Origin: Paracoccaceae bacterium
Lineage (GTDB): Bacteria > Pseudomonadota > Alphaproteobacteria > Rhodobacterales > Rhodobacteraceae
DNA length: 64,000 nucleotides
Assembly: GCA_028284605.1 (NCBI GenBank)
Contig: JANQRL010000010.1
Coordinates: 1 to 64,000 of the forward strand
Direction: 5' to 3'
Positions within the stretch are counted from its first letter, which is position 1; the number at the start of each line of letters is the position of its first letter. Below the pieces are notes generated by a model that did no database searches, had not been told where the DNA came from, and was given only the letters and a program-made list of their open reading frames with translations. The translations under genes were made by a program, and so were the position numbers. Shown one piece after another: positions 1-64,000 of this stretch.

Positions 1-1
1 T

Positions 2-313
2 CTTTCCTTCGCAGGTGCGGCCCAGGCCCAGAACATGTTCGCTACCATGGCGGACCAGGAAGAGGGCACCAGCACCGTCATCATCGATCCGCTGACCGCC
101 ACCGGCGACGGCTTCATCGCCGTCTACGATCATCACGGCGGCACCGTCGGCGATCTGCTCGGCGTCGCCTCGGTCCATGAGGGTGCCAATAACGAGACCC
201 GCGTCCAGGTCGGCCGGCCGCTGCGCCGCGACGTGATCGCGTTCCTGTTCGTCGGTGGCGATTTCATGGATCCGTCCCAGGCCGTCGACAGCGTCGAGAT
301 CGAGATCGAATAG
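2..313 (+). CDS. Secreted small protein, 5' end cut by window edge
   Basis: The reading frame is open from base 2, so the gene starts before the window. The first visible residues, LSFAGAAQAQN, look like the end of a signal peptide with an AQA-type cleavage site, so the product is probably periplasmic. The mature part is about 90 residues, acidic at the C-terminus, with a beta-rich pattern (STVIIDPLTATGDGFIAVYD) that resembles DUF7282-type domains by eye. The function is unknown. An ATG at 35 also lies in this frame but would remove the export signal. It converges on the regulator gene ending at 417. Confidence 0.6.
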   Translation, partial: LSFAGAAQAQNMFATMADQEEGTSTVIIDPLTATGDGFIAVYDHHGGTVGDLLGVASVHEGANNETRVQVGRPLRRDVIAFLFVGGDFMDPSQAVDSVEIEIE

Positions 314-416
314 CCGATATCGGCTGAATCGCAAATCCGGCCTGCCGGCGAGGGTCGGCGGGCCGTTTCTCGGTCTGTGGCGGCGACGGCTCTCGATCAG
401 GAGGGCCGGCGCTGTC

Positions 417-1820
417 TCACGTCTCATACCGCGTGGCGCCGCGTCTGTTCGTGTCCACCGGGCCGGAGAGCACCACGGCGCGATGGGCCCGCTGGTCGCA
501 GTTCATGCGGGGGCAGATGCGGCAGTTGATGCCGATCGGGGTGACGCGGGCGTCGGTCAGGCTCAGGTCCTCGGCGTAGCCTATCGCACCGACATGCTCG
601 ACGGCGCAGCCCATGGCCACGGCCAGCCGGATGTCCTGGGCGTGGCGGGCCGGGGTGGGGCGGTCGACGGTGCGGGAGAAGACGAAGAACTGGCTCGCAT
701 CGGGCATCTCCACGAATTGCGGCACGATCCGCCCGGGCTGGCGAAAGGACGTGTGGACCTCGAGCCGGGGGCAGGCGCCGCCATGCTCGGCGAGGTGGAA
801 ATCGGTGGAGTTGAAGCGCTTCGTCACGTTCCCCGCCTTGTCGATCCGGAGGAAGAAGAACGGCACGCCCTTGGCGCCGCTCCGCTGGAGCGTGGTGGCG
901 CGGTGGCAGGCCTGCTCGAAGCTCACCCCGAACCGGGTGGCGAGGTGGTCCATGTCGTATTTGCTGGCCTTCGCCTCGGCCAGGAACGGGCGGTAGGGCA
1001 TCAGGACGGCGGCGGCGAAATAGTTGGCCAGCTCCACCCGGGCGCGGGAGAGGCCCAGATCGTCGGTGATGCCGGAGGCGTCGAGGAGGGTGTCGAGCGC
1101 CGCCCGCTGCTCGATCAACCCGGCGACATGGACCAGCTGGAAGACCCGGTTGGGGTGGTCGAGGGCCTCCGAGAGCAGAACCTCGCGGCGGGCGGCATCG
1201 TATTCGCGCAAGGTATTCGGCAGGTCGGCGACGGGGACGAGGCGGACGCGCAGTCCGAGGCTTTCGTAGAGGCGCTCCTTGAGCTTGGCATAGGTATCGT
1301 CGACCGTGACCCGGGCGCCGTCCCAGAACGCTTCCGCCGCGGTTTCGAGCGCGCCGAAATGGTTGCCGTTGCGGCGGAAGAGGTTGTGGACGCTGGCCTC
1401 GGGCGAGGTGGTGAGCACCGGCCCGGCCTCGCCGGCCGCGGCGGCGGCGAGGAGCTGGTCGGTGGCGGCGAGATAGGCACGGTGGAGCTTCAGGACGCTC
1501 TGGACGAGGTCCGGGCTGTGGGTCTGGGCGGCGCGGAGTTGCGGCAGGTCCGGGCGGCCGCCATCGAAGAGCGGGTCCTGGAGCGCGGCGCGCAGGTCGG
1601 CCAGCACCGAGGTGTCGTCATCCTCGGCGATGTCGCGCCAATCGACGCCGTAATTCTCGAAGAGCTTCAGCATGACCGGGACCGACACGCTGCGCTCGTT
1701 CTTCTCAAGGAGGTTCACATAGGACGTGGAGATGCCCAGCACCTTGGCCATCTGGGCCTGGGTCTGGTCGTGCTCCTGGCGCAGGCGGCGGAGGCGGGGG
1801 CCGATGAAGGTTTTCAGCAT
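417..1820 (-). CDS. ScfR-type (short-chain fatty acyl regulator) XRE-family transcription factor
   Basis: A 467-residue protein with an N-terminal helix-turn-helix of the XRE type (about residues 8-60, including QAQMAKVLGISTSYVNLLEK). A central ImmA/IrrE-like (DUF955) region follows, and a C-terminal domain ends in a cysteine cluster (C433, C436, C441). The order matches the short-chain fatty acyl-CoA regulators PccR, RamB and IclR-like ScfRs of Rhodobacter and actinobacteria. The metallopeptidase motif is degenerate (HVAGL near residue 231 instead of HExxH), so this is probably a sensor rather than a protease. The ATG at 1820 is chosen; a GTG at 1844 would add eight residues. It is divergent from sga-mtkAB, so it probably controls those genes and itself. 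Confidence 0.85.
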   Translation of the reverse strand: MLKTFIGPRLRRLRQEHDQTQAQMAKVLGISTSYVNLLEKNERSVSVPVMLKLFENYGVDWRDIAEDDDTSVLADLRAALQDPLFDGGRPDLPQLRAAQTHSPDLVQSVLKLHRAYLAATDQLLAAAAAGEAGPVLTTSPEASVHNLFRRNGNHFGALETAAEAFWDGARVTVDDTYAKLKERLYESLGLRVRLVPVADLPNTLREYDAARREVLLSEALDHPNRVFQLVHVAGLIEQRAALDTLLDASGITDDLGLSRARVELANYFAAAVLMPYRPFLAEAKASKYDMDHLATRFGVSFEQACHRATTLQRSGAKGVPFFFLRIDKAGNVTKRFNSTDFHLAEHGGACPRLEVHTSFRQPGRIVPQFVEMPDASQFFVFSRTVDRPTPARHAQDIRLAVAMGCAVEHVGAIGYAEDLSLTDARVTPIGINCRICPRMNCDQRAHRAVVLSGPVDTNRRGATRYET

Positions 1821-1838
1821 ACCGCGCCATACCGCAAA

Positions 1839-1872
1839 ATTCACAAATTTACAATATTGCGATCTTGTGAAT
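1839..1872. promoter_or_regulatory. Candidate operator between the ScfR regulator and sga
   Basis: An 8-bp perfect inverted repeat, ATTCACAA (1839-1846) and TTGTGAAT (1865-1872), is separated by 18 bp of AT-rich DNA. A further half-site-like TTCACAGC begins at 1880. It lies in the only AT-rich stretch of the divergent intergenic region. Binding by the adjacent regulator is inferred. Confidence 0.5.
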
Positions 1873-1957
1873 CTTCGCGTTCACAGCAGGACCCGGAAGG
1901 ATTTGGCCGGCAAAGGCGGCGGCGGTAAGGCTCCGACAACCCTAGGAGGAGAATCCC

Positions 1958-3160
1958 ATGAAGACCGGTCAGACCAGCCTGTTCATTCCCGGCCCCACCA
2001 ATGTGCCGGAGACGGTGCGCCAGGCGATGAACGTGCCGATGCAGGACATGCGGGCGCCGGATTTCGGCGACCTGACCCTCGGCCTCTTCCGCGACCTGAA
2101 GGAGGTCTTCCGGACCGAGACCGGCGAAGTCATGCTGTTTCCCGGCTCCGGCACCGGCGCCTGGGAGGCGGCGATCACCAACACGCTCTCGCCCGGCGAC
2201 AAGGTACTGATGTCGCGCTTCGGGCAGTTCTCCACGCTCTGGGTCGAGATGGCCGAGCGGCTGGGCCTCGATGTCGAGGTGATCGATGTGCCCTGGGGCG
2301 CCGGTGTGCCGGTGACCGAAGTTGCCCGCCGGCTCGAGGCGGACAAGCACGATGAGATCAAGGCGGTCTTCGTGACGCACAACGAGACCGCGACCGGCGT
2401 GACCTCGGATGTGGCGGCGGTTCGGCGGGCGATGGACGGCTGTTTTCACGATGCGCTCCTTTTCGTGGACGGCGTGTCCTCGATCGGCTCGATCGACTTC
2501 CGGATGGACGAATGGGGCGTGGACCTCGCCGTGACCGGCTCTCAGAAGGGGCTGATGCTGCCGGCGGGGCTCGGCATCCTGGCGGTGAGCCAGAAGGCGC
2601 TCGAAGCCTCGACCCGGGCCACGATGCGCCGGGCCTATTTCGAGTTCGGCGATATGCTGACGCTCAATGCCGACGGCTACTTCCCCTATACCCCGCCAAC
2701 GCCGCTCCTGATCGGGCTGCGCGCCTCGCTCGACCGGATTGCCGAGGAGGGGCTCGACAACGTCATCGCCCGCCACCACCGGCTGGCCGAGGGCGTGCGC
2801 CGTGGCGTGGCGGCCTGGGGGCTCGACCTCGTGGCCGAGCATCACAGTCTCTATTCCGACACGGTCTCGGCGATCCGGGTGCCGGACCATGTCGACGCGC
2901 GCGAGGTGCTGCGGATCGCCTATGAGGAGTACAACACCTCCTTCGGCTCGGGCCTCGCACGGCTCGCCGGCAAGGTGTTCCGGATCGGCCATCTGGGCGA
3001 TCTGAACGAGGCGATGTGCCTGACCGCGCTCTCGGTCGCGGAGATGTCGCTGGTGCGCGCCGGCGTGCATCTGCCCATGGGCTCCGGCGTGGGCGCGGCG
3101 CAGAGCTGGTATGCCGGAGCGGCGGAGCAGGGCGCGCGGCTCTACGTCGCCGCCGAGTGA
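1958..3160 (+). CDS. sgaA: Serine--glyoxylate aminotransferase
   Basis: A 400-residue class V PLP-dependent aminotransferase. It transfers the amino group of serine to glyoxylate, giving hydroxypyruvate and glycine, the entry step of the serine cycle, and often also accepts alanine. The PLP lysine is K197 in VTGSQKGLMLPAGLG, and the cofactor-binding aspartate lies in LFVDGVSSIGS (about 169-179). The ATG at 1958 follows a strong AGGAGG Shine-Dalgarno. It heads an apparent operon with mtkA and mtkB, 164 bp downstream. hprA, mtdA, ppc and mcl, which often accompany it in methylotrophs, are absent from this window. Confidence 0.93.
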   Translation: MKTGQTSLFIPGPTNVPETVRQAMNVPMQDMRAPDFGDLTLGLFRDLKEVFRTETGEVMLFPGSGTGAWEAAITNTLSPGDKVLMSRFGQFSTLWVEMAERLGLDVEVIDVPWGAGVPVTEVARRLEADKHDEIKAVFVTHNETATGVTSDVAAVRRAMDGCFHDALLFVDGVSSIGSIDFRMDEWGVDLAVTGSQKGLMLPAGLGILAVSQKALEASTRATMRRAYFEFGDMLTLNADGYFPYTPPTPLLIGLRASLDRIAEEGLDNVIARHHRLAEGVRRGVAAWGLDLVAEHHSLYSDTVSAIRVPDHVDAREVLRIAYEEYNTSFGSGLARLAGKVFRIGHLGDLNEAMCLTALSVAEMSLVRAGVHLPMGSGVGAAQSWYAGAAEQGARLYVAAE

Positions 3161-3266
3161 TCTGAGACGGAGCCCGGGCGCTGATCGGCGGCGCCCGGAA
3201 CGCGCCAGAGGCGCAACCCGGGCGCGGGGCGGCCGGGACCGGGAGCGCTCCGACCGGAGCCGGTCC

Positions 3267-3304
3267 GGCGTCCGCGTTGCGCCATCAGGCGCGTTGCGGA
3301 CGCC
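3267..3304 (+). other. Stem-loop in the sga-mtkA spacer
   Basis: GGCGTCCGC (3267-3275) pairs with GCGGACGCC (3296-3304). Inside it, GCGCC (3279-3283) pairs with GGCGC (3288-3292) around an ATCA loop, with symmetrical GTT/GTT internal bulges. It ends seven bases before the mtkA Shine-Dalgarno. There is no T-tract, so an RNA stability or processing element is more likely than a terminator. Confidence 0.5.
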
Positions 3305-3324
3305 CCATCGAGAGGAGGAGATCC

Positions 3325-4503
3325 ATGGATATCCACGAATACCAGGCCAAGGAGATTCTGGCAGGTTTCGGCGTGCCGGTGCCCCGGGGCGGGCTCGCCT
3401 ATAGCCCGGAACAGGCCGGATATCGCGCAAGGGAGCTGGGCGGCGACGCCTGGGTCGTAAAGGCGCAGATCCATTCCGGCGGTCGCGGCGAGGCCGGCGG
3501 CGTGAAGCTCTGCCGCTCCGAAGAGGAGGTGCGGGATTACGCCGCGAGCCTCTTCGGTAAGTCGCTCGTGACCAAACAGACGGGCGCCGCGGGCAAGGAT
3601 GTCTACCGGGTCTGGGTCGAGGGCGCCTCGGACATCCGGCAGGAGCTTTACCTGGGCTTCGTCCTCGACCGGAAGACCGAGCGGATCATGATCGTCGCCT
3701 CCGGCCATGGCGGCATGGAGATCGAGGATCTGGCCGAGGAGGACCCCGAGTCCTTACGCCGCATGGTCATCGACCCCGCAGTGGGCCTGGCCGAGTATCA
3801 GGCCCGGGAACTGGCCTTCCAACTCGGGCTTTCCGGCGGGCAGATCGCCCAGATGGTCGGCATCCTGCGCGCCTGCTACCGCGCCTATCGCGACCTCGAC
3901 GCGATGATGGTGGAAATCAACCCGCTCGTCATCACCGGCACCGGCGAACTGGTGGCGCTCGATGCCAAGATGAGCTTCGACACCAACGCGCTCTACCGCC
4001 GGCCGGACGTGGCCGCCCTGCGCGACCCGTCCCAGGAGGATGCGCGGGAATCCGTGGCCGCCGATAACGGGCTCGCCTATGTCGGGCTTGATGGCGATAT
4101 CGGCTGCATCATCAACGGCGCCGGGCTCGCCATGGCGACGATGGACATGATCAAGCTCGCGGGGGGCGAGCCGGCGAATTTCCTCGATATCGGCGGCGGG
4201 GCGAGTCCGGAGCGGGTCTGCACCGCATTCCGCACCGTGCTCTCGGACCCGAATGTGAGCGTGGTGCTCGTGAACATCTTCGCCGGGATCAACCGCTGCG
4301 ACTGGATCGCCGAGGGGGTGATCAAAGCTTATCGCGAGCTGGGGCTGAGCCTGCCGGTGGTGGTGCGGCTGGCCGGGACCAATGTGGAGGCGGGGCGGAA
4401 GCTCCTGAACGCCTCCGGCCTGCCCATCGTGGCGGCGGATACGCTCGCCGAGGCGGCGGATGCCGCCGTGGCCGCGCGCCCAGACACCCCGAAAGCTGCC
4501 TGA
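3325..4503 (+). CDS. mtkA: Malate--CoA ligase, beta subunit
   Basis: A 392-residue ATP-grasp protein of the SucC family starting [12 protein letters not shown]. Together with MtkB it makes malyl-CoA from malate, CoA and ATP. The family is shared with succinyl-CoA synthetase beta. The malate assignment rests on the sga neighbour and the adjacent mtkB; sucCD would normally sit beside sucAB. The ATG at 3325 is preceded by AGGAGGAG; the frame extends upstream to 3277 without a better start. mtkB follows after 11 bp. Malyl-CoA lyase, which would split the product to glyoxylate and acetyl-CoA, is not in the window. Confidence 0.88.
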
Positions 4504-4514
4504 GGAGGACCCCC

Positions 4515-5411
4515 ATGGCAATCGTGATCGACGAGACGACCAAGGTGGTCGTCCAGGGCATGTCCGGCCGGATCGGCCAGTTCCATGCCGGCGAGATGAT
4601 CGAGACCGGGACCAATGTGGTGGCCGGGGTCACGCCGGGGAAGGGGGGGAGCAAAGTGCTCGGCCGCCCGGTCTTCGACACGGTGCGCGAGGCGGTGGCC
4701 GAAACCGGCGCCGAGGCGAGCCTGATCTTCGTGCCGCCGCCCTTCGCGGCGGACGCGATGATGGAAGCGGCGGATGCCGGCATCAAGACGGCGGTCAGCG
4801 TGACCGACGGCATCCCGGCCCAGGACATGATGCGCGTCAAACGGTTCCTGCGGCGTTATCCCAAGGAGCGCAAGATGCGGCTGATCGGGCCGAACTGCGC
4901 CGGCGTGATCTCTCCCGGCAAAGGCTTCATGGGCATCATGCCGCCCCATATCTACATGCCCGGCCGCGTGGGCATCGTGGGCCGGTCCGGGACCCTCGGC
5001 TATGAGGCGGCGAGCCAGATGAAGGCGCTCGGCATCGGTGTGTCGACCTCCGTCGGGATCGGCGGCGACCCGATCAACGGCTCCTCCTTCCGCGATATCC
5101 TGGAGATGTTCGAGGCCGATGCGGAGACCGACGCGGTGATGATGATCGGCGAGATCGGGGGCCCGCAGGAGGCTGAAGCGGCGGGGTTCGTGCGCGATCA
5201 CATGACCAAACCGGTCGTGGCCTATGTGGCCGGGCTCTCGGCGCCGAAGGGGCGTCAGATGGGCCATGCCGGGGCGATCATCTCGGCCTTCGGGGAGAGC
5301 GCGCAGGAGAAGGTGGAGCTGCTCTCGGCGGTGGGCATCACCGTGGCGCCTAACCCCTCGGCGATGGGCGAGACCATGGCGAAGGTGCTGGAGGCGCGGA
5401 AGGCGGCTTAG
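4515..5411 (+). CDS. mtkB: Malate--CoA ligase, alpha subunit
   Basis: A 298-residue CoA-binding/ligase-CoA protein of the SucD family. The Rossmann CoA-binding region is N-terminal (VVVQGMSGRIGQFHA). The phosphohistidine is H251 in MGHAGAIIS. It is the partner of MtkA and completes the malyl-CoA-forming ligase, which links malate to the glyoxylate used by the serine--glyoxylate aminotransferase. The ATG is preceded by GAGGAGGA. It is the last gene of the sga-mtkA-mtkB unit and is followed directly by a palindrome ladder shared with the convergent YeeE gene. Confidence 0.9.
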   Translation: MAIVIDETTKVVVQGMSGRIGQFHAGEMIETGTNVVAGVTPGKGGSKVLGRPVFDTVREAVAETGAEASLIFVPPPFAADAMMEAADAGIKTAVSVTDGIPAQDMMRVKRFLRRYPKERKMRLIGPNCAGVISPGKGFMGIMPPHIYMPGRVGIVGRSGTLGYEAASQMKALGIGVSTSVGIGGDPINGSSFRDILEMFEADAETDAVMMIGEIGGPQEAEAAGFVRDHMTKPVVAYVAGLSAPKGRQMGHAGAIISAFGESAQEKVELLSAVGITVAPNPSAMGETMAKVLEARKAA

Positions 5412-5429
5412 GGTGGTCTTTCGCGGGGG

Positions 5430-5521
5430 ACGGCCCGTCGACGGGCCGTGTTCACGCGCTTTCGAAAGCGCGTTCCAACGCGCCGTCGACGGCGCGTCAT
5501 CAAGGCGCGTCGACGCGCCTT
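5430..5521. repeat. Palindrome ladder: four 20-bp palindromes at 24-nt spacing
   Basis: Perfect 20-bp palindromes lie at 5430-5449 (acggcccgtcgacgggccgt), 5454-5473 (acgcgctttcgaaagcgcgt), 5478-5497 (acgcgccgtcgacggcgcgt) and 5502-5521 (aaggcgcgtcgacgcgcctt). The 4-nt spacers are gttc, tcca and catc. It fills the gap between the convergent mtkB and YeeE genes. Related ladders are at 14460 and 30213, and two of the palindromes recur exactly in the latter. Confidence 0.95.
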
Positions 5522-5526
5522 CCGCC

Positions 5527-6582
5527 TCACGCCCGCGCGAATCCCTGGATCAGGTGCCTCAGCCCCAAAGCCGCCCCGGCCACGATGGCCGCGAGCGTGA
5601 GCGGGGCGCCATAGGCGAGGGTGGAAAACGCCGAGAGTCCCTGGCCGACGGAACAGCCCGAGGCGACCACCGCGCCGGCGCCCATCATCGCCGCCCCGAA
5701 GATCTGCCGGCGCAGCTCGCGGGGGTCGTCGCAGGCTTCCCAGCGGAACATGCCCTTCATCACCGCGCCGAGCAGTGCCCCGAGCCACACGCCGGACACG
5801 GCGCCCACTGCGAAGGTCACCGGCATGCCGCTCGCCGTCATCGCGAAGAGGATGGTCTCGCCCACCGGGGCGGCGAAGGTGAAGGTCTCGACCGGCGTGC
5901 CGCCGAAGGTCCGCTCATGGAGCCAGGTCGTCCCCGCCAGCGCGCCCGCCACGGCGAGCCCGATGGCCAGGGCGGAGAGGATCATCGTGGTCTCCGCCCG
6001 AAACTCAGTGCTCCGGAGTGTGAAGAGTGCCACGCAAACACCTGCAATCACGCCGAAAACGGAGACCGGAATGCCGGTCAGGCCATCGAGGAGATGAGCA
6101 TAACCCGGCAGGGAGCCGGTCTCGATCAGGTCCGGTGGGAAGAGCCAGATCCGGGCATGGGCGAGCGGCCCTGACATCGCCACATAGGCCGAGATGCCCA
6201 GCACCACGACGATCACGAAAGAGCGCAGATCGCCGCCGCCGAGCCGCGCCAGGGCCCCGAAGCCGCAATTGCCGGCAATCGCCATCCCGTAGCCGAAGAC
6301 CAGCCCGCCGACGATATGGGCAAGGGGGTTCCAGCCGCCATCGAGATAGACGGTCTGCTCCAGCGCGATCAGGTCCAGGCCGGTCAGCGCAAAGACGGCG
6401 ACCATGGCAGTGCCGAGCGCCAGCCCCCACATCCGGAGCCGCAGATCGGAGCCGGCATAGAGGTAATCCTCCAGCGCGCCGAGGGTGCAGAACCGCCCGA
6501 TCCGCGCCGCGAGGCCCAGCACAATGCCCCCCGCCAGCCCGAGACAGGCGGCAATCAGCGCCTCGTTCAGCCCCGTTTCCAT
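5527..6582 (-). CDS. YeeE/YedE-family sulfur-compound transporter (SoxT-like)
   Basis: A 351-residue multi-spanning inner-membrane protein with about ten hydrophobic segments. It contains the family's conserved cysteines in GRFCTLGA (N-terminal repeat), AGNCGFGA and ASGCSVGQG (C-terminal repeat). Family members move thiosulfate or other sulfane-sulfur species, and homologues called SoxT lie upstream of soxRS in Paracoccus-type sox loci. The ATG at 6582 has GGGAGG upstream; the frame continues to 6855 but overlaps the SqrR-like gene. It is the last gene of a minus-strand run soxS-like, glcG-like, sqrR-like, yeeE. Confidence 0.85.
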   Translation of the reverse strand: METGLNEALIAACLGLAGGIVLGLAARIGRFCTLGALEDYLYAGSDLRLRMWGLALGTAMVAVFALTGLDLIALEQTVYLDGGWNPLAHIVGGLVFGYGMAIAGNCGFGALARLGGGDLRSFVIVVVLGISAYVAMSGPLAHARIWLFPPDLIETGSLPGYAHLLDGLTGIPVSVFGVIAGVCVALFTLRSTEFRAETTMILSALAIGLAVAGALAGTTWLHERTFGGTPVETFTFAAPVGETILFAMTASGMPVTFAVGAVSGVWLGALLGAVMKGMFRWEACDDPRELRRQIFGAAMMGAGAVVASGCSVGQGLSAFSTLAYGAPLTLAAIVAGAALGLRHLIQGFARA

Positions 6583-6641
6583 GGCAATCCTCCCAACCGG
6601 GCCTCCCCGCCCGGGCCCCGCGGAGCGGGATACTCGTGACC

Positions 6642-6977
6642 TCAGCCGTCCTTGCAGAACAACTCGTAAACCACTTCGAGTATTTGCGTCGCCCGGTCGT
6701 CGGTCAAGGAGTAGTAGATGGTGCGGCCATCGCGCCGTGGGGTCACCAGACCCTCCATGCGGAGCCGGGAGAGCTGCTGCGAGACCGCCGCCTGACGCGC
6801 CGAGAGCATCTCTTCCAGCTCGGTCACCGACTTCTCCCCGGTCACCAGATGGCACAGGATCATCAGCCGCCCCTCATGGCTGATCGCCTTGAGGAAGGTG
6901 CAGGCGTCGGTCGCCTTGTCGAGCATCCGGTCCATCTCGTCATCGGAGATGTCGGGGGAGAATACCGGAAGTCCCAT
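6642..6977 (-). CDS. SqrR/BigR-type persulfide-sensing ArsR-family repressor
   Basis: A 111-residue ArsR-family winged-helix protein. Recognition helix region SARQAAVSQQLSRLRMEG (about 59-76) is followed by the wing RRDGRTIYYSL. Cysteines C42 (LMILCHL) and C108 (YELFCKD) match the pair that forms a tetrasulfide bridge in SqrR (Rhodobacter capsulatus) and BigR, and C26 is a third. In that family reactive sulfur relieves repression of sulfide and persulfide detoxification genes. The neighbours (YeeE, SoxS/V/W-like, GlcG-like) fit that role. It lies 18 bp after the GlcG-like gene and 59 bp before yeeE. SoxR of Paracoccus belongs to the same subfamily. Confidence 0.85.
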   Translation of the reverse strand: MGLPVFSPDISDDEMDRMLDKATDACTFLKAISHEGRLMILCHLVTGEKSVTELEEMLSARQAAVSQQLSRLRMEGLVTPRRDGRTIYYSLTDDRATQILEVVYELFCKDG

Positions 6978-6995
6978 GGGCTTACCCCTCGTTCT

Positions 6996-7499
6996 TCAGA
7001 ACGCGATCTGGTCCGCGACGGCGTCGATCCCGGCCTGGGCACAATCGTCATCGAGTTCCGGTGACGGCGCGCCGGAGACGCCGATACCGCCGACAATGGC
7101 CCCGGCGCCCTCGACGATCAAGCCGCCGCCGAGCGGCAAGGCCATGGAGAGCTGGCGGATGCCCTGGGAGGTGTTGCCGGGCGCGGTGACGTCGTTGAGC
7201 TCTGTCGTGTTGGTGCGGAAGCTCACCGCCGTCCACGCCTTGCGATAGGCGGTCTCGTAGACATGCAAGCCCGCGAACCGGTCGCGGACGAAGACCTGGG
7301 GGATGCCGAACCGGTCCACCACGGTGACACCGACCTGATAGCCCTGGTCGCGGCAGAACTCCATCGCGGCCGTCGCCATCTCCATCGCCACTTCCGGCTT
7401 CATCACCCGAAACTCGACAAAGGCGCTGTCGTCCTGGGCCAGGGCCGGCGCGGCGGCGAGCCCCGCGATCAGGGCCGCGATGCGGGCAATGTGGGTCAT
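6996..7499 (-). CDS. GlcG/HbpS-family heme-binding protein, exported
   Basis: A 167-residue protein with a cleavable signal peptide (MTHIARIAALIAGLAAAPALAQ). A GlcG/HbpS domain follows (GYQVGVTVVDRFGIPQVFVRD, later GGGLIVEGAGAIVGGIGVSGA). HbpS-like proteins bind heme or sense redox in the periplasm; the exact role of this group is unknown. The start at 7499 overlaps the stop of the SoxS-like gene by 4 bp (ATGA), which implies translational coupling. Presence in a sulfur-handling island suggests a periplasmic cofactor or redox function, which is inference. Confidence 0.8.
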   Translation of the reverse strand: MTHIARIAALIAGLAAAPALAQDDSAFVEFRVMKPEVAMEMATAAMEFCRDQGYQVGVTVVDRFGIPQVFVRDRFAGLHVYETAYRKAWTAVSFRTNTTELNDVTAPGNTSQGIRQLSMALPLGGGLIVEGAGAIVGGIGVSGAPSPELDDDCAQAGIDAVADQIAF

Positions 7500-7864
7500 G
7501 ATCCTCCCCTCCAGTCGGTATTGGCGTCGAGCATGGCGCCGAGCATGGGCCAGAAGAAATCCTCGCCCGGATAGCCTTCGATCCGGTCCGCCTCGACCCC
7601 GTTGACCATCAGAACGAAGGTCGGGGTGAAGCGCAGCCGGGTCTCGAAGCTCAGGTCCTCGGGCCGGTCGCGCAGGTCGATCCGGCGCAGCGGCGCGGCC
7701 ATGCCTTCGGGCGTCTTTGGATACTCCGGGGCCACATCGGCATTCCAGCGCGCGCACCAGATGCAGCCGCGCTCCTCCACCATCACCAGTTCCACCGATT
7801 GCGCAAGAAGCGCCCCCGGCAGCCAGAGCGCCAGGGCGAGGATCGCTGCGTGAATGCTCCGCAT
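7496..7864 (-). CDS. SoxS-like periplasmic thioredoxin-fold protein
   Basis: A 122-residue exported thioredoxin-like protein with signal peptide MRSIHAAILALALWLPGALLA and active-site motif ERGCIWCARW (C34-x-x-C37). It resembles SoxS of Paracoccus, which keeps Sox proteins reduced and active. The start at 7864 gives a clean signal peptide; an ATG at 7891 would add nine residues. It is the first gene of the minus-strand run and is divergent from the CcdA/SoxV-like gene, which would supply electrons. Confidence 0.8.
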   Translation of the reverse strand: MRSIHAAILALALWLPGALLAQSVELVMVEERGCIWCARWNADVAPEYPKTPEGMAAPLRRIDLRDRPEDLSFETRLRFTPTFVLMVNGVEADRIEGYPGEDFFWPMLGAMLDANTDWRGGS

Positions 7865-7893
7865 GGCGTGCCCGATTGACCTTTGTCTCATAC

Positions 7894-7909
7894 AATCTGT
7901 AATTTGAAT
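7894..7909. promoter_or_regulatory. Candidate SqrR-type operator in the soxS-like/soxV-like divergent promoter
   Basis: AATC-N8-GAAT (7894-7909) matches, with one mismatch, the ATTC-N8-GAAT box that I recall for SqrR/BigR repressors. It sits in the AT-rich spacer between the two divergent transcription units. Binding is inferred. Confidence 0.4.
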
Positions 7910-7936
7910 ATGTGTATAGATCAAGGATGGGCGCCG

Positions 7937-8668
7937 ATGTTCGACATCACCATAGCCGGTGCGGCCTTTGCCGGACTCCTGTCCTTCCTGACCCCCTGCA
8001 TCCTGCCCATCGTGCCGTTCTATCTCAGCTACATGGCCGGGGTCAGCATGAACCAGATCGGCGCCGAGGGCACGTTGAGCCGGGCCGTGCGCATCAAGGC
8101 GGTGGTCTCGGCGCTGTTCTTCTCCGCCGGGGTGATCACCGTCTTCGTCGCGCTCGGGGCCACGGCGAGTTTCGCCGGGCAGCTCGTGCGGGAATGGTTT
8201 GACGTCCTTCGCTACGTGGCAGCGGCCGTGATCCTGCTGATGGGGCTGCATTTCCTCGGGATCATCCGGATCGGCTTCCTCTACCGGCAGTTCCAGGTCG
8301 AGGCCGGCTCGACCGCGAATATGAGCTATCTCGGCGCCTATCTGATCGGGCTCGCCTTCGCCTTCGGCTGGACGCCCTGTGTGGGGCCGGTGCTGGCGGC
8401 GATCCTGTTCATGGCCGGGGCGACGGAAACGGCGGGGCAGGGGATGCTCCTCCTCTTCGTCTACGGGCTCGGCATGACCGCGCCTTTCGTGGTTGCGGCG
8501 ATGTTCATCGGCCCGTTCATGCGCTGGATGCAGGGGTTCCGGCAGCATCTGCCGAAGATCGAAAAGGCGATGGGCGGGCTGCTCGTCGTCTTCGCGGTGC
8601 TGATCGGCACCAACACGATCAACTATATCGCCAACTGGATGGTGCAATTCTGGCCGGCCCTGGGCTGA
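7937..8668 (+). CDS. CcdA/DsbD-like transmembrane thiol transporter (SoxV-like)
   Basis: A 243-residue protein with six predicted membrane segments. It carries the two conserved Pro-Cys motifs of the CcdA family: LTPCILPIVPF (C21) and GWTPCVGPVLAA. CcdA-type proteins pass electrons from cytoplasmic thioredoxin to periplasmic partners; SoxV does this for SoxW in Paracoccus. The ATG at 7937 has AAGGA upstream and is preferred over an upstream in-frame start at 7883. The next gene encodes a SoxW-like thioredoxin, 22 bp downstream, giving a soxV-soxW order. Confidence 0.85.
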   Translation: MFDITIAGAAFAGLLSFLTPCILPIVPFYLSYMAGVSMNQIGAEGTLSRAVRIKAVVSALFFSAGVITVFVALGATASFAGQLVREWFDVLRYVAAAVILLMGLHFLGIIRIGFLYRQFQVEAGSTANMSYLGAYLIGLAFAFGWTPCVGPVLAAILFMAGATETAGQGMLLLFVYGLGMTAPFVVAAMFIGPFMRWMQGFRQHLPKIEKAMGGLLVVFAVLIGTNTINYIANWMVQFWPALG

Positions 8669-8690
8669 GCCTTTCAAGGGAGGAGACCCG

Positions 8691-9257
8691 ATGAGACAAC
8701 TCATGGCGGCCGCGCTGGCGGTCCTGATGGCGCTGCCCGTTGCGGCGGCGGAACTTGGAGAGGACGGGCTCCACAAGGCGCCCTGGATGCGCGAGACCTT
8801 CAAGGATCTGCGCGAGGACCTCGATGAGGCCAATGCCGAGGGCCGCCGGCTTGCCGTGATCTTCGAGCAGCGCGGCTGCATCTACTGCACCCGGATGCAT
8901 GAGGAGATATTCCCGGAGCCGGAGATCGCGGCGGCGCTCGAGGAAGAGTATTTTGTCGTCCAGATCAACCTTTTCGGCGATGTCGAGGTGACGGATTTCG
9001 ATGGCGAGGCCCTGTCGGAAAAGGACATGGCGCGGAAATGGGGGATCCTGTTCACGCCGACGATGATGTTCTTCCCCGAAGAGGTGGCCGGGGGGGTGAG
9101 CGCGCCCGAGGCGGCGGTGGCGACGATGCCCGGGGCGTTCGGCAAATGGACCACGCTCAACATGCTGACCTGGGTGCTGGAGCATGGCTATGCGGGCGAG
9201 GAGAGCTTTCAGCGCTACCATGCGCGCATGTTCGCCACCCAGGGCGGGTCGGAATAG
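8691..9257 (+). CDS. SoxW-like periplasmic thioredoxin
   Basis: A 188-residue exported thioredoxin-fold protein. Signal peptide MRQLMAAALAVLMALPVAAA precedes the active site QRGCIYCTRMH (C63-x-x-C66), and FTPTMMFF supplies the cis-proline side of the fold. It would take electrons from the CcdA/SoxV-like protein encoded just upstream. In Paracoccus soxXYZABCD would follow here; instead the locus ends in a palindrome-rich gap and an unrelated convergent gene. AGGAGA precedes the ATG. Confidence 0.82.
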   Translation: MRQLMAAALAVLMALPVAAAELGEDGLHKAPWMRETFKDLREDLDEANAEGRRLAVIFEQRGCIYCTRMHEEIFPEPEIAAALEEEYFVVQINLFGDVEVTDFDGEALSEKDMARKWGILFTPTMMFFPEEVAGGVSAPEAAVATMPGAFGKWTTLNMLTWVLEHGYAGEESFQRYHARMFATQGGSE

Positions 9258-9271
9258 GCTTTCGCGGCAGC

Positions 9272-9312
9272 AAAACTCTTCGAAGAGTTTTGCCAGACCC
9301 TTGGAAGGGTCT
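9272..9312. repeat. Paired TTCGAA palindromes, copy 1
   Basis: aaaactcttcgaagagtttt (9272-9291), spacer gcc, then agacccttggaagggtct (9295-9312, centre one base off). It lies 14 bp after the soxW-like stop. As RNA, the first hairpin has an A-tract before it and a U-tract after it, like a bidirectional terminator. Confidence 0.95.
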
Positions 9313-9376
9313 GCGGCGCGGCCGGAGACGGGTCTGGGGGCGTGAGACCCGGCACCCGGCCCGGTCGCCGGGGGAT

Positions 9377-9417
9377 GAAACTCTTCGAAGAGTTTCGTCA
9401 GACCCTTCGAAGGGTCT
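9377..9417. repeat. Paired TTCGAA palindromes, copy 2
   Basis: gaaactcttcgaagagtttc (9377-9396), spacer gtc, agacccttcgaagggtct (9400-9417). It has the same orientation as the copy 65 bp upstream and lies in the same convergent gap. Confidence 0.95.
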
Positions 9418-9486
9418 GTTCCACGTCGTGCCAGTCCCGCCCGATCGTCCTCGACTGCCGCTCGGGACGGGTCGCGGGGCCGCCGG

Positions 9487-10248
9487 CTACTTCCCGTTCG
9501 GTCTGAAGCGTCGGAGACGCCCGAAGATCGACCGCATGTCCGTCATGACCATCCACAGCATGCGCACTGCGAGGGGACGCAAGGCGTCATCGGCCTCGCC
9601 CAACTCCCAGAGGCGTCCGAGCATGTTGCGGTCCAGATCGCCGTTGCGGAACGAGTAGCCGACCATATCGAAGGCAAGGTCGTGACGCGTGCGCCCCTTG
9701 ACCCGGGGAAACGGATTGTCGTTGCGCCGGCCCGACAGACGGCGTTCGCTGTCATGCAGCTTGATCAGGTCGAAGAGGATGCTGAGCCCCATGCCGCCCT
9801 GACGCTGTTCCACCGTCTCGCCGCGGTCGCCGAAGGTGGTCGCGGCCGAGATCAGCCAGCGGACGCCGAGCTCCTTGCTCAGCCAGTCGCCCTGCTCGCG
9901 CCAGATCCGCAGGAAGAGCACCCGTGCCTCCGGTGCGAAATCGTCCCGCCGCAACTGCGCGATGGTGACGGCATGGAGCAGGGCAAGTTCGCTCTGTCCG
10001 ACGAATTCGGCCCGCAGGTCGCAGTATTTGTGGCCGAAATGGCCCTTCGGATAGGTCTCGGCCGGCTCCTGTCCGGCGTCGACGACGATGGAGCGCAGCG
10101 CGCCCAGGTCGGTATCGACCGGCGGCAGATATTCCGCCGCATTCGTGAACGGCGTCCGTTTGCGTTCGAGGAACCGGAGGATGCCCGAATAGCCACTCGG
10201 GTAGATCCTCGCGCCGCCGGTCATGCGCTCCATCAAGCCACGGAGCAT
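9487..10248 (-). CDS. Unknown protein downstream of prfC
   Basis: A 253-residue soluble protein with no signal peptide or membrane segment, rich in Arg and aromatic residues. I do not recognise a family. Visible features are an N-terminal MLRGLMERMTGGARIYPSGYS and a histidine/cysteine cluster GHFGHKYCDLR (about 69-79). A long helical middle (RVLFLRIWREQGDWLSKELG) and a basic C-terminus (FGRLRRFRPNGK) complete it. Its ATG lies 5 bp after the prfC stop, so it is very likely co-transcribed with and perhaps translationally coupled to prfC. Codon usage looks like that of its neighbours. Confidence 0.7.
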   Translation of the reverse strand: MLRGLMERMTGGARIYPSGYSGILRFLERKRTPFTNAAEYLPPVDTDLGALRSIVVDAGQEPAETYPKGHFGHKYCDLRAEFVGQSELALLHAVTIAQLRRDDFAPEARVLFLRIWREQGDWLSKELGVRWLISAATTFGDRGETVEQRQGGMGLSILFDLIKLHDSERRLSGRRNDNPFPRVKGRTRHDLAFDMVGYSFRNGDLDRNMLGRLWELGEADDALRPLAVRMLWMVMTDMRSIFGRLRRFRPNGK

Positions 10249-10252
10249 CGGT

Positions 10253-11872
<1,620 letters not shown>

Positions 11873-11964
11873 AGGCGCGCGCCGGTTCCCGCGCAAGCGG
11901 GGCTCGGCGCGCGCCCCGGTTCGTGCTAGGCTCGGCCTGTCAAACGATCCAAGGAGTATGAGTG

Positions 11965-12330
11965 ATGGAGTTGAAGGAAATCGCCGCAGAACTGGTCGCC
12001 GGCTGCCGCGAGGGGCGGGAGCGGGCCAATCTCGACAGGCTCTATTCGCAAGATGCCGTCTCTGTCGAGGCGGCAGATCAGGGCAATGGGCGCGAGGTCA
12101 GGGGGCTCGCCGCGATCCATGCCAAGCATGAGTGGTGGGAGAGCGAGAACGAGATGACCGGCGTCACGGTGAGCGATCCGATGCCCCATGGCGACGACCG
12201 TTTCGCCGTGATCTTCGAGATGGAGGGCCGCGACAAGGCCTCCGGGGAGAGCTTCGCCATGCGCGAGGTCGGCATCTACCACGTCGCGGATGGCAAGATC
12301 GTGCGCGAGGAGTTCTTCTACGGGATGTAG
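11965..12330 (+). CDS. SnoaL/NTF2-like protein
   Basis: A 121-residue protein of the NTF2/SnoaL cone-fold type. The helix-rich start (MELKEIAAELVAGCREGRERANLDRLYSQDAVSVEA) precedes beta strands ending GIYHVADGKIVREEFFYGM. Such proteins bind or isomerise small molecules; no substrate can be named. The ATG at 11965 is 8 nt after AAGGAG; the GTG at 11962 is adjacent but less likely. It is divergent from prfC and converges on the DUF6428 gene with a 6-bp gap. Confidence 0.8.
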   Translation: MELKEIAAELVAGCREGRERANLDRLYSQDAVSVEAADQGNGREVRGLAAIHAKHEWWESENEMTGVTVSDPMPHGDDRFAVIFEMEGRDKASGESFAMREVGIYHVADGKIVREEFFYGM

Positions 12331-12336
12331 GGCGGG

Positions 12337-12765
12337 TCAGCAGCAGCCCCCGGCGGTCCGCGCCATCGGCTTGCAGAGTGCCTGCGCGCCGCCAAGGGCG
12401 ATCTCGATCTTACCGTCCCGGAGCTCCGGGGCGCGAGGGGTGAAGCGGATCATCGGGCCGTTCCCGGGCGCGCCTTCGATGTGGAGCGGGGCTTCGGCGA
12501 GGTCGGGCAGGGCGGCGCGGCCCTTTTCGAGGATGCCGCGGAGCGTGGCCCCGGTCAGCGGCCGGCCGCCCTCGACGTCGAGCAATTGCAGCGCCGCCTC
12601 GGTCCAGTCGGCGCGCCCGCCGCCGCAATCGAGGCCCGCCACTGCATGGCGGCGGATTTCGGTTACATGGGTGCCCGGCCCGAACCCGCCGCCTTCGGCG
12701 GTGAACCGGACCGGCGCGTCGGCGGGCAGGGTCGAGAGGCTGTCGGAGAGGTCGGCGGGGGTCAT
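12337..12765 (-). CDS. DUF6428-family protein paired with an ArsR regulator
   Basis: A 142-residue protein that I recognise as DUF6428 by its DLSDSLSTLPADAPVRF opening and its C-terminal QALCKPMARTAGGCC. The terminal double cysteine suggests metal or thiol chemistry; the function is not established. It is divergent from an ArsR-family gene across 78 bp that hold two operator-like palindromes, so the two are almost certainly co-regulated. Further cysteine in LDCGGG (about residue 47). Confidence 0.75.
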   Translation of the reverse strand: MTPADLSDSLSTLPADAPVRFTAEGGGFGPGTHVTEIRRHAVAGLDCGGGRADWTEAALQLLDVEGGRPLTGATLRGILEKGRAALPDLAEAPLHIEGAPGNGPMIRFTPRAPELRDGKIEIALGGAQALCKPMARTAGGCC

Positions 12766-12781
12766 AGTTGCGCTCCCAGGT

Positions 12782-12843
12782 ATTTCAAGGTTTGTTGAAA
12801 TACCCTATCCGCCCAATCAGGTCGTTTCAAGAGGTGTTGAAAT
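12782..12843. promoter_or_regulatory. Two tandem ArsR-type operators
   Basis: Two copies of TTTCAA-N6-TTGAAA occur: 12782-12801 (atttcaa/ttgaaat) and 12824-12843. The second abuts the ArsR start codon at 12844. Both half-sites are perfect inverted repeats. Position between divergent genes supports autorepression and control of the DUF6428 gene. Confidence 0.7.
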
Positions 12844-13167
12844 ATGGATGACGAAAGAGCCGCCGCGACCCTCGGCGCTCTGGCCCATGGGACCCGGCTG
12901 GCGATCCTGCGGCTTCTGGTGCGGGCAGGGCCGGTGGGGATGGCGGCGGGGCAACTCACCGAGACCCTGGCCCTCAGCCCCTCGCTCGGATCGTTCCACC
13001 TCGCCGCCCTGGCCGAGGCCGGGGTGCTGACCCGGCGGCGGGAGGCCCGGCATGTGGTCTATGCCGTGGATTTTCCGGCCCTGGGCGGGCTCCTGGGCCA
13101 TCTCGTGCAGGATTGCTGTGCCGGGGCACCGGAGATCGTGGCCTGTTGCGGGGAGGCGCGGTGTTGA
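12844..13167 (+). CDS. ArsR-family metalloid/metal-responsive repressor
   Basis: A 107-residue winged-helix repressor with no room for other domains. The helix-turn-helix region is LTETLALSPSLGSFHLAALAEAGVL, followed by the wing TRRREARHVVYAVD. The C-terminus carries a cysteine array, QDCCAGAPEIVACCGEARC, which would bind As(III) or a soft metal. It is paralogous to the ArsR at 61994, sharing the DCC[GA]GAPE motif. It is divergent from the DUF6428 gene with twin operators between. Confidence 0.88.
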   Translation: MDDERAAATLGALAHGTRLAILRLLVRAGPVGMAAGQLTETLALSPSLGSFHLAALAEAGVLTRRREARHVVYAVDFPALGGLLGHLVQDCCAGAPEIVACCGEARC

Positions 13168-13242
13168 ACGTCTTCGTGATAAGGTCGAGGAATTGACTTC
13201 TAGCGACGACGCATCTGACGCGTGTTGCCTGAACCACGGTTC

Positions 13243-13417
13243 GTCTCCTTCCCCGCCCGGACTCAAGCCGAAGGCGCCGGGCATCGACAGACCGTCCCGC
13301 GGGCTGGCGATATCGTGACGCTGGGCGCTGAGATCGGAGCTGGGGAGGTGCTTGGCAGGCATAAATCGCAGTAGCTCAGCCGTTGGATCGCCATCCCCCG
13401 GTCTGTCGATGCCCGGC
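13243..13417 (+). repeat. 175-bp structured repeat with 19-bp inverted ends, copy 1
   Basis: A perfect 19-bp inverted repeat, gccgggcatcgacagaccg (13276-13294) and its complement (13399-13417), bounds a 142-bp core. A further 33 bp to the left (13243-13275) is also shared with copy 2 at 17909-18083, which is inverted. Inner complementary segments (ggcgat/atcgcc, gctgag/ctcagc) imply one long folded structure. It lies in the convergent gap between arsR and the universal stress gene. Confidence 0.9.
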
Positions 13418-13461
13418 TTGCGTCGCGCCCGTCGCGACGGCTTCAGAACTGCACCGAAAAC

Positions 13462-14313
13462 CTAACGCGGCCGCGCGATCAGCACATCGCAGGGCGGGTC
13501 GCGCATCAAGTCGCTGGCCACGGAACCCAGGATCGACGGCGCCGCGCCGACCCGGCCATGGGCGCCGACGCAGATCAGGTCCGCCCCGATCCGCTGCACC
13601 GCCGCGGCGAGCACCGGGTAGGGCGCGCCGGGCTCCACATCGACATCTTCGAGCTGGTCCTGGGGCAGGTCGATATTGGCCTCCCAGACCCGGCCCAGCG
13701 ATTCGGCCTCGCGCAGGAACGGCGTCTCCAGCGCCTCCCGGGTCGACGGCGAGGCGCCGAGGCGCCCGGCATAAGGCACATGGAGCGCATGGACCGGATA
13801 GATCCGTGCCGTGGGCGCCAGGGCATGGGCGATCATCGCCGCGGCGGTGGAGGCCGGGGAATAATCGCTCGCCGCCACGATCTTCTGATAGCCGTGATCG
13901 ACACTGTCGCGCACCAGCAGCACCGGGCAGGAGGTCAGCCGCACGATCCGCTGCATCGTGGTCTCGCGGATCAGGTCGAGGAACGGCCGCGGCCGGTGGG
14001 TGCCGAGGATCAAGAGGTCCGCCGCCTCGATCTCGACGCAGCGCACCAGATCAGTGGAGGGGTCGCCGGCGGGGGTGCGCACCTCGAATTCGACGCCCGC
14101 GCCCAGCTCGGTGCAGAACCGGTCCATGCGGGCCTCGGCCTTGGCATGGAGATCGGCACGCATCTCTTCGGGCAGCGCATCGTCGAGGACATGGACCGCG
14201 ATCAGCTTGGCGCCGGTATTGCGGGCCTTGCGGAAGGCCCGGTGCATCGCCCGGTCGGAGCGCACCGAGAGGTCGGTCGCCACCACCAGGGTCTTCATCT
14301 CAGGTGTCGCCAT
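13462..14313 (-). CDS. Universal stress protein with two tandem UspA domains
   Basis: A 283-residue cytoplasmic protein of two UspA repeats (about 1-145 and 150-283). The first starts MKTLVVATDLSVRSDRAMHRA and the second KIVAASDYSPASTAAAMIAHA. ATP-binding-type motifs are visible: GTHRPRPFLDLIRETTMQRIVRLTSCPVL in the first, GAHGRVGAAPSILGSVASDLM in the second. Tandem Usps are induced by stress and starvation; the target here is unknown. The ATG at 14313 has GGAAGGAG upstream. It is monocistronic as far as can be seen. Confidence 0.88.
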   Translation of the reverse strand: MATPEMKTLVVATDLSVRSDRAMHRAFRKARNTGAKLIAVHVLDDALPEEMRADLHAKAEARMDRFCTELGAGVEFEVRTPAGDPSTDLVRCVEIEAADLLILGTHRPRPFLDLIRETTMQRIVRLTSCPVLLVRDSVDHGYQKIVAASDYSPASTAAAMIAHALAPTARIYPVHALHVPYAGRLGASPSTREALETPFLREAESLGRVWEANIDLPQDQLEDVDVEPGAPYPVLAAAVQRIGADLICVGAHGRVGAAPSILGSVASDLMRDPPCDVLIARPR

Positions 14314-14459
14314 GCCCGTCTCCTTCCGCTTTCGGGCGAAGCGTAGTCCGGCGGCGAAGGGGCGACAATAGCGGCAGGGCCGGCACGAGGGCGCGCCGCC
14401 GCCTGTCGCCGGACCCGGGCGCCCCGGTTCGATTTCAAAGCTGCGTCTTGCTCCCGGGC

Positions 14460-14595
14460 GCGCTCCGTCGACGGAGCGCAAGGCGCGTCGACGCGCCTTT
14501 CCCGAAGCGCCGTCGACGGCGCTCGGTGCCGCCGCGTCGACGCGGCGTAGGACGCGCTTTCGAAAGCGCGTCACCACGGCCTTTCGAAAGGCCGT
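14460..14595. repeat. Palindrome ladder of six elements
   Basis: Palindromes lie at 14460-14479 (gcgctccgtcgacggagcgc), 14480-14499 (aaggcgcgtcgacgcgcctt), 14506-14523, 14530-14547, 14551-14572 and 14576-14595 (acggcctttcgaaaggccgt). The cores are GTCGAC in the first four and TTCGAA in the last two. The 391-bp gap 14314-14704 around it holds no gene that I can see. It is downstream of the Hint-protein gene's stop and upstream of the stress gene. Confidence 0.95.
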
Positions 14596-14704
14596 CCCGG
14601 GCGAGGACCCTGGCGTTGCGGGGGAGGGCGTCCGGGCCGGAGACGGCTGGCCGCTGCGAGACGGGCGGCGCGCCATCCGACAGGCGATGCTTGCGGCGGT
14701 GCCC

Positions 14705-15721
14705 CTAGCTCGACGAGGCCCGGCGCAGCAGGTCCACCGCGTCGGTGCGGCTGAGCAGACTCTCCTGCACCTCGTAGTCGAGATGGTGCCGGTGCCGGTG
14801 GCCGGGGATCGTCTGGTTCATCCGCTCCGAGATCTCCTCGGGCAGCGCGCCACGGGTGCGCGGGTCCACCAGCATCGATTCCGCGGCGATCCCCTCGGCA
14901 TAGATGATCTGGTGGTCGTCGAAGAGGAGCTGGAAATACTCCACGAAGCCACCGCCCTGCTGGTAGACGGACGTCCCGTTGATCAGGTGCCGGACCTTGA
15001 CCAGCACCTCCGCGCGGCCGGCGCCCAGGCGGTCCTCGCGCTGGTAGACGAAGATGCGGTGGTCGGGGCTGACCACCAGGTCGTTCTCGTTGTGCAGCGT
15101 GCCCTTGGCGATCACCACCGGGGCGAAGGCGCCCACGGCACGCACGGTGTTCTGGCCGATCCAGCGAATCTCCTGGGGCCCCGAATCCCGGGTCAGCACC
15201 TTGTCGCCGACCTTGAGGTTCTCTATCGGGGCCTGGGCGCCCGAGGCCATGGTGATATGGGTGCCGCGGCTGAAGGACACGCAGGCGACTTCGGAAAACC
15301 GCGCCGTGGCGGTCTGCCGGTCGACGCCGACGAGGCGGTAATCGGTCTTCGGCGCGAGCGTGGCGAGCGGCAGGAGGTAGATTTCCTCGGCATGGCCATC
15401 GGCCACCTCGACGAGCACCAGGGCCTCGTAGGTCGCGCCATCCGGCGCCATCAGGGTCAGGCAGCAATCGAGCGCCAGCGCGTTGCCGACCCTCCCGGCC
15501 TCAGACCCATCGGCGACGGCGAAGAGCCGGGGATCGGCGCCGAGCGCCACCGAAATCCGCACCCGCGCCGCGCCGGCCTCCAGCCCGTAGATATCGTCCA
15601 TCACCAGTTCGTCGGCGAAGGACAGCCCCTCGCCCTCGCAGACACCCGAGGTGACCACAAAGGCGTCCCCCGGATAGACCGGCAAGGTCTGGATCGCGCG
15701 GGTCGGGGACGGATCGGTCAT
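14705..15721 (-). CDS. Stand-alone Hint-domain protein
   Basis: A 338-residue protein. Residues about 1-150 form an unrecognised N-terminal part; a Hint (hedgehog/intein) domain covers about 150-290 (FSRGTHITMASGAQAPIENLKVGDKVLTRDSGPQEIRWIG, then VVSPDHRIFV). Such proteins are abundant in Roseobacter genomes and their role is unknown, perhaps protein processing or secretion. The position usually held by the nucleophilic Cys reads VSFSRGT, so Ser may replace it. The ATG at 15721 is chosen; the frame runs up to 15802. The C-terminus is His-rich then ends LRRASSS. Confidence 0.8.
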   Translation of the reverse strand: MTDPSPTRAIQTLPVYPGDAFVVTSGVCEGEGLSFADELVMDDIYGLEAGAARVRISVALGADPRLFAVADGSEAGRVGNALALDCCLTLMAPDGATYEALVLVEVADGHAEEIYLLPLATLAPKTDYRLVGVDRQTATARFSEVACVSFSRGTHITMASGAQAPIENLKVGDKVLTRDSGPQEIRWIGQNTVRAVGAFAPVVIAKGTLHNENDLVVSPDHRIFVYQREDRLGAGRAEVLVKVRHLINGTSVYQQGGGFVEYFQLLFDDHQIIYAEGIAAESMLVDPRTRGALPEEISERMNQTIPGHRHRHHLDYEVQESLLSRTDAVDLLRRASSS

Positions 15722-15860
15722 CGCTGGACTTCCAGGGTATTCGAGAACACAAGGCCTTGATGCCTCGCGATTGGGGCGGAAAGTAGTCAACGATCTGGTC
15801 ACTTGCAGGCGATTGTTGACCGGATGACGTTAACGAAGCGCGAAGGGGAGGATGCCGCCA

Positions 15861-16640
15861 ATGGATTTGGGGATCAAGGGAAAGCGTGCGCTGGTCACGG
15901 CGTCGTCAAAGGGGCTCGGGCTCGGCTGTGCCGAGGCGCTGGCCGAGGCGGGCGTCGATCTGGTGATGAACGCGCGGGGGACGGAGGCGCTCGACCACGC
16001 CGCCGCGGCGATCCGCAGCGAATGGGGCGTGGAGGTGACGGCGGTCGCCGCCGACATCACGACGGAGGCGGGTCGGGCCGAAGTGCTCGCCGCCGCCGGA
16101 GACGTGGACATCCTTGTGACCAATGCCGGCGGTCCGCCGCCGGGGATGTGGACCGACTGGGACCGGGACGATTTCATCGCGGCGCTCGACGCGAACATGC
16201 TGACGCCGGTTGCGCTGATCAAGGCGCTGGTGCCGGGCATGATGGCGCGGGGCTGGGGCCGGGTCGTCAACATCACCTCGCAATCGGTGAAGGCGCCGAT
16301 CCCCGTGCTGGGGCTCTCCAACGCGGCGCGGACCGGGCTCACCGGCTATGTGGCGGGGACCTCGCGGCAGGTGGCGAACCAGGGCGTGACGATCAACAAC
16401 CTGCTGCCCGGCATTCATGCCACCGACCGCGCCGATGCACTCGACAACGGCGTTGTGGCGGCTGAGGGGATCACCCTCGACGAGGCCCGGGCGAAACGCG
16501 CCGCGACGATCCCCGCCGGGCGCTACGGCACGCGGGGCGAGTTCGGGGCGATGTGTGCGTTCCTGTGTTCTCAGCACGCGGGGTACGTTGTCGGCCAGAA
16601 CATCCTCCTCGACGGCGGTGCGGTGACCGCGACGATCTGA
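15861..16640 (+). CDS. SDR-family protein related to 3-oxoacyl-ACP reductase, atypical active site
   Basis: A 259-residue Rossmann protein with a modified nucleotide motif (VTASSKGLGLG, about 12-22), NAGG and a SQS region (ITSQSVK). The catalytic YxxxK is not found: the matching position reads LSNAARTGL. This fits the BKR-like SDR subgroup without the usual catalytic residues, so reductase activity is uncertain. The C-terminus YVVGQNILLDGGAV is typical of the family. The ATG at 15861 is about 9 nt after GGGGAGG; the ATG at 15852 overlaps that site. It lies about 80 bp before the orphan ABC ATPase, probably coincidentally. Confidence 0.82.
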   Translation: MDLGIKGKRALVTASSKGLGLGCAEALAEAGVDLVMNARGTEALDHAAAAIRSEWGVEVTAVAADITTEAGRAEVLAAAGDVDILVTNAGGPPPGMWTDWDRDDFIAALDANMLTPVALIKALVPGMMARGWGRVVNITSQSVKAPIPVLGLSNAARTGLTGYVAGTSRQVANQGVTINNLLPGIHATDRADALDNGVVAAEGITLDEARAKRAATIPAGRYGTRGEFGAMCAFLCSQHAGYVVGQNILLDGGAVTATI

Positions 16641-16721
16641 GCCGCTTGCCTGACGGCCCGGCGATTGCTATCTCCCCGGGATGCCCGAGCTTTTTGGTCG
16701 GAAACAGGCAGGTCCGCGCCC

Positions 16722-17840
16722 TTGAACGCTCCCACCCCTCCGACCGCGCCGCTCACCGACGCGCTGGCGCGCCCGCGGCTCGACATCCGCAACCTGACGC
16801 GGTCCTTTGGTGGGGTGCGGGTGGTGGACGACGTGTCGCTCACGGTGATGCCCGGGCAGGTGACCTGTCTTCTGGGTCCCTCGGGCTGCGGTAAGTCCAC
16901 GACGCTGAGGATCATCGCCGGGGTCGAGAGCCAGGAGTCCGGCTCGATCCATGTCGACGGCACGCTGGTCTGCGACGGGATTACCCGGCTGCCGCCCGAG
17001 GCCCGGGGCATCGGGTTGATGTTCCAGGATTTCGCGCTCTTCCCGCATCTGACCGTGGAGGCGAATGTGGCCTTCGGGCTTCAGGGGCCGAAGGCGGAGC
17101 GGCGCAGGGCCGTCGATGTGCTCCTGCGCAAGGTCGGGATGGAGCGGTTCATCGACGCCTATCCGCACCAGCTTTCGGGTGGCGAGCAGCAGCGGGTCGC
17201 GCTGGCCCGAGCTCTGGCGCCGAAGCCCCGGATCATGCTGATGGACGAGCCGTTTTCCGGCCTCGACGACCGGCTCCGCGACGAGATCCGCGACGAGACC
17301 CTCGATGTGCTGAAGGCGGAGGGGACGGCGGTGCTGCTCGTCACCCACGAGCCCAGCGAGGCGATGCGGATGGCCGACGAGATCGCGCTGATGCGCGCGG
17401 GCCGGATTGTCCAGCGCGGCGCGCCCTACAATATCTACAACGCCCCCGCGGATCGGGAGGCGGCGGCGTTTTTCAGCGATATCAACGTGATCGAAGGCGA
17501 TGTTCATGGAGCGTTGACGGAAACCCCGTTCGGCCAGTTCCTCGCGCCGGGCGTGCCGGACGGGACCCGGGTCGACATTGTCTTTCGCCCGCAGCATGTG
17601 AAGATCGATTTCGACCGCTCCGGCAAGGGGCCGAACCCGACGCCGGTTGAGGGCACGCCGGCCCGCGGCGTGGTGGAACGGGCGCGGTTCATGGGGGCCG
17701 AGAGCCTGGTCGAGTTCCGGATGGATTTCGACGGCTCGATCCTGAAGGCCCGGGTGCCCTCGGTCTTCCTGCCCCGGCGCGGCACCCCGCTCTGGCTGAT
17801 GGTGCGGCGGGACCGGTGTTTCGTGTTTCCGCAATCCTGA
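16722..17840 (+). CDS. ABC transporter ATP-binding protein of the iron/polyamine class
   Basis: A 372-residue ATPase. Walker A GPSGCGKST, signature LSGGEQQR and Walker B RIMLMDEPF are intact, and a C-terminal TOBE-like region (about 280-370, including RPQHVKIDFDRSG) is present. This resembles FbpC, PotA and CysA-type importers. There is no permease or binding-protein gene beside it, so its substrate is unknown. The start is inferred to be TTG at 16722, about 9 nt after an AGGCAGG sequence, because the first upstream ATG is out of frame; TTG 16665 is the other option. Confidence 0.82.
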   Translation: MNAPTPPTAPLTDALARPRLDIRNLTRSFGGVRVVDDVSLTVMPGQVTCLLGPSGCGKSTTLRIIAGVESQESGSIHVDGTLVCDGITRLPPEARGIGLMFQDFALFPHLTVEANVAFGLQGPKAERRRAVDVLLRKVGMERFIDAYPHQLSGGEQQRVALARALAPKPRIMLMDEPFSGLDDRLRDEIRDETLDVLKAEGTAVLLVTHEPSEAMRMADEIALMRAGRIVQRGAPYNIYNAPADREAAAFFSDINVIEGDVHGALTETPFGQFLAPGVPDGTRVDIVFRPQHVKIDFDRSGKGPNPTPVEGTPARGVVERARFMGAESLVEFRMDFDGSILKARVPSVFLPRRGTPLWLMVRRDRCFVFPQS

Positions 17841-17908
17841 GGCGCGGAGGGGGATCGCGTCGCGGGGACCCAAGAATTGCTCCGACGGATGACGCTCGTG
17901 CCGCGCGA

Positions 17909-18083
17909 GCCGGGCATCGACAGACCGGGGGATAGCGATCCTCCGTCTGAGCTGTCGCGCTTTATGGCAGCCAAGCACCTCCCCCACTCAGAGCTGAGCG
18001 CCCAGCCCTACCATATCGCCAGCCCGCGGGACGGTCTGTCGGTGCCCGGCGCCTTCGGCTTGATTCCGGGCGGGGAAGGAGAC
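17909..18083 (-). repeat. 175-bp structured repeat, copy 2 (inverted)
   Basis: The complement of this stretch matches 13243-13417 over its full length, with scattered differences in the interior. Inverted ends are 17909-17927 and 18032-18050, with one mismatch, and the 142-bp core length is identical to copy 1. It lies in the convergent gap between the ABC ATPase and the WYL regulator. Confidence 0.9.
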
Positions 18084-18115
18084 AGACCGTTGTCCGAGGA
18101 GGGGCAGATTGTCCT

Positions 18116-18757
18116 TTAGATCCGCGCATCGAAACGCGCCAGATCCTTCCCCGGCTCGGTGACGAAGAGGCTCGGCAGCACCTCCAGCACCGCAATCTGG
18201 TCGAGCCGGATCTCGTCGAACCGCCCGAGGGTTTCATCCCAGACCACGCAGGACCAGAGCCGGCCCCAGTAATCGAGCCGCAGGGGCCGCACGACACGGC
18301 GCAGGCCGGCGACAGTCAGGGCGAGCTTCTGCCGCGCACGAACCGCCTGGCGCAGGGTGGCCTGATGCTGGGTGCCGGCGCTTTCCAGGCTGAAGAGATG
18401 CGGCGCCCCTGCGGCGGTGCCGTCCTCCGGCAGAGCCGCATCAAGGCGCCGGGCGAGGGCGGTGGCCGCGGCAACAAGTTCCGCATCGCCGCCCCTTGCC
18501 ACCGCGACGAGGCCGAGATGCAGGGCCTCAAGCTCCGCCATGGTCAGGCTCAACGGCGGCAGGGTGACATCCGCCGTGATCCGGTAGCCGGTGCCGCGCG
18601 TGCCCGTCAGCGGCAGGCCGGCTTCTTTCAGCGCCTTCAGGTCACGGTAGATCGTGCGCGGGGTCGCGCCGACGGCGCGGGCGAGATCGGCAGCCCGGTG
18701 CGTCGTGCCGTCACGCAGGAGCTGCGAGAGGCGGTGGAGGCGGCCGGCGCGGGTCAT
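18116..18757 (-). CDS. YafY-like HTH/WYL-domain transcriptional regulator
   Basis: A 213-residue regulator. The N-terminal HTH_11-type domain (about 5-60: RLHRLSQLLRDGTTHRAADLARAVGATPRTIYRDLKAL) is followed by a WYL-like region. Its usual W-Y-L signature is partly replaced (VVRPLRLDYWGRLWSCVVWDE, about 160-180). WYL domains bind ligands, often nucleotides or nucleic acid. The target is unknown. It is divergent from tatABC with a 142-bp gap. Confidence 0.85.
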   Translation of the reverse strand: MTRAGRLHRLSQLLRDGTTHRAADLARAVGATPRTIYRDLKALKEAGLPLTGTRGTGYRITADVTLPPLSLTMAELEALHLGLVAVARGGDAELVAAATALARRLDAALPEDGTAAGAPHLFSLESAGTQHQATLRQAVRARQKLALTVAGLRRVVRPLRLDYWGRLWSCVVWDETLGRFDEIRLDQIAVLEVLPSLFVTEPGKDLARFDARI

Positions 18758-18899
18758 GCGCGAGATACTGACAGGATTCTGTCACAAAATCGAGCGTTCC
18801 CCCTGGGTCTGCGGCGGATTCGACGCCTTTCCCGCTTTGCCCCGCCGCCGCGCCGGCCTATGACCCTCTCCGACCAACGCGCAACCCAGGAGACGGGAC

Positions 18900-19130
18900 A
18901 TGCTCAACAATATCGGCCTTCCGGGCCTTCTGCTCATCGCCGTCGTCGTGCTCGTCCTCTTCGGGCGCGGCAAGATCTCCTCGCTGATGGGCGAGGTCGG
19001 CAAGGGCATCACCGCCTTCAAGAAGGGCGTCGATGACGGCAAGAAGGAGATCGAGGAGGGCTCGGCGGAGGCCGCCGAGACGGCTCGCGACGTGACGCCC
19101 GAGACCACCGAAGACCGCGACAAGGCCTGA
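18900..19130 (+). CDS. tatA: Sec-independent translocase subunit TatA
   Basis: A 76-residue TatA. One N-terminal membrane segment (about 5-21) is followed by [23 protein letters not shown], the family's FGRGK hinge and amphipathic helix, and an acidic tail. TatA forms the protein-conducting part of the Tat system, which exports folded proteins with twin-arginine signals. CCAGGAGA precedes the ATG. It is the first of tatA-tatB-tatC. Confidence 0.95.
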
Positions 19131-19148
19131 TCCGGCCGGAGGACGGGT

Positions 19149-19607
19149 ATGTTCGACCTCGGCTGGACTGAGCTTCTGCTCATCGGCATCGTGGCGCTGA
19201 TCGTGGTGGGTCCGAAGGACCTGCCGCAGCTTTTTCGCGGCATCGGCCGGTTCATGGGCAAGGCCCGCACCATGGCGCGGGATTTTTCGCGCGCGATGAA
19301 CGAGGCGGCGGATGAAGCCGGGGTCAGCGAGATCAACAAGACGATCAAGGCGGCGGCCGATCCGAAGGGGTTCGGTCTCGACAAGCTGAAACAGGCGCGC
19401 GCGGCGGCGGGCTTGAGTGACCCGCCTGGCTCCGAGACCTCCAAGCCGGCGGAGCGCTCGCCCGCCATGGACAAGATCCTCGACGAGATGGGCCCGGCCG
19501 ATCAGGACCCCGCGTCCCCGCCTCAATCGAAGCCCGAGCGGGTTCCGGCTGACCTCGCCGATCCCGCACCGGCCGCCTCCGAGCCGCCGAAGGAGGCCGG
19601 CAAATGA
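19149..19607 (+). CDS. tatB: Sec-independent translocase subunit TatB
   Basis: A 152-residue TatB. The membrane helix at the N-terminus ([36 protein letters not shown]) has the TatB-type GPKDLP hinge. A long amphipathic region and a Pro-rich tail follow. TatB with TatC recognises the twin-arginine signal. It lies 18 bp after tatA and overlaps tatC by 4 bp (ATGA). Confidence 0.95.
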
Positions 19608-20515
19608 GCCAGGCCGAGGCCCCGGACGACCTCGACGACGAGCTGGAGGATAGCTCCGCCCCGCTGATCGAACATCTGGCGGAGCTTCGGACCCGTCTGA
19701 TCCGCTCGGTCCTGGCCTTCATCGTCGGCATGGTGATCTGCTTCACCATCGCCACGCCGATCTTCAACTTCCTGACCGCCCCCCTTTGCGAGGTGCTGGG
19801 CGAGCGCGGGCAGGATTGCGACCTGATCTTCATCTCGCCGCAGGAGGGGTTCTTCGTCGCGGTGCAGGTCTCGCTTCTGGGCGGCTTCATCCTCGCCTTC
19901 CCGGTCATCGCCAACCAGATGTGGCGCTTCGTGGCGCCGGGGCTCTACAAGTCCGAGAAAGGCGCCTTCCTGCCCTTCCTGATCGCCTCGCCCTTCATGT
20001 TCATCGCCGGCGCGGCCTTCGCCTTCTACATCGTCACGCCGCTGGCCTATGACTTCTTCCTCGGCTTCCAGCAATTCGGCGCTGAGGGCGAGGCGGTGGT
20101 GGAGCAGCCGGGGCTTTCGGTCGTGTTCCAGGGCTCGGCCCAGGCTTACCTCAACCTGACGATCAAGTTCATCCTGGCCTTCGGGCTCTGCTTCCAGCTC
20201 CCGGTCCTGCTGACGCTGATGGGCAAGGCGGGCCTGGTGACCTCGCCGGGTCTGCGCCGGGTCCGGAAGTACGCGATGGTGGGCATTCTGGTCCTCGCCG
20301 CCCTGGTCACGCCGCCGGATGTGATCACACAGGTCATCCTCTTCGTCGTGGTCTACGGGCTCTATGAGGTGTCGATCCAGCTCGTGAAGCGGGTCGAGAA
20401 GGTGCGCGAGGCGGAACTGCGCGAGGCCGGGGTGCTGGATGAGGATGAGGGGCTCTACGATTTCGACGAAGAGCTCGACGATCTGGCCGAGGACCATGAG
20501 GAGCCCCGCGGGTGA
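19604..20515 (+). CDS. tatC: Sec-independent translocase subunit TatC
   Basis: A 303-residue, six-helix membrane protein that forms the Tat signal-peptide receptor. Seen are [12 protein letters not shown] near the N-terminus, then the family's conserved stretch [18 protein letters not shown], and VTPPDVITQ in a later segment. The C-terminal tail is unusually acidic ([22 protein letters not shown]). It overlaps tatB by 4 bp and the DUF815 gene by 4 bp (GTGA). Confidence 0.96.
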
Positions 20516-21354
20516 GCGACGCGACGCCGGAGCGCATCGCGGAGGCCCTCGAACGGCTGGCCCCGGCGCCTGCGCCGGTGCCGGATTTCGGCGCTGCGCC
20601 GGGTTTCCTCTGGCATCCCGACCCCGACCGGCTGGAACCGGTGGCGGAGATCAACCGGGTGGATGTGTCGCTCCTGATCGGCATCGACCGGGCGCGGGAC
20701 ACGCTCCTGGCCAATACCCAGCGCTTCGCCAAGGGTCTGCCGGCCAACAATGCCCTGCTCTGGGGCGCGCGGGGGATGGGAAAGTCGAGCCTAGTCAAGG
20801 CCGTGCACGGCGCACTTCAGGTGGAGTATCCGGCGTTGAAGATCGTCGAGGTGCAGCGCGAGGACCTGCCGTCGATCGGCCGCTGCCTCGACCTCCTGCG
20901 CGGCGCCAAGGAGCGCTTCCTGCTCTTCTGCGATGACCTGTCCTTCTCCCATGACGATGCGCATTACAAATCGCTGAAAGCGGTGCTCGATGGCGGCATC
21001 GCCGGGCGGCCGGAGAACGTGGTGCTCTACGCCACGTCGAACCGGCGCCATCTGATGCCACGGGACATGATCGAGAACGAGCGCTCCACGGCGATCCGGC
21101 CCTCGGAGGCGGTGGAGGAAAAGGTGTCGCTCAGCGACCGGTTCGGTCTCTGGCTCGGCTTCCACCCTTGCGATCAGGACGCCTATCTGGCGATGATCGA
21201 CGGCTATTGCGCGGCCTATGGCGTGGAGGTGGCGCCGGAGGAGCTGCGCGCCGAGGCCATCGAATGGCAGGCCACGCGGGGCGGGCGCTCAGGCCGGGTC
21301 GCCTGGCAGTTCTTCACCGATCTGGCCGGGCGCCACGGGGTGCGGCTGGGCTGA
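20512..21354 (+). CDS. DUF815-family AAA-type ATPase
   Basis: A 280-residue P-loop ATPase of the DUF815 family. Walker A WGARGMGKSS (about 83-92) and Walker B-like FLLFCDDLSF (about 135-144) are seen, then LKAVLDGGIAGRPENVVLYATSNRRHLMPR. The cellular role of the family is not established. It starts at GTG (20512) overlapping the tatC stop, so translation is coupled to tatC. The stop codon at 21352-21354 abuts the first palindrome of the repeat pair that follows. Confidence 0.9.
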   Translation: MSDATPERIAEALERLAPAPAPVPDFGAAPGFLWHPDPDRLEPVAEINRVDVSLLIGIDRARDTLLANTQRFAKGLPANNALLWGARGMGKSSLVKAVHGALQVEYPALKIVEVQREDLPSIGRCLDLLRGAKERFLLFCDDLSFSHDDAHYKSLKAVLDGGIAGRPENVVLYATSNRRHLMPRDMIENERSTAIRPSEAVEEKVSLSDRFGLWLGFHPCDQDAYLAMIDGYCAAYGVEVAPEELRAEAIEWQATRGGRSGRVAWQFFTDLAGRHGVRLG

Positions 21355-21396
21355 AGGGTTTTCGAAAACCCTTGCAAATCGCTTCGAAGCGATTTG
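21355..21396. repeat. Paired TTCGAA palindromes, copy 3
   Basis: aagggttttcgaaaaccctt (21355-21374), spacer gc, aaatcgcttcgaagcgattt (21377-21396). It starts at the base after the DUF815 stop codon. Confidence 0.95.
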
Positions 21397-21458
21397 GCGC
21401 CCCGCGGCAGCATTGGGGGAGCCAGTGACGTCCTGGCTTTGACCCGATCGGCAGAAAA

Positions 21459-21500
21459 GAGGGCTTTCGAAAGCCCTCGCAAATCGCTTCGAAGCGATTT
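21459..21500. repeat. Paired TTCGAA palindromes, copy 4
   Basis: gagggctttcgaaagccctc (21459-21478), spacer gc, aaatcgcttcgaagcgattt (21481-21500). The right arm is identical to copy 3 while the left arm differs. It ends 7 bp from the nlpD-like stop on the other strand. Confidence 0.95.
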
Positions 21501-21507
21501 CCCCCGC

Positions 21508-22638
21508 CTAGGGCAGGTATTCCGCCGGATCGACGCTTTCGAGCCCTTCGCGGACCTCGAAATGCAGGAAGCTCGGATCGCCCGCCGGGACCCGCGCCAG
21601 GGTCTGGCCGGTCCGCACCCGGTCGCCGCGCGCGACCTGGAGCTCGTCGAGATTGACATAGACCGTCAGCAGGTCCTCGGCATGGCGCAGCACAACGATA
21701 GAGGCGCCGTCGGTGTTCTGGGTGATCGCCGCCACCGTCCCGTCGCCGGCCGCGCGCACCTGGGTGCCGGCCGGCACGCCGATGGAAATGCCATCGTTGC
21801 GGCCCCGGGAATAGGCACGGATGATCGGACCGTTCACGGGATATTGCAGGCGGGCATTGCTCGCCGCCGGCGCGGGGCCGCCCAGATCCGGGGCCTCCGG
21901 GGCTGGTGTCGCAGCGGCGGCGGTGTCGTCCGCGGGCAGCGGCGTGGCGGCGCTCGGCGGTTCCGGGGTCGGCGAGCCGGTACCGGGGACCGGCACAGAC
22001 GCCGCGGCGGCAGGTGCGCCGGGCAGGGCGACCGGGATCAGCAGGAACTGGCCCTCGCGGGTCTCCAGATCGGCGCCGAGCCCGTTCCATTCGGCGATAT
22101 CGCGGACCGGGATGTCGTAGTTCCGGGCAATCGAATAGATCGTCTCGCCGCGCTGGACCTGATGGCGGATGGGCTCGAACCCGGTTTGCGGGGCGGTCGC
22201 CGCCCGGATCGGAGTATCGGGGCCGGCGCGGTCGATGGCATTCGAGGCCAGGGCGGTGACGTTGACCTGCGGCGGTTGGATCGGACCGGCGCCGGAGAGA
22301 TCGGCGACCCGTGTCGGCAGGGCCACGATCTCATCGCGCCTGAGTGGGATGTCGGACCCGACGCCATTGTATCGCGCCAGGCTTTCGGCATCGACGCCGA
22401 GCCGGCCGGCGATGGAGCGGATCGTGTCGCCGCGCCGGGCCACCACGACCTGATAATTCGGATAGGAGATCACCCCGCGTTCGTCGGGCGCCGGCCGGGG
22501 TGCGACGTTGCGCGCGGCCTCGGAGGTGTCGAAGCCGCGGCCGAAATCCCGCACATCGAAATCCCAGCCCTGGGGGTCGCCGCAGGCCGCCAGCGCCGTG
22601 AGTGCGGCACCCGCAAGCAGGGGTCTGATCCTGGCCAT
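21508..22638 (-). CDS. nlpD: NlpD-like lipoprotein with two LysM domains and an M23 domain
   Basis: A 376-residue outer-envelope protein. A lipoprotein signal with lipobox LAAC (C19) is followed by LysM at about 63-107 (YQVVVARRGDTIRSIAGRLGV). A second LysM is at about 160-205 (RHQVQRGETIYSIARNYDI), then a Pro/Ala linker. A C-terminal M23 (LytM) domain covers about 265-376. The metal ligands of M23 are not evident (GRNDGISIGVP lacks HxGxD), so it is likely an amidase activator like NlpD/EnvC. It is the third gene after surE and pcm, a conserved order. Confidence 0.88.
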   Translation of the reverse strand: MARIRPLLAGAALTALAACGDPQGWDFDVRDFGRGFDTSEAARNVAPRPAPDERGVISYPNYQVVVARRGDTIRSIAGRLGVDAESLARYNGVGSDIPLRRDEIVALPTRVADLSGAGPIQPPQVNVTALASNAIDRAGPDTPIRAATAPQTGFEPIRHQVQRGETIYSIARNYDIPVRDIAEWNGLGADLETREGQFLLIPVALPGAPAAAASVPVPGTGSPTPEPPSAATPLPADDTAAAATPAPEAPDLGGPAPAASNARLQYPVNGPIIRAYSRGRNDGISIGVPAGTQVRAAGDGTVAAITQNTDGASIVVLRHAEDLLTVYVNLDELQVARGDRVRTGQTLARVPAGDPSFLHFEVREGLESVDPAEYLP

Positions 22639-22721
22639 GTCGTCCTCGTCCTACTCCAGCCTCTTCCGCGGCCCCGTTTGCCCCGGAGCTCATCCTTCAC
22701 CCGATCCTGAACCGTCGCGCG

Positions 22722-23363
22722 CTATTCCTGTCCCAGCCCCTCGACAAGGGGTACGAAGCGCACCGGCCGCAACTCCTCGTAGTCAAGGCCCTCCCCGGTA
22801 CGCCGCACCCGGATCAGGCTCTGGACCGCGTCGGACTGCCCGACCGGCAGCACCATGATACCGCCGATCTTGAGCTGCGCCAAGAGCGGGCCGGGCGGGT
22901 CCTCGGCGGCGGCGGTGACCAGAATACGGTCGAAGGGCGCCTGTTCCGGCAGACCGTAACTGCCATCGGCGGTCACCGCGGTGATGTTGACGAGGCCGAG
23001 GCTGTCGAAGATCTCCGTCGCCTCCCGGATCAGGCGGCGGAACCGGTCTACGGTGTAGACCCGGCGTGCGAGCTGGCTCAGGATCGCGGCCTGGTAACCC
23101 GAGCCGGTGCCGATTTCGAGCACCTTGTCGCGGGAGTGGACCTCCAGCGCCTGGGTCATCAGCCCGACGACCGAGGGCTGGCTGATCGTCTGGCCGCAGG
23201 CGATGGGGAGCGGCATGTCCTCATAGGCCTTGTCCGCGAAGAGCCCCTTGACGAAGCGGGCCCGGTCGACCTCTTCCATCGCCGAGAGCACCCGGGCGTC
23301 GGTCACCCCTTTGGAACGGAGCGCGAAGAGGAACTGCATCTTGCGCTCGGCGTCCGAGGTCAT
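22722..23363 (-). CDS. pcm: Protein-L-isoaspartate O-methyltransferase
   Basis: A 213-residue SAM-dependent methyltransferase that repairs isoaspartyl residues in aged proteins. The SAM-binding motif is [19 protein letters not shown] (about 82-100), preceded by the family's [13 protein letters not shown] (about 57-69), and [13 protein letters not shown] follows. Length matches the family. Its start overlaps the surE stop by 4 bp. Confidence 0.95.
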
Positions 23364-24145
23364 CCCAGGCGGTCCCGGAGGGTGTCGAGGGCGGCCTGAT
23401 CGGTGAGATCGCAGGTCAGGGGCGTGACCGAGATGTATCCCGCGAGATTGGCCGCGGCGTCGGTGCCGGGGGCGGAGGGCTCATGCTGCGGTCCGCCCTT
23501 GACCCAGAAGAAACGCCGCCCGGAGGGGGCGCGGACCGGCTCCACGGCGAAGACGCTGTTCGGCCGGGCGCCCTGGGCCGTGGCCTCGATCCCCTTCACT
23601 TGAGCCGCCGGGATCGGCGGGAAGTTCACGTTGTAGAAGGTGCGATAGGGGGCGGCCTCCCACGGCGCGCTATCGAGCAGGCGCCGGACGACATCCGCGC
23701 CATGGGCGGCGGCGGCCTCGAACGGATCGGCGGCATCGACGTTCTGGGGCCCGTAGAACTGGCTCAGCGCGATGGCCGGCAGGCCCTGGAGCGCGGCTTC
23801 CATCGCGCCGCCCACGGTGCCGGAATAGAGCACGTTTTCGGCGGCGTTGTTGCCCCGGTTTACGCCCGAGAGGACGAGGTCCGGCCGGGCGCCCGCCATG
23901 ATGTCGTGGAGCGCGGCGAGGACGCAATCGGCCGGCGAGCCCTCGGCGGCGTAGCGGCGGGGGCCCAGCTCGGCGATCATCGTGGGGTGGGTGTAGCTGA
24001 TGCAATGGCCGACGCCGGATTGCTCGAAGGCCGGGGCGACGGTCCAGACCTCGCCCTCGGGCCCGGCGATCTCTTCGGCGATCCGGGTCAGGACGGTGAG
24101 GCCCGGCGCGTTGATCCCGTCGTCATTGGTGATGAGGATGCGCAT
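23360..24145 (-). CDS. surE: 5'/3'-nucleotidase SurE
   Basis: A 261-residue metal-dependent nucleoside monophosphate phosphatase. The N-terminal [16 protein letters not shown] carries the DD metal ligands, and [26 protein letters not shown] is the conserved Asn-rich metal/phosphate site. It is the first gene of surE-pcm-nlpD, associated with stationary-phase survival. The upstream gap carries two copies of the TTCGAA repeat pair. Confidence 0.95.
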
Positions 24146-24297
24146 GCCTGCCCCTTTGGCGCCGGTTCGAGGTTCTCCTTATGCGAGGGCCGGTAGCGCG
24201 GCAAGCGCGGGAGGGCGCCTGTCGGACGGGAACGACGCGGCTATGGCGGGACCGGAACGGACGGCGACATCCGCCCCTCCGTCGGCGGCGGGGCGGC

Positions 24298-24338
24298 AAA
24301 ACTCTTCGAAGAGTTTTGTCAGACCCTTCGAAGGGTCT
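24298..24338. repeat. Paired TTCGAA palindromes, copy 5
   Basis: aaaactcttcgaagagtttt (24298-24317), spacer gtc, agacccttcgaagggtct (24321-24338). It lies in the 388-bp gap 24146-24533, which holds no gene that I can see. Confidence 0.95.
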
Positions 24339-24404
24339 GATCGCCGATCGTCGCGAAGCGGGCGCTTGCCCCTTTGGCACGCAACCCCGGCCAGGTCCGG
24401 CGGC

Positions 24405-24444
24405 AAACCCTTCGTAGGGTTTTGTCAGACCCTTCGAAGGGTCT
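24405..24444. repeat. Paired TTCGAA palindromes, copy 6
   Basis: Imperfect aaacccttcgtagggttt (24405-24422), then agacccttcgaagggtct (24427-24444). One centre base differs (ttcgta). It is downstream of the SDR stop at 24534. Confidence 0.9.
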
Positions 24445-24533
24445 GCTGCCCCCGGGTCGGCGCCTTCAGCTCAAAGTCGGTCCCGTCCCGACGAGCCGGG
24501 CGCCGGAACATCCCGCCTGCCATCTCGGGACCC

Positions 24534-25175
24534 TCAGCCGATGAGCTCCGGCAGTAGCCGCGCCGCCTCGTCGGCCGGTCGTGCAAGAGCCACGCGGTCC
24601 TCGCCTGGGTGGAACCGGGCGCGAGTCGCGGTGGCCATCGGGCGGGGCTCTAGGATCAGGACCGTCGGCCCGATCTTCCGGGTCTCTTCCCGCCAGCTTC
24701 GGGCCAGGGCGATCTGGGCGGCCTTGGTCGCCCCATAGGCGCCGTGGAACGCCGCGCCGCCCTTCGGATCGTCGAAGAACACCGCCCGGCCCTCGGACCC
24801 TAGTAGCGGGGCGACATAGGCGGTCAGCCGCGCCGTGGCGGTGACATTGACGGCGATGGAGGCGTCCATGTCGTTGGCGCGGATTTGCGGTGTCGGGGTC
24901 AGCGCCGTGGCGTGGATCGCCGCATGAATCCAGAGGGCGAGCCCGCCCCAACGGTCGTGGATCGAACGACAGAGCTGCCGCATCGCGCCGTCCTCGCGGA
25001 TATCCATCGGCGCAAGGGTGGCGCTCCCGCCGGCCGCCTTGATCCGGTCGTCCAGCTCTTCGAGCGCGCCGATGGTGCGGGCAACGGCGACCACGGGATG
25101 GGTCGGTGCCAAAGCCTCTGCCAGGGCCGCGCCGAGCCCGCGCGAGGCGCCGGTGACGAGGGCGGGCAGGGTCAC
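24534..25175 (-). CDS. SDR-family oxidoreductase
   Basis: A 213-residue short-chain dehydrogenase-like protein. The nucleotide motif VTGASRGLG is at residues 7-15, and YGATK supplies the catalytic Tyr and Lys. The Ser usually preceding it is not evident in GRAVFFDDPKGG, so activity may be altered. The substrate is unknown. It starts at GTG (25175) within the stop of the sulfotransferase gene (GTGA overlap), so the two are coupled and may act in one pathway. Confidence 0.8.
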   Translation of the reverse strand: MTLPALVTGASRGLGAALAEALAPTHPVVAVARTIGALEELDDRIKAAGGSATLAPMDIREDGAMRQLCRSIHDRWGGLALWIHAAIHATALTPTPQIRANDMDASIAVNVTATARLTAYVAPLLGSEGRAVFFDDPKGGAAFHGAYGATKAAQIALARSWREETRKIGPTVLILEPRPMATATRARFHPGEDRVALARPADEAARLLPELIG

Positions 25176-25753
25176 GGGCCGTGAGCCACGGCGCGGTTGT
25201 GCCCGGTCGGATTGTAGCGGAGCTTGATCGTTGCGCGCGCCGCGTCGAGATCGCCCTCGGCGCCGATCCAGTCGATGAAGCGGTCGAGATCCGCCTCGAT
25301 TGTCTCCAGTTTCATGTCCATCACATGGCTCTTGTCGCGCAGGAAGAGCCGGATGTTCTCGGTCACCGTGTCCACATAGTCGCGGCAGAAGGCGAGGGTG
25401 CGTTTCTTCGGCGTGAAGATTTCGGAGCGGGCGAGGATGTCGCGACGATAGGCCCGCAGGATGCCCTGATTGGCGCGTTTGCGAAAGCTCTCGGCAACCT
25501 CCGCGGGATCGCGGGTCAGATGGACATAGGCCGCGCGGTCGCCCCAGCGCCGGTCGAGGCGGCCGAGCAGCCAGCTTAGTCGGTTGTCGACCTCGATATG
25601 CCGCTCCGGCACCTGGAACCGCGGCCGGCCGGTGAGATGGGTCAGGGTCTCGTGGCCGGCGGTGTAATTGGTGAAATGCCCGCAGGCGGTGGCCAGGGTG
25701 GTGGAGCCGCAGCGGCCGGTGCACAGGACGAAGATGTTGGTCGGCATCGCCAT
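25172..25753 (-). CDS. P-loop sulfotransferase-like protein
   Basis: A 193-residue protein. The 5'-phosphosulfate-binding loop is near the N-terminus (NIFVLCTGRCGSTTLATA), and HLTRDPAEVAESF matches the 3'-phosphate motif of PAPS-dependent sulfotransferases. The acceptor is unknown; it may modify a polysaccharide or lipid. The ATG at 25753 is used (25747 and 25765 are alternatives). It is translationally coupled to the SDR gene downstream. PAPS supply would link it to the cys genes at 44-49 kb. Confidence 0.75.
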   Translation of the reverse strand: MAMPTNIFVLCTGRCGSTTLATACGHFTNYTAGHETLTHLTGRPRFQVPERHIEVDNRLSWLLGRLDRRWGDRAAYVHLTRDPAEVAESFRKRANQGILRAYRRDILARSEIFTPKKRTLAFCRDYVDTVTENIRLFLRDKSHVMDMKLETIEADLDRFIDWIGAEGDLDAARATIKLRYNPTGHNRAVAHGP

Positions 25754-25930
25754 GGCGGTCCTCATGGCGCGATTGGCGGGGGAGGGCAAGCCATCGGGCC
25801 GTCGCGGGGTGCTCCGGAGACGGCGTGAGGTCGCGGGGCCCCAGGTCAGTGCCTGTCAGCAAGGCATTTGCAGCGGCACGCGATCCCGGCCACGATCTGC
25901 CAATGTTACCTGCTGCTCGATGAGGGGTCC

Positions 25931-26323
25931 ATGGCCCAGCAGATCGTCCCCGGATCCTGCCTGTGCGGCGCGATCCGCTTTGAGGTCGCGATGGACCCGG
26001 AGACCGCCGAGACCTATCGCTGCAACTGCACCTTCTGTACCAAGAATCGCTACTGGGGGATGTGGACGACGCCGGAAGCTCTGCGCCCGCTTCAAGGAAA
26101 CCCGGCGCCGCAGATCGCCGAACAGCCGCGCCGCTGTCCGGGCTGCGGAGTCCTGACCTATGCGGTCCTGCCGCCGTCGGACTGGAACCCGGAGCCGCGC
26201 GCCGTCATCAGCGTGGCGGCGCTGGACTTGGCGCCCGACCTCTTCGGGCGCTTGAAGATCGTCTACTATGACGGCCGGAACGACCATTGGGAGCGGGTTC
26301 CGGCGGTGACGTCCTATCTTTGA
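25931..26323 (+). CDS. GFA-family zinc protein
   Basis: A 130-residue protein of the glutathione-dependent formaldehyde-activating enzyme family (CENP-V/GFA fold). Zinc-ligand motifs are GSCLCGAIRFEV (about 9-20), CNCTFCTK (about 36-43) and CPGCG (about 73-77). Some members act on formaldehyde-glutathione adducts, but most are uncharacterised. The ATG at 25931 is used because MAQQIVPGSCLCG is the normal family start. Confidence 0.85.
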   Translation: MAQQIVPGSCLCGAIRFEVAMDPETAETYRCNCTFCTKNRYWGMWTTPEALRPLQGNPAPQIAEQPRRCPGCGVLTYAVLPPSDWNPEPRAVISVAALDLAPDLFGRLKIVYYDGRNDHWERVPAVTSYL

Positions 26324-26350
26324 ACCGGCCGGTGCTTCTGCCCGGGTTGG

Positions 26351-27856
26351 CTATTCCGCCGCCGTCTTGAGCCGGAAGCCCTGATCCATCATGTCGGTCG
26401 GCTCGATCGGGTAGTCGCCGGTGAAGACCGCGTCGTGATAGGCCGGCGCCTGCGGGTTGCGGCCGCCGGGCTCGCCGACCGCGCGGTAGAGCCCGTCGAT
26501 GGAGACGAATCTCAGCGAGGCAACGCCGAGATAGGCGCGCATCTCCTCCTCGCTCATCGAGGCGGCGAGCAACTCGTCACGGTTCGGCATGTCGACGCCG
26601 TAGAAGTCCGGCCAGATTGTCGGCGGCGAGGCGACGCGGAAATGCACCTCGGCCGCGCCGGCCTCCAGCACCATGTCCTTGATCTTGCGGCTGGTGGTGC
26701 CGCGCACCACGCTGTCATCGACCAGGATCACCCGCTTGCCCTGCATCAGCGACCGGTTGACGTTCAGCTTCAGCCGGACGCCCATGTTGCGGATCTGCTC
26801 GGTCGGCTCGATGAAGGTGCGGCCGACATATTGGTTGCGCACGATCCCCATCTCGAACGGGATGCCGGAGGCCTGGGCATAGCCGATCGCCGCCGGCGTG
26901 CCGCTGTCCGGGACCGGGCAGACCATATCGGCCTCCACCGGCGCCTCGCGCGCGAGTTCCGCGCCGATCTCGCGGCGCACCTCATAGACCGAGCGGCCGT
27001 TGATCACCGAATCCGGGCGGCTGAAATAGACATATTCGAAGATGCAGGGGCGCGGGCGCACCGGCTCGAAGGGCCGGTAGCTGGTCAGGCCCTCGGCGGA
27101 GATCACCACCATCTCGCCGGGCTCGATCTCACGGACGAACTCGGCGCCGATGATGTCGAGCGCGCAGGTTTCCGAGGCCAGCACCGAACCCTCGCCGAGC
27201 TTGCCAAGAACCAGCGGCCGGATGCCGAGCGGATCGCGCACGCCGATCAGCTTCGAGCGGGTCATGGCGACGATGGAGAAGGCGCCTTCGACCTGGCGCA
27301 GGGCCTCCTTCATCCGGTCCGGGATGGTGCGGCCCATGGAGCGGGCCATCAGGTGGATGATGCATTCGGTGTCCGAGGAGGACTGAAAGATCGCGCCGCG
27401 CTGGATCAGGTCGCGGCGGAGCGACAGCGCATTGGTCAGATTGCCGTTATGGGCGATGGCCGCGCCGCCCATGGCGAACTCGCCGAAGAAGGGCTGCACG
27501 TCGCGGATCGCGGTGTGGCCCTTTGTCCCCGCGGTGGAGTAACGGACATGGCCGATGCCGATACTGCCGGGCAGCGTCGCCATGGTGGCGGCGTCGGTGA
27601 AGTTGTCGCGGACATAGCCGAAGCGGCGGGCCGAGTTGAATCCGGTCCCGGCATCGTGGGTCACGATGCCGCCGGCCTCCTGGCCGCGGTGCTGGAGGGC
27701 GTGCAGGCCGAGAGCGACGAAGCTCGCCGCATCGGTCAGGCCGATGACCCCGAAGACGCCGCATTCCTCGCGCAGCTTGTCGTCGTCTTCGCCAGAGACC
27801 GGGAAGGTGTCGGGGGAAAGGGCGGGCGGCTGGCTTTTGCGGGCTTGTGTCGGCAC
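26351..27856 (-). CDS. purF: Amidophosphoribosyltransferase
   Basis: A 501-residue enzyme catalysing the first committed step of purine synthesis, PRPP plus glutamine to phosphoribosylamine. It starts with a propeptide and the nucleophilic Cys in REECGVFGVIG (about residue 32), followed by the class II glutaminase domain. The PRTase motif is VILVDDSVVRGTTS. The start is GTG at 27856 with no strong Shine-Dalgarno; no ATG lies in a plausible position. The window does not show other pur genes. Confidence 0.95.
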   Translation of the reverse strand: MPTQARKSQPPALSPDTFPVSGEDDDKLREECGVFGVIGLTDAASFVALGLHALQHRGQEAGGIVTHDAGTGFNSARRFGYVRDNFTDAATMATLPGSIGIGHVRYSTAGTKGHTAIRDVQPFFGEFAMGGAAIAHNGNLTNALSLRRDLIQRGAIFQSSSDTECIIHLMARSMGRTIPDRMKEALRQVEGAFSIVAMTRSKLIGVRDPLGIRPLVLGKLGEGSVLASETCALDIIGAEFVREIEPGEMVVISAEGLTSYRPFEPVRPRPCIFEYVYFSRPDSVINGRSVYEVRREIGAELAREAPVEADMVCPVPDSGTPAAIGYAQASGIPFEMGIVRNQYVGRTFIEPTEQIRNMGVRLKLNVNRSLMQGKRVILVDDSVVRGTTSRKIKDMVLEAGAAEVHFRVASPPTIWPDFYGVDMPNRDELLAASMSEEEMRAYLGVASLRFVSIDGLYRAVGEPGGRNPQAPAYHDAVFTGDYPIEPTDMMDQGFRLKTAAE

Positions 27857-27963
27857 GGGGAGTGGCAGCTCCGAATCCGGTTGAGACGCGGGGTCGTCAT
27901 AGCGGGTCCGGTCCTGGGTGTCACGAGACTATCAAAGGCGGGCGAGCGGACACCGTGGCGGCA

Positions 27964-28004
27964 AAAACTCTTCGAAGAGTTTTGCCAGACCCTTCGAAGG
28001 GTCT
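27964..28004. repeat. Paired TTCGAA palindromes, copy 7
   Basis: aaaactcttcgaagagtttt (27964-27983), spacer gcc, agacccttcgaagggtct (27987-28004). It is between purF and cvpA, both on the minus strand. Confidence 0.95.
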
Positions 28005-28076
28005 GACGTCGGCCGATGCACCCGGGCGGGGGCTGTCTCCGGAAAGGCGCGGCGCGGTGGGGGGCTTCGCCGGGAC

Positions 28077-28118
28077 AAAACCCTTCGAAGGGTTTTGCGC
28101 AGACCCTTCGAAGGGTCT
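28077..28118. repeat. Paired TTCGAA palindromes, copy 8
   Basis: aaaacccttcgaagggtttt (28077-28096), spacer gcgc, agacccttcgaagggtct (28101-28118). It ends 17 bp from the cvpA stop. Confidence 0.95.
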
Positions 28119-28135
28119 GCTGCTTGCCGATGCGC

Positions 28136-28723
28136 CTACTCGGTGGGCGTTTCCGGCGTCACCGTTTCGGCCGGCGCGGCGCATTCGCCGACGAGCTGCT
28201 CGTACTGGGTGGTGATCCAGCCCAGCGCCTCTTCCGGGTCGGCCTCCTCGAACCGGTCCACGACCTGGCCGAAGATCGCCGCCGAACGGCTGCTATCGAT
28301 CCACTCGACCTCCTGCGCCTGGAGCACGGTGTCGTAGACGAAGAATGCCACTGCGATCAGCAGGATGCCGCGCGCCACCCCGAAGAGGAACCCGAGCGCC
28401 TGGTCGAGCCCGCCCAGGGCAGACCTTTGCACGACGGAGGAAAAGAGCGGTGTGAAGATCGAAAACACCACCAGCACGACGGCAAAGACCGCCGCGAAAG
28501 CGGCGATGATGCTCAACTCACAACTGTCGCCGATGAAATCGCCCACCACCGGGGTCTGTTCGATCAGCGGCTTGACCTGATCGGCGAAGATGAAGGCGAC
28601 GATGGCGGCACCCACCCAGCCGGCGATGGCCAGGGTTTCGCGCACCAGACCGCGGGAATAGGCGAGAAGTGCCGAAAGCACGATGATAACGGCCACGATG
28701 CCGTCGACGGGAGTGAAGGTCAT
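28136..28723 (-). CDS. cvpA: CvpA-family membrane protein
   Basis: A 195-residue inner-membrane protein with about four hydrophobic segments in the first 115 residues and a soluble acidic/Pro-rich tail. It starts MTFTPVDGIVAVIIVLSALLAYSRGLVRETL, the typical CvpA opening. Family members affect colicin V production, envelope stress and bile resistance; the biochemical role is unclear. It overlaps radA by 4 bp (ATGA) and is followed on the same strand, after two repeat pairs, by purF. That order is also seen in gammaproteobacteria. Confidence 0.9.
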   Translation of the reverse strand: MTFTPVDGIVAVIIVLSALLAYSRGLVRETLAIAGWVGAAIVAFIFADQVKPLIEQTPVVGDFIGDSCELSIIAAFAAVFAVVLVVFSIFTPLFSSVVQRSALGGLDQALGFLFGVARGILLIAVAFFVYDTVLQAQEVEWIDSSRSAAIFGQVVDRFEEADPEEALGWITTQYEQLVGECAAPAETVTPETPTE

Positions 28724-30117
28724 TGGCTCCGCCGTCCTTGCTCTGTTCTGCCCCCCGCCGCTTGCGTCCCGAACGTCTCTGCGACGAACCCGGGCAGGTC
28801 TGCCATCTGGCGGAGGGTGAGCCCGGCTGCGGCGCTGCGTTTCTTGGCCTGCGGCGTTATGGCCGTCGTGAAACCAAGTTTTGCGGCTTCTTTCAACCGA
28901 TTTTCGGTCTGGGCCACCGGTCGGAGCGCCCCTGAGAGGCTGATTTCGCCCAATATGACACACTCTTTCGGCAGGGCCGCATCCTCGCGGGCCGAAATCA
29001 GCGCCGCCGCGACGGCGAGATCGGCGCCCGGATCGCTGATCTTCAGGCCGCCGGCGACGTTGAGATAGACGTCGAGCCCGGCAAAGGGCAGGCCGCAGCG
29101 GCTTTCCAGCACGGCGAGGATCATGGCGAGCCGCCCGCCGTCCCAGCCGACCACCGAGCGGCGCGCCTGGGCGTGGGGTGAGGGGGCGACGAGGGCCTGG
29201 AATTCGCACAGCACCGGCCGCGAGCCCTCGATTCCGGCGAAGACGACGGAGCCCGGCGCCGGCTCGCCCCGTTCGGAGAGAAAGAGCGCGGAGGGGTTCT
29301 TCACCTCCACGAGGCCCCGCCCGGTCATCTCGAAGACGCCGATCTCGTCGGCCGGGCCGAAGCGGTTCTTGTGGCTCCTCAGGATGCGGAATTGATGCCC
29401 GCGCTCGCCCTCGAAATAGAGCACGGTGTCGACCATGTGCTCGACGACGCGGGGCCCGGCGATCTGACCTTCCTTGGTGACGTGACCGACCATGATGACG
29501 GCGATGCCCTTGCGCTTGGCGAAGGACGTGAGCGCATGGGCGGCGGCGCGGACCTGGGAGACGGAGCCGGGCGCGGCCTCGACTGAGTCGAGCCACATGG
29601 TCTGGATCGAGTCGATGATCACGAGGTCCGGGGTTTCGGCCTCAAGGGTCGTCAGGATGTCGCGCAGACCGGTTTCGGCGGCGAGCGCCACGGGGCTCTC
29701 CGTCAGGCCGAGGCGGGCGGCGCGCATCTGGATCTGGGCTGCGGATTCCTCGCCCGAGACGTAGAGCACCTTGAGCCCGCCTCGAGCGAAACGTGCGGCG
29801 GCCTGGAGGAGCAGGGTGGATTTTCCGATCCCGGGATCGCCGCCGACGAGCACGGCGGAGGCCGGGACGAGCCCGCCGCCCAAGACCCGGTCGAGCTCGG
29901 CCACGCCGGCTTCGGTGCGGGGCGGGGCCTCGGCCACGGTCGCGAGGTCGGTGAGCGGGATCGCTTTGCCGGCGGCGAGCGCCCTGGCGGCGGGGCCGGC
30001 GGTCAGGGGGCGCTCCTCGACGAGGGTGTTCCAGGCCCCGCAGACATCGCATTGCCCGGCCCATTTCGTATGGGCGGCGCCGCAATTGGTGCAGGTGAAG
30101 GCGGGGGCCTTGGCCAT
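28720..30117 (-). CDS. radA: DNA repair protein RadA
   Basis: A 465-residue protein processing recombination intermediates. The N-terminal C4 zinc motif CTNCG...CDVCG is at about 8-28, with Walker A GGDPGIGKST near 90-99. The RadA-specific KNRFG motif is followed by a Lon-protease-like C-terminal domain. The ATG at 30117 (MAKAPAFTCTNCG) is chosen; the frame continues upstream into the palindrome ladder but without family sequence. The stop overlaps the cvpA start. Confidence 0.95.
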   Translation of the reverse strand: MAKAPAFTCTNCGAAHTKWAGQCDVCGAWNTLVEERPLTAGPAARALAAGKAIPLTDLATVAEAPPRTEAGVAELDRVLGGGLVPASAVLVGGDPGIGKSTLLLQAAARFARGGLKVLYVSGEESAAQIQMRAARLGLTESPVALAAETGLRDILTTLEAETPDLVIIDSIQTMWLDSVEAAPGSVSQVRAAAHALTSFAKRKGIAVIMVGHVTKEGQIAGPRVVEHMVDTVLYFEGERGHQFRILRSHKNRFGPADEIGVFEMTGRGLVEVKNPSALFLSERGEPAPGSVVFAGIEGSRPVLCEFQALVAPSPHAQARRSVVGWDGGRLAMILAVLESRCGLPFAGLDVYLNVAGGLKISDPGADLAVAAALISAREDAALPKECVILGEISLSGALRPVAQTENRLKEAAKLGFTTAITPQAKKRSAAAGLTLRQMADLPGFVAETFGTQAAGGRTEQGRRSQ

Positions 30118-30212
30118 GGCGCCGTTCTGGACCGTTTCGGGGGCGGGGGGAAGGCTTGGCGGCCGGGGCTCCGGTCGCAATGGCCGTGCCTTCGGCAGGG
30201 GATCGGGCGGGG

Positions 30213-30326
30213 ACGGCCCGTCGACGGGCCGTGACCACGCGCTTGCGCAAGCGCGTCCCACGCCGCGTCGACGCGGCGTCTCAAGCGCCGCTTGCGGCGC
30301 TTCATCAAGGCGCGTCGACGCGCCTT
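30213..30326. repeat. Palindrome ladder of five elements
   Basis: Palindromes lie at 30213-30232 (acggcccgtcgacgggccgt), 30237-30256 (acgcgcttgcgcaagcgcgt), 30260-30279 (acgccgcgtcgacgcggcgt), 30283-30302 (imperfect) and 30307-30326 (aaggcgcgtcgacgcgcctt). Spacers are 3-4 nt. The first and last match palindromes in the ladder at 5430. The right end overlaps the 3' end of the PqiA-like gene. Confidence 0.95.
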
Positions 30327-30799
30327 CCCCCGGCCCCCCGGTCGCGCGTCGACCCGCTCTCCTTCTCCCACCGGGTTCCCAGGATCGAGATCGCCAGCGA
30401 GGCCAGGATGCAGCCGGTGAAGAGGTAGAGCCCCCAGGCGGTCTCCACCGTTCCGATGCCGACGCTTTCGGCCACCACGATATAGAGCGCGATCAGGAAG
30501 ATATCGGCCATCGCAAGCTTGCCGAGCAGGGTCAGGACCGGGGTGACCCGCGCATCGAGAAGACGGAAATGCACGAGTGCAAGGCCGATGGTCTTCAGGT
30601 AGGGCGCGAAGAGGGCGAAGCCGGTGACGATCAGCGCCAGGACCACGTCCGAGCGCCACAGCGATTGCAGCCCGGAGATCACGCTGATCTCCGACAGCCC
30701 GAAAAGCGGCAGCAGACCGGCCCGCAAGAGCGGCGCGAACCAGGCTACCGGGAACAGCACCAGCAGCGTCAGATTGGCGAATTTCAGGGCCTGCATCAT
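30305..30799 (-). CDS. PqiA-like (paraquat-inducible protein A) membrane protein
   Basis: A 164-residue inner-membrane protein with four predicted helices matching a PqiA half-domain (ADIFLIALYIVV is recognisable). PqiA/LetA proteins work with MCE proteins in lipid transport across the envelope. The C-terminal residues RRVDAP and the stop codon are encoded by the last palindrome of the neighbouring ladder, so the repeat has shaped the protein end. Starts at 30799 or 30796 (tandem ATGs). It is 49 bp downstream of the coiled-coil membrane protein gene. Confidence 0.78.
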   Translation of the reverse strand: MMQALKFANLTLLVLFPVAWFAPLLRAGLLPLFGLSEISVISGLQSLWRSDVVLALIVTGFALFAPYLKTIGLALVHFRLLDARVTPVLTLLGKLAMADIFLIALYIVVAESVGIGTVETAWGLYLFTGCILASLAISILGTRWEKESGSTRDRGAGGRRVDAP

Positions 30800-30848
30800 G
30801 GCCCGGCACCCTGCATCGGCGCCGCCGCCCCGACAAGCCAGTTCCGGC

Positions 30849-31604
30849 CTATTCGGCGGCAGGCCGGTCGGCGAGCGGAATTACGGTGTCGTCGCGCTCC
30901 AGCCGGTAGCCGAGGGCGGGCAGGGCGGCGGCGAGTTGCTCTTCGAGGCGGCCGAGCTGGCTGGCCACGACGCTCTCCTCGAGTTCGACCTGCTGCGCCC
31001 ATTTGCGGATCTCGGTGCAGGAATGCATCGCTTCCACGATCCGGGCCTGCTGCGCCTCGACCTCTTCCTGGCGCTGTTGCAGGAAGGTGCGGGCGCGCGC
31101 CACCTTCTGGTCGGAATAGACATCCGCCAGATGCCGCGCCTGCTGGCTCATCTGCGCGGCCAGTTCGAGCACATCGGGCTCCAGCCGTTCCAGATCGGGA
31201 TGGTCGCGCAGATAGCCGAGCCGTTCGCGCACCTCGTCGAACTCCGAGGACATCGTGAACACCCCGCGCCGATCGGCGGCGTGGCAGATGTGATAGGCGC
31301 GCGCGATATCCTCCATCTTGACGGAGAAGTCGCGGTGGCTGTTCTCCAGCGCCAGGATGCGCCCGCTCGCCGGCATGAAGAAGAACAGCGCGGCGAGCAG
31401 CACCGTGACGCCGATCTGGGTCATCTGGCCGGCATGGGGCAGGAAGATGTCGCCGAAATGGGCGGTGAAGGTGAGCCAGGGCGCCACGCCGACCGTCGAG
31501 GCCAGCGTGTAGCCGAGCGCCGTCAGCGCCAGCGCCGCCAGTGTGAAGAAAGACAGGACGTGCAGGATCCGATAGGCCGCACGGAGTAGATTGGCGAGCG
31601 ACAT
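30849..31604 (-). CDS. Membrane-anchored coiled-coil protein of unknown function
   Basis: A 251-residue protein with two membrane helices in the first 90 residues (LHVLSFFTLAALALTALGYTLA, then IGVTVLLAALFFFMPA). A long helical, Gln/Glu-rich region follows (about 130-230, including ARTFLQQRQEEVEAQQARIVEAM) and is likely coiled coil. Similar proteins in Roseobacter genomes are sometimes labelled DNA repair protein, which nothing here supports. The ATG at 31604 is chosen for family-like length. It probably forms an operon with the PqiA-like gene. Confidence 0.7.
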   Translation of the reverse strand: MSLANLLRAAYRILHVLSFFTLAALALTALGYTLASTVGVAPWLTFTAHFGDIFLPHAGQMTQIGVTVLLAALFFFMPASGRILALENSHRDFSVKMEDIARAYHICHAADRRGVFTMSSEFDEVRERLGYLRDHPDLERLEPDVLELAAQMSQQARHLADVYSDQKVARARTFLQQRQEEVEAQQARIVEAMHSCTEIRKWAQQVELEESVVASQLGRLEEQLAAALPALGYRLERDDTVIPLADRPAAE

Positions 31605-31770
31605 CAAGGCGTTCCCCCACTGAGCACAGGCATTCTCGCACCCCTGAACATAGGCGGGAACTCGCCGATCCACCAAGGGGAAAAATCTCCACTCGGCGAC
31701 TACCTCCGATTGTTTCTGATTTTGAAACAGACGGATGACAGACGCCGTGAATGGGGAAGGATCGGTGCCG

Positions 31771-32166
31771 TCAGGCCAGGAGGCTGTAGCCCCAGAGGCC
31801 GACCAGCGTGCCGAGCCAGAGAACGTGCAGCAGATCGATGCCCCAGAACCGGCGCCCGCGGACGACGGCGGAGAGGAGAAGCAGCGCCGAGGCGAACAGC
31901 AGGGCCGTCATGCCGCCGCCGGCGAAACGCAGCAGACCCACCGCCGCGACAAGTGGTCCCTCATAGAGGCCGATGAGCGGCGGCACGAACTTGCCCGCCG
32001 CGAAAGCCAGGCAAAAGACGAGGCAGGCGAGGCCAAGAGCCTGACTCGGACCGCGCGCGGTAACGGCACGCAGGAGCGCCAGAAAGGCCAGAACCTCAAC
32101 ATAGAGCACCTGTCGCATCGTGAAGAAGGCGAGGATCACCGGATCGGGGTCGATGAAGCTCGGCAT
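31771..32166 (-). CDS. Small four-helix membrane protein downstream of mlaF
   Basis: A 131-residue hydrophobic protein with about four membrane segments and few charges outside the first 15 residues. No family is recognised. Its ATG overlaps the mlaF stop (TGATG), so it belongs to the alr-mlaE-mlaF unit. It might be an accessory to the lipid transporter, which is inferred only from position. Confidence 0.65.
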   Translation of the reverse strand: MPSFIDPDPVILAFFTMRQVLYVEVLAFLALLRAVTARGPSQALGLACLVFCLAFAAGKFVPPLIGLYEGPLVAAVGLLRFAGGGMTALLFASALLLLSAVVRGRRFWGIDLLHVLWLGTLVGLWGYSLLA

Positions 32167-32912
32167 CAGCGCAAGGTCTCGATCGGTTCGTCGGCGCGGC
32201 CGTGGATGAACTGGTCGAGATAGGGGTCGGGACTGGCGTCCATTTCAGAGATCGGCCCGCACCAGCGCACCTTGCCCCTGTGCAGCATCGCCACATCGTC
32301 GGCGATGGCGCGGACGCTCGCCATGTCATGGGTGATGGTGATCGCGGTGGCACCCATCTCCACCACGATCTCGCGAATGAGGTCGTTGATGACGCCGGCC
32401 ATGATCGGGTCGAGGCCGGTTGTGGGCTCGTCGAAGAAGATGATCTCCGGGTCCGTGGCGATGGCCCGGGCAAGGCCGACCCGCTTCTGCATTCCCCCGG
32501 ACAGCTCCGCGGGGTGCAGATCGGCGACATCCGCACCAAGGCCCACCCGGCGCAGCTTGTCGAGGGCGACGGCGCGCGCCTCGGCCTTCGGGCGTTTCAA
32601 AGACCCGCGCAGCAGGCGGAAGGCAACGTTCTGCCAGACCGGCAGGCTGTCGAAGAGCGCGCCGCCCTGAAACAGCATCCCGAAATGGTCGAGAAACGCC
32701 GCATGGGCGGCGCCGGAGACATCCCGCCCTCCGATCCGGATCGTCCCGGCATCGGGCGCGATCAGGCCGAGGACGCATTTCAGCAGCACCGACTTGCCGG
32801 TCCCCGAGCCGCCGATCACCACCATGCTCTCGCCCTTCGGCACGGTCAGATCGACGCCCCGGAGGACCTCGTTCGACCCGAAAGCCTTCATGACGCCAGT
32901 CAGCTCGATCAT
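32166..32912 (-). CDS. mlaF: MlaF-like lipid-transport ATPase
   Basis: A 248-residue ABC ATPase. Walker A GGSGTGKSV, signature LSGGMQKRVGLARA and Walker B EIIFFDEPTTGLDP are present. The GGMQKR signature is typical of MlaF/Ttg2A, which power phospholipid trafficking between membranes with MlaE. It overlaps mlaE by 4 bp. An mlaD (MCE) gene, usually next, is absent here and must lie elsewhere. Confidence 0.9.
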   Translation of the reverse strand: MIELTGVMKAFGSNEVLRGVDLTVPKGESMVVIGGSGTGKSVLLKCVLGLIAPDAGTIRIGGRDVSGAAHAAFLDHFGMLFQGGALFDSLPVWQNVAFRLLRGSLKRPKAEARAVALDKLRRVGLGADVADLHPAELSGGMQKRVGLARAIATDPEIIFFDEPTTGLDPIMAGVINDLIREIVVEMGATAITITHDMASVRAIADDVAMLHRGKVRWCGPISEMDASPDPYLDQFIHGRADEPIETLR

Positions 32913-33682
32913 GCCGAAAAGAACGCCTCCGTCAGCAGGAAGTTCGCGGCGAGGATCAGCACGGCGGCGGCCACCACCGAGCCCTTGGTGGCCCGGCCCA
33001 CGCCCATCGCCCCGCGGCCCGAACGCATCCCGTAATAGCAGCCGAGAAGCGCGGCGATGAAGCCGAAGACCGCGCCCTTGACGAGGCTCGAGACGATGTC
33101 GCGGGTTTCCAGGAAGTCGACGGTGTTCTGGAGATAGACCTGGGCGTTGAAGCCGAGCCGCTCCACCCCCACCAGAAAGCCGCCGAAAATACCGATGATG
33201 TCGCCGACGCCGACGAGGACCGGCATCGCCAGCGTGGCCGCGAGCACCCGGGGCAGCGTGAGGTATTTCATCGGGTTAGTGGAGAGGGTGACGAGGGCGT
33301 CGATCTGCTCGGTGACCTTCATCGTGGCGATCTCGGCGGCGATCGAGGAGGTGACGCGGGCCGCGATCATCAGGCCGACGAGGACGGGGCCAAGCTCGCG
33401 CACCATGCCGATGGCGACGATCTGGGGCACGACCGCCTCGGCATTGAACCGAGCGCCGCCGGCGAAGATCTGAAGCGCCAGCGCGCCGCCGGTGAAGATC
33501 GCGGTAAGGCCGACGACGGGGAGCGAGAACCAGCCGATCTGGATCAGCGCCTGGCCGAATTCGCGCGGGTAATAGGGCGGGCGAAGGAGGTGGCTGACGG
33601 TCTCGGCGGTGAAGATCGCGAGGCGCCCGATGGCCGCGAGGGCGCCCAGGGCCCAGGCGCCGAGTTCGGCGAGGAGCTTCAT
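32909..33682 (-). CDS. mlaE: MlaE-like lipid-transport permease
   Basis: A 257-residue membrane protein of the MlaE/YrbE family with five to six helices. It contains the family stretch [36 protein letters not shown] (about 94-130). It forms the membrane core for MlaF in retrograde or anterograde phospholipid transport. Start and stop overlap alr and mlaF by 4 bp each, so alr, mlaE and mlaF are tightly coupled. Confidence 0.92.
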
Positions 33683-34707
33683 GGGTAGCTGCGCCGGTAG
33701 CGCGGGCCGAGGGAGGTCAGGATCTCGTAACCGATGGTGCCGGCGGCGTCCGCGAGCGCATCGACGCCCTGATGCGGGCCGATGAGCGTGAGGTGGTCGG
33801 GCGCCGCGCCGGCGGGAACCTCGACGGTCAGCAGATCCATGGAGACGCGGCCGCGCAGCGGGCAGGGCGTGTCGTCCATCCAGAGCGTGGCGGTGTTCGA
33901 GAGGCTGCGGATCAGCCCATCGGCATAGCCGCCCGAGACGGTGGCGATGCGGGTCGGGGCCGGGGCGGTCCAGCTATTGCCGTAACCCACGGTTTCGCCG
34001 GAGGCGAGGTCGCGGGTCTGAATAACGGGGAGATCGAGACGGACGACGGGCTGGGCCGCCGCGAAGGGCAGCCCGCCATAGAGCCCGATCCCGGGGCGGG
34101 TCAGGTCGAACTGATAATCCGGCCCGAGCAGAATCCCGCCGGTGGCCGCAAGGCTCTTCGGCACGTCGAGGCCGTCGGTCATGGCGCGGAACGCGGCGAG
34201 TTGGGCGGCGTTCATAGGATGGTCCGGTTCGTCGGCGCAGGCGAGGTGGCTCATAAGCAGCGTCGGGCCTGCGGGCAGCACCCGGTCGCGAAGCCCGGCC
34301 CAATCGGCGGGCTCCACCCCGAGCCGGTTCATCCCGCTGTCGAGTTGGATACCGAACGGATGGCCGGGCAGGGCGCCCAGATGGCGGGCGACCTGTTCGG
34401 GGGAGTTCAGCATCGGGGTCAGGCGCGCCTCGCGCAGGATCGCGGTATCCCCGGGCATATGGCCCGAGAACACCGCGATCTCCGGGCCATCGCCGAGGGT
34501 CGCGCGCAATTGCGCGCCTTCCTCGGCCACCGCGACAAAGAAGGTCCGGGCGCCGGCCTGGGCCAGGGCCACCGCGACCCGCGCGGCGCCGAGCCCGTAG
34601 CCATCGGCCTTCACCACCGCCGCCGTCTCGCAGGCGGTCATCGCGTCGAGCGCGCGCCAGTTCTCCGCCAGCGCGGAGAGATCGATCTGAAGATGCCCGG
34701 TGCCCAT
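33679..34707 (-). CDS. alr: Alanine racemase
   Basis: A 342-residue PLP enzyme making D-alanine for peptidoglycan. The PLP lysine is in [13 protein letters not shown] (about 29-41), and GYGNSWTAP and [12 protein letters not shown] are the C-terminal active-site motifs. The ATG at 34707 starts [13 protein letters not shown]; the frame runs to 34809 but lacks family sequence. It overlaps mlaE by 4 bp and lies 43 bp after the agmatine deiminase gene. Confidence 0.92.
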
Positions 34708-34750
34708 GGCCCGCCTTGTGACACCGCCCGACGAGGGCGTCCAGCGCCGC

Positions 34751-35821
34751 TCAAGCGGGCATTTCCTTGGTCGCGCAATGGATGCCGCCGCCGAGCTCAC
34801 CCAGCGCATCGGCCTCGATCAGCACCACCTCGCGGCCCGGGAAGTGGCGGGCCAGGGCATCCGCGGCGAGGGCGTCGGTCTCGGCATCGCCGAATTCGGC
34901 GCCGATCACCGCGCCGTTGCAGACATAGAAGTTCACGTAAGACGCCACAAAATCGTAGGAGTCGACCCGGCGCCGGTTCGGCTCGGGGATGATCTCTATC
35001 TCAAGCCCCGCATCGCGCAGGATCGCCTCGGTCTCAAGGGCAGCATTGTGGAACGGGTCGCCCGGATCGGGGGTGTCGGGGAGGTTCATCAGCACCCGGC
35101 CCGGCCCGGTGAAGCGCGCCAGCGAATCGATGTGATAATCGGTGATGTCCTCGCCTTCGAGGCCTGGTGTCCAGACGATCTCGTCGGCGCCATAGGCGTC
35201 GAGCAGGCGCGCGCCCACTTCGGCGCGGCTCAGGCCGGGATTGCGGCTCTCGGTGACCCAGGAGCTTTCATGGGCCATCAGAAGCCCGTGGCCGTCCTGC
35301 TCGACGCCCCCGGCCTCGCCCCTCAGCCCGGCCTCGATCAGCGGCAGGCCGAGGCGCTCGGCGACCCGTTCCGCCACCGCGCCGTCATGGGCGTGCACCT
35401 GTTTCGCGCCCCAGCCGTTGAACCGGATATGAGAGACCGCGCGCGCGCCACCCGGCCCCTTGGCGAAGATCGGGCCGGCGTCGCGGGCCCAGAGGTCCTC
35501 TGTGGGCACGTCCCAGAGCGTCACGCCGCCCGCGAGACCGGGGCCGATCAGGGCGTGGGCGTCGGCATGGGCCAGGAGCGTCACCGGCTCGAACTCCGCA
35601 ATCGTGTTGGCGAGGCGCAGAATCGTCTCCTGCACTTGTTCCAGAAACCAGCCATCGCGGTAGACCCGCCGGCTCTCGGGCCACATCATGAAGGTGCGTT
35701 CGTGAGCCACATCCTCCGCCGGCACGTAGAACCCCTCCGGGAGCGCCGCCCCCGCGCCCGTCCCGCTCATCGCGACCCCAAACGCCGCCGCGCCACTCGC
35801 CAAGACCTGCCGTCGCTCCAT
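34751..35821 (-). CDS. Agmatine deiminase-family protein with a twin-arginine-like signal
   Basis: A 356-residue member of the peptidylarginine deiminase-like family (agmatine to N-carbamoylputrescine). Catalytic Cys is in [12 protein letters not shown] at the C-terminus. Further catalytic positions are suggested by [20 protein letters not shown] (replacing the usual GG-hE-DG) and DYHID. The N-terminus [25 protein letters not shown] looks like a Tat signal (RRQVLA), so the enzyme may be exported folded, which is unusual for agmatine deiminases. It lies 7 bp after dnaB. Confidence 0.85.
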
Positions 35822-35828
35822 CGCGCCC

Positions 35829-37322
35829 TCAGTTGAACCCCTCACTGCCCTGCTGCCAGGGCTTCGCCAGATTGCCGAACCGGGTGAACCGGCCCTCGAA
35901 GCTCAGTTCCACCGTGCCGATCGGCCCGTGACGCTGCTTGCCGATGATCACCTCGGCCTTGCCGTGGAGCCGTTCCATCTCGTCCTGCCATTGGGCGATC
36001 TTCTCAAGCTCGTGGTCGCCCGGTTTCTCGCGCTCTTTGTAGTATTCCTCGCGGAAGACGAACATCACCACATCCGCGTCCTGCTCGATGGAGCCGGATT
36101 CGCGCAGGTCGGAAAGCTGCGGGCGCTTGTCGTCGCGGTTCTCCACCTGGCGGCTGAGCTGGGAGAGCGCGAGGACCGGGATGTCGAGTTCCTTGGCGAT
36201 GGCCTTCAAGCCTTGCGTGATCTCGGAGACCTCGTTGACGCGGCTGTCCTTGGCGCTCGCCGGGCGGACCAGTTGCAGATAGTCGACCACCAGTAGGTCG
36301 AGCCCGTGGGTCCGCTTCAGCCGCCGTGCCCGGGCCGCGAGCTGGCTGATCGGCAGGGCGGCGGTGTCATCGATATAGAGCGGGCAGGCTTCGAGCGTCT
36401 TGGCGGCATCGACGAAGCGGCGGAACTCGGTCTCCGACATCTCGCCGCGGCGGATCTGTTCGCTGGGGACTTCGGACGCTTCGGACAGGACCCGCGCGGC
36501 AAGCTGTTCGGCGCTCATCTCCAGCGAGAAGAAGCCCACGACGCCGCCATTGACAGCGCCTTCGGTCCCGTCCGGCTTTGTGCCCTTGCGGTAGGCTTTG
36601 GCGATATTGAAGGCGATGTTGGTCGCGAGGGAGGTCTTCCCCATCGAGGGCCGCCCGGCGAGGATCAGGAGGTCGGACGGGTGCAACCCACCGAGCTTCT
36701 TGTCCATATCCGTGAGACCCGTGGACATGCCCGCCAGACCCCCGTCCCGCTGATAGGCGGCATTGGCGACCTTCACCGCATCGGTGACGGCCCTCAGGAA
36801 ACTCTGGAACCCGGTATCGGACTGGCCCTTCTCCGCAAGCTGGTAGAGCTTCTGCTCGGCATCGACGATCTGGTCCTTCGGATCGCTCTCCACATCGACC
36901 TTGCCGGCCTTGGCACTGATCTCCTGACCGAGCGCGATCAACTCGCGCCGCACGGCCAGGTCGTAGATCATCCGGGCGAAATCGGGCGCGGCGTAGGAGG
37001 AGACGGCGGCCCCGGCGAGGCGGGCGAGATAGGCCGCGCCGCCCAGTTCCTTGAGCCCCTCGTCATCTTCGAGGAAGGTTTTCAGCGTCACCGGGGAGGC
37101 GAGGGCGTTCTTGGTGATCCGGCTCGCGGCGGTCTCGAAGATGCGGCGGTGGACGGGATCGTGGAAATGCTCAGGCCCCACGATCGACGCGACCCTGTCA
37201 AAGATATCGTTATTGACCAGGATCGCGCCGAGGAGCTGCTGCTCGGCTTCGACGGAATGGGGCGTTTGGCCGCCCTCTGCCTTGTCCGCGCCTGTCGGAT
37301 CGAATGCCGTCAGCTCGTTCAT
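35829..37322 (-). CDS. dnaB: Replicative DNA helicase
   Basis: A 497-residue RecA-fold helicase that unwinds DNA at the fork. The N-terminal primase-interaction domain begins TPHSVEAEQQLLGAILVN (about 20-37). Walker A is GRPSMGKTSLATN, Walker B LLVVDYLQL, and LSQLSRQVENRDDKRPQLSDLRESGSIEQDADV is the conserved C-terminal stretch. No intein is present. It is the first gene of a minus-strand run that continues to the small membrane protein at 31771. Confidence 0.97.
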   Translation of the reverse strand: MNELTAFDPTGADKAEGGQTPHSVEAEQQLLGAILVNNDIFDRVASIVGPEHFHDPVHRRIFETAASRITKNALASPVTLKTFLEDDEGLKELGGAAYLARLAGAAVSSYAAPDFARMIYDLAVRRELIALGQEISAKAGKVDVESDPKDQIVDAEQKLYQLAEKGQSDTGFQSFLRAVTDAVKVANAAYQRDGGLAGMSTGLTDMDKKLGGLHPSDLLILAGRPSMGKTSLATNIAFNIAKAYRKGTKPDGTEGAVNGGVVGFFSLEMSAEQLAARVLSEASEVPSEQIRRGEMSETEFRRFVDAAKTLEACPLYIDDTAALPISQLAARARRLKRTHGLDLLVVDYLQLVRPASAKDSRVNEVSEITQGLKAIAKELDIPVLALSQLSRQVENRDDKRPQLSDLRESGSIEQDADVVMFVFREEYYKEREKPGDHELEKIAQWQDEMERLHGKAEVIIGKQRHGPIGTVELSFEGRFTRFGNLAKPWQQGSEGFN

Positions 37323-37450
37323 GCCCGCCTCTGCTGCTCGTTTGCGCTGGCTCTAACACCATCCGCGCCCCGAAAACTATCGTGATATCTCGGGGGATAT
37401 CCGCCGGGACAGATCGGTGGATTGGCCGATCCCGGTGTTTACACTCTCCA

Positions 37451-37481
37451 CATATAGCGCAGTGGGCGCCTGCTGTCACAA
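37451..37481 (-). promoter_or_regulatory. Candidate dnaB promoter
   Basis: On the minus strand, TTGTGAC (37481-37475) and TATATG (37456-37451) are spaced about 18-19 bp, resembling -35 and -10 boxes. They are 130-160 bp upstream of dnaB, in the only AT-richer part of the gap with pyrE. Confidence 0.35.
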
Positions 37482-37530
37482 CATCGCGCGATTCGGCCCG
37501 GGCGGGTGGATGGGGCGCTGTGGACGGCTT

Positions 37531-38208
37531 CTAGCTCTGGCGCGCCGCCTGCCAGGCGTCTGGCGCTTTCAGGAACGCCTCGACCTCGGTCAGCGTCGCG
37601 TCGTCGAACGCCTCCCGGCGGCGCGCCTCGGCCAGCACGTCCCACCAGGTGCAGAGTGCGATCAGATCCACGCCATGATCGGCCAGGTGGGCCCTTGTGC
37701 CCGGGTAGATGTCATAAAAGAAGATCACGGCGGTGGCCCCGCAGACCCCGCCGGATTGCCGGATCGCCTCGACGAAGCTGAGCTTGGAGCCGCCATCGGT
37801 CGTCAGGTCCTCGACCAGCAGCACCCGCGCGCCCTCGGGCAACTCGCCCTCGATCCGGGCATGGCGGCCGTAGCCCTTCGGTTTCTTGCGGATATAGGTC
37901 ATCGGCAGACCCATCCGCTCGGCCAGGAGCGCGGCGAAGGGGATGCCGGCGGTCTCGCCGCCCGCGATATTGTCGAACGCCTCGAACCCGGCCTCACGCA
38001 TGACCGTGACAGCGAGGAAATCCATCAGCGTCGCGCGGATCCGAGGATAGGAGATCAGCTTGCGGCAATCGATATAGGTCGGCGCCTGTTTGCCGCTGGC
38101 ATGGGTAAAGGGCTCCTTGGCGTTGAAATGCACCGCGCCGATTTCGAGGAGCATCCCCGCGGTGAGCCGGGCGATGTGGTCATGGTCCGGGGCGCCGGTG
38201 GGGATCAT
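37531..38208 (-). CDS. pyrE: Orotate phosphoribosyltransferase
   Basis: A 225-residue enzyme converting orotate and PRPP to OMP. The PRPP-binding loop is [15 protein letters not shown] (about 125-140), and the catalytic loop region [16 protein letters not shown] is present. Somewhat longer at the C-terminus than the E. coli enzyme, as in other alphaproteobacteria. It is 54 bp downstream of pyrC, making a pyrC-pyrE unit. Confidence 0.95.
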
Positions 38209-38262
38209 GAAGGGTTCCTCGTCTCTCGTGCCGGATGAAGAATGCCCGGCAGTGTTCTGATC

Positions 38263-39318
38263 TTAAGCCGTTTCCACTCGCCAGTGCAGTGGAAAGCCGG
38301 GGTCGAAGACGGTGACCGGGCCGTCGCCGGTCTCGATGATCTCGGGGTAGTCGAGGGGCGCGCCCTTGACCAGCGTCACCGTCTCTTCGTTGGGCGGGAG
38401 CCGGTAATAGGCCGGGCCGTTGAGCGAGGCGAAATGCTCCAGCTTCTTCAGCGCGCCCGCCGCCTCGAACACTTCGGCAAGGCAGGACATCGTGTTGATC
38501 GCGGTGAAGATGCCGGCACAGCCGCAGGGCTGGAGCTTGGCCGCATCGGTATGCGGCGCGCTGTCGGTGCCGAGGAAGAAGCGCCGGTCGCCGGACACCG
38601 CGGCCTGCACCAGCGCGATCCGGTGCCGCTCACGCTTGGCCACCGGCAGGCAGTAGAAATGCGGCCTGATCCCGCCGGCGAGGATCGAATTGCGGTTGAT
38701 GATGAGGTGGTGGGTGGTGATCGTCGCGGCGAGGTTCTTCGGGTTGTCGCGCACATAATCCACCGCCTCCTGGGTGGTCACATGTTCCAGCACCACCCGC
38801 AGATCGGGGATCTTCTTGCGGATCGGGTGCAGGACCTTCTCGATGAACACCCGCTCCCGGTCGAAAATGTCGATGTCATGGTCGGTGACCTCGCCATGGA
38901 TGCAGAGCGGCATGCCGATCTCGCCCATTTTCTCGAGCACCGGGCGGACCTTCGTCACGTCCCGCACGCCGGAGGCGGAATTGGTCGTGGCACCCGCCGG
39001 GTAGAGCTTCACCGCCGTGGCGATCCCGGCTTCATGGGCGGCCGCGACATCCTCGGGATCGGTATCCTCGGTGAGATAGAGCGTCATCAGCGGGGTGAAC
39101 GTCATGCCCTCGGGCAGCACCGCCATGATCCGGTCGCGATAGGCCGCGGCCTGGGCGCCGGTCACCACTGGAGGCACCAGGTTCGGCATGATGATGGCCC
39201 GGGCGAAATGGGCGGCGGTGTGCGGCAGCACGGCCTGAAGCATCGCCCCGTCGCGCAGATGCAGATGCCAGTCGTCGGGACGGCGGATCGTGAGCCGGGT
39301 CGGGGGCGTCTGGGCCAT
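38263..39318 (-). CDS. pyrC: Dihydroorotase (class II)
   Basis: A 351-residue amidohydrolase cyclising carbamoyl-aspartate to dihydroorotate. The metal-binding HxH is in [13 protein letters not shown] (about 15-27). Other ligands are seen in [15 protein letters not shown] and VLEHVTT, with the catalytic Asp in [10 protein letters not shown]. It is upstream of pyrE on the same strand; both belong to pyrimidine synthesis. Confidence 0.95.
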
Positions 39319-39444
39319 GGGCCCCGCTTACACGCTTGGGCGAAGCGGCGCCAGAGTCCGCCGCGAGCCCGGCACGGGCCCTTGCTGCGCCGGCCCCGGC
39401 ACGGTTAACTCTAGCCAACCAATCCGACCCGAGGAGTCTCCCCG

Positions 39445-39729
39445 ATGCTGGGTTTCCTGATCGCCGTGGCGGCCGGCTTTGTCAGTCCGCATCTCGATGA
39501 GCCGGTCTCCGCCAAGATCGCCGGCGCGCTGAAGGAGACGATCCCGATCGAAGCCTCGGAATACCGGGTCGTCAGCTTCATGGTCGCGCTCTTCGCCGCG
39601 TCGATCCTGGCCGCGCTTGTCGACAATGACAGCCCGCTGGCCATCGTGGTCGGCGGTGTGCTGGGTTACTTCCTGATGCGCATCGTCGAGGCGCTGAAGA
39701 AGGTGATCGAGGGCAAGCCCAAGACCTGA
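39445..39729 (+). CDS. Small membrane protein of unknown function
   Basis: A 94-residue protein with an N-terminal hydrophobic segment (MLGFLIAVAAGFVSP) and two more (VVSFMVALFAASILAALV and LAIVVGGVLGYFLMRIV), then a Lys-rich tail. No family is recognised. A GAGGAG stretch precedes the ATG. It is divergent from pyrC and converges on the gene ending at 39741, so it stands alone. Confidence 0.7.
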   Translation: MLGFLIAVAAGFVSPHLDEPVSAKIAGALKETIPIEASEYRVVSFMVALFAASILAALVDNDSPLAIVVGGVLGYFLMRIVEALKKVIEGKPKT

Positions 39730-39740
39730 CGGGCCGTGCC

Positions 39741-40700
39741 TCAGGCCGGCTCCGGCACCGGATCGGACTTCGGCACCACGCCCTGGGCTTCCAGTTCGCT
39801 GAGCCGCTTGCGAAACAGCGGGCGCGACTTCTGGGTCAGCGCATGGCGGCAGAGCCGGGCCTGCATCAGTTCGCGGTCGTCATCCGTTAGTTCGGCGAGC
39901 AGTCCGCGCAGATAGGGCAGATGGCGCTGTCGGGCGCGGAACAGCCGGGCGAATGCCAGCCTGTCGAGCGTACCGTCCATTGCCGCTTCGATCACCGGGT
40001 CGAGGATCCCGAGAGCTTCGAGCGCGCGTTCGAGGTTCCAGCCCATCCGGGGCATGCGCAGATCGATGACGTTGGGCGCGCGAAACAACGCCGCGTGCAT
40101 CGCGTCGATATCCTCGCGCGGGTCGAACACGATCCAGGCCCGCTCGGCGCCCTCGAGCATGTCCGGCGCATAGCCGTACCGGTCGGAGAACGAGACTTTG
40201 CGCAGGCGCATATAGCGGTCGTCCCAGCCGGCGATGCGGGGATCGAGCGTGGCCTGGGGGCGGATCGCCAGCACCCGTGCGCCCGGCGCGGCCACCGAAT
40301 AGGCGGCGGCCGCATAACCGCCGGAATGGGCGCCGTAGAAAAGCACCTCGTCGAACTCGTCGAAAAAGCCGTCATCGACCAGCCGATCGAAGAACCCGTA
40401 GAGGCCCGGATCGCGGAACCAGGTCTGACCGTTGGAGAGGATCGTCAGGCAGGACCATCCGTGCTCGGCGACGAAGGACCAGCCAATGGGCTCTTCGTCG
40501 GCATGGCCCTTGCGGATCGCCGGTATCGGTTCGAAGGCGACGAGCAGGCGCGCGCCGGCATCGATATAGGAGACATGATGGCGCGTGCCGAGATCGACAT
40601 ATTGCCCGTGCCGCGCGCTGACCTCGGCAAGGCGAGCGATCCAGTCATCATGATCGAGCCCGGTGAGATCCGGATCGAATGGGGACTCCAGTTCACTCAT
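39741..40700 (-). CDS. Unknown Rhodobacterales protein, alpha/beta-hydrolase-like
   Basis: A 319-residue soluble protein. A conserved-looking stretch, LFYGAHSGGYAAAAYSVAAPGARVLAIRPQATLDP (about 120-155), has a nucleophile-elbow-like AHSGG, which suggests an alpha/beta-hydrolase fold. Members of this group have been labelled PAPS reductase in databases as I recall, but no cysteine motif supports that here. The C-terminal part is basic and helical. ATG 40700 (MSELESPFD) is used; the frame extends to 40742. Confidence 0.6.
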   Translation of the reverse strand: MSELESPFDPDLTGLDHDDWIARLAEVSARHGQYVDLGTRHHVSYIDAGARLLVAFEPIPAIRKGHADEEPIGWSFVAEHGWSCLTILSNGQTWFRDPGLYGFFDRLVDDGFFDEFDEVLFYGAHSGGYAAAAYSVAAPGARVLAIRPQATLDPRIAGWDDRYMRLRKVSFSDRYGYAPDMLEGAERAWIVFDPREDIDAMHAALFRAPNVIDLRMPRMGWNLERALEALGILDPVIEAAMDGTLDRLAFARLFRARQRHLPYLRGLLAELTDDDRELMQARLCRHALTQKSRPLFRKRLSELEAQGVVPKSDPVPEPA

Positions 40701-41704
40701 TCTTAACTCCTGTACTCGTAAACAACACGACGGGAGTGCCAATCACGCGGCGCGAATCCGGCGAGAACTCGCCCGAATGGTGGCGTTTGTTGGACGGCGG
40801 CCTCAAGACAACGCCTGAAGCCCGGTCTGGGCAGGGCCGAGGATAGGGCATGTCTGTCGTGTGTCCCCTCGCAAGTGTTGACGGTTTCCCGGCTCTCGGC
40901 GTGGCGCATCGCCGGAACCGTCTCCAGGACCCCGTTGCCGCCATCCATGTCGCGTGCCGGGGACGATGTCGAGCGCTTTGCCACAATTGTTTCGCTTCAC
41001 AAGGCCAATCGCCGCCGGAGCGGCGGTACCGTTCTGAATCATCGGCCAAGCGTCAGGCCGCCCTGCAACCCAGGGGCGATCTGCATCTGCATTTGGGCGA
41101 GTTTGTTCCGGAAGAGCCGGGTCCGGGCCGGGGGCTGGCCGAAATGCCCACAGCCGAGGCGGCCGTTGCACCTGTCACGTCCCAGGCGATGCGGAAGCGG
41201 GCCCGGTTCAGGCCGCCGAGCGGGATGCGAGGTTCTCGGCCCCCAACGGAGCGGCGCGTCGTCACCGGTCCTGACGCCGTCCCTGACGATCACGCCGGTG
41301 GCCGAGGCGTGCAGCGAGAACCTGTCCTCGGTATTCGGCGCCGCGAGGCTGGCCGGGCCCTTGGCGAGCACGACGCTGCGGATCCGGTTACCGGATCGGG
41401 GGGCTGACTGTCGAACCGGGCCAGGACCGGACCGTGGCTGCCTCAGATCGCCAGGGTCATGCCGCGCTCGACTGCCGGCGAACCCTATCGGCGGGCGGCT
41501 GGCGGACAACCGGGGCGGGACGGTTCCGAAGGACGCGCCCGCGGCGCGGCGCCATGCCTCTCTTCTGTCCTCCCCTTCTCAAAGGGGAGGGAGACCGTGG
41601 GGGAGCCTGTGGCGGGCCGCCCCCCTCGGGCCCTTATCGGGTCTGTGGATTGCGTTGCAGGTCTTCGGTTTCGGCAAGGCAGCGGATTGGACGGGGCGAC
41701 CGGG
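40701..41704. other. 1-kb stretch with no recognisable gene
   Basis: Open frames here are short or overlap in several frames without a family motif or good start. The longest belong to out-of-frame extensions of the genes on either side. A hairpin sits at 41569-41590. The stretch may be a decayed gene, since reading signals flicker between minus-strand frames, but I cannot assign an origin. Confidence 0.5.
41569..41590. repeat. Perfect hairpin downstream of infC
   Basis: cctccccttctcaaaggggagg gives a 9-bp stem with a 4-nt loop. It lies about 115 bp beyond the infC stop and has no T-tract. It may be a small intergenic repeat or a weak termination/stability signal. Confidence 0.55.
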
Positions 41705-42247
41705 TCAGCGGACGGGGCCGATCATCATCACCATCTGGCGGCCTTCCATCTTCGGCATGTTTTCGACCTTGCCGGTGCCCTCGACATCCGAAGCCACACG
41801 TTCAAGCAGGTCGCGGCCCAGATTCTGGTGCGCCATCTCGCGGCCGCGGAACCTCAGCGTCACCTTCACCTTGTCGCCGTTTTCGAGGAACTTGAAGACG
41901 TTGCGCATCTTCACGTCGTAATCGTGGGTGTCGGTGTTGGGGCGGAACTTGACCTCCTTCACCTCGATCGTCTTCTGCTTCTTGCGGGCCTCGCTCTCGC
42001 GTTTCTGGGTCTCGTACTTGTACTTGCCGAAATCCATGATCTTGCAGACGGGCGGCGTCGCGTTGGGGGATATCTCCACCAGGTCGAGGCCGGCATCCTC
42101 TGCCAGGGCCAGGGCGCGAGCCGGTGGCACGACGCCGATATTCTCTCCTTCCGCCCCGATCAGGCGGATTTCCGTGGCCCGGATGCGGTCATTCACGCGG
42201 GGGCCGGTATCACGCACCGGGGGTGCGTTATGGGGTCTGCGGGCTAT
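41705..42247 (-). CDS. infC: Translation initiation factor IF-3, apparent ATA start
   Basis: A 180-residue IF-3. The N-domain starts [24 protein letters not shown], and the linker is [29 protein letters not shown]. The C-domain ends MMIGPVR. The only in-frame GTG (42217) has no Shine-Dalgarno. An ATA at 42247-42245 sits 6 nt after a strong AGGAGA and gives [13 protein letters not shown], the expected IF-3 N-terminus. Rare starts (ATT, ATA, ATC) allow IF-3 to repress its own translation. It is divergent from the Ala/Glu-rich gene. Confidence 0.93.
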
Positions 42248-42259
42248 GGGGTCTCTCCT
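42245..42259 (-). promoter_or_regulatory. infC ribosome-binding site and ATA initiation codon
   Basis: AGGAGA (minus strand, 42259-42254), 6-nt spacer gacccc, then ATA (42247-42245). This decides the infC start because no ATG, GTG or TTG stands at a suitable distance from this site. Confidence 0.8.
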
Positions 42260-42442
42260 GTGATAGCTCTTGGTCGCGAGGTCTTCAAATTAAGGGGGCC
42301 GACGGGGCGGATCAAGCGGCGAATGCGCGGGCCGCAGCCGGGGGGAATTCGGCGCGCCGCTTCCCGCTTTTCTGTTGCGGCCGGCTCTGACATAACTGCG
42401 GCAGGTCTGGATGGGCCGTATTTGTCCAAAAGAAGGAAACGT

Positions 42443-43267
42443 ATGATGAGAGCGATCCTGATCATCGCCGTGCTCGCGGTGGCGGGCTATTTCGGGTATC
42501 AATACTTCATTGCCGGCCAGGCGCCGGAGGAGACGGCGACCGAGGCCGCCGAGGCGGCTGGTGACGCCGCGGAAGCGGTGGCGGAGGAGGCGGCCGAGAC
42601 CGCCGAAGAGGCCACCGACATGGCCAGCGACGCTGCCGAGGCGGTCGAGGAAGCCGTGGATGAGGCGGCGAGCGCCGTCGAGGAAGCGGTCAACGAGGCG
42701 ATGACCGAGACCGGCGAGGCGGTCGAAGAGGCCACCGAGGCGGCGAGCGAGGCGGTGAACGACGCCATCGATCAGGTCACCGGAACCGCAGATGACGCCG
42801 CCGAGGCCGGTGACGCGGCTGCTGAGGAGGCCACCGAAGCCGCCGACGCGATGGCCGAGGACGCCTCGGAAGCCGCCGAGACCATGGCGGAAGACGCCAC
42901 CGAGGCCGCCGAGACCATGGCCGAGGACGCCACCGAGGCTGCGGCGAGTGCGGCGGACACGGCGAGCGAAGCAGTCGAAGAGGCCAACGAGGCTGCGACG
43001 GAAGCCGTCGACACCGCGACCGAAGCAGCCGCGGATGCCGCGACCGATGCGGCCGCTGACGCCGTGGCGGAGGCTGCCGGATCGATCGGTGACTTCCTGT
43101 CGCCCGCGACCTTCGACGCCGACCGGATCGTCGACTTCATCGAAGCGAACGAGACCTTGGGCGACGTTCAGAAGACGGCGCTTGTCTCGGCGGTCAACGC
43201 GGCGCGGGACAATCCCGATCTTGTCGACGCCACGGTGGAGCGGATCCGCGAGGCGCTCGGCCTCTGA
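42443..43267 (+). CDS. Ala/Glu-rich membrane-anchored repeat protein
   Basis: A 274-residue protein. One N-terminal membrane segment (MMRAILIIAVLAVAGYFGYQYFI) precedes about 180 residues of Ala/Glu/Thr-rich amphipathic repeats (AEETA/AAEDATEAAE), which resemble LEA- or apolipoprotein-like helices. Three 33-bp tandem units (AEDASEAAETM-like) lie at 42851-42949. A short C-terminal helical domain (FDADRIVDFIEANETLGDVQKTALVSAVNAARDNPD) ends the protein. The function is unknown; it may be a periplasmic spacer or membrane-shielding protein. GAAGGA precedes the ATG. A strong terminator follows. Confidence 0.75.
   Translation: MMRAILIIAVLAVAGYFGYQYFIAGQAPEETATEAAEAAGDAAEAVAEEAAETAEEATDMASDAAEAVEEAVDEAASAVEEAVNEAMTETGEAVEEATEAASEAVNDAIDQVTGTADDAAEAGDAAAEEATEAADAMAEDASEAAETMAEDATEAAETMAEDATEAAASAADTASEAVEEANEAATEAVDTATEAAADAATDAAADAVAEAAGSIGDFLSPATFDADRIVDFIEANETLGDVQKTALVSAVNAARDNPDLVDATVERIREALGL
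42851..42949 (+). repeat. 33-bp tandem repeat within the Ala/Glu-rich gene
   Basis: Three units at 42851-42883, 42884-42916 and 42917-42949 encode 11-residue repeats MAEDA(S/T)EAAET. The third unit is degenerate at its end. Confidence 0.8.
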
Positions 43268-43291
43268 GCCGGTGCGGTATCGCAGAACGAT

Positions 43292-43331
43292 AGAGGCCGC
43301 GCGGCGAACTCTCCGCGCGGCCTCTGATTTT
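43292..43331 (+). terminator. Rho-independent terminator
   Basis: A 13-bp perfect stem, agaggccgcgcgg (43292-43304) and ccgcgcggcctct (43313-43325), has an 8-nt loop and is followed by gattttt. It serves the Ala/Glu-rich gene and stands between it and the convergent fpr gene. Confidence 0.9.
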
Positions 43332-43345
43332 TCGTCGAAAGATCG

Positions 43346-44197
43346 CTAGCCGACGAAGGCCTTCTCGATCACGAATTCCGCCGGTTCGGAATTGGCGCCT
43401 TCGCGCAGGCCGGCGCCCTCCAGGATCGCCTTCATGTCGAGATTGAAGGCGAGCGAGCCGCAGACCATGGCCCGGTCACTCTTCGGATCGAGGGGCGGGA
43501 TGCCGAGATCGGCAAAAAGTTCCCCTGATTCGATCAGCGTTGTGATCCGCCCCATCTTCGGGCTCTCTTCCCGGGTCGTCGTCGGATAGTAGCGCAACTT
43601 GCCCGCCACCATCTCGCCGATCAACGGATCGTCGGGCAGAGCCTCCACCAGCTCCCGGCCATAAGTCAGTTCCGCCACGTCGCGGCAGGTATGGGTGATG
43701 ATCACCTCGTCGTAGTCCTCCCAGGTCTGCGGCTCGCGCAGGAGCGAGGCGTAGGGCGCAAACCCGGTGCCGGTGGCGAAGAACCAGAGCCGCTTGCCCG
43801 GCAGCAGCGCGTCATGGACGAGCGTGCCCACCGGTTTCGGCTTCAGGATGATCTCGTCGCCAGGCTGGATATGCTGGAGTTTCGAGGTCAGCGGCCCGTC
43901 CTGCACCTTGATCGAATAGAATTCCAGTTCCTCGTCCCAGGCCGGGGAGGCGATGGAATAGGCACGCAGGATCGGCCGGCCATTGTCGCCCACAAGGCCG
44001 ATCATCACGAACTCGCCGGAGCGGAACCGGAGCGAGCGGGGCCGGGTGGTGCGGAAGGAAAACAGCCGGTCCGTATAGTGCCGGACCTGGGTCACGGTTT
44101 CCGTGGGCAGATTGTGGGCCGGTCTCTTCGGCGCCTCTGGCGCGGTGTCGGGGCTCATCGTCGCAATATCGGTCATCTCATCCATGGGCGCGACCAT
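43346..44197 (-). CDS. fpr: Ferredoxin--NADP reductase
   Basis: A 283-residue FAD enzyme moving electrons between NADPH and ferredoxin or flavodoxin. FAD motif RAYSIAS (about 76-82), NADP motif GTGFAPYASLLR (about 139-150) and the C-terminal VIEKAFVG match bacterial (Rhodobacter-type) FPRs. It follows the cys genes by 44 bp on the same strand and may supply reduced ferredoxin to the sulfite reductase. The start at 44197 has an AGGAGGGG 8-12 nt upstream; ATG 44185 is an alternative. Confidence 0.92.
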   Translation of the reverse strand: MVAPMDEMTDIATMSPDTAPEAPKRPAHNLPTETVTQVRHYTDRLFSFRTTRPRSLRFRSGEFVMIGLVGDNGRPILRAYSIASPAWDEELEFYSIKVQDGPLTSKLQHIQPGDEIILKPKPVGTLVHDALLPGKRLWFFATGTGFAPYASLLREPQTWEDYDEVIITHTCRDVAELTYGRELVEALPDDPLIGEMVAGKLRYYPTTTREESPKMGRITTLIESGELFADLGIPPLDPKSDRAMVCGSLAFNLDMKAILEGAGLREGANSEPAEFVIEKAFVG

Positions 44198-44241
44198 GCA
44201 GCCGCGTCCCCTCCTACGCTTTGATTCAGGTCAGATAAAGC

Positions 44242-44658
44242 TTAGCGGGCGCCCCGAAGCCGCGTCTGATAGTCGCCGCTTCGCCAATCGGCCCGAGCCA
44301 GCCAGTGCGCCTCGGGCTGGCGGGCGGCGAGAGCGGCGTCGATTTCCACCTCGTCAAAGCCCGCGCGGCGCGCCATGGCGTATTGGTCGGCAATGACATG
44401 GCCCGCGGCGCGCAGCCGCCCGGCATAACCCATCCGCCGCAGGATCGCGGCGAGGGTGAAGCCGCGGCCATCGGCGAAGCTGGGAAAGGCGATGCGGATT
44501 ATCGCGATCTCGGTGAGCCGGTCGGTCAGCGCGGCGGCATCCGCGCCCGGGTCGAGGTCGAGCGCCGCGCCGCCGCAATCATTCGCCGGCCAGTCGTCGA
44601 GGGTGACGAAGGGGCCCGCGAAATCCTCCTGGTGAAATCCATCGTCGCGCACGATCAT
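44242..44658 (-). CDS. DUF934 protein of the sulfite reduction cluster
   Basis: A 138-residue DUF934 protein. DUF934 genes accompany cysI and cysH in many proteobacteria, but the biochemical role is not established. Visible features are FPSFADGRGFTLAAILRRMGYAGRLRAAGHVIADQYAM (about 60-97), the family core. It overlaps cysH by 4 bp. The ATG at 44658 (MIVRDDGFHQE) is chosen; the frame runs to 44883. Confidence 0.85.
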   Translation of the reverse strand: MIVRDDGFHQEDFAGPFVTLDDWPANDCGGAALDLDPGADAAALTDRLTEIAIIRIAFPSFADGRGFTLAAILRRMGYAGRLRAAGHVIADQYAMARRAGFDEVEIDAALAARQPEAHWLARADWRSGDYQTRLRGAR

Positions 44659-45410
44659 GCTGCCTCTCCTTCCACATTCGGCCGCACCAGCGTTCCGTTC
44701 TCGAAGTGAATGCCGCATTCGGTCTTGTCCTGGCCGCGCCAGCGCCCGGCGCGGGGGTCCTCGCCCGGGCGCACCGGGGTGGTGCAGGGCATACAGCCGA
44801 TAGAACCGAAGCCGCGCGCGACGAGCGGGTGCCGGGGCAGGGCGTGGCGGTCCATATAGGCCCGCGCGTCTTCGGCGCGCCACGCGGCGAGGGGGTTGAT
44901 CTTGATCCGGTCGGTGCCGGGATCGGCCTCGAACGGCGCGAGGCTTTCGCGGACGCCGCCCTGATAGCGCTTGCGCCCGGTGATCCAGCCGTCGAACCCC
45001 GCCAGCGCGGCCTGGAGCGGGGCGGACTTGCGCAGGGCGCAGCAGGCATCCGGGTCGGTCTTGTGGAGCTGGCCATCGGGGTCCCGGGCGGCCTTTGCCG
45101 CTTCGCTGACGCGGATGATGCGGATATCGGTGAGCCCCAAGTTGGCGGCCAGGTCGGCCTGGTAGGTCAGAGTCTCGGGAAACAGCATCTCGGTATCGAT
45201 GAAGAGCACCGGCAGGGAGCGGTCGCGCTGAGCGACAAGATGCAGGAGCACCGCCGATTCGGCGCCGAAGGAACTGACCACGGCGAGGCGTCCCGCCTCG
45301 GGCGCCGTCAGGGCCGCGTCGAGCAGGGCGGCGGCGTCGGCGTGCCCGTGCCGCGACGTGAGCGCCGCGGCCCGGGCGGTGGCGGAGTGGGGCGGCGCCT
45401 CAAGCGGCAT
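44655..45410 (-). CDS. cysH: Phosphoadenylyl/adenylyl-sulfate reductase
   Basis: A 251-residue reductase turning activated sulfate into sulfite. The CC pair (DACCALRK, about 121-128) and CMPC (about 208-211) make a [4Fe-4S] site, which marks the APS-type enzyme. The catalytic Cys is in TECGIHF near the C-terminus. It overlaps cysI and the DUF934 gene by a few bases, so all are co-translated. An ATP sulfurylase gene is not in the window. Confidence 0.92.
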   Translation of the reverse strand: MPLEAPPHSATARAAALTSRHGHADAAALLDAALTAPEAGRLAVVSSFGAESAVLLHLVAQRDRSLPVLFIDTEMLFPETLTYQADLAANLGLTDIRIIRVSEAAKAARDPDGQLHKTDPDACCALRKSAPLQAALAGFDGWITGRKRYQGGVRESLAPFEADPGTDRIKINPLAAWRAEDARAYMDRHALPRHPLVARGFGSIGCMPCTTPVRPGEDPRAGRWRGQDKTECGIHFENGTLVRPNVEGEAA

Positions 45411-47064
45411 CGGCCCGGTCCGTCTCGTAGAGCGCGGCCTTGAACGGCCCCATGCCGAGGCGGCGATAGGTGGCGAGGAACGTTTCCTCCGGCTCCTCGC
45501 GCAGGTCGAGATAGGCCATCACAAGGCGCTCCACCGCCGGCACGATCTCGGTTGCCGAGAAGCCCGGCCCGGTGCGTTCGCCAATGGCTGCCGTTTCGGT
45601 GCCGTCGCCGCCAAGCGTGATCTGATAGGTCTCCACCCCGGCGCGATCGAGGCCCAAGATGCCGATATGGCCGACATGGTGGTGGCCGCAGGCATTGATG
45701 CAGCCGGAGATTTTGATCTTCAGCGGCCCGATCTCGTGTTCGAGCTGAAGCTCCTCGAAGCGGAGCGCGATCTGCTGGGCGACGGGGATCGAAGGGGCGG
45801 TGGCGAGTGCGCAGTAATCCATGCCGGGGCAGGCTATGATGTCGGAGACCAGGCCGATATTGGCGGCGGCGAGGCCGGCGGCGCGCAGCGCGTCGTAGAG
45901 CGCCGGCAGGTCGGCCTCGGCGACATGGGGCAGGACCACGTTCTGCTCGTGGCTGATGCGCAGTTCGTCATGGCCGTAGCGCTCGGCCAGATCGGCCAGT
46001 ACCCGCATCTGGTCTGCCGTCGCATCGCCCGGGGTCTGGCCGGGCGCCTTGAGGCTCACCGAGACGAGGACATGGCCCGGGACGCGGTGCGCGGTCAGGT
46101 TGGTGTCGCTCCAGGAGCGGAACACCGGGTCGGCGGCGCGGCGGGCCTCGTAGTCCGGGGCGGTTTGGGGGCTGAGAGGCGGTGGGGCGAAGGCCGCCTC
46201 CAGCTCAGTGAGCAGGGTCTGATCTATGCCCTGGAAGTTCGGCCTGATCTCCGCGAAGCGCTCTTCCACAAGCCGGGACATCTCTTCGATTCCATGTTCA
46301 TGGACGGTGATCTTGATGCGGGCCTTGTACTTGTTGTCGCGCCGCCCGAGCCGGTTGTAGACACTCACGATGGCCTCGGTATAGGGCAGGAGGTCGGCCT
46401 TCGGCAGGAAGTCGCGGACCACCTTGCCGATCATCGGGGTGCGGCCGAGCCCGCCGCCGACCAGCACCTCGAAACCGGCCTCGCCGTCCCGCTCCACCAT
46501 GCGCAGGCCGATATCGTGGGCCCGGGTCACGGCGCGGTCGTTCGGGCTGCCGGTCACAGCGATCTTGAACTTGCGGGGCAGGAACTGGAACTCCGGGTGG
46601 TCGGTGGACCATTGCCGCAGGAGTTCCGCCACCGGTCGGGGGTCGGCGATCTCGTCGGCCGCGGCGCCGGCGAAATGGTCGGCGGTGACGTTGCGGATCG
46701 TGTTGCCCGAGGTCTGGATCGCGTGCATGCCGACCTCCGCGAGCGCGTCGAGCATGTCGGGCACGTCTTTCAGCTTCGGCCAGTTGAACTGGATGTTCTG
46801 CCGGGTGGTGAAATGGCCATAGCCCTTGTCCCAGCGCCCGGCGATCATGGCGAGCTGCCGCATCTGGGCGGAATTGAGCGTGCCATAGGGGATCGCGACC
46901 CGCAGCATATAGGCGTGGAGTTGCAGGTAGAGGCCGTTCATCAGGCGGAGCGGCTTGAACTCGTCCTCGGTGAGCGAGCCGTCGAGGCGGCGGTCCACCT
47001 GGGCGCGGAATTGGGCGGTGCGGTCGCGGACGAACTCCGCATCGAAGTCGGAATAGTGATACAT
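45400..47064 (-). CDS. cysI: Sulfite (or nitrite) reductase, siroheme [4Fe-4S] protein
   Basis: A 554-residue single-chain siroheme reductase. The siroheme/[4Fe-4S] ligands are in ACPGMDYC and ISGCINACGHH in the C-terminal half, and the two-fold repeat of the family is visible (GHFTTRQNIQFNWPKL and DELRISHEQNVVLPHV). It reduces sulfite to sulfide with electrons probably from ferredoxin via Fpr. Neighbours cysG, DUF2849, cysH and DUF934 favour sulfite over nitrite. The ATG at 47064 is used; cysH starts inside its 3' end. Confidence 0.93.
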   Translation of the reverse strand: MYHYSDFDAEFVRDRTAQFRAQVDRRLDGSLTEDEFKPLRLMNGLYLQLHAYMLRVAIPYGTLNSAQMRQLAMIAGRWDKGYGHFTTRQNIQFNWPKLKDVPDMLDALAEVGMHAIQTSGNTIRNVTADHFAGAAADEIADPRPVAELLRQWSTDHPEFQFLPRKFKIAVTGSPNDRAVTRAHDIGLRMVERDGEAGFEVLVGGGLGRTPMIGKVVRDFLPKADLLPYTEAIVSVYNRLGRRDNKYKARIKITVHEHGIEEMSRLVEERFAEIRPNFQGIDQTLLTELEAAFAPPPLSPQTAPDYEARRAADPVFRSWSDTNLTAHRVPGHVLVSVSLKAPGQTPGDATADQMRVLADLAERYGHDELRISHEQNVVLPHVAEADLPALYDALRAAGLAAANIGLVSDIIACPGMDYCALATAPSIPVAQQIALRFEELQLEHEIGPLKIKISGCINACGHHHVGHIGILGLDRAGVETYQITLGGDGTETAAIGERTGPGFSATEIVPAVERLVMAYLDLREEPEETFLATYRRLGMGPFKAALYETDRADAA

Positions 47065-47090
47065 CTGGGCGCTCCTTTCGGGCCGGGGGC

Positions 47091-47132
47091 AAATTCCTTG
47101 CAAGGAATTTGCAAATCTCTTCGAAGAGATTT
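47091..47132. repeat. Paired palindromes, copy 9
   Basis: aaattccttgcaaggaattt (47091-47110, centre TTGCAA), spacer gc, aaatctcttcgaagagattt (47113-47132). It lies inside the cys operon between the DUF2849 stop and the cysI start. Confidence 0.95.
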
Positions 47133-47145
47133 GCCGCGCTCGGGG

Positions 47146-47445
47146 TCAGAGGGTTTCCTGTTTGCCGTGCCGGTAGTTCGAGGGGCCGCTGGTGCGGAAC
47201 GCCTCGCGATAATGGGTCGGTTCGGGACCGTCGGGGCCGGCAACGGCGTCGGCCATATAGGCGCCCACGACCAGATCGCTCTGGGATTGCGCCATCAGCA
47301 GCCGCAGATCCGCGTCGGCCTCGTCCTCGAGAAGCTCGGCCTCGGCGATATCCGGCGACCATGTGCCGTCCTCGGTGAGCCAGACGGCATCGCCCTCGAT
47401 CAGGCGGTTGGCGGTGACGACTTTCGGGGTGAAGACGCGGCTCAT
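47146..47445 (-). CDS. DUF2849 protein
   Basis: A 99-residue protein of DUF2849, usually found between cysG and cysI in alphaproteobacteria; its role is not established. The start MSRVFTPKVVTANRLIEGDAVWL and an acidic middle (AELLEDEADADLRLLMAQSQ) are typical. It overlaps cysG by 4 bp. The repeat pair at 47091 separates it from cysI. Confidence 0.85.
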   Translation of the reverse strand: MSRVFTPKVVTANRLIEGDAVWLTEDGTWSPDIAEAELLEDEADADLRLLMAQSQSDLVVGAYMADAVAGPDGPEPTHYREAFRTSGPSNYRHGKQETL

Positions 47446-48839
47446 GGCAGGGCCTCCTCAAGCTGGGGCAGGGCGGGCAGGGCGGCGGCCTCGGGCGGAG
47501 CGAGGCCGAGCAGGATCACGGCGGGACCGGTGAGTTGGGCGTCGTCGAGATCGGCGGAGAGGGCGCCGAGGTTGGTCGGCAGAAGGCGCTCCCCGGGGCG
47601 GCCGGCATTCTCGACCACGCTGACCGGGGTCGCGGGATCGGCGCCGTGCATCATCAGGCGGCCTTGCAGGAACCGCGCGGCGCGCTTTCCCATATAGATC
47701 GCGGTGATGGCGCCGGGCTTCGCGAGCGCCGCCCAGTCCTGCTCGGCGAAGCCCCTGGCGTCATGGCCGGTGACAATGCGGAGCGCGCCGTTGCGGCCCC
47801 GGCGGGTCAGGCTGCGGCCGAGGGAGGCGGCGGCGGCGGAGGCGGCGGTGATGCCGGGGACGATGCCGTAGGCGATGCCGGCGTCCTCGACGGTCTCGAT
47901 TTCCTCGTCGAGGCGCCCGAAAACGCCCGGATCGCCGCCCTTGAGCCGCACCACATGGGCGCCGTCGGTGGCATGGGCGAGGATCAGGGCGGTGATGTCC
48001 TGCTGCGCCATAGAGGGGCCGAAGCCCTCCTTGCCGGCATCGATGATCGTGGCCTCGCGGCGGGCGAGGTCGAGGATCGCCGGCGACACCAGGCGGTCAT
48101 GGATGACGACATCGGCGCGGTCGAGCGCTTTGCGGGCCTTGAGCGTCAGCAGGTCCGGGTCGCCCGGGCCGGCGCCGACGAATTCGACGAAGGGCGCGCG
48201 GGGTGTGCGGGCCAGCGAGCGGTCGAGGAGGGTCTCAAGCGCCGCCTGGACGTGCGCGGCGCCCTTTGCGAGGGCGCGGGGACCGGCGTCGAAATAGTAG
48301 TCGCGCCAGAAGCGGCGGCGCGGCTCGCCGAAGGGGAGGCGCTCGGCGGCGGCGCGGAACGCCTTGCCGATCCGCGCCAGGGTGCCGAGGCCGGCGGGCA
48401 GGCGCTCTTCCAGATCGGCCTTGATGGCGCGGGCCAGGACCGGGGCGGCGCCTTCGGTGCCGATGGCGACGGTCACAGGGTCGCGGTCGACGATGGCGGG
48501 CGTGATGAAAGCGCTGTCTTCCAGATTGTCGACGATGTTCACGAGCGCCCCGTCGGCCCGGGCCAGGGCGGCGGCGCGGGCATCCTCGGTGGCGTCCTCG
48601 TGGGCGGCGTAGAAGAGCGCGGCGCAGAGGGCATCGCCGGGAGCCATGGCGCGCGCGATCAGCGCGAGGCGGTGCTCGGCGGCCCAGGCGCGAATCTCGG
48701 GGGCCGGATCGGCGGCGATCACGGTCAGGCGGGCCTCGGTCTTCAGCAGCAGGCGCAGCTTCGCCAGCGCCGCGTTGCCGCCGCCTGCGAGGACCACGCG
48801 GCGGCCCTGGAGATCGAGGAAGATCGGAAAATGCTGCAC
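47442..48839 (-). CDS. cysG: Siroheme synthase, trifunctional
   Basis: A 465-residue fusion. The N-terminal precorrin-2 dehydrogenase/ferrochelatase (about 1-150, with VVLAGGGNAALAKLRLLL) makes siroheme; the C-terminal uroporphyrinogen-III methyltransferase (about 205-450) has VEFVGAGPGDPDLLTLKA and VVRLKGGDPGVFGR. It supplies the siroheme cofactor of the sulfite reductase. It is the first gene of the cys unit and is divergent from an Lrp-family gene. Confidence 0.95.
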   Translation of the reverse strand: MQHFPIFLDLQGRRVVLAGGGNAALAKLRLLLKTEARLTVIAADPAPEIRAWAAEHRLALIARAMAPGDALCAALFYAAHEDATEDARAAALARADGALVNIVDNLEDSAFITPAIVDRDPVTVAIGTEGAAPVLARAIKADLEERLPAGLGTLARIGKAFRAAAERLPFGEPRRRFWRDYYFDAGPRALAKGAAHVQAALETLLDRSLARTPRAPFVEFVGAGPGDPDLLTLKARKALDRADVVIHDRLVSPAILDLARREATIIDAGKEGFGPSMAQQDITALILAHATDGAHVVRLKGGDPGVFGRLDEEIETVEDAGIAYGIVPGITAASAAAASLGRSLTRRGRNGALRIVTGHDARGFAEQDWAALAKPGAITAIYMGKRAARFLQGRLMMHGADPATPVSVVENAGRPGERLLPTNLGALSADLDDAQLTGPAVILLGLAPPEAAALPALPQLEEALP

Positions 48840-48976
48840 TTGCGGGCTCCGAGGTTGCTTGGGCAGAATATAGAACGTTGTTCCGATAATCCGCCATTGC
48901 GCATGGCCAAAAGGGACGTATGTTCCGTCTTGTCGGGTGCTAGGGCCCGATATCCGCCTCAGGAGGCAAAGCGCGA

Positions 48977-49438
48977 ATGGCTGTCCGCATCGACGACCTC
49001 GACCGGAAAATCCTCACCGAGCTGCAACGGGATGCGAGCCGGTCTCTGGACGAGATCGCCAAGGTCGTGGCCTCGTCGAAGACCCCGGTCTGGAACCGGA
49101 TTCGCAAGCTGCGCGAGGCCGGGGTGATCGGCCGGCAGGTGGTGGAACTCGATGCCGAGGCGCTCGGGTTCGAAGCCTGTTTCTTCGTCCTGATCCGGAC
49201 CTCGGAACATGAGGCGGAATGGCAGCGGCTCTTCCTGAAGGCGCTGCGGGACCGGCCCGAAGTGCAGGAGGCGCACCGGCTTGCCGGCGATATCGACTAC
49301 ATCCTGAAGGTGCGGGTGGCCAATGCCCGGGCCTATGATGCCTTCTATCAGGCGCTGATTTCCGAGGTGCGGGTCCATAACGTGACCGCGCTTTTGTCGA
49401 TGGAAGAGATCAAGTCGACCCTCGCGCTGCCCCTCTGA
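48977..49438 (+). CDS. Lrp/AsnC-family transcriptional regulator
   Basis: A 153-residue regulator with an AsnC-type HTH (DLDRKILTELQRDASRSLDEIAKVVASSKTPVWNRIRKL, about 6-45) and a RAM ligand-binding domain (PEVQEAHRLAGDIDYILKVRV). It is divergent from cysG with 137 bp between, so it probably regulates the sulfate reduction genes. The effector, perhaps a sulfur amino acid, is unknown. Confidence 0.9.
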   Translation: MAVRIDDLDRKILTELQRDASRSLDEIAKVVASSKTPVWNRIRKLREAGVIGRQVVELDAEALGFEACFFVLIRTSEHEAEWQRLFLKALRDRPEVQEAHRLAGDIDYILKVRVANARAYDAFYQALISEVRVHNVTALLSMEEIKSTLALPL

Positions 49439-49539
49439 AGGCAGGCTGATCCAGAGGGGCGCTTCCGCGCGCTCTTATTCTGCTTGTGTCGAGGCGACGC
49501 TCCGAGGGGGCGTTGCGCCGGTGGCATCGGTCCGCCGGT

Positions 49540-49562
49540 GAGTATTTTTGGCCAAATGAAGA
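49540..49562 (+). other. T-rich conserved tail element after the Lrp gene
   Basis: GAGTATTTTTGGCCAAATGA (start of 49540-49562) lies about 100 bp after the Lrp stop, preceded by GC-rich sequence. I recall similar GAGTATTTTTGG...GAAGA strings being common in Rhodobacterales intergenic DNA and acting as termination signals. No clean hairpin is seen just before it here. Confidence 0.35.
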
Positions 49563-49590
49563 GGAGGGTGCGGGACGGCGATCCTCGTCT

Positions 49591-50772
49591 CTATGTTCGG
49601 GCGCTAGAGCGGCGGACCATCAGCCGGTCGAGACCGTGGAAATGGTAGAGATCGGCGTAGCGGGGTGGCGCGGCGAGGGTGAGGTCGGGGAGGCGGTGGA
49701 AGAGCGCGGCGAGGCCGATCCGGAGTTCGAGCCGCGCCAGGGGCGCGCCGACGCAGAAATGGAGGCCGGCGCCGAAGGACGTGTTGACCGGGCCGGTGCG
49801 GGCCGGGTCGAAGCTTTGCGGGTCTGGATAGGTATCCGGGTCGTGGTTGGCGGCGCCGAGGAGGCAGGCGATCCGGTCGCCGCGCCTGAAGTCCTGGCCG
49901 AAGAGCGTCAGGTCCTCGTAGACCCAACGGGTGAACATATGGAGCGGCGGGTCGTGGCGCAGGGCCTCTTCGACGGAGGCCGCGTGGATCCCACGGTGGC
50001 CGGTTTCGAGGAGGGTTTTCGTGGCATTGCCGAGGGAATGGACCGTGGCCTCGTGGCCGGCATTCAGGAGCAGGATGCAGGTGGTGACCAGTTCCGGGGT
50101 CGAGAGCCGGTCGGAGCCGTCATGGGCTGCGATTAACTCGCTGATCAGGTCGTCGGCGGGGGCGGCGCGTTTGGCGGCAATATGGGCCTCGATGAAGGCG
50201 GTGAAGGCGTGGCTGGCGGCGACGGCTGCGTCCTCGATCGCGCGGGTCCGGCGGGCTTGGTACATCGCCACCATGGCGTTGGACCAGCGCAGCAGGTCCG
50301 GCGCGGCGGTCTCTGGCACGCCGAGGAGGCGGCAGATCGTCAGGACCGGCAGAGGTCTGGCATAGCGCTCGATCAGGTCGAACGGGTCGTCCGGGGGCAG
50401 GGTGTCGAGGAGGCGGGCGGCGATCTCGCGGATCGGGCCGTCCATGGCGGCGATCCGGCGGCTGGTGAAGCCGCGCAGGACCAGGCCACGCAGCCGGGTA
50501 TGGCGGGGCGGCTCCAGTTCCAGCATCGAATGGGCCTCGATGGCGTAGAAGGGCGCGAGGTGGTCCGGGATCGCGGGAGCGTTTTCGGGCGGCGCCTCGC
50601 GGCCGAGCCGGCGGTCCTTCAGGAGCGCGGTGACGGCGCGGTGGGAGGTGGCGCAGACCAGGCCGTATTCTTCCCAGTAGAACAGATCGCCCGCCGCCCG
50701 GGCGCGGTCGTAGAACGTATATGGGTTCTGGACGAAATCGGGATCGGTGGGGGACTGGCTGAGCCGTTCCAT
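49591..50772 (-). CDS. Cytochrome P450
   Basis: A 393-residue soluble bacterial P450 monooxygenase. The heme-ligand motif is FGAGLHFCVGAPLAR with C340. The I-helix reads AGHEATVHS, with the acid/alcohol pair modified from the usual AGxET, and EALR is the K-helix ExxR motif. The substrate and redox partners are unknown; no ferredoxin gene is adjacent. The ATG at 50772 is used. It lies 4 bp after the tpiA stop, so it may be transcribed with tpiA. Confidence 0.9.
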   Translation of the reverse strand: MERLSQSPTDPDFVQNPYTFYDRARAAGDLFYWEEYGLVCATSHRAVTALLKDRRLGREAPPENAPAIPDHLAPFYAIEAHSMLELEPPRHTRLRGLVLRGFTSRRIAAMDGPIREIAARLLDTLPPDDPFDLIERYARPLPVLTICRLLGVPETAAPDLLRWSNAMVAMYQARRTRAIEDAAVAASHAFTAFIEAHIAAKRAAPADDLISELIAAHDGSDRLSTPELVTTCILLLNAGHEATVHSLGNATKTLLETGHRGIHAASVEEALRHDPPLHMFTRWVYEDLTLFGQDFRRGDRIACLLGAANHDPDTYPDPQSFDPARTGPVNTSFGAGLHFCVGAPLARLELRIGLAALFHRLPDLTLAAPPRYADLYHFHGLDRLMVRRSSART

Positions 50773-50776
50773 CGGC

Positions 50777-51523
50777 TCAGGCGGCGGCCTCGAGCGCGGC
50801 GACGATGGGGCCGAAATCTGCCGCCTTGAGGCTGGCCCCGCCGACGAGCGCACCGTCGACATCCGCGACCGCGAAGATCTCGGCGGCATTGCCGGGCTTC
50901 ACCGAGCCGCCATAGAGGATCGGTGTGGCCTCGGCGGAGAAGGCGGCACTCATCTTGCCGAGTTCGGCGCGGATGAACCCATGGACCTCGGCGATCTGCG
51001 CCATGGTCGGGACCTTGCCGGTGCCGATGGCCCAGACCGGCTCATAGGCGATGACGAGGTCGGTGAGGGATCGGGGCACCGAGCCGGCGAGCTGGGTGCC
51101 GACCACGGCCAGGGTCTCGCCCGCCTCCCGTTCCGCGAGGGTCTCGCCCACACAGATGATCGGGGCGACGCCCGCGGCGGCGGCGGCGACGGCCTTCTCC
51201 GAGACCAGGGTGTCGGATTCGCCGTGATCGGCGCGCCGCTCCGAATGGCCGAGGATCACATGAGTGGCCCCGGCATCACGGAGCATCAGCGCGGAGATGT
51301 CGCCGGTATGGGCGCCGCTTCCGGCGGTGTGGCAATCCTGCCCGCCGATGGCGAGCATCGTGCCCCGGGCGGCGTCGGCGGCGCGCGAGATCAGCGTGGC
51401 GGGGGGGCAGATCAGCACCGTGGGCCCATCCTCGGCGGCCAGTCCGGCGATCTGCCCCAGTTCGATCAGGTCTTCCACTGTCCCGTTCATCTTCCAGTTT
51501 CCGGCGGCGAGCTTGCGGCGCAT
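50777..51523 (-). CDS. tpiA: Triosephosphate isomerase
   Basis: A 248-residue TIM-barrel enzyme of glycolysis. The lysine is in AAGNWKMNG (about 6-14), the catalytic His in LGHSERR and the catalytic Glu in [11 protein letters not shown]. The C-terminal loop [12 protein letters not shown] matches the family. The P450 gene follows directly on the same strand. Confidence 0.96.
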
Positions 51524-51582
51524 GGGGGTCCCTCCTTGGCGGCTGGGACGGTCCTAGCAAGGGGTGGAGGCGCCGGAAAGGG

Positions 51583-51903
51583 TCAGCCTTCAGCCAGGGC
51601 CTCTCGGGCCAGGGCGCAGGCGAGATCCGGGTCGTCGAGGGCGGCGGAGGGGAGCGACCAGTAGCCCATCTTCTGGACGTGACCGTCCGAGGGGCGGGTC
51701 CAGGTGAGCTGGTCCTCGCCTTGGGCTTCGAGCCGCCGTGCGAGGGCGTCCTTGGAGCGCAGATAGAGCCTGCCGTCCCCGTGATGCGTGGCGAAGAGCC
51801 GGCCGTCGGCGTAGAACACCGTGCCGCCCATCATCGCGCGGGTCGTGATGGCGCCGAGCGGGGCGAAGAGTTCGGTGTAGAAGGCGATCTCCTCGGTGCT
51901 CAC
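51583..51903 (-). CDS. TfoX N-terminal-domain protein
   Basis: A 106-residue protein with the TfoX/Sxy N-terminal domain (ITTRAMMGGTVFYADGRLFATHHGDGRLYLRSKDAL). In gammaproteobacteria TfoX controls competence; in alphaproteobacteria these short homologues have no established role. It starts at GTG 51903, overlapping the membrane-protein stop by 4 bp (GTGA), so it is coupled to that gene. Confidence 0.8.
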   Translation of the reverse strand: MSTEEIAFYTELFAPLGAITTRAMMGGTVFYADGRLFATHHGDGRLYLRSKDALARRLEAQGEDQLTWTRPSDGHVQKMGYWSLPSAALDDPDLACALAREALAEG

Positions 51904-52190
51904 GCGCTGCGGCCCAGCAGGTGGTGGTAGAAGACCTGCCCGCCGATCAGCGAAACCGCCGCGATGGCCGCGCCGGCCGGGTCGGGAAGGAAGATCAGGA
52001 GCGGCAGGAAGACGGCGAGTGCGAGTCCCGGCATGAAGGCCAGGGCGAGGCGTCTCGGCGCGCCCCAGGTCGGGCGGAGATCGAGGCCGTATTGCATCGG
52101 CAGCGTCGCGTGATCGGCAAAGCGGCGCTCGGCCCGGAGCGCCAAAACGGTCATCAGGGCGAGTGTCGCGACGGCGACGAGGGCGGCCAT
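51900..52190 (-). CDS. Small membrane protein of unknown function
   Basis: A 96-residue protein with about three hydrophobic segments (AALVAVATLALMTVLAL at the N-terminus, then LALAFMPGLALAVFLPLLIFL and AIAAVSLIGGQVFYHHLLG). No family is recognised. It is 2 bp downstream of the IscA/SufA-like gene and overlaps the TfoX-like gene, so the three are probably one unit. Confidence 0.65.
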   Translation of the reverse strand: MAALVAVATLALMTVLALRAERRFADHATLPMQYGLDLRPTWGAPRRLALAFMPGLALAVFLPLLIFLPDPAGAAIAAVSLIGGQVFYHHLLGRSA

Positions 52191-52192
52191 GG

Positions 52193-52573
52193 TCAGGTCT
52201 TGGCCTGCTCGGCCTGAAGCTCGTCCACGTCCTTGAACTTGATCGATTCGCCGCAGCCGCAGGCATCGGTCACGTTCGGATTGCGGAACTTGAAGCCGCT
52301 TTCCAAGAGCGAGGTCTCGTAATCGATCTCGGTGCCGAAGAGGAACATCTGCGCCATCGGCGCGATCATCACCCGGGCGCCGTCCTGTTCGACGATCTCG
52401 TCGTTGGGATCGACCGTTTCGGCATAATCCATGGTGTATTCCATACCCGCGCAGCCGCCCTTCTTGACGCCGATGCGGAGGCCCTGATGGCCGTCACGCG
52501 CCATCAGCTTCGCGATCTGCGCCGCCGCCTTCGGGGTGATGGTCACGGCCTGCTTGCCGGGAATGCCGAACAT
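52193..52573 (-). CDS. A-type iron-sulfur carrier (IscA/SufA-like)
   Basis: A 126-residue HesB/IscA-family protein. The three ligand cysteines are in KKGGCAGMEY (about 41) and the C-terminal DACGCGES (about 104-106). Such proteins pass [Fe-S] clusters to apo-enzymes. Other suf genes are not adjacent; the SufT-like gene is at 60335. GGAG is upstream of the ATG. Confidence 0.9.
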   Translation of the reverse strand: MFGIPGKQAVTITPKAAAQIAKLMARDGHQGLRIGVKKGGCAGMEYTMDYAETVDPNDEIVEQDGARVMIAPMAQMFLFGTEIDYETSLLESGFKFRNPNVTDACGCGESIKFKDVDELQAEQAKT

Positions 52574-52597
52574 GTCCGATCTCCTTTGGAGGTCAAT

Positions 52598-53473
52598 CTA
52601 GGCGCGGGCCTGCTCCGGCTCAAGGGGACCGGAGGCCGCGGTCCGCGCATCGTCGATGAAGAACGCGGCCAGGGCGTCGAGCGCGGCGCGGATCGGCGGC
52701 TCGTGGCGGGCGTCCTGATGGCTGACCAGCCAGCGCTCGGAGGTCAGTTCCTCGATCGGGTCGGAGAGCCGCGTAAGGCCCGGCGCGCCGTCCCCCACCT
52801 CCACCGGCAGCACGACGCGGCCGATCCCGGCCCGGGCCATCTGGTACGAAAAGAGCGGCATGTTGGAGCGGGTCACGATCCGCGGCCCGTGATTGGCCTC
52901 GATCCAGCGCGCCGAGCGGGTCTGCGCGGCATCGAGTGCCATGCCGATCCAGCCGGTGACGCTCTCGTCCTTGGCATAGACGGCGATGCGGGTCTCGCCG
53001 ATCCGGCGGCCGGCGAGCCAGGGCTGATCGGGGCGGCTGTTGCGCAAGCCGATATCGACCTCGCGCCGCGCGATATCCATCGGCACCTCGCAATAGATCA
53101 GTTCGGGCAGCCATTCGGCCTCGGGCGACCAGAAGTCGATCAGTCGTTCGGAGAGATGCATCGCAGTCCAGGTTCCGGCGGTGATCCGCACCGGCACCCG
53201 GCCGGTCGCCGCGGCGGCCCAGAGGTCGATCTGCACCGCGGCGGCTTCCATGGTCTTCGTGCGCTCCCAGAGCGCGCGGCCCTCGGCGGTCAGGCTGTAG
53301 CCCGACTTGCCGTGCAGGAAGAGCCGCCGGCCGAGATGGGCTTCCAGCCCGCGCAGCCGGCGGCTGAGGGTGGCGACGGAGACCCCGAGTTCTCCGGCGG
53401 AGCGCGCGAGGCTGCCGTTGCGGGCAACGGCGGCGAAGAGGTTGAGATCGTCCCAATCGGTGCGGCTTTTCAT
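52598..53473 (-). CDS. LysR-family transcriptional regulator
   Basis: A 291-residue LysR regulator. The HTH is DDLNLFAAVARNGSLARSAGELGVSVATLSRRLRGLE (about 8-44), followed by a periplasmic-binding-like effector domain. The target is unknown. The start ATG at 53473 is used; the divergent gene encodes a 72-residue protein, making it a likely target or bystander. Confidence 0.88.
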   Translation of the reverse strand: MKSRTDWDDLNLFAAVARNGSLARSAGELGVSVATLSRRLRGLEAHLGRRLFLHGKSGYSLTAEGRALWERTKTMEAAAVQIDLWAAAATGRVPVRITAGTWTAMHLSERLIDFWSPEAEWLPELIYCEVPMDIARREVDIGLRNSRPDQPWLAGRRIGETRIAVYAKDESVTGWIGMALDAAQTRSARWIEANHGPRIVTRSNMPLFSYQMARAGIGRVVLPVEVGDGAPGLTRLSDPIEELTSERWLVSHQDARHEPPIRAALDALAAFFIDDARTAASGPLEPEQARA

Positions 53474-53557
53474 TTTTGCAATCCAGTCTGCGAATTCGGG
53501 GTCTGACCTTTGGCGGTGCGATGGTGATATCTGCTGATAAAGTCAAGGAGAGTTACC

Positions 53558-53776
53558 ATGATGCCAGTGATCAGACCCCTGAATATCCCGGAGCAGCCGG
53601 AGACGGAATACCGGGCAGAGCAGAAGATGCTTGCAGAAATGCAAGCCGAATTGCGCGCGCAGACGCGGGCGCTGCGGCGGGCGCAGCTCTTCGGATGGTT
53701 CAGCCATGTCCGGGATGCGGCGGCCCTGCCGGCGAAGCGCAAGCCGTCCGCGGCGGCCGGGTTCGGAACGTCCTAG
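53558..53776 (+). CDS. Small basic/coiled protein of unknown function
   Basis: A 72-residue protein with an ideal AAGGAG ribosome-binding site 7 nt before the ATG. A helical stretch (YRAEQKMLAEMQAELRAQTRALRRAQLFGW, about 18-47) could form a short coiled coil. No family is recognised. It is divergent from the LysR gene and overlaps the 3' end of the DUF3307 gene by 4 bp on the opposite strand. Confidence 0.6.
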   Translation: MMPVIRPLNIPEQPETEYRAEQKMLAEMQAELRAQTRALRRAQLFGWFSHVRDAAALPAKRKPSAAAGFGTS

Positions 53777-54459
53777 GGGCGCAGGGCGAGGGCCTCCAGC
53801 GCCCCATAGGCCGCGATCAGCGCCCAGCCGAAGGAGGCAAGCGTTCCGATGATGACGTATTCGCTGGCGCGCTGGTCCTCCTTCGCGGTGTCGAACCGGA
53901 GGATCGATTTGGCCGCGATCAGAAAGCCCACGGCGGCGGGCTGTCCGACCCAGACCAGCAGGTAGATCAGCCCCCGCTCCAGAAATCCGATCATGCGCCC
54001 CGCCGCCGGCAGCCCGGCATTGGCGGGTTTCAGCGCCTTGGAGAACGGGTCGATCAGAAGGCCCACGGCCGGTCCGCCGGCCCAGGTCGCCGCTATGAGA
54101 CCGCTCAGCCCCACGGCGAGGGCGAAGAGCCCTGGCGTCAGGACCCAGGCGGTCTCTGCCTCGAAGAGCAGCACGGCGGCCACAAGGGTCGCGACATGGG
54201 CCAGCTGGTCCGCGAGGTAGACCCAGAGCCGGTCCGGCAGTGCATGGACCTTGATGAGGTCGATCAGAAGATGCGCGGCGGCCAGGCCCAGGGCGATCTC
54301 GACCTCTCCGCCCAAGGCCGCGAAGGCGAGGGCGAAGTGGACCCCGATATGCAGGGCCATCGGACCGGGCTCTTTCTTGCGGGCGATCATCGCGTCGGTC
54401 TGCAAGGGAAAGTCGGCCAGCAGATGGGCGAGGAGCAGCAGGGCCAGGGTCTCGATCAT
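53773..54459 (-). CDS. DUF3307 membrane protein
   Basis: A 228-residue protein with about six membrane segments, starting MIETLALLLLAHLLADFPLQTDAMIARK, the DUF3307 opening. HxxxD-like polar residues (AHLLADFPLQTD) sit at the first helix, and AAAHLLIDLIKV repeats the pattern. The role is unknown. Its start overlaps the SatD-like gene stop by 4 bp, so the two are co-translated and probably work together. Confidence 0.8.
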   Translation of the reverse strand: MIETLALLLLAHLLADFPLQTDAMIARKKEPGPMALHIGVHFALAFAALGGEVEIALGLAAAHLLIDLIKVHALPDRLWVYLADQLAHVATLVAAVLLFEAETAWVLTPGLFALAVGLSGLIAATWAGGPAVGLLIDPFSKALKPANAGLPAAGRMIGFLERGLIYLLVWVGQPAAVGFLIAAKSILRFDTAKEDQRASEYVIIGTLASFGWALIAAYGALEALALRP

Positions 54460-55091
54460 GGCGGCGCCCCGAGATGCGCGAAGGCGGTGATGGCGGGTTG
54501 AAGCGCCCTGAAATGCGCGCCGGCGAGACGCCGCTGCACCGCCTGTCTGGTGATCCCGAGGCCCTCGGCGATCTTCTCCTGCGTCGTACCCGGCGGCAGG
54601 AGCGCCAGGGCCACGGCCTCCGCCTGTTCGGGGGTCCAGCCGGCGGTGAGCGGGTCGAGCAGGGCGACGATCGCCTCTTCGGCGGGGCCGACGCCGGCGC
54701 CCGCGACCGCCAGGGTGCGGGTCCGATGAAGGGTGTCGAGCGCGGTGCCGGAGGCGACGAAAGCACCGCCGCTGGCATCGGAGAGATCGCGTGTGCCGCC
54801 ATATTCCGGCGCGCCGATGCCCAGCGCGATGCGGGTGGCGAGGCCGGGGTCGCTCGCTTGCAGTGCGGCGCGCAGATAGACCATCGCCAGCAGCCCGGTT
54901 CCGGGATCGGGCAGGTGAACCTGCCATCCATCGCCGCGAAACCGGGTGAAGCGCAGATCGTGGCCGGTCGCCGCTCCCAGCCGTTCGGAGACGCGGCGCA
55001 GGGTTTCCATCGCCCGGTCGGTCCCCCCCGGAGAGCTTCGGGACCCGATCAGGTCGCCGCTGAGGACAGCCTCTGGATTTGCCTTTGCCAT
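54456..55091 (-). CDS. SatD-like protein with cyclase-like motifs and C-terminal HTH
   Basis: A 211-residue protein that I place in the SatD family. The N-terminal region has SGDLIGSRS (about 11-19) and FRGDGWQ (about 52-58), at the positions of the two metal-binding Asp motifs of class III nucleotide cyclases. IALGIG...DASGGAFVASGTALDTL resembles the cyclase core further on. The last 50 residues hold an HTH (TQEKIAEGLGITRQAVQRRL). Whether it makes a nucleotide is unknown. The ATG at 55091 is used; the frame includes a TTG at 55097. It is coupled to the DUF3307 gene. Confidence 0.75.
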   Translation of the reverse strand: MAKANPEAVLSGDLIGSRSSPGGTDRAMETLRRVSERLGAATGHDLRFTRFRGDGWQVHLPDPGTGLLAMVYLRAALQASDPGLATRIALGIGAPEYGGTRDLSDASGGAFVASGTALDTLHRTRTLAVAGAGVGPAEEAIVALLDPLTAGWTPEQAEAVALALLPPGTTQEKIAEGLGITRQAVQRRLAGAHFRALQPAITAFAHLGAPP

Positions 55092-55093
55092 AT

Positions 55094-55127
55094 GCAAGTT
55101 ATAAGGCTTGCTATTGCAAAATGCAAT
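55094..55127. promoter_or_regulatory. Palindromes upstream of the SatD-like gene
   Basis: GCAAG-N8-CTTGC (55094-55111) and ATTGCA-AAA-TGCAAT (55113-55127) lie just upstream of the SatD-like ATG in an AT-rich patch. They are candidate operators for its own HTH. Confidence 0.45.
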
Positions 55128-55165
55128 GATTTTAGCTTGCTTCTTTCAGCCGAACCTTGGCCGAC

Positions 55166-55714
55166 CTAGCGTCCCACCGGCCGGGCCGGGCTGCCGACCA
55201 TTGTCGCGCCGTCCGCGACGTCCCGGGTGACCACGGCGCCGGCGCCGATCACCGCGCCGTCGCCCACGGTGACGCCGGGTAAAAGCAGCGCGCCGCCGCC
55301 GATCCAGACATCGCGGCCGACAGTGATGGGCTGGCCGAATTCGAGGCCGGTGGCGCGGGTCTCGGCATCGCGGGGATGATCGGCGGTAAGGATCTGGGTG
55401 TAGGGGCCGATCTGGGTGCCGGCGCCCACCCGGATCGGGCAGATATCGAGGAAGACGCAGCCGTAATTCAGGAAGACACCGTCACCGAGGAAGATGTTGC
55501 TGCCGTAATCGACATAGAAGGGCGGGCGGATCGTAGCCGCGGCCCCGCCGCCGAGGAGCTGGCCGAGGATCGCCCGGCGCTCTGCGCTCTGGCCGTAGAT
55601 CGTGGCGTTGTACTCGGCCATCAGGCGCTGGGCCTTCTGCCGCGCCGCGACCAGGTCCGCATCGCCCGGATCGTAGAGTTCGCCGGCGATCATCTTCTGC
55701 ATTTCGCTCCGCAT
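55166..55714 (-). CDS. Maltose/galactoside O-acetyltransferase-like (hexapeptide) protein
   Basis: A 182-residue left-handed beta-helix acetyltransferase of the Maa/LacA type (MQKMIAGELYDPGDADLVAARQKA N-terminus). The catalytic His is likely in LTADHPRD (about 107-114), and the hexapeptide repeat region runs to IGAGAVVTRDVADGATMVGSPAR. The acceptor sugar is unknown. It stands alone, downstream of the SatD-like gene's promoter region on the other side. Confidence 0.9.
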   Translation of the reverse strand: MRSEMQKMIAGELYDPGDADLVAARQKAQRLMAEYNATIYGQSAERRAILGQLLGGGAAATIRPPFYVDYGSNIFLGDGVFLNYGCVFLDICPIRVGAGTQIGPYTQILTADHPRDAETRATGLEFGQPITVGRDVWIGGGALLLPGVTVGDGAVIGAGAVVTRDVADGATMVGSPARPVGR

Positions 55715-55780
55715 GGTTCCTTGCTGGCAGGGCCCGGGCGGGAGTGCAATGGGCCGCGCGGCCTGACCTTGGCGCGGGTC

Positions 55781-55821
55781 AGACCCTTCGAAGGGTCTGG
55801 CAAAACTCTTCGAAGAGTTTT
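55781..55821. repeat. Paired TTCGAA palindromes, copy 10 (reversed order)
   Basis: agacccttcgaagggtct (55781-55798), spacer ggc, aaaactcttcgaagagtttt (55802-55821). The two arms are in the opposite order to copies 1 and 5-8. Confidence 0.95.
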
Positions 55822-55882
55822 GGCGCGCCGGTTCGGCGCTCCGCCAGGATCATCGGAGGCCGGGCGACAGAGGCGCCGGGGC

Positions 55883-55923
55883 AGACCCTTCAAAGGGTCT
55901 GACAAAACCCTTGCAAGGGTTTT
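55883..55923. repeat. Paired palindromes, copy 11 (reversed order)
   Basis: agacccttcaaagggtct (55883-55900, centre changed), spacer gac, aaaacccttgcaagggtttt (55904-55923, centre TTGCAA). It precedes the GDPD terminator. Confidence 0.9.
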
Positions 55924-55950
55924 GCTGCCCGAGACCCCGAGCATGACCTC

Positions 55951-55979
55951 AAAAAAAGGGACGGCCCGAAAGCCGCCCC
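55951..55979 (-). terminator. Rho-independent terminator of the GDPD gene
   Basis: On the minus strand the stem is GGGGCGGC/GCCGTCCC (one G-T pair) with a short loop, followed by TTTTTTT at 55957-55951. It lies 32 bp beyond the stop codon at 56011. Confidence 0.85.
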
Positions 55980-56010
55980 GAACCTCCTCAAAACACGTCA
56001 GGAAACCCCG

Positions 56011-57237
56011 TCACTCCAGACCAAGACAATTGGCGTAGAACGTCGTCGTCGCCGGCCAGTCTGAGAAGATGCCCGCGACGCCCACATCCTGCGCCAGCAC
56101 GTGGATCAGCTCGAAATAGACCCCGTCATTGTCGGTCACGTCCGCGATGGTCTGGAAATACCAGCCGCCGCCATTGCCGAGGGGCCCGGAGCGCTCCACG
56201 GTCCAGGTGATGATGTTGAGCCCGGCGGCCGTGGCTTCCTCGGCCCAGAGCGACGGCACGATCTCGCCATCGTCCTCGGTCACCAGAATCCAGGTCGGCG
56301 GCGCGATGTACTGGACGCCCATCTCGGCATAGGCGCTCATCGGTTCGGGCCAGGTCGCGGCATCCATCGGATCGAACCCGTCCTCGTTATAGTGGTCCAC
56401 GAGATAGACCGCCTGGGCGCCGAACTCCGGCTCGTTCTCGATCCAGTAGAGCACGTCGCGGAGCTGGAAGCTTTGCAGCCAGACCCGGCTCGGATCGATC
56501 CCGGCCTCTTTGTACTCATCCACCAGCTTCTGGGCGTAATCGTCCTGGCTGAACCCGTTGAAGGGCATCTCGACCGAGGGCGTCTTCAGTTCCGGCGTGA
56601 AATCGGCGCCGAGCGCGTCGAAGAGCGCGATGGATTCGGCATGGGTCATCAGCGTGGTGTTGTCGACGAAGAGATCGGTGCGCCAATCCGCGGTCCCGCC
56701 CAGGAACTCTTCCGCCGTGGTCGCGGCGCGGTCGGCGGCGTCCATCTTTGGCTCCAGCGTCCTGAACTGGGCGAGGGTGATCTCCGAGGTGCGGCATTCG
56801 GCGGTCGCGGCGGCGTCGCCGCTGGCGGCGGTGAACGGGGTCACGCAGGTGTCCGCCAGATCGCTCACCAGGATGTTCGTCGTGGTGTGCAGGTCGTTCT
56901 GGGCGTGGCGACAGACCAGTTCCTCATCCGCGGTGAAGGTGACGTCGCATTCGAGGATCCCGGCGCCCATCTGCGCCGCGGCGATGTTCGATTCGACCGT
57001 GTGCTCGGGGAACAGAAGCGGTGCGCCGCGATGACCGATGGAGAATTTCGACACCTCCGGCGTCTGGCCCAGGCAGGACATCAACTCGTCCTTCAGCGGC
57101 CCGTCATTCATCTGGCTGATCAGAAAGGCCGGGCGCGGCCCGTAGGTGAGGGCGCCATAGATGTCGTTGGTCTCGGCGAGGACCGGCAGGGCGAGGCAGG
57201 AGGCGAGCGTGGACAGCAGCAGACGGGATCGGGTCAT
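56011..57237 (-). CDS. Secreted glycerophosphodiester phosphodiesterase
   Basis: A 408-residue GDPD. Signal peptide [21 protein letters not shown] is followed by the catalytic [15 protein letters not shown] (about 69-83) and [17 protein letters not shown] (about 96-112), which hold the metal and catalytic residues. It hydrolyses glycerophosphodiesters in the periplasm to glycerol-3-phosphate and an alcohol. No ugp transporter gene is adjacent. It is divergent from an amino-acid ABC operon. Confidence 0.92.
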
Positions 57238-57433
57238 GCGGAGGGCCTTTCATAAGGTAAGGAGAGCGTCCGCAGGGTTTTGCGCCCGCGTAACAGGCAT
57301 GTGGCGGTCCGTTGACGCTTCGACGAAGCTTTTGTTGCACGTCCATGGCGCCGCCGATGCGCCGGGCGCTGGACAGTTCCGGCGCGGGGTCCATAGTCTC
57401 TGGCCAAGGACCAACCGGGAGAGGACAATATCC

Positions 57434-58255
57434 ATGTCTGCCAAATATCTCATCGCCACCGGCCTCGGCGCCACGCTGGCCCTGACTGCAACGACCGCCC
57501 TCGCGCAGGGCGACTGTGCCGCCGGCCTCACGCTGGAAGACGGCAAGCTCACCGTCGCCACCGGCAATCCCGCCTTCTACCCCTGGGTGATGAACGACGA
57601 CCCGGACTCGGGCGAAGGCTTCGAGGCCGCGGTGGCCTATGCCATGGCCGAGGAGATGGGCTTTGCCGCCGACGATGTCGTCTGGGTTCGCACCTCCTTC
57701 GATGAGGCGATCCAGCCGGGCGTGAAGAATTTCGACGTCAACATCCAGCAATACTCGATCACGCCCGAGCGGGACGAGGTGGTGGATTTCTCGGTCGCCT
57801 ATTACGACGCGCCGATGGCTGTGCTGCTGGCCCCGGGGGTGGAGAGTGAGGCCTCGCTGGAGGCGATCAGGGCGCTGAAATGGGGGGCCATGGGCACCAC
57901 CACGGCGGTGCCGATGCTGAATGAGGTGGTGCAGCCCGAGAGTGCGCCGCTGCTCTACGGCGACAATGTCGACGTGAACGCCGCGATGATGGCGAACCAG
58001 ATCGACGCGGCGCTCTTCGATCTGCCGACGGCACTCTTCCTGAGCGCGGTGATGATCGAAGGCTCCACCGTGCTCGGTCAGTTCCCGGCGGACCGGTCGG
58101 AGAACCCCGACCAGTTCGGCATGCTGATGGAGGATGGCAATCCGCTGAAAGCCTGCGTCGACGCCGCGCTCGAGGCGATGAAGGCGGATGGGCGGCTCGC
58201 GGCCATCGAGGCGGAATGGCTTCAGGACGCGACCGGCGTGCCGGTCATCGAATAG
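57434..58255 (+). CDS. Polar amino-acid ABC transporter, substrate-binding protein
   Basis: A 273-residue periplasmic binding protein of the polar amino-acid family. Signal peptide MSAKYLIATGLGATLALTATTALAQ is followed by GKLTVATGNPAFYPWVMN, DVNIQQYSITPERDEVVDFSVAYYDAP and a C-terminal helix. It is the first of a three-gene operon with permease and ATPase. The exact amino acid cannot be named from the sequence. Confidence 0.9.
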   Translation: MSAKYLIATGLGATLALTATTALAQGDCAAGLTLEDGKLTVATGNPAFYPWVMNDDPDSGEGFEAAVAYAMAEEMGFAADDVVWVRTSFDEAIQPGVKNFDVNIQQYSITPERDEVVDFSVAYYDAPMAVLLAPGVESEASLEAIRALKWGAMGTTTAVPMLNEVVQPESAPLLYGDNVDVNAAMMANQIDAALFDLPTALFLSAVMIEGSTVLGQFPADRSENPDQFGMLMEDGNPLKACVDAALEAMKADGRLAAIEAEWLQDATGVPVIE

Positions 58256-58261
58256 GCTTTG

Positions 58262-59110
58262 GTGGTTCTCGATCAGGGCCCGGGCGCGGCGACGCCCGGC
58301 CCGACCCGCAGGCAACTTCATGAGGCACGGCTCCGGCGGCGGTCCCTGACCATCGCGACGCTCAGCACCGTGGGCGTTGTGCTGGCGATCTATCTGCTGG
58401 TCCCGCTCGCACCGGGCTGGGAGCGGGTGCAGCGCAGCTTCTTCAACGGCGAGATCCTGGTCGAGACCTTCCCGACCCTGCTCCGCGCCTTCACCATCGA
58501 TGTGATGATCTTCCTCTGGTGCGCCCCGGCCATCGCTATCTGGGCGCTGGTGATCGCGCTCTGCCGGGATGTGCGGAACCCGGCGCTCTATCCGCTGAAG
58601 CTCTTCGCCATCGCCTACACGGATGTCTTCCGCGGTGTGCCGGTGATCCTCGTGGTCTATCTGATCGGCTTCGGCGTGCCGGGGCTGGGCCTGCCAAGGC
58701 CCTGGAATTCCCCGTATATCTGGGGCTCCGTGGCGCTGGTCCTGACATATTCGGCCTATGTCGCGGAAATCTACCGCTCGGGCATCGAGTCGATCCATCC
58801 AAGCCAGCGGGCCGCGGCGGAGAGCCTCGGGCTCAGCCAGTGGCACGTGATGCGCGATGTGATCCTGCCTCAGGCCCTGCGCCGGGTCGTGCCCGCGAAC
58901 ATGAACATGCTGATCGCGCTGCAGAAGGACGTCGCACTCTTGAGCTTCATCGGCCCGGTGGAGATTTTCCGGCAGGCCGGGGTGTTCAAATCGCTCTTGG
59001 CGAACTTCACGCCCTATGTCGGCGCCGCGATCATCTTTCTCGCCGTCACCATCCCCGCCACCCGCTATGCCGACCGGCTGATCGCGCGGCAGGCCCGCGC
59101 GCGGAGCTAG
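58262..59110 (+). CDS. Polar amino-acid ABC transporter, permease
   Basis: A 282-residue membrane protein with about five helices. The EAA loop of HisM/HisQ-type permeases is visible (YRSGIESIHPSQRAAAESLGLSQWHVMRDVILPQALR). The start is uncertain: GTG at 58262 or TTG at 58259, six to three bases after the binding-protein stop, both with poor Shine-Dalgarno. It is followed by the ATPase gene after a single base. Confidence 0.88.
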   Translation: MVLDQGPGAATPGPTRRQLHEARLRRRSLTIATLSTVGVVLAIYLLVPLAPGWERVQRSFFNGEILVETFPTLLRAFTIDVMIFLWCAPAIAIWALVIALCRDVRNPALYPLKLFAIAYTDVFRGVPVILVVYLIGFGVPGLGLPRPWNSPYIWGSVALVLTYSAYVAEIYRSGIESIHPSQRAAAESLGLSQWHVMRDVILPQALRRVVPANMNMLIALQKDVALLSFIGPVEIFRQAGVFKSLLANFTPYVGAAIIFLAVTIPATRYADRLIARQARARS

Positions 59111-59111
59111 G

Positions 59112-59843
59112 ATGGCGAAACTGGAACTCAGGGGCGTCGAGAAATCCTTCGGCGCCAACCGGGTCTGCCGGGGGATCGACCTCGATGTGGGCGAGGGGGA
59201 GTTGGTCTGCCTGATCGGGGCGAGCGGGTCGGGCAAGTCGACGCTCCTGCGCTGCATCAACCTTTTGGAGCCCATCGACGAAGGCGAGATTTTCCTCGAC
59301 GGGGTGGATATCGCCGAGCCGGGCCTCGATCCCGAGCCGATCCGGCGCCGCATCGGGATCGTGTTTCAGGCTTACAATCTCTTTCCGCACATGACAGCCG
59401 AAGAGAACGTCATGCTCGCGCCCCGGCGGGTCCATGGGCACTCCCGCGAGGAGCTACGGCCCCGGGTCACGGCGCTGTTCGAGCGGTTCGGGCTGGCGGA
59501 TCGGATGGGACATTACCCGGATCAGCTGTCCGGCGGGCAGCAGCAGCGGGTGGCGGTGGTCCGGGCGCTCGCCATGCGGCCCGAGGTGATGCTCCTTGAT
59601 GAGGTCACCTCGGCGCTCGATCCGATGCTGGTGGGCGAGGTGCTGGACGCGTTGAAAGCGCTGAAGGCCGACGGGATGACCATGGTCGTGGCGACTCATG
59701 AGATGAGCTTCGCTCGAGAAGCTGCTGATAAAGTGTGCTTTCTCTCTGATGGATTGATCGTGGAAGAGGGGCCGCCAGAGACCCTTTTCACTGATCCCAA
59801 AGAGTCCGAAACCCGGTCCTTCCTCGCGCGCTCGCTGAAGTAG
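59112..59843 (+). CDS. Polar amino-acid ABC transporter, ATP-binding protein
   Basis: A 243-residue ATPase of the GlnQ/HisP type. Walker A GASGSGKST, signature LSGGQQQRVAVVRA and Walker B VMLLDEVTSALDP are intact. It powers the permease encoded just upstream. Its stop is followed by a gap with two repeat pairs and no gene. Confidence 0.93.
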   Translation: MAKLELRGVEKSFGANRVCRGIDLDVGEGELVCLIGASGSGKSTLLRCINLLEPIDEGEIFLDGVDIAEPGLDPEPIRRRIGIVFQAYNLFPHMTAEENVMLAPRRVHGHSREELRPRVTALFERFGLADRMGHYPDQLSGGQQQRVAVVRALAMRPEVMLLDEVTSALDPMLVGEVLDALKALKADGMTMVVATHEMSFAREAADKVCFLSDGLIVEEGPPETLFTDPKESETRSFLARSLK

Positions 59844-59945
59844 CGGCGATCGGGGCCGATCCCGGTGCCGCCGGTGACGGGGGGCCGTTGAGGAGGGCGT
59901 GATTTCCCCGAACCGCCATGGCCGAGGCGCGGCCCCGCCGCGCGC

Positions 59946-59986
59946 AAGGGCTTTCGAAAGCCCTTGTCACTCCCTTCGAAGGGAGT
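59946..59986. repeat. Paired TTCGAA palindromes, copy 12
   Basis: aagggctttcgaaagccctt (59946-59965), spacer gtc, actcccttcgaagggagt (59969-59986). It lies in the 491-bp gap 59844-60334, convergent between the ABC ATPase and the SufT-like gene; no gene is seen there. Confidence 0.95.
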
Positions 59987-60020
59987 GGGCCCATGGGGCG
60001 AACGGTCCGCGACGGGCGGC

Positions 60021-60060
60021 AAAGCCTTCGAAGGCTTTGGCCAATCCCTTTGTAGGGATT
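60021..60060. repeat. Paired palindromes, copy 13
   Basis: aaagccttcgaaggcttt (60021-60038), spacer ggcc, aatccctttgtagggatt (60043-60060, imperfect centre). A lone hairpin GACCCGTT-N6-AACGGGTC follows at 60119-60140. Confidence 0.9.
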
Positions 60061-60334
60061 GGGTCCCCGGGCAGGCGGTGCGCACCCGGGGGCGGAGCCT
60101 TCGGTTCCGGCGCATCGCGACCCGTTTCGACGAACGGGTCTCTCCGCCCTCGGCCTCGTACGCCCCACATCGGTCACGCCGCAGAGGCGATGTGCGTCGA
60201 TTCAGCCGCGACCTTGGCCGACACCACCGCACTCATCCAGGATGCTCCGGTAAAACCCGGCCATGGCGCTGCGCCCCGGTCCGGAGCCCCGTCCGATCCC
60301 GGCGTCACAATGCCCGCTTCATGGGGGATCGGAT

Positions 60335-60697
60335 CTACATGAAGCCCAGTTCGAGCCGGGCCTCGTCGGACATCATGTCCATGCCCCATTGCGGCTCCCA
60401 GGTGAGTTCCACATCCACCTGTTTCACCCCCGGCAGGGGCTCGATGGCGTCCGCCACCCAGCCCGGCATCTCCCCCGCCACCGGGCAGCCCGGGGCGGTG
60501 AGCGTCATGATGACCTTCACCTCGTTCTCCTGGCTGATGTCGATCGTGTAGACCAGCCCGAGATCGAAGATATTGACCGGAATCTCCGGATCATAGACCG
60601 AGCGGACCGCCTCGACGATCGGGTCGTAGAGATCGTGGTCGGTGCTCGACGGGGCGATCAGCGGGGTCCCTTCGAGGGGCGGGCTCTGGTCGGTCAT
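60335..60697 (-). CDS. SufT/MIP18-family iron-sulfur assembly factor
   Basis: A 120-residue DUF59 protein. DPIVEAVRSVYDPEIPVNIFDLGLVY (about 25-50) and LTAPGCPVAGEMPGWV with the conserved Cys are typical of SufT, which helps mature Fe-S proteins. It stands apart from any suf operon, between a palindrome-rich gap and the aquaporin gene. The ATG at 60697 is used; the frame runs to 61561. Confidence 0.9.
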   Translation of the reverse strand: MTDQSPPLEGTPLIAPSSTDHDLYDPIVEAVRSVYDPEIPVNIFDLGLVYTIDISQENEVKVIMTLTAPGCPVAGEMPGWVADAIEPLPGVKQVDVELTWEPQWGMDMMSDEARLELGFM

Positions 60698-60768
60698 GGC
60701 GGCCTCTGCGATGCTGGGCGGGAATATAGGAAAGCCGGGCCGGGCCGTCCAGTGCGATGGGGTGCGGC

Positions 60769-61446
60769 TCAGGCGTTGGCCGGGGTCCGGTCGCGGCCGA
60801 TCAGCCAGCCGATCAGGACCACGGCGAGGACCGCGCCCACGCCCTGCGCGGCGATGAAGCCGGGCAGGTCCACGGGCCGGATGCCGGAGAATGTGTCGGT
60901 GAAGGCGCGGCCGATGGCGACGGCGGGATTGGCAAACGAGGTCGAGGCGGTGAACCAGTAGGCCGCGGTGATGTAGAGCCCGACCAGCCAGGGCACCGCC
61001 TCGGCCCGGAACCGGATCCCGGCGAGGATCGTGCCGACCAGCCCGAAGGTGGCGACGATCTCGGCGAGCCATTGCGGTGGGCCGGTGCGCACGGTCTGGC
61101 TGACCTGCACGATCTGGAGGTCGAACATGGCATGGGCGAGGAGCGCGCCCGCGATCCCACCCGCGATCTGGGCCGCCATGTAAGGTGCCGCTTCCGCCCA
61201 ACTGTGTTCGCGACGGAGCGCGAAGGCCAAGGTCACTGCGGGGTTGAAATGCGCCCCCGAGATCGGCCCGAGGATGGTGATCAGCACCACGAGGATCGCG
61301 CCCGTAGGAATCGTGTTGCCGAGGAGGGCCAGGGCCACATCGTCGGTCAGGCTGTCGGCCATGATGCCGGAGCCGACCACGGTGCAGACGAGCAGAGCCG
61401 TGCCGAGCGCTTCGGCGGTCAGCCGTCGGGGGAGGTCGTAGGCCAT
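60769..61446 (-). CDS. AqpS-like aquaglyceroporin of an ars operon
   Basis: A 225-residue MIP channel with six helices and two NPA motifs: HFNPAVT (about 66-72) and SFANPAVA (about 176-183). Its position after arsR and arsC matches Sinorhizobium AqpS, which lets arsenite leave the cell after arsenate reduction. It is 23 bp downstream of the arsC-like gene. The ATG at 61446 (MAYDLPRRL) is used. Confidence 0.88.
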   Translation of the reverse strand: MAYDLPRRLTAEALGTALLVCTVVGSGIMADSLTDDVALALLGNTIPTGAILVVLITILGPISGAHFNPAVTLAFALRREHSWAEAAPYMAAQIAGGIAGALLAHAMFDLQIVQVSQTVRTGPPQWLAEIVATFGLVGTILAGIRFRAEAVPWLVGLYITAAYWFTASTSFANPAVAIGRAFTDTFSGIRPVDLPGFIAAQGVGAVLAVVLIGWLIGRDRTPANA

Positions 61447-61469
61447 TGCGGGGTCTTTCGTGAGAGGGG

Positions 61470-61979
61470 TCAGGCGGGTTCCGACGAGCCGGCCTTGCCG
61501 AGCTGGTCGAGTTCGCGTTGCAGCGAGAGCCGGTCGAGAGTTTCCAGCGGCAGGCTGACAAAGGCCGAGATCCGCGCGCGCAGGATCCGGTAGGTCTCGG
61601 AAAACGCCTCGCGGATCACGCTGTCCGCGCCCTCGACCGAGGCCGGATCCGGGACGCCCCAATGGGCACTCATCGGCTGGCCGGGCCAGAACGGGCATTC
61701 CTCCGCCGCGGCGCGGTCGCAGACGGTGAGGACGAAGTGCATCTGCGGGGCATCGGGACCGGCGAATTCGTCCCAGCTCTTGGAGCGCAGATCGGAGACG
61801 TCGTGGTTCAGGCCCTTCAGCAGGTCGAGCGTGTAGGGGTTCGGCTCCGGCAGCGGCTTCGACCCGGCGGAGAAGCCGCGGAACCTGCCGATCCCTTCGC
61901 GGTTGAGGATCGCCTCGGCGATGAGCGAGCGGGCGGAATTGCCGGTGCAGAGGAAGAGGACGTTCTTGCGGTCGGACAT
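61470..61979 (-). CDS. arsC: Thioredoxin-linked arsenate reductase-like protein (ArsC, LMW-phosphatase fold)
   Basis: A 169-residue low-molecular-weight phosphatase-fold protein. The P-loop is CTGNSARS (C11-S18), and C86-region (LTVCDRAAAEECPFWPG) supplies the additional redox cysteines of arsenate reductases. It reduces arsenate to arsenite, which would leave through AqpS. The C-terminal extension is helical. It is 14 bp after the arsR-like gene. Confidence 0.88.
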   Translation of the reverse strand: MSDRKNVLFLCTGNSARSLIAEAILNREGIGRFRGFSAGSKPLPEPNPYTLDLLKGLNHDVSDLRSKSWDEFAGPDAPQMHFVLTVCDRAAAEECPFWPGQPMSAHWGVPDPASVEGADSVIREAFSETYRILRARISAFVSLPLETLDRLSLQRELDQLGKAGSSEPA

Positions 61980-61993
61980 GGGGCTATCTCCGG

Positions 61994-62329
61994 TTAGCAG
62001 GACAGGGCAGCGAGATCGTCGAGGACCGGGCGGCAGAGCTCGGGCGCGCCGCCGCAGCAATCTTCGAGGAGGAAGGAGAGCAGCGCGCGGATGCCGGTGA
62101 GATCGGCCGCATAGATGATCTGGCGCCCGTCCCGGCGGGAGGTCAGGAGGCCGGCGGCGGTGAGCACCGAGAGATTGGCGGAGAGCGTGTTGGCGCGGAC
62201 GTCGAGCATGCGCGCGATCTCTCCGGCGGGCAGACCGTCCGGGCCTTTCTGCACCAGCAGCCGGAATACGGCGAGCCGGGTCGGCTGCGAGAGTGCGGCG
62301 AAGGCGGCGAGCGCGGTTGTCTCTTCCAT
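61994..62329 (-). CDS. arsR: ArsR-family arsenic-responsive repressor
   Basis: A 111-residue repressor. HTH region GEIARMLDVRANTLSANLSVLTAAGLL (about 35-61) is followed by a wing and the C-terminal EDCCGGAPELCRPVLDDLAALSC. Cys91-Cys92-type ligands would bind As(III). It is paralogous to the ArsR at 12844. It is the first gene of arsR-arsC-aqpS. Confidence 0.88.
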   Translation of the reverse strand: MEETTALAAFAALSQPTRLAVFRLLVQKGPDGLPAGEIARMLDVRANTLSANLSVLTAAGLLTSRRDGRQIIYAADLTGIRALLSFLLEDCCGGAPELCRPVLDDLAALSC

Positions 62330-62331
62330 AC

Positions 62332-62339
62332 TTCATGAA
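62332..62339. promoter_or_regulatory. Candidate ArsR operator half
   Basis: TTCATGAA (62332-62339) is a short palindrome 3 bp upstream of the arsR start, within an AT-rich patch. It is a weak candidate for the repressor's own site. Confidence 0.3.
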
Positions 62340-62399
62340 TAATGGAACTATTGAGGGCGGTCAATCCGAAGGAGGCAGACTTTCGAGGCCGGCGCGGCC

Positions 62400-62442
62400 G
62401 AGTTTTCGACGAAAACTCGATCCTGATTTTCGTCGAGAATCA
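62400..62442. repeat. Paired odd-centred palindromes, copy 14
   Basis: gagttttcgacgaaaactc (62400-62418), spacer gatcc, tgattttcgtcgagaatca (62424-62442, imperfect). Both are 19-mers, so the central base is unpaired. It keeps the two-hairpin architecture of the other pairs but with different cores (TCGACGA). Confidence 0.85.
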
Positions 62443-62454
62443 GCGCCCTACGGG

Positions 62455-63864
62455 TCAGCCGGCGGCTGCCTTGGCCTTCTTGCGCCGCATCGGGGCGGGT
62501 TTGGCGCGGCGCTCGATCTCCTCGTAAAGCGCTCCCGCGAGGTTCTTCTTCGTCGCCTTCTCGATGCCTTCCAGGCCGGGGCTCGAATTGACCTCCAGAA
62601 CCTTGGGCCCGTCCTCGGCCCGCAGCAGATCGACGCCCGCGAGACCGAGCCCGAAGGCCCGCGCCGATTTCTCTGCCGCCGACCGCTCTGCCCGGCTGAT
62701 CCGCACCGCCTCCGCCGTGCCGCCGCGATGCAGGTTGGAGCGAAAGTCGTCGCTGGCCGAGCGCCGCCGCATCGCCGCCACGACCTTGCCGGCGACGACC
62801 AGCAGACGGATGTCCTCCCCCGCCGCTTCGGCCACGAAATCCTGCACCAGGAAGTTCGCTTTCAGCCCCCGGAACGCATCGATCACCGATTGCGCGGCCT
62901 TCTTGGTCTCCGCCAGCACGACGCCCTTTCCTTGCGTCGATTCCAGCAGCTTCACGATCAATGGCGCGGTGCCCACGAGGCTGATCAGGTTGTCGGTGTC
63001 CTTTGGGCTGGCGGCAAAGGCGGTCACCGGCATGCCGATCTTGTGCCGCGCCAGCACCTGATGGGCGTGGAGCTTGTCGCGGCTGGCCGAGATGCCGGCG
63101 GAGGTGTTCACGCAATAGGTCCCCAGCGTCTCGAACTGGCGCACCACCGCCGTGCCGTAGGGGGTGATCGAGGCGCCAATGCGGGGGATCACCGCGTCGT
63201 AGCGCGGCAGGCGCTGGCCGTCATAGTGGATTTCCGGCGCCAGCGCGTTGATCGCCATGTAGCAGCGGGTGGTGTCGATCACCTCGACGACATGGCCGCG
63301 CTCTTCGCCCTCATGGACGAGGCGCTGGGTCGAGTAGGTGTTGGGCTCGCGGGAGAGCACGGCGATGCGCAGGGCGCGCGGCGGGGCGGCGGCGCGGATC
63401 TTCTTGGCGGAATAGACGTCGTAGCTGCGCTCCGGGCGCAGGAACCGTTCGGTCGGCTGCACCACCACCTCCTCGCGCAGCGCCTGACGGCCGAGCAGCA
63501 TCCGGCTGGCCATAGTAGCGCGGTCGGTGAGCGTGATCTCGATCGGCCAGCCCTGATCGTCGCCGACATCGAGCAGGGTCTCGATGACATAGCGCATCTC
63601 CGTCTCGCCATTGGAGCTGGTGACCTCGCGGCGGTCCACGACGGTGGCGGAGCAGGGGATCGACAGGTCCTCGCGCCCCGGCACCGGATGGACGGCGAAG
63701 CGGACCTTGGGCTGGGTGGCAGGGCCGAATGTCTCGATATCGAAGGCATGGAGCGCCGAGGTCCGCGCCCCGGTATCGACCTTGGCCTTCAGCGCCGGCA
63801 GGCCGAGATCGGGCAGGGCGAGCCATTCCTCCCAGCCGAGGCGGATCGTCGTGTCGTCGAGCAT
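62455..63864 (-). CDS. rimK: Fused retropepsin-like (RimB) and RimK ATP-grasp protein
   Basis: A 469-residue fusion. The N-terminal ATP-dependent zinc protease/RimB-like domain (about 1-150) has [13 protein letters not shown], the retropepsin-like DTGA at 30-33. The C-terminal RimK ATP-grasp domain (about 165-460) contains [22 protein letters not shown] and [14 protein letters not shown]. RimK adds glutamates to ribosomal protein S6; RimB-like proteins can reverse or process it. The tail is Lys/Ala-rich. ATG 63864 is used. Confidence 0.88.
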
Positions 63865-63969
63865 TGGGCCCTCCCTGGCGGCCTGAGCCAAGCCTATCGG
63901 CGGGCCCGCGCGAGGGCAAACGGGGTCCGGGCGCGCCCAGCCTCGTCGCGGCCGCCCGGACAGGTCCGG

Positions 63970-64000
63970 TCAGGCCGCGGGCGCTTCCATCTTTGGCGCG
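63970..64000 (-). CDS. Possible C-terminus of a gene running in from the right edge
   Basis: On the minus strand the last codons read APKMEAPAA followed by TGA at 63972-63970. The piece is too short to judge; it is listed because it reads like a normal C-terminus and lies at a plausible distance from the rimK-like gene. Confidence 0.25.
   Translation of the reverse strand, partial: APKMEAPAA

Follow-up and report, generated by a model that had tools for sequence, protein, structure and literature searches.

The window (the whole 64,000-nucleotide stretch of DNA that was analysed) comes from a 3.56 Mb genome whose relatives are Rhodobacteraceae, and it encodes on its minus strand a SatD-like protein followed by a DUF3307 membrane protein (Table 1). 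As proposed in the first-pass annotation, both genes were recovered as open reading frames, and the TGA stop of the first overlaps the ATG start of the second in the tetranucleotide ATGA. An alternative TTG start for the SatD-like gene, 6 nt upstream of the ATG, is possible; the ATG is favoured because an operator ends exactly 2 bp before it in 32 related promoters. To our knowledge, neither SatD nor DUF3307 is a family with a defined function.

Table 1. Features of the SatD-like/DUF3307 locus in window coordinates.
Feature	Position	Strand	Basis or remark
SatD-like gene, 211 aa, ATG start	54456..55091	-	ORF call, homologues, AlphaFold2 model (pLDDT 95.9)
Class III cyclase-like domain, residues 7-131	54699..55073	-	Profile, HHalign and model fold matches
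D13 codon	55053-55055	-	Invariant, 98/98 homologues
D54 codon	54930-54932	-	Invariant, 98/98 homologues
Helix-turn-helix, residues 171-191, Arg182 in predicted recognition helix	54519..54581	-	
DUF3307 membrane protein gene, 228 aa	53773..54459	-	PF11750, 55.7 bits; model pLDDT 94.8
DUF3307 domain proper (N-half)	54145..54447	-	Invariant H12, D16, Q20, H37, H63, D67, K70, D84, Q85, H88
C-terminal partner domain, residues about 150-213	53821..54012	-	Only part of the partner that accompanies every SatD examined
Operator 2 (predicted), palindrome GCAAG-N8-CTTGC	55094..55111	.	Stops 2 bp short of ATG
Operator 1 (predicted), GCAAG-N8-ATTGC on minus strand	55123..55140	.	29 bp from operator 2

The N-terminal domain of the SatD-like protein resembles class III nucleotide cyclases in both sequence and predicted structure. 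A profile built from eight relatives and run against 385 alphaproteobacterial genomes matched adenylate/guanylate cyclases over columns 3–102, with E values down to 1.5e-6, and the cyclases that it found bear the motifs DVVGYS, KxMGDG, RIGI and GDGVNIAARLE. In profile–profile comparison with cyclases (HHalign 96.6%, E 5.7e-10), both metal-binding aspartates were aligned. The AlphaFold2 model, made from 98 sequences (pTM 0.92), had 24 matches in the PDB at E<=0.001, each of them to a class III cyclase or a GGDEF domain; they include the Pycsar cUMP synthase 7r65 (PycC), and no mCpol or CRISPR polymerase was among the fold matches listed. Against class III cyclases, Foldseek returned E 4.8e-5 and VIA a Z of up to 12.4, with an rmsd of 3.1 over 139 residues. 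We have virtually no doubt that this domain has the class III nucleotide-cyclase fold. The cyclase resemblance that had been read from the letters was therefore borne out, structure prediction and fold search having returned a cyclase/GGDEF fold and not an unrelated one.

Two motifs on which that reading drew, GDLIGS (containing D13) and RGDGWQ (containing D54), and the C-terminal helix-turn-helix (HTH) are real and conserved in homologues. Across alphaproteobacterial, gammaproteobacterial and bona fide SatD sequences (98 homologues), D13, G53 and D54 never vary and S17 and Q57 hardly do, giving a conserved signature, GD..S / GDxxQ, that is specific to the SatD-like family. By contrast, the position of the base-specifying Lys is occupied by Arg in the alphaproteobacterial sequences and mostly by Ile or Leu elsewhere, and the positions of the transition-state Asn and Arg are variable (Thr116 in the window protein). 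Without conservation of the Lys, Asn and Arg by which cNMP cyclases are defined, the SatD-like protein is unlikely to make a cNMP, and nucleotide synthesis by it appears improbable from its residues. The earlier suggestion of a nucleotide-making or nucleotide-sensing regulator thus divides: a sensing regulator fits well, whereas making is weakened. Judged by its conservation, the pocket is under selection, though not like that of an ordinary cNMP cyclase. The HTH was assigned from weak Pfam HTH matches, from model helices at residues 171–178 and 182–191 and from covariation with the operator, described below.

The name SatD-like needs a qualification. The window protein had no match to Pfam SatD (PF16264; gathering cut-off, 29 bits) at E<=1, nor was a SatD match present anywhere in the window genome; in Pfam, the protein matched weak HTH models at its C-terminus. 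However, the profile of the alphaproteobacterial SatD-like proteins aligned with that of bona fide SatD (HHalign 97.7%, E 1.9e-12) over 184 columns that include the HTH, and gammaproteobacterial bridge members match PF16264 weakly. On these profile alignments, the window protein is a member of the SatD superfamily, and the name holds through profile comparison and not through a direct Pfam match. Bona fide SatD alone matched the cyclase profile weakly (18.6%), so its homology to cyclases rests on the bridge through the SatD-like proteins.

The downstream gene product is a clear member of Pfam DUF3307 (PF11750; gathering cut-off, 23 bits). Its model is all helix, with nine helical segments in place of the six helices first counted. 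Fold searches of the model against the PDB and BFVD gave no significant match, which does not show a new fold. A Panoptes-type effector, 2TM and rich in β-strands, was considered for this partner and was ruled out by the all-helical model.

Two halves can be distinguished in the partner. In five loci (L145, L146, L147, L199 and L200), the gene after SatD encodes a small membrane protein whose alignment is confined to residues about 110–213 of the window protein, and the C-half carries the signature G..IG.LER...AAKS..RF...EY..IGT..S. As read from these alignments, it is the membrane protein's C-terminal half, and not the DUF3307 domain, that constantly accompanies SatD. A SatD-less clade of four full-length partners keeps 11 of 11 N-half invariants, and I157, L180, R188 and Y201 are changed in all four members; as this is one clade and a single loss event, erosion of the C-half without SatD is only suggestive. 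The DUF3307 half seems from such conservation to have a function of its own, kept where SatD is lost, and its invariant His/Asp/Gln set looks like a membrane metal site. SatD-less Rhodobacteraceae (L131, L132, L134 and L194) retain a DUF3307 gene with a decayed C-half; in L131, L132 and L134 the gene follows sufT. DUF3307 as known from PF11750 and from the phage membrane protein family PHROG 2470 corresponds to the N-half of the window protein. Short Bradyrhizobium-type DUF3307-only proteins (about 135 aa; L137–L144) resemble that short phage family; both kinds are without the C-half, and the Bradyrhizobium-type loci seen are also without SatD.

An independent genome scan placed the membrane gene directly downstream of the SatD-like gene in 80 of 80 Rhodobacterales loci, at −8 to +10 nt from the SatD stop in 71 of them; one copy (L071) looks broken. 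In an unbiased survey of 149 genera of the window genome's family, a SatD-like gene was present in 28 and a matching partner in the same 28, a count in which two partner matches are partial, one of them at a contig end. In one additional genome (G729), a full-length partner is present and SatD is absent. When 299 Pseudomonadota were surveyed starting from DUF3307, SatD lay upstream of every full-length partner with an intact C-half. Plasmid copies of the pair were found in Segatella (Bacteroidota), Sphingomonas, Vibrio, Salinivibrio, Pseudomonas, Enterobacter and E. coli, and a Fusobacterium record carries a bona fide SatD (53.5 bits) with a DUF3307 protein (58.7 bits), the pair being present in three phyla. 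Viral contigs scanned with the SatD-like alignment and phage records searched with bona fide SatD and Segatella SatD yielded none. That the pairing is obligate in the sets examined is close to certain, and the adjacency first seen in one genome is conserved far beyond it.

Palindromes had also been reported upstream of the SatD-like gene, and the two that we located (Table 1) belong to a wider pattern. Across Rhodobacterales promoters, the palindrome NCAAN-N8-NTTGN was observed 182 times, where shuffled sequences gave 1.3; no other spacer length produced a signal of this kind. The period of the tandem copies is 29 bp in 89 of 109 spacings and 28 bp in 13 more, and the last palindrome of an array most often stops 2 bp before the ATG; operators went undetected in 7 of the 80 promoters. 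A search of 149 genomes returned the tandem pattern in 12; in 10 of these 12 it immediately precedes the SatD-like gene, and a control pattern had zero occurrences across the 149. Because the tandem pattern is nearly confined to the SatD-like operon, the regulator would have essentially one target per genome, its own operon. The promoters of gammaproteobacterial and bona fide SatD genes have the same 5-8-5, 28/29-bp geometry (8 of 10 score 19–20 of 20; shuffles, 0/200), with half-sites that mostly differ (GCAAA, GTAAT, TCACA, ATAGC, TGAAC and TGACC). Among 11 loci from the plasmid collection, four score 18–20 (shuffles, 0/200), three score 17 (1–4/200) and four are not significant.

The half-sites vary together with the protein. 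The residues that best predict the first base of the half-site (G or T) are 182, 204, 186, 171 and 187, nearly all of which lie in or beside the HTH. Within the Rhodobacterales, Arg182 is present in 59 of 59 GCAAG-class proteins versus 2 of 12 TCAAG-class proteins. When only the cyclase domain was used to build a tree, the T operator emerged in five clades; exactly four of these have lost Arg182, and the fifth retains Arg182 and has Asn186. This pattern, although correlational, matches the prediction of direct recognition, and relatedness alone would not explain it. Since Arg182 and the half-site covary on four independent branches, the protein is almost certainly an autoregulator, and autoregulation of its own operon can be considered highly probable from these comparisons. 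Repression is probable, but only that, since no good σ70 promoter was found under the window operators: none reached the threshold of the tool used. A TATAAC box lies inside operator 2, and we place no weight on it.

Other palindromes were observed in the same genome. On contig C17 of the window genome (G000), at 12782-12907, two GCAAG-N8-CTTGC palindromes with GC-rich cores stand 108 bp apart; these are probably not SatD operators. Within the window, the palindrome GACCCTTCGAAGGGTC occurs at nine places, mostly in pairs about 100 bp apart (9296-9416, 24322-24443, 27988-28117 and 55782-55899), where 0.07 matches would be expected. It is an interspersed hairpin repeat of the window genome, of which one pair lies about 700 bp upstream of the SatD-like gene.

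The surroundings of the pair differ between chromosomes and plasmids. With sufT upstream in 76 of 80 loci and an IscA/HesB gene downstream in 74 of 80, the pair occupies a fixed place next to SUF genes on Rhodobacterales chromosomes, not a defence island. On plasmids, the pair looks like cargo. In E. coli pEC34A (L203), a minimal mobilizable plasmid of 3,770 bp, it makes up two of five annotated genes and is the main cargo; on pPFL, it adjoins toxin–antitoxin and integrase genes; and on a Sphingomonas insulae plasmid (L201), its neighbours are a ThsB-like TIR gene, accompanied by HTH/ImmA-IrrE genes, on one side and, on the other, a Pycsar operon (PycC, E2-like and 2TM effector) with strong PADLOC matches. 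These defence and toxin–antitoxin neighbourhoods are examples, not an enrichment test. The PADLOC models gave no match to the SatD-like and DUF3307 proteins of the window, even though the Pycsar neighbours in L201 match strongly, and membership of the pair in Pycsar was rejected. The link to two-component defence systems such as Pycsar, offered as speculation in the first-pass annotation, accordingly fails for Pycsar itself and is otherwise circumstantial, with plasmid copies near defence or toxin–antitoxin genes and Rhodobacterales copies near SUF genes. The pair may be a stress, addiction or anti-phage switch; an anti-phage role specifically is doubtful. As side observations, roughly 70 additional residues separate the two halves of the pEC34A partner, a feature common to the Enterobacter and P. 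fragi copies, and DUF3307 relatives of the same size also occur in Klebsiella. At the sensitivity of megablast, E. coli complete genomes were without the pEC34A pair.

We propose, with a probability of roughly 0.6, that SatD and its partner form a self-regulated two-gene module in which a ligand-controlled autoregulator, most likely a repressor, governs a membrane effector. In this model, the C-terminal HTH would bind, as cooperating dimers, two or more palindromic operators 28–29 bp apart over its own promoter, and the N-terminal cyclase-fold domain would bind a metal–nucleotide (or related) ligand that controls DNA binding. The co-transcribed membrane protein would be the regulated cargo, with its C-terminal membrane domain as the constant effector and the DUF3307 half as an accessory. 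SatD would hold the effector low or off until stress or infection alters the ligand and thereby releases it. The fold, the obligate pairing, the operator arrays and the operator/HTH covariation were computed, and autoregulation by one partner through upstream palindromes, a criterion for toxin–antitoxin systems, was found computationally. From these we infer ligand sensing in place of catalysis, and repression, not activation, as the likely mode of action. For a harmful, toxic effector restrained by SatD, we would put the odds somewhat below even. In Streptococcus pyogenes, transposon sequencing scored satD as essential in all strains examined that have it, yet 29% of genomes lack the gene; it is the one accessory gene scored essential, and no mechanism was proposed (PMC11323703). 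In Panoptes, OptS restrains OptE, which is toxic without OptS (PMC12657218). By analogy, restraint of a harmful partner could explain how satD can be both essential and accessory. The essential-if-present pattern and the C-half erosion in the SatD-less clade support partner restraint indirectly.

Other readings share much of this evidence. The invariant metal aspartates and the family signature would suit an enzyme, a nucleotidyl cyclase or transferase, that makes a product by which the membrane effector is gated directly, transcriptional control being added on top. Such a guard-type signalling pair would resemble Panoptes or, with the sign reversed, Pycsar, and it accords with the fold matches to 7r65 and GGDEF enzymes, the two-gene layout of synthase and membrane protein, the parallel between satD essentiality and OptE toxicity, and the plasmid copy between Pycsar and Thoeris-like genes. 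We nevertheless consider it unlikely, given that the base-specifying Lys and transition-state Asn/Arg are not conserved, that PADLOC found no match and that the partner is an all-helical membrane bundle without a recognised nucleotide-binding domain or known relative. The pair could instead be a toxin–antitoxin-like addiction module of mobile elements, with the C-half as toxin, neutralized mainly by SatD autorepression, and the cyclase fold as a vestigial scaffold. The 3.77-kb plasmid pEC34A with the pair as main cargo, the toxin–antitoxin neighbours on pPFL, the essential accessory gene of S. pyogenes and DUF3307-first surveys that gave no intact C-half without SatD all point that way; we give this account a low probability, as a vestigial domain would not have kept its metal aspartates unchanged and a fixed position beside SUF genes is unlike a selfish element.

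That same position, between sufT and the IscA/HesB gene in about 90% of Rhodobacterales loci, would be natural for a housekeeping switch that responds to nucleotides or metals and controls a membrane transporter or enzyme, without any part in toxicity or defence, and the invariant His/Asp set of the DUF3307 half suggests a metal site or enzyme. The SUF neighbourhood could, however, be merely a permissive site, and the patchy distribution (28 of 149 genera), the plasmid and defence-gene contexts and the essential-but-accessory pattern of satD make this reading very improbable. A more far-reaching idea, which we regard as less likely than not, is that SatD proteins are a new class of cyclase-fold guardians: HTH proteins, sensing or making a nucleotide, that silence a widespread membrane effector through repression at phased operators and perhaps also through a small-molecule signal. 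If the nucleotide were lost or titrated away, the effector would be unleashed. If true, the pair would represent an immune or addiction system based on inhibitory signalling, separate from CBASS, Pycsar and Panoptes and found in three or more phyla, on minimal plasmids as well as on chromosomes.

SatD as a cyclase-fold, DNA-binding autoregulator with a constant membrane partner would explain the anatomy of the SatD family, and it narrows the S. pyogenes puzzle to whether SatD restrains its partner and which nucleotide is sensed. Moreover, the 28–29-bp phasing was kept while half-sites turned over, which provides a natural set of regulators and operators for the evolution of DNA specificity.

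Among known systems, the SatD family itself (PF16264; the S. mutans sat genes and S. pyogenes satD) is related by a full-length profile match and the same invariant Asp pair. Bona fide SatD also shares with the window protein phased-palindrome promoters and a membrane C-half partner; unlike the window pair, bona fide SatD of Pseudomonadota partners with the C-half only, whereas the Fusobacterium SatD has a full DUF3307 protein. The class III adenylyl/guanylyl cyclases (for example, Rv1900c and Ma1120) have the fold and both metal-binding aspartates in common with the SatD-like protein, which differs from them in its unconserved catalytic Lys, Asn and Arg, its fused HTH and its phased operators. 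In Pycsar (PycC + PycTM), a cyclase-fold protein is likewise encoded beside a membrane protein, and PycC is among the fold matches; the SatD pair departs from it in PADLOC result, membrane protein, HTH with autoregulation and absent catalytic residues. Panoptes (OptS mCpol + OptE) has a similar two-gene layout, in which the first gene restrains a toxic membrane effector. Its components are an mCpol and a 2TM β-rich effector, in contrast to the class III-like fold, HTH and all-helical bundle of the SatD pair, for which satD genetics would, by analogy, suggest a Panoptes-like restraint.
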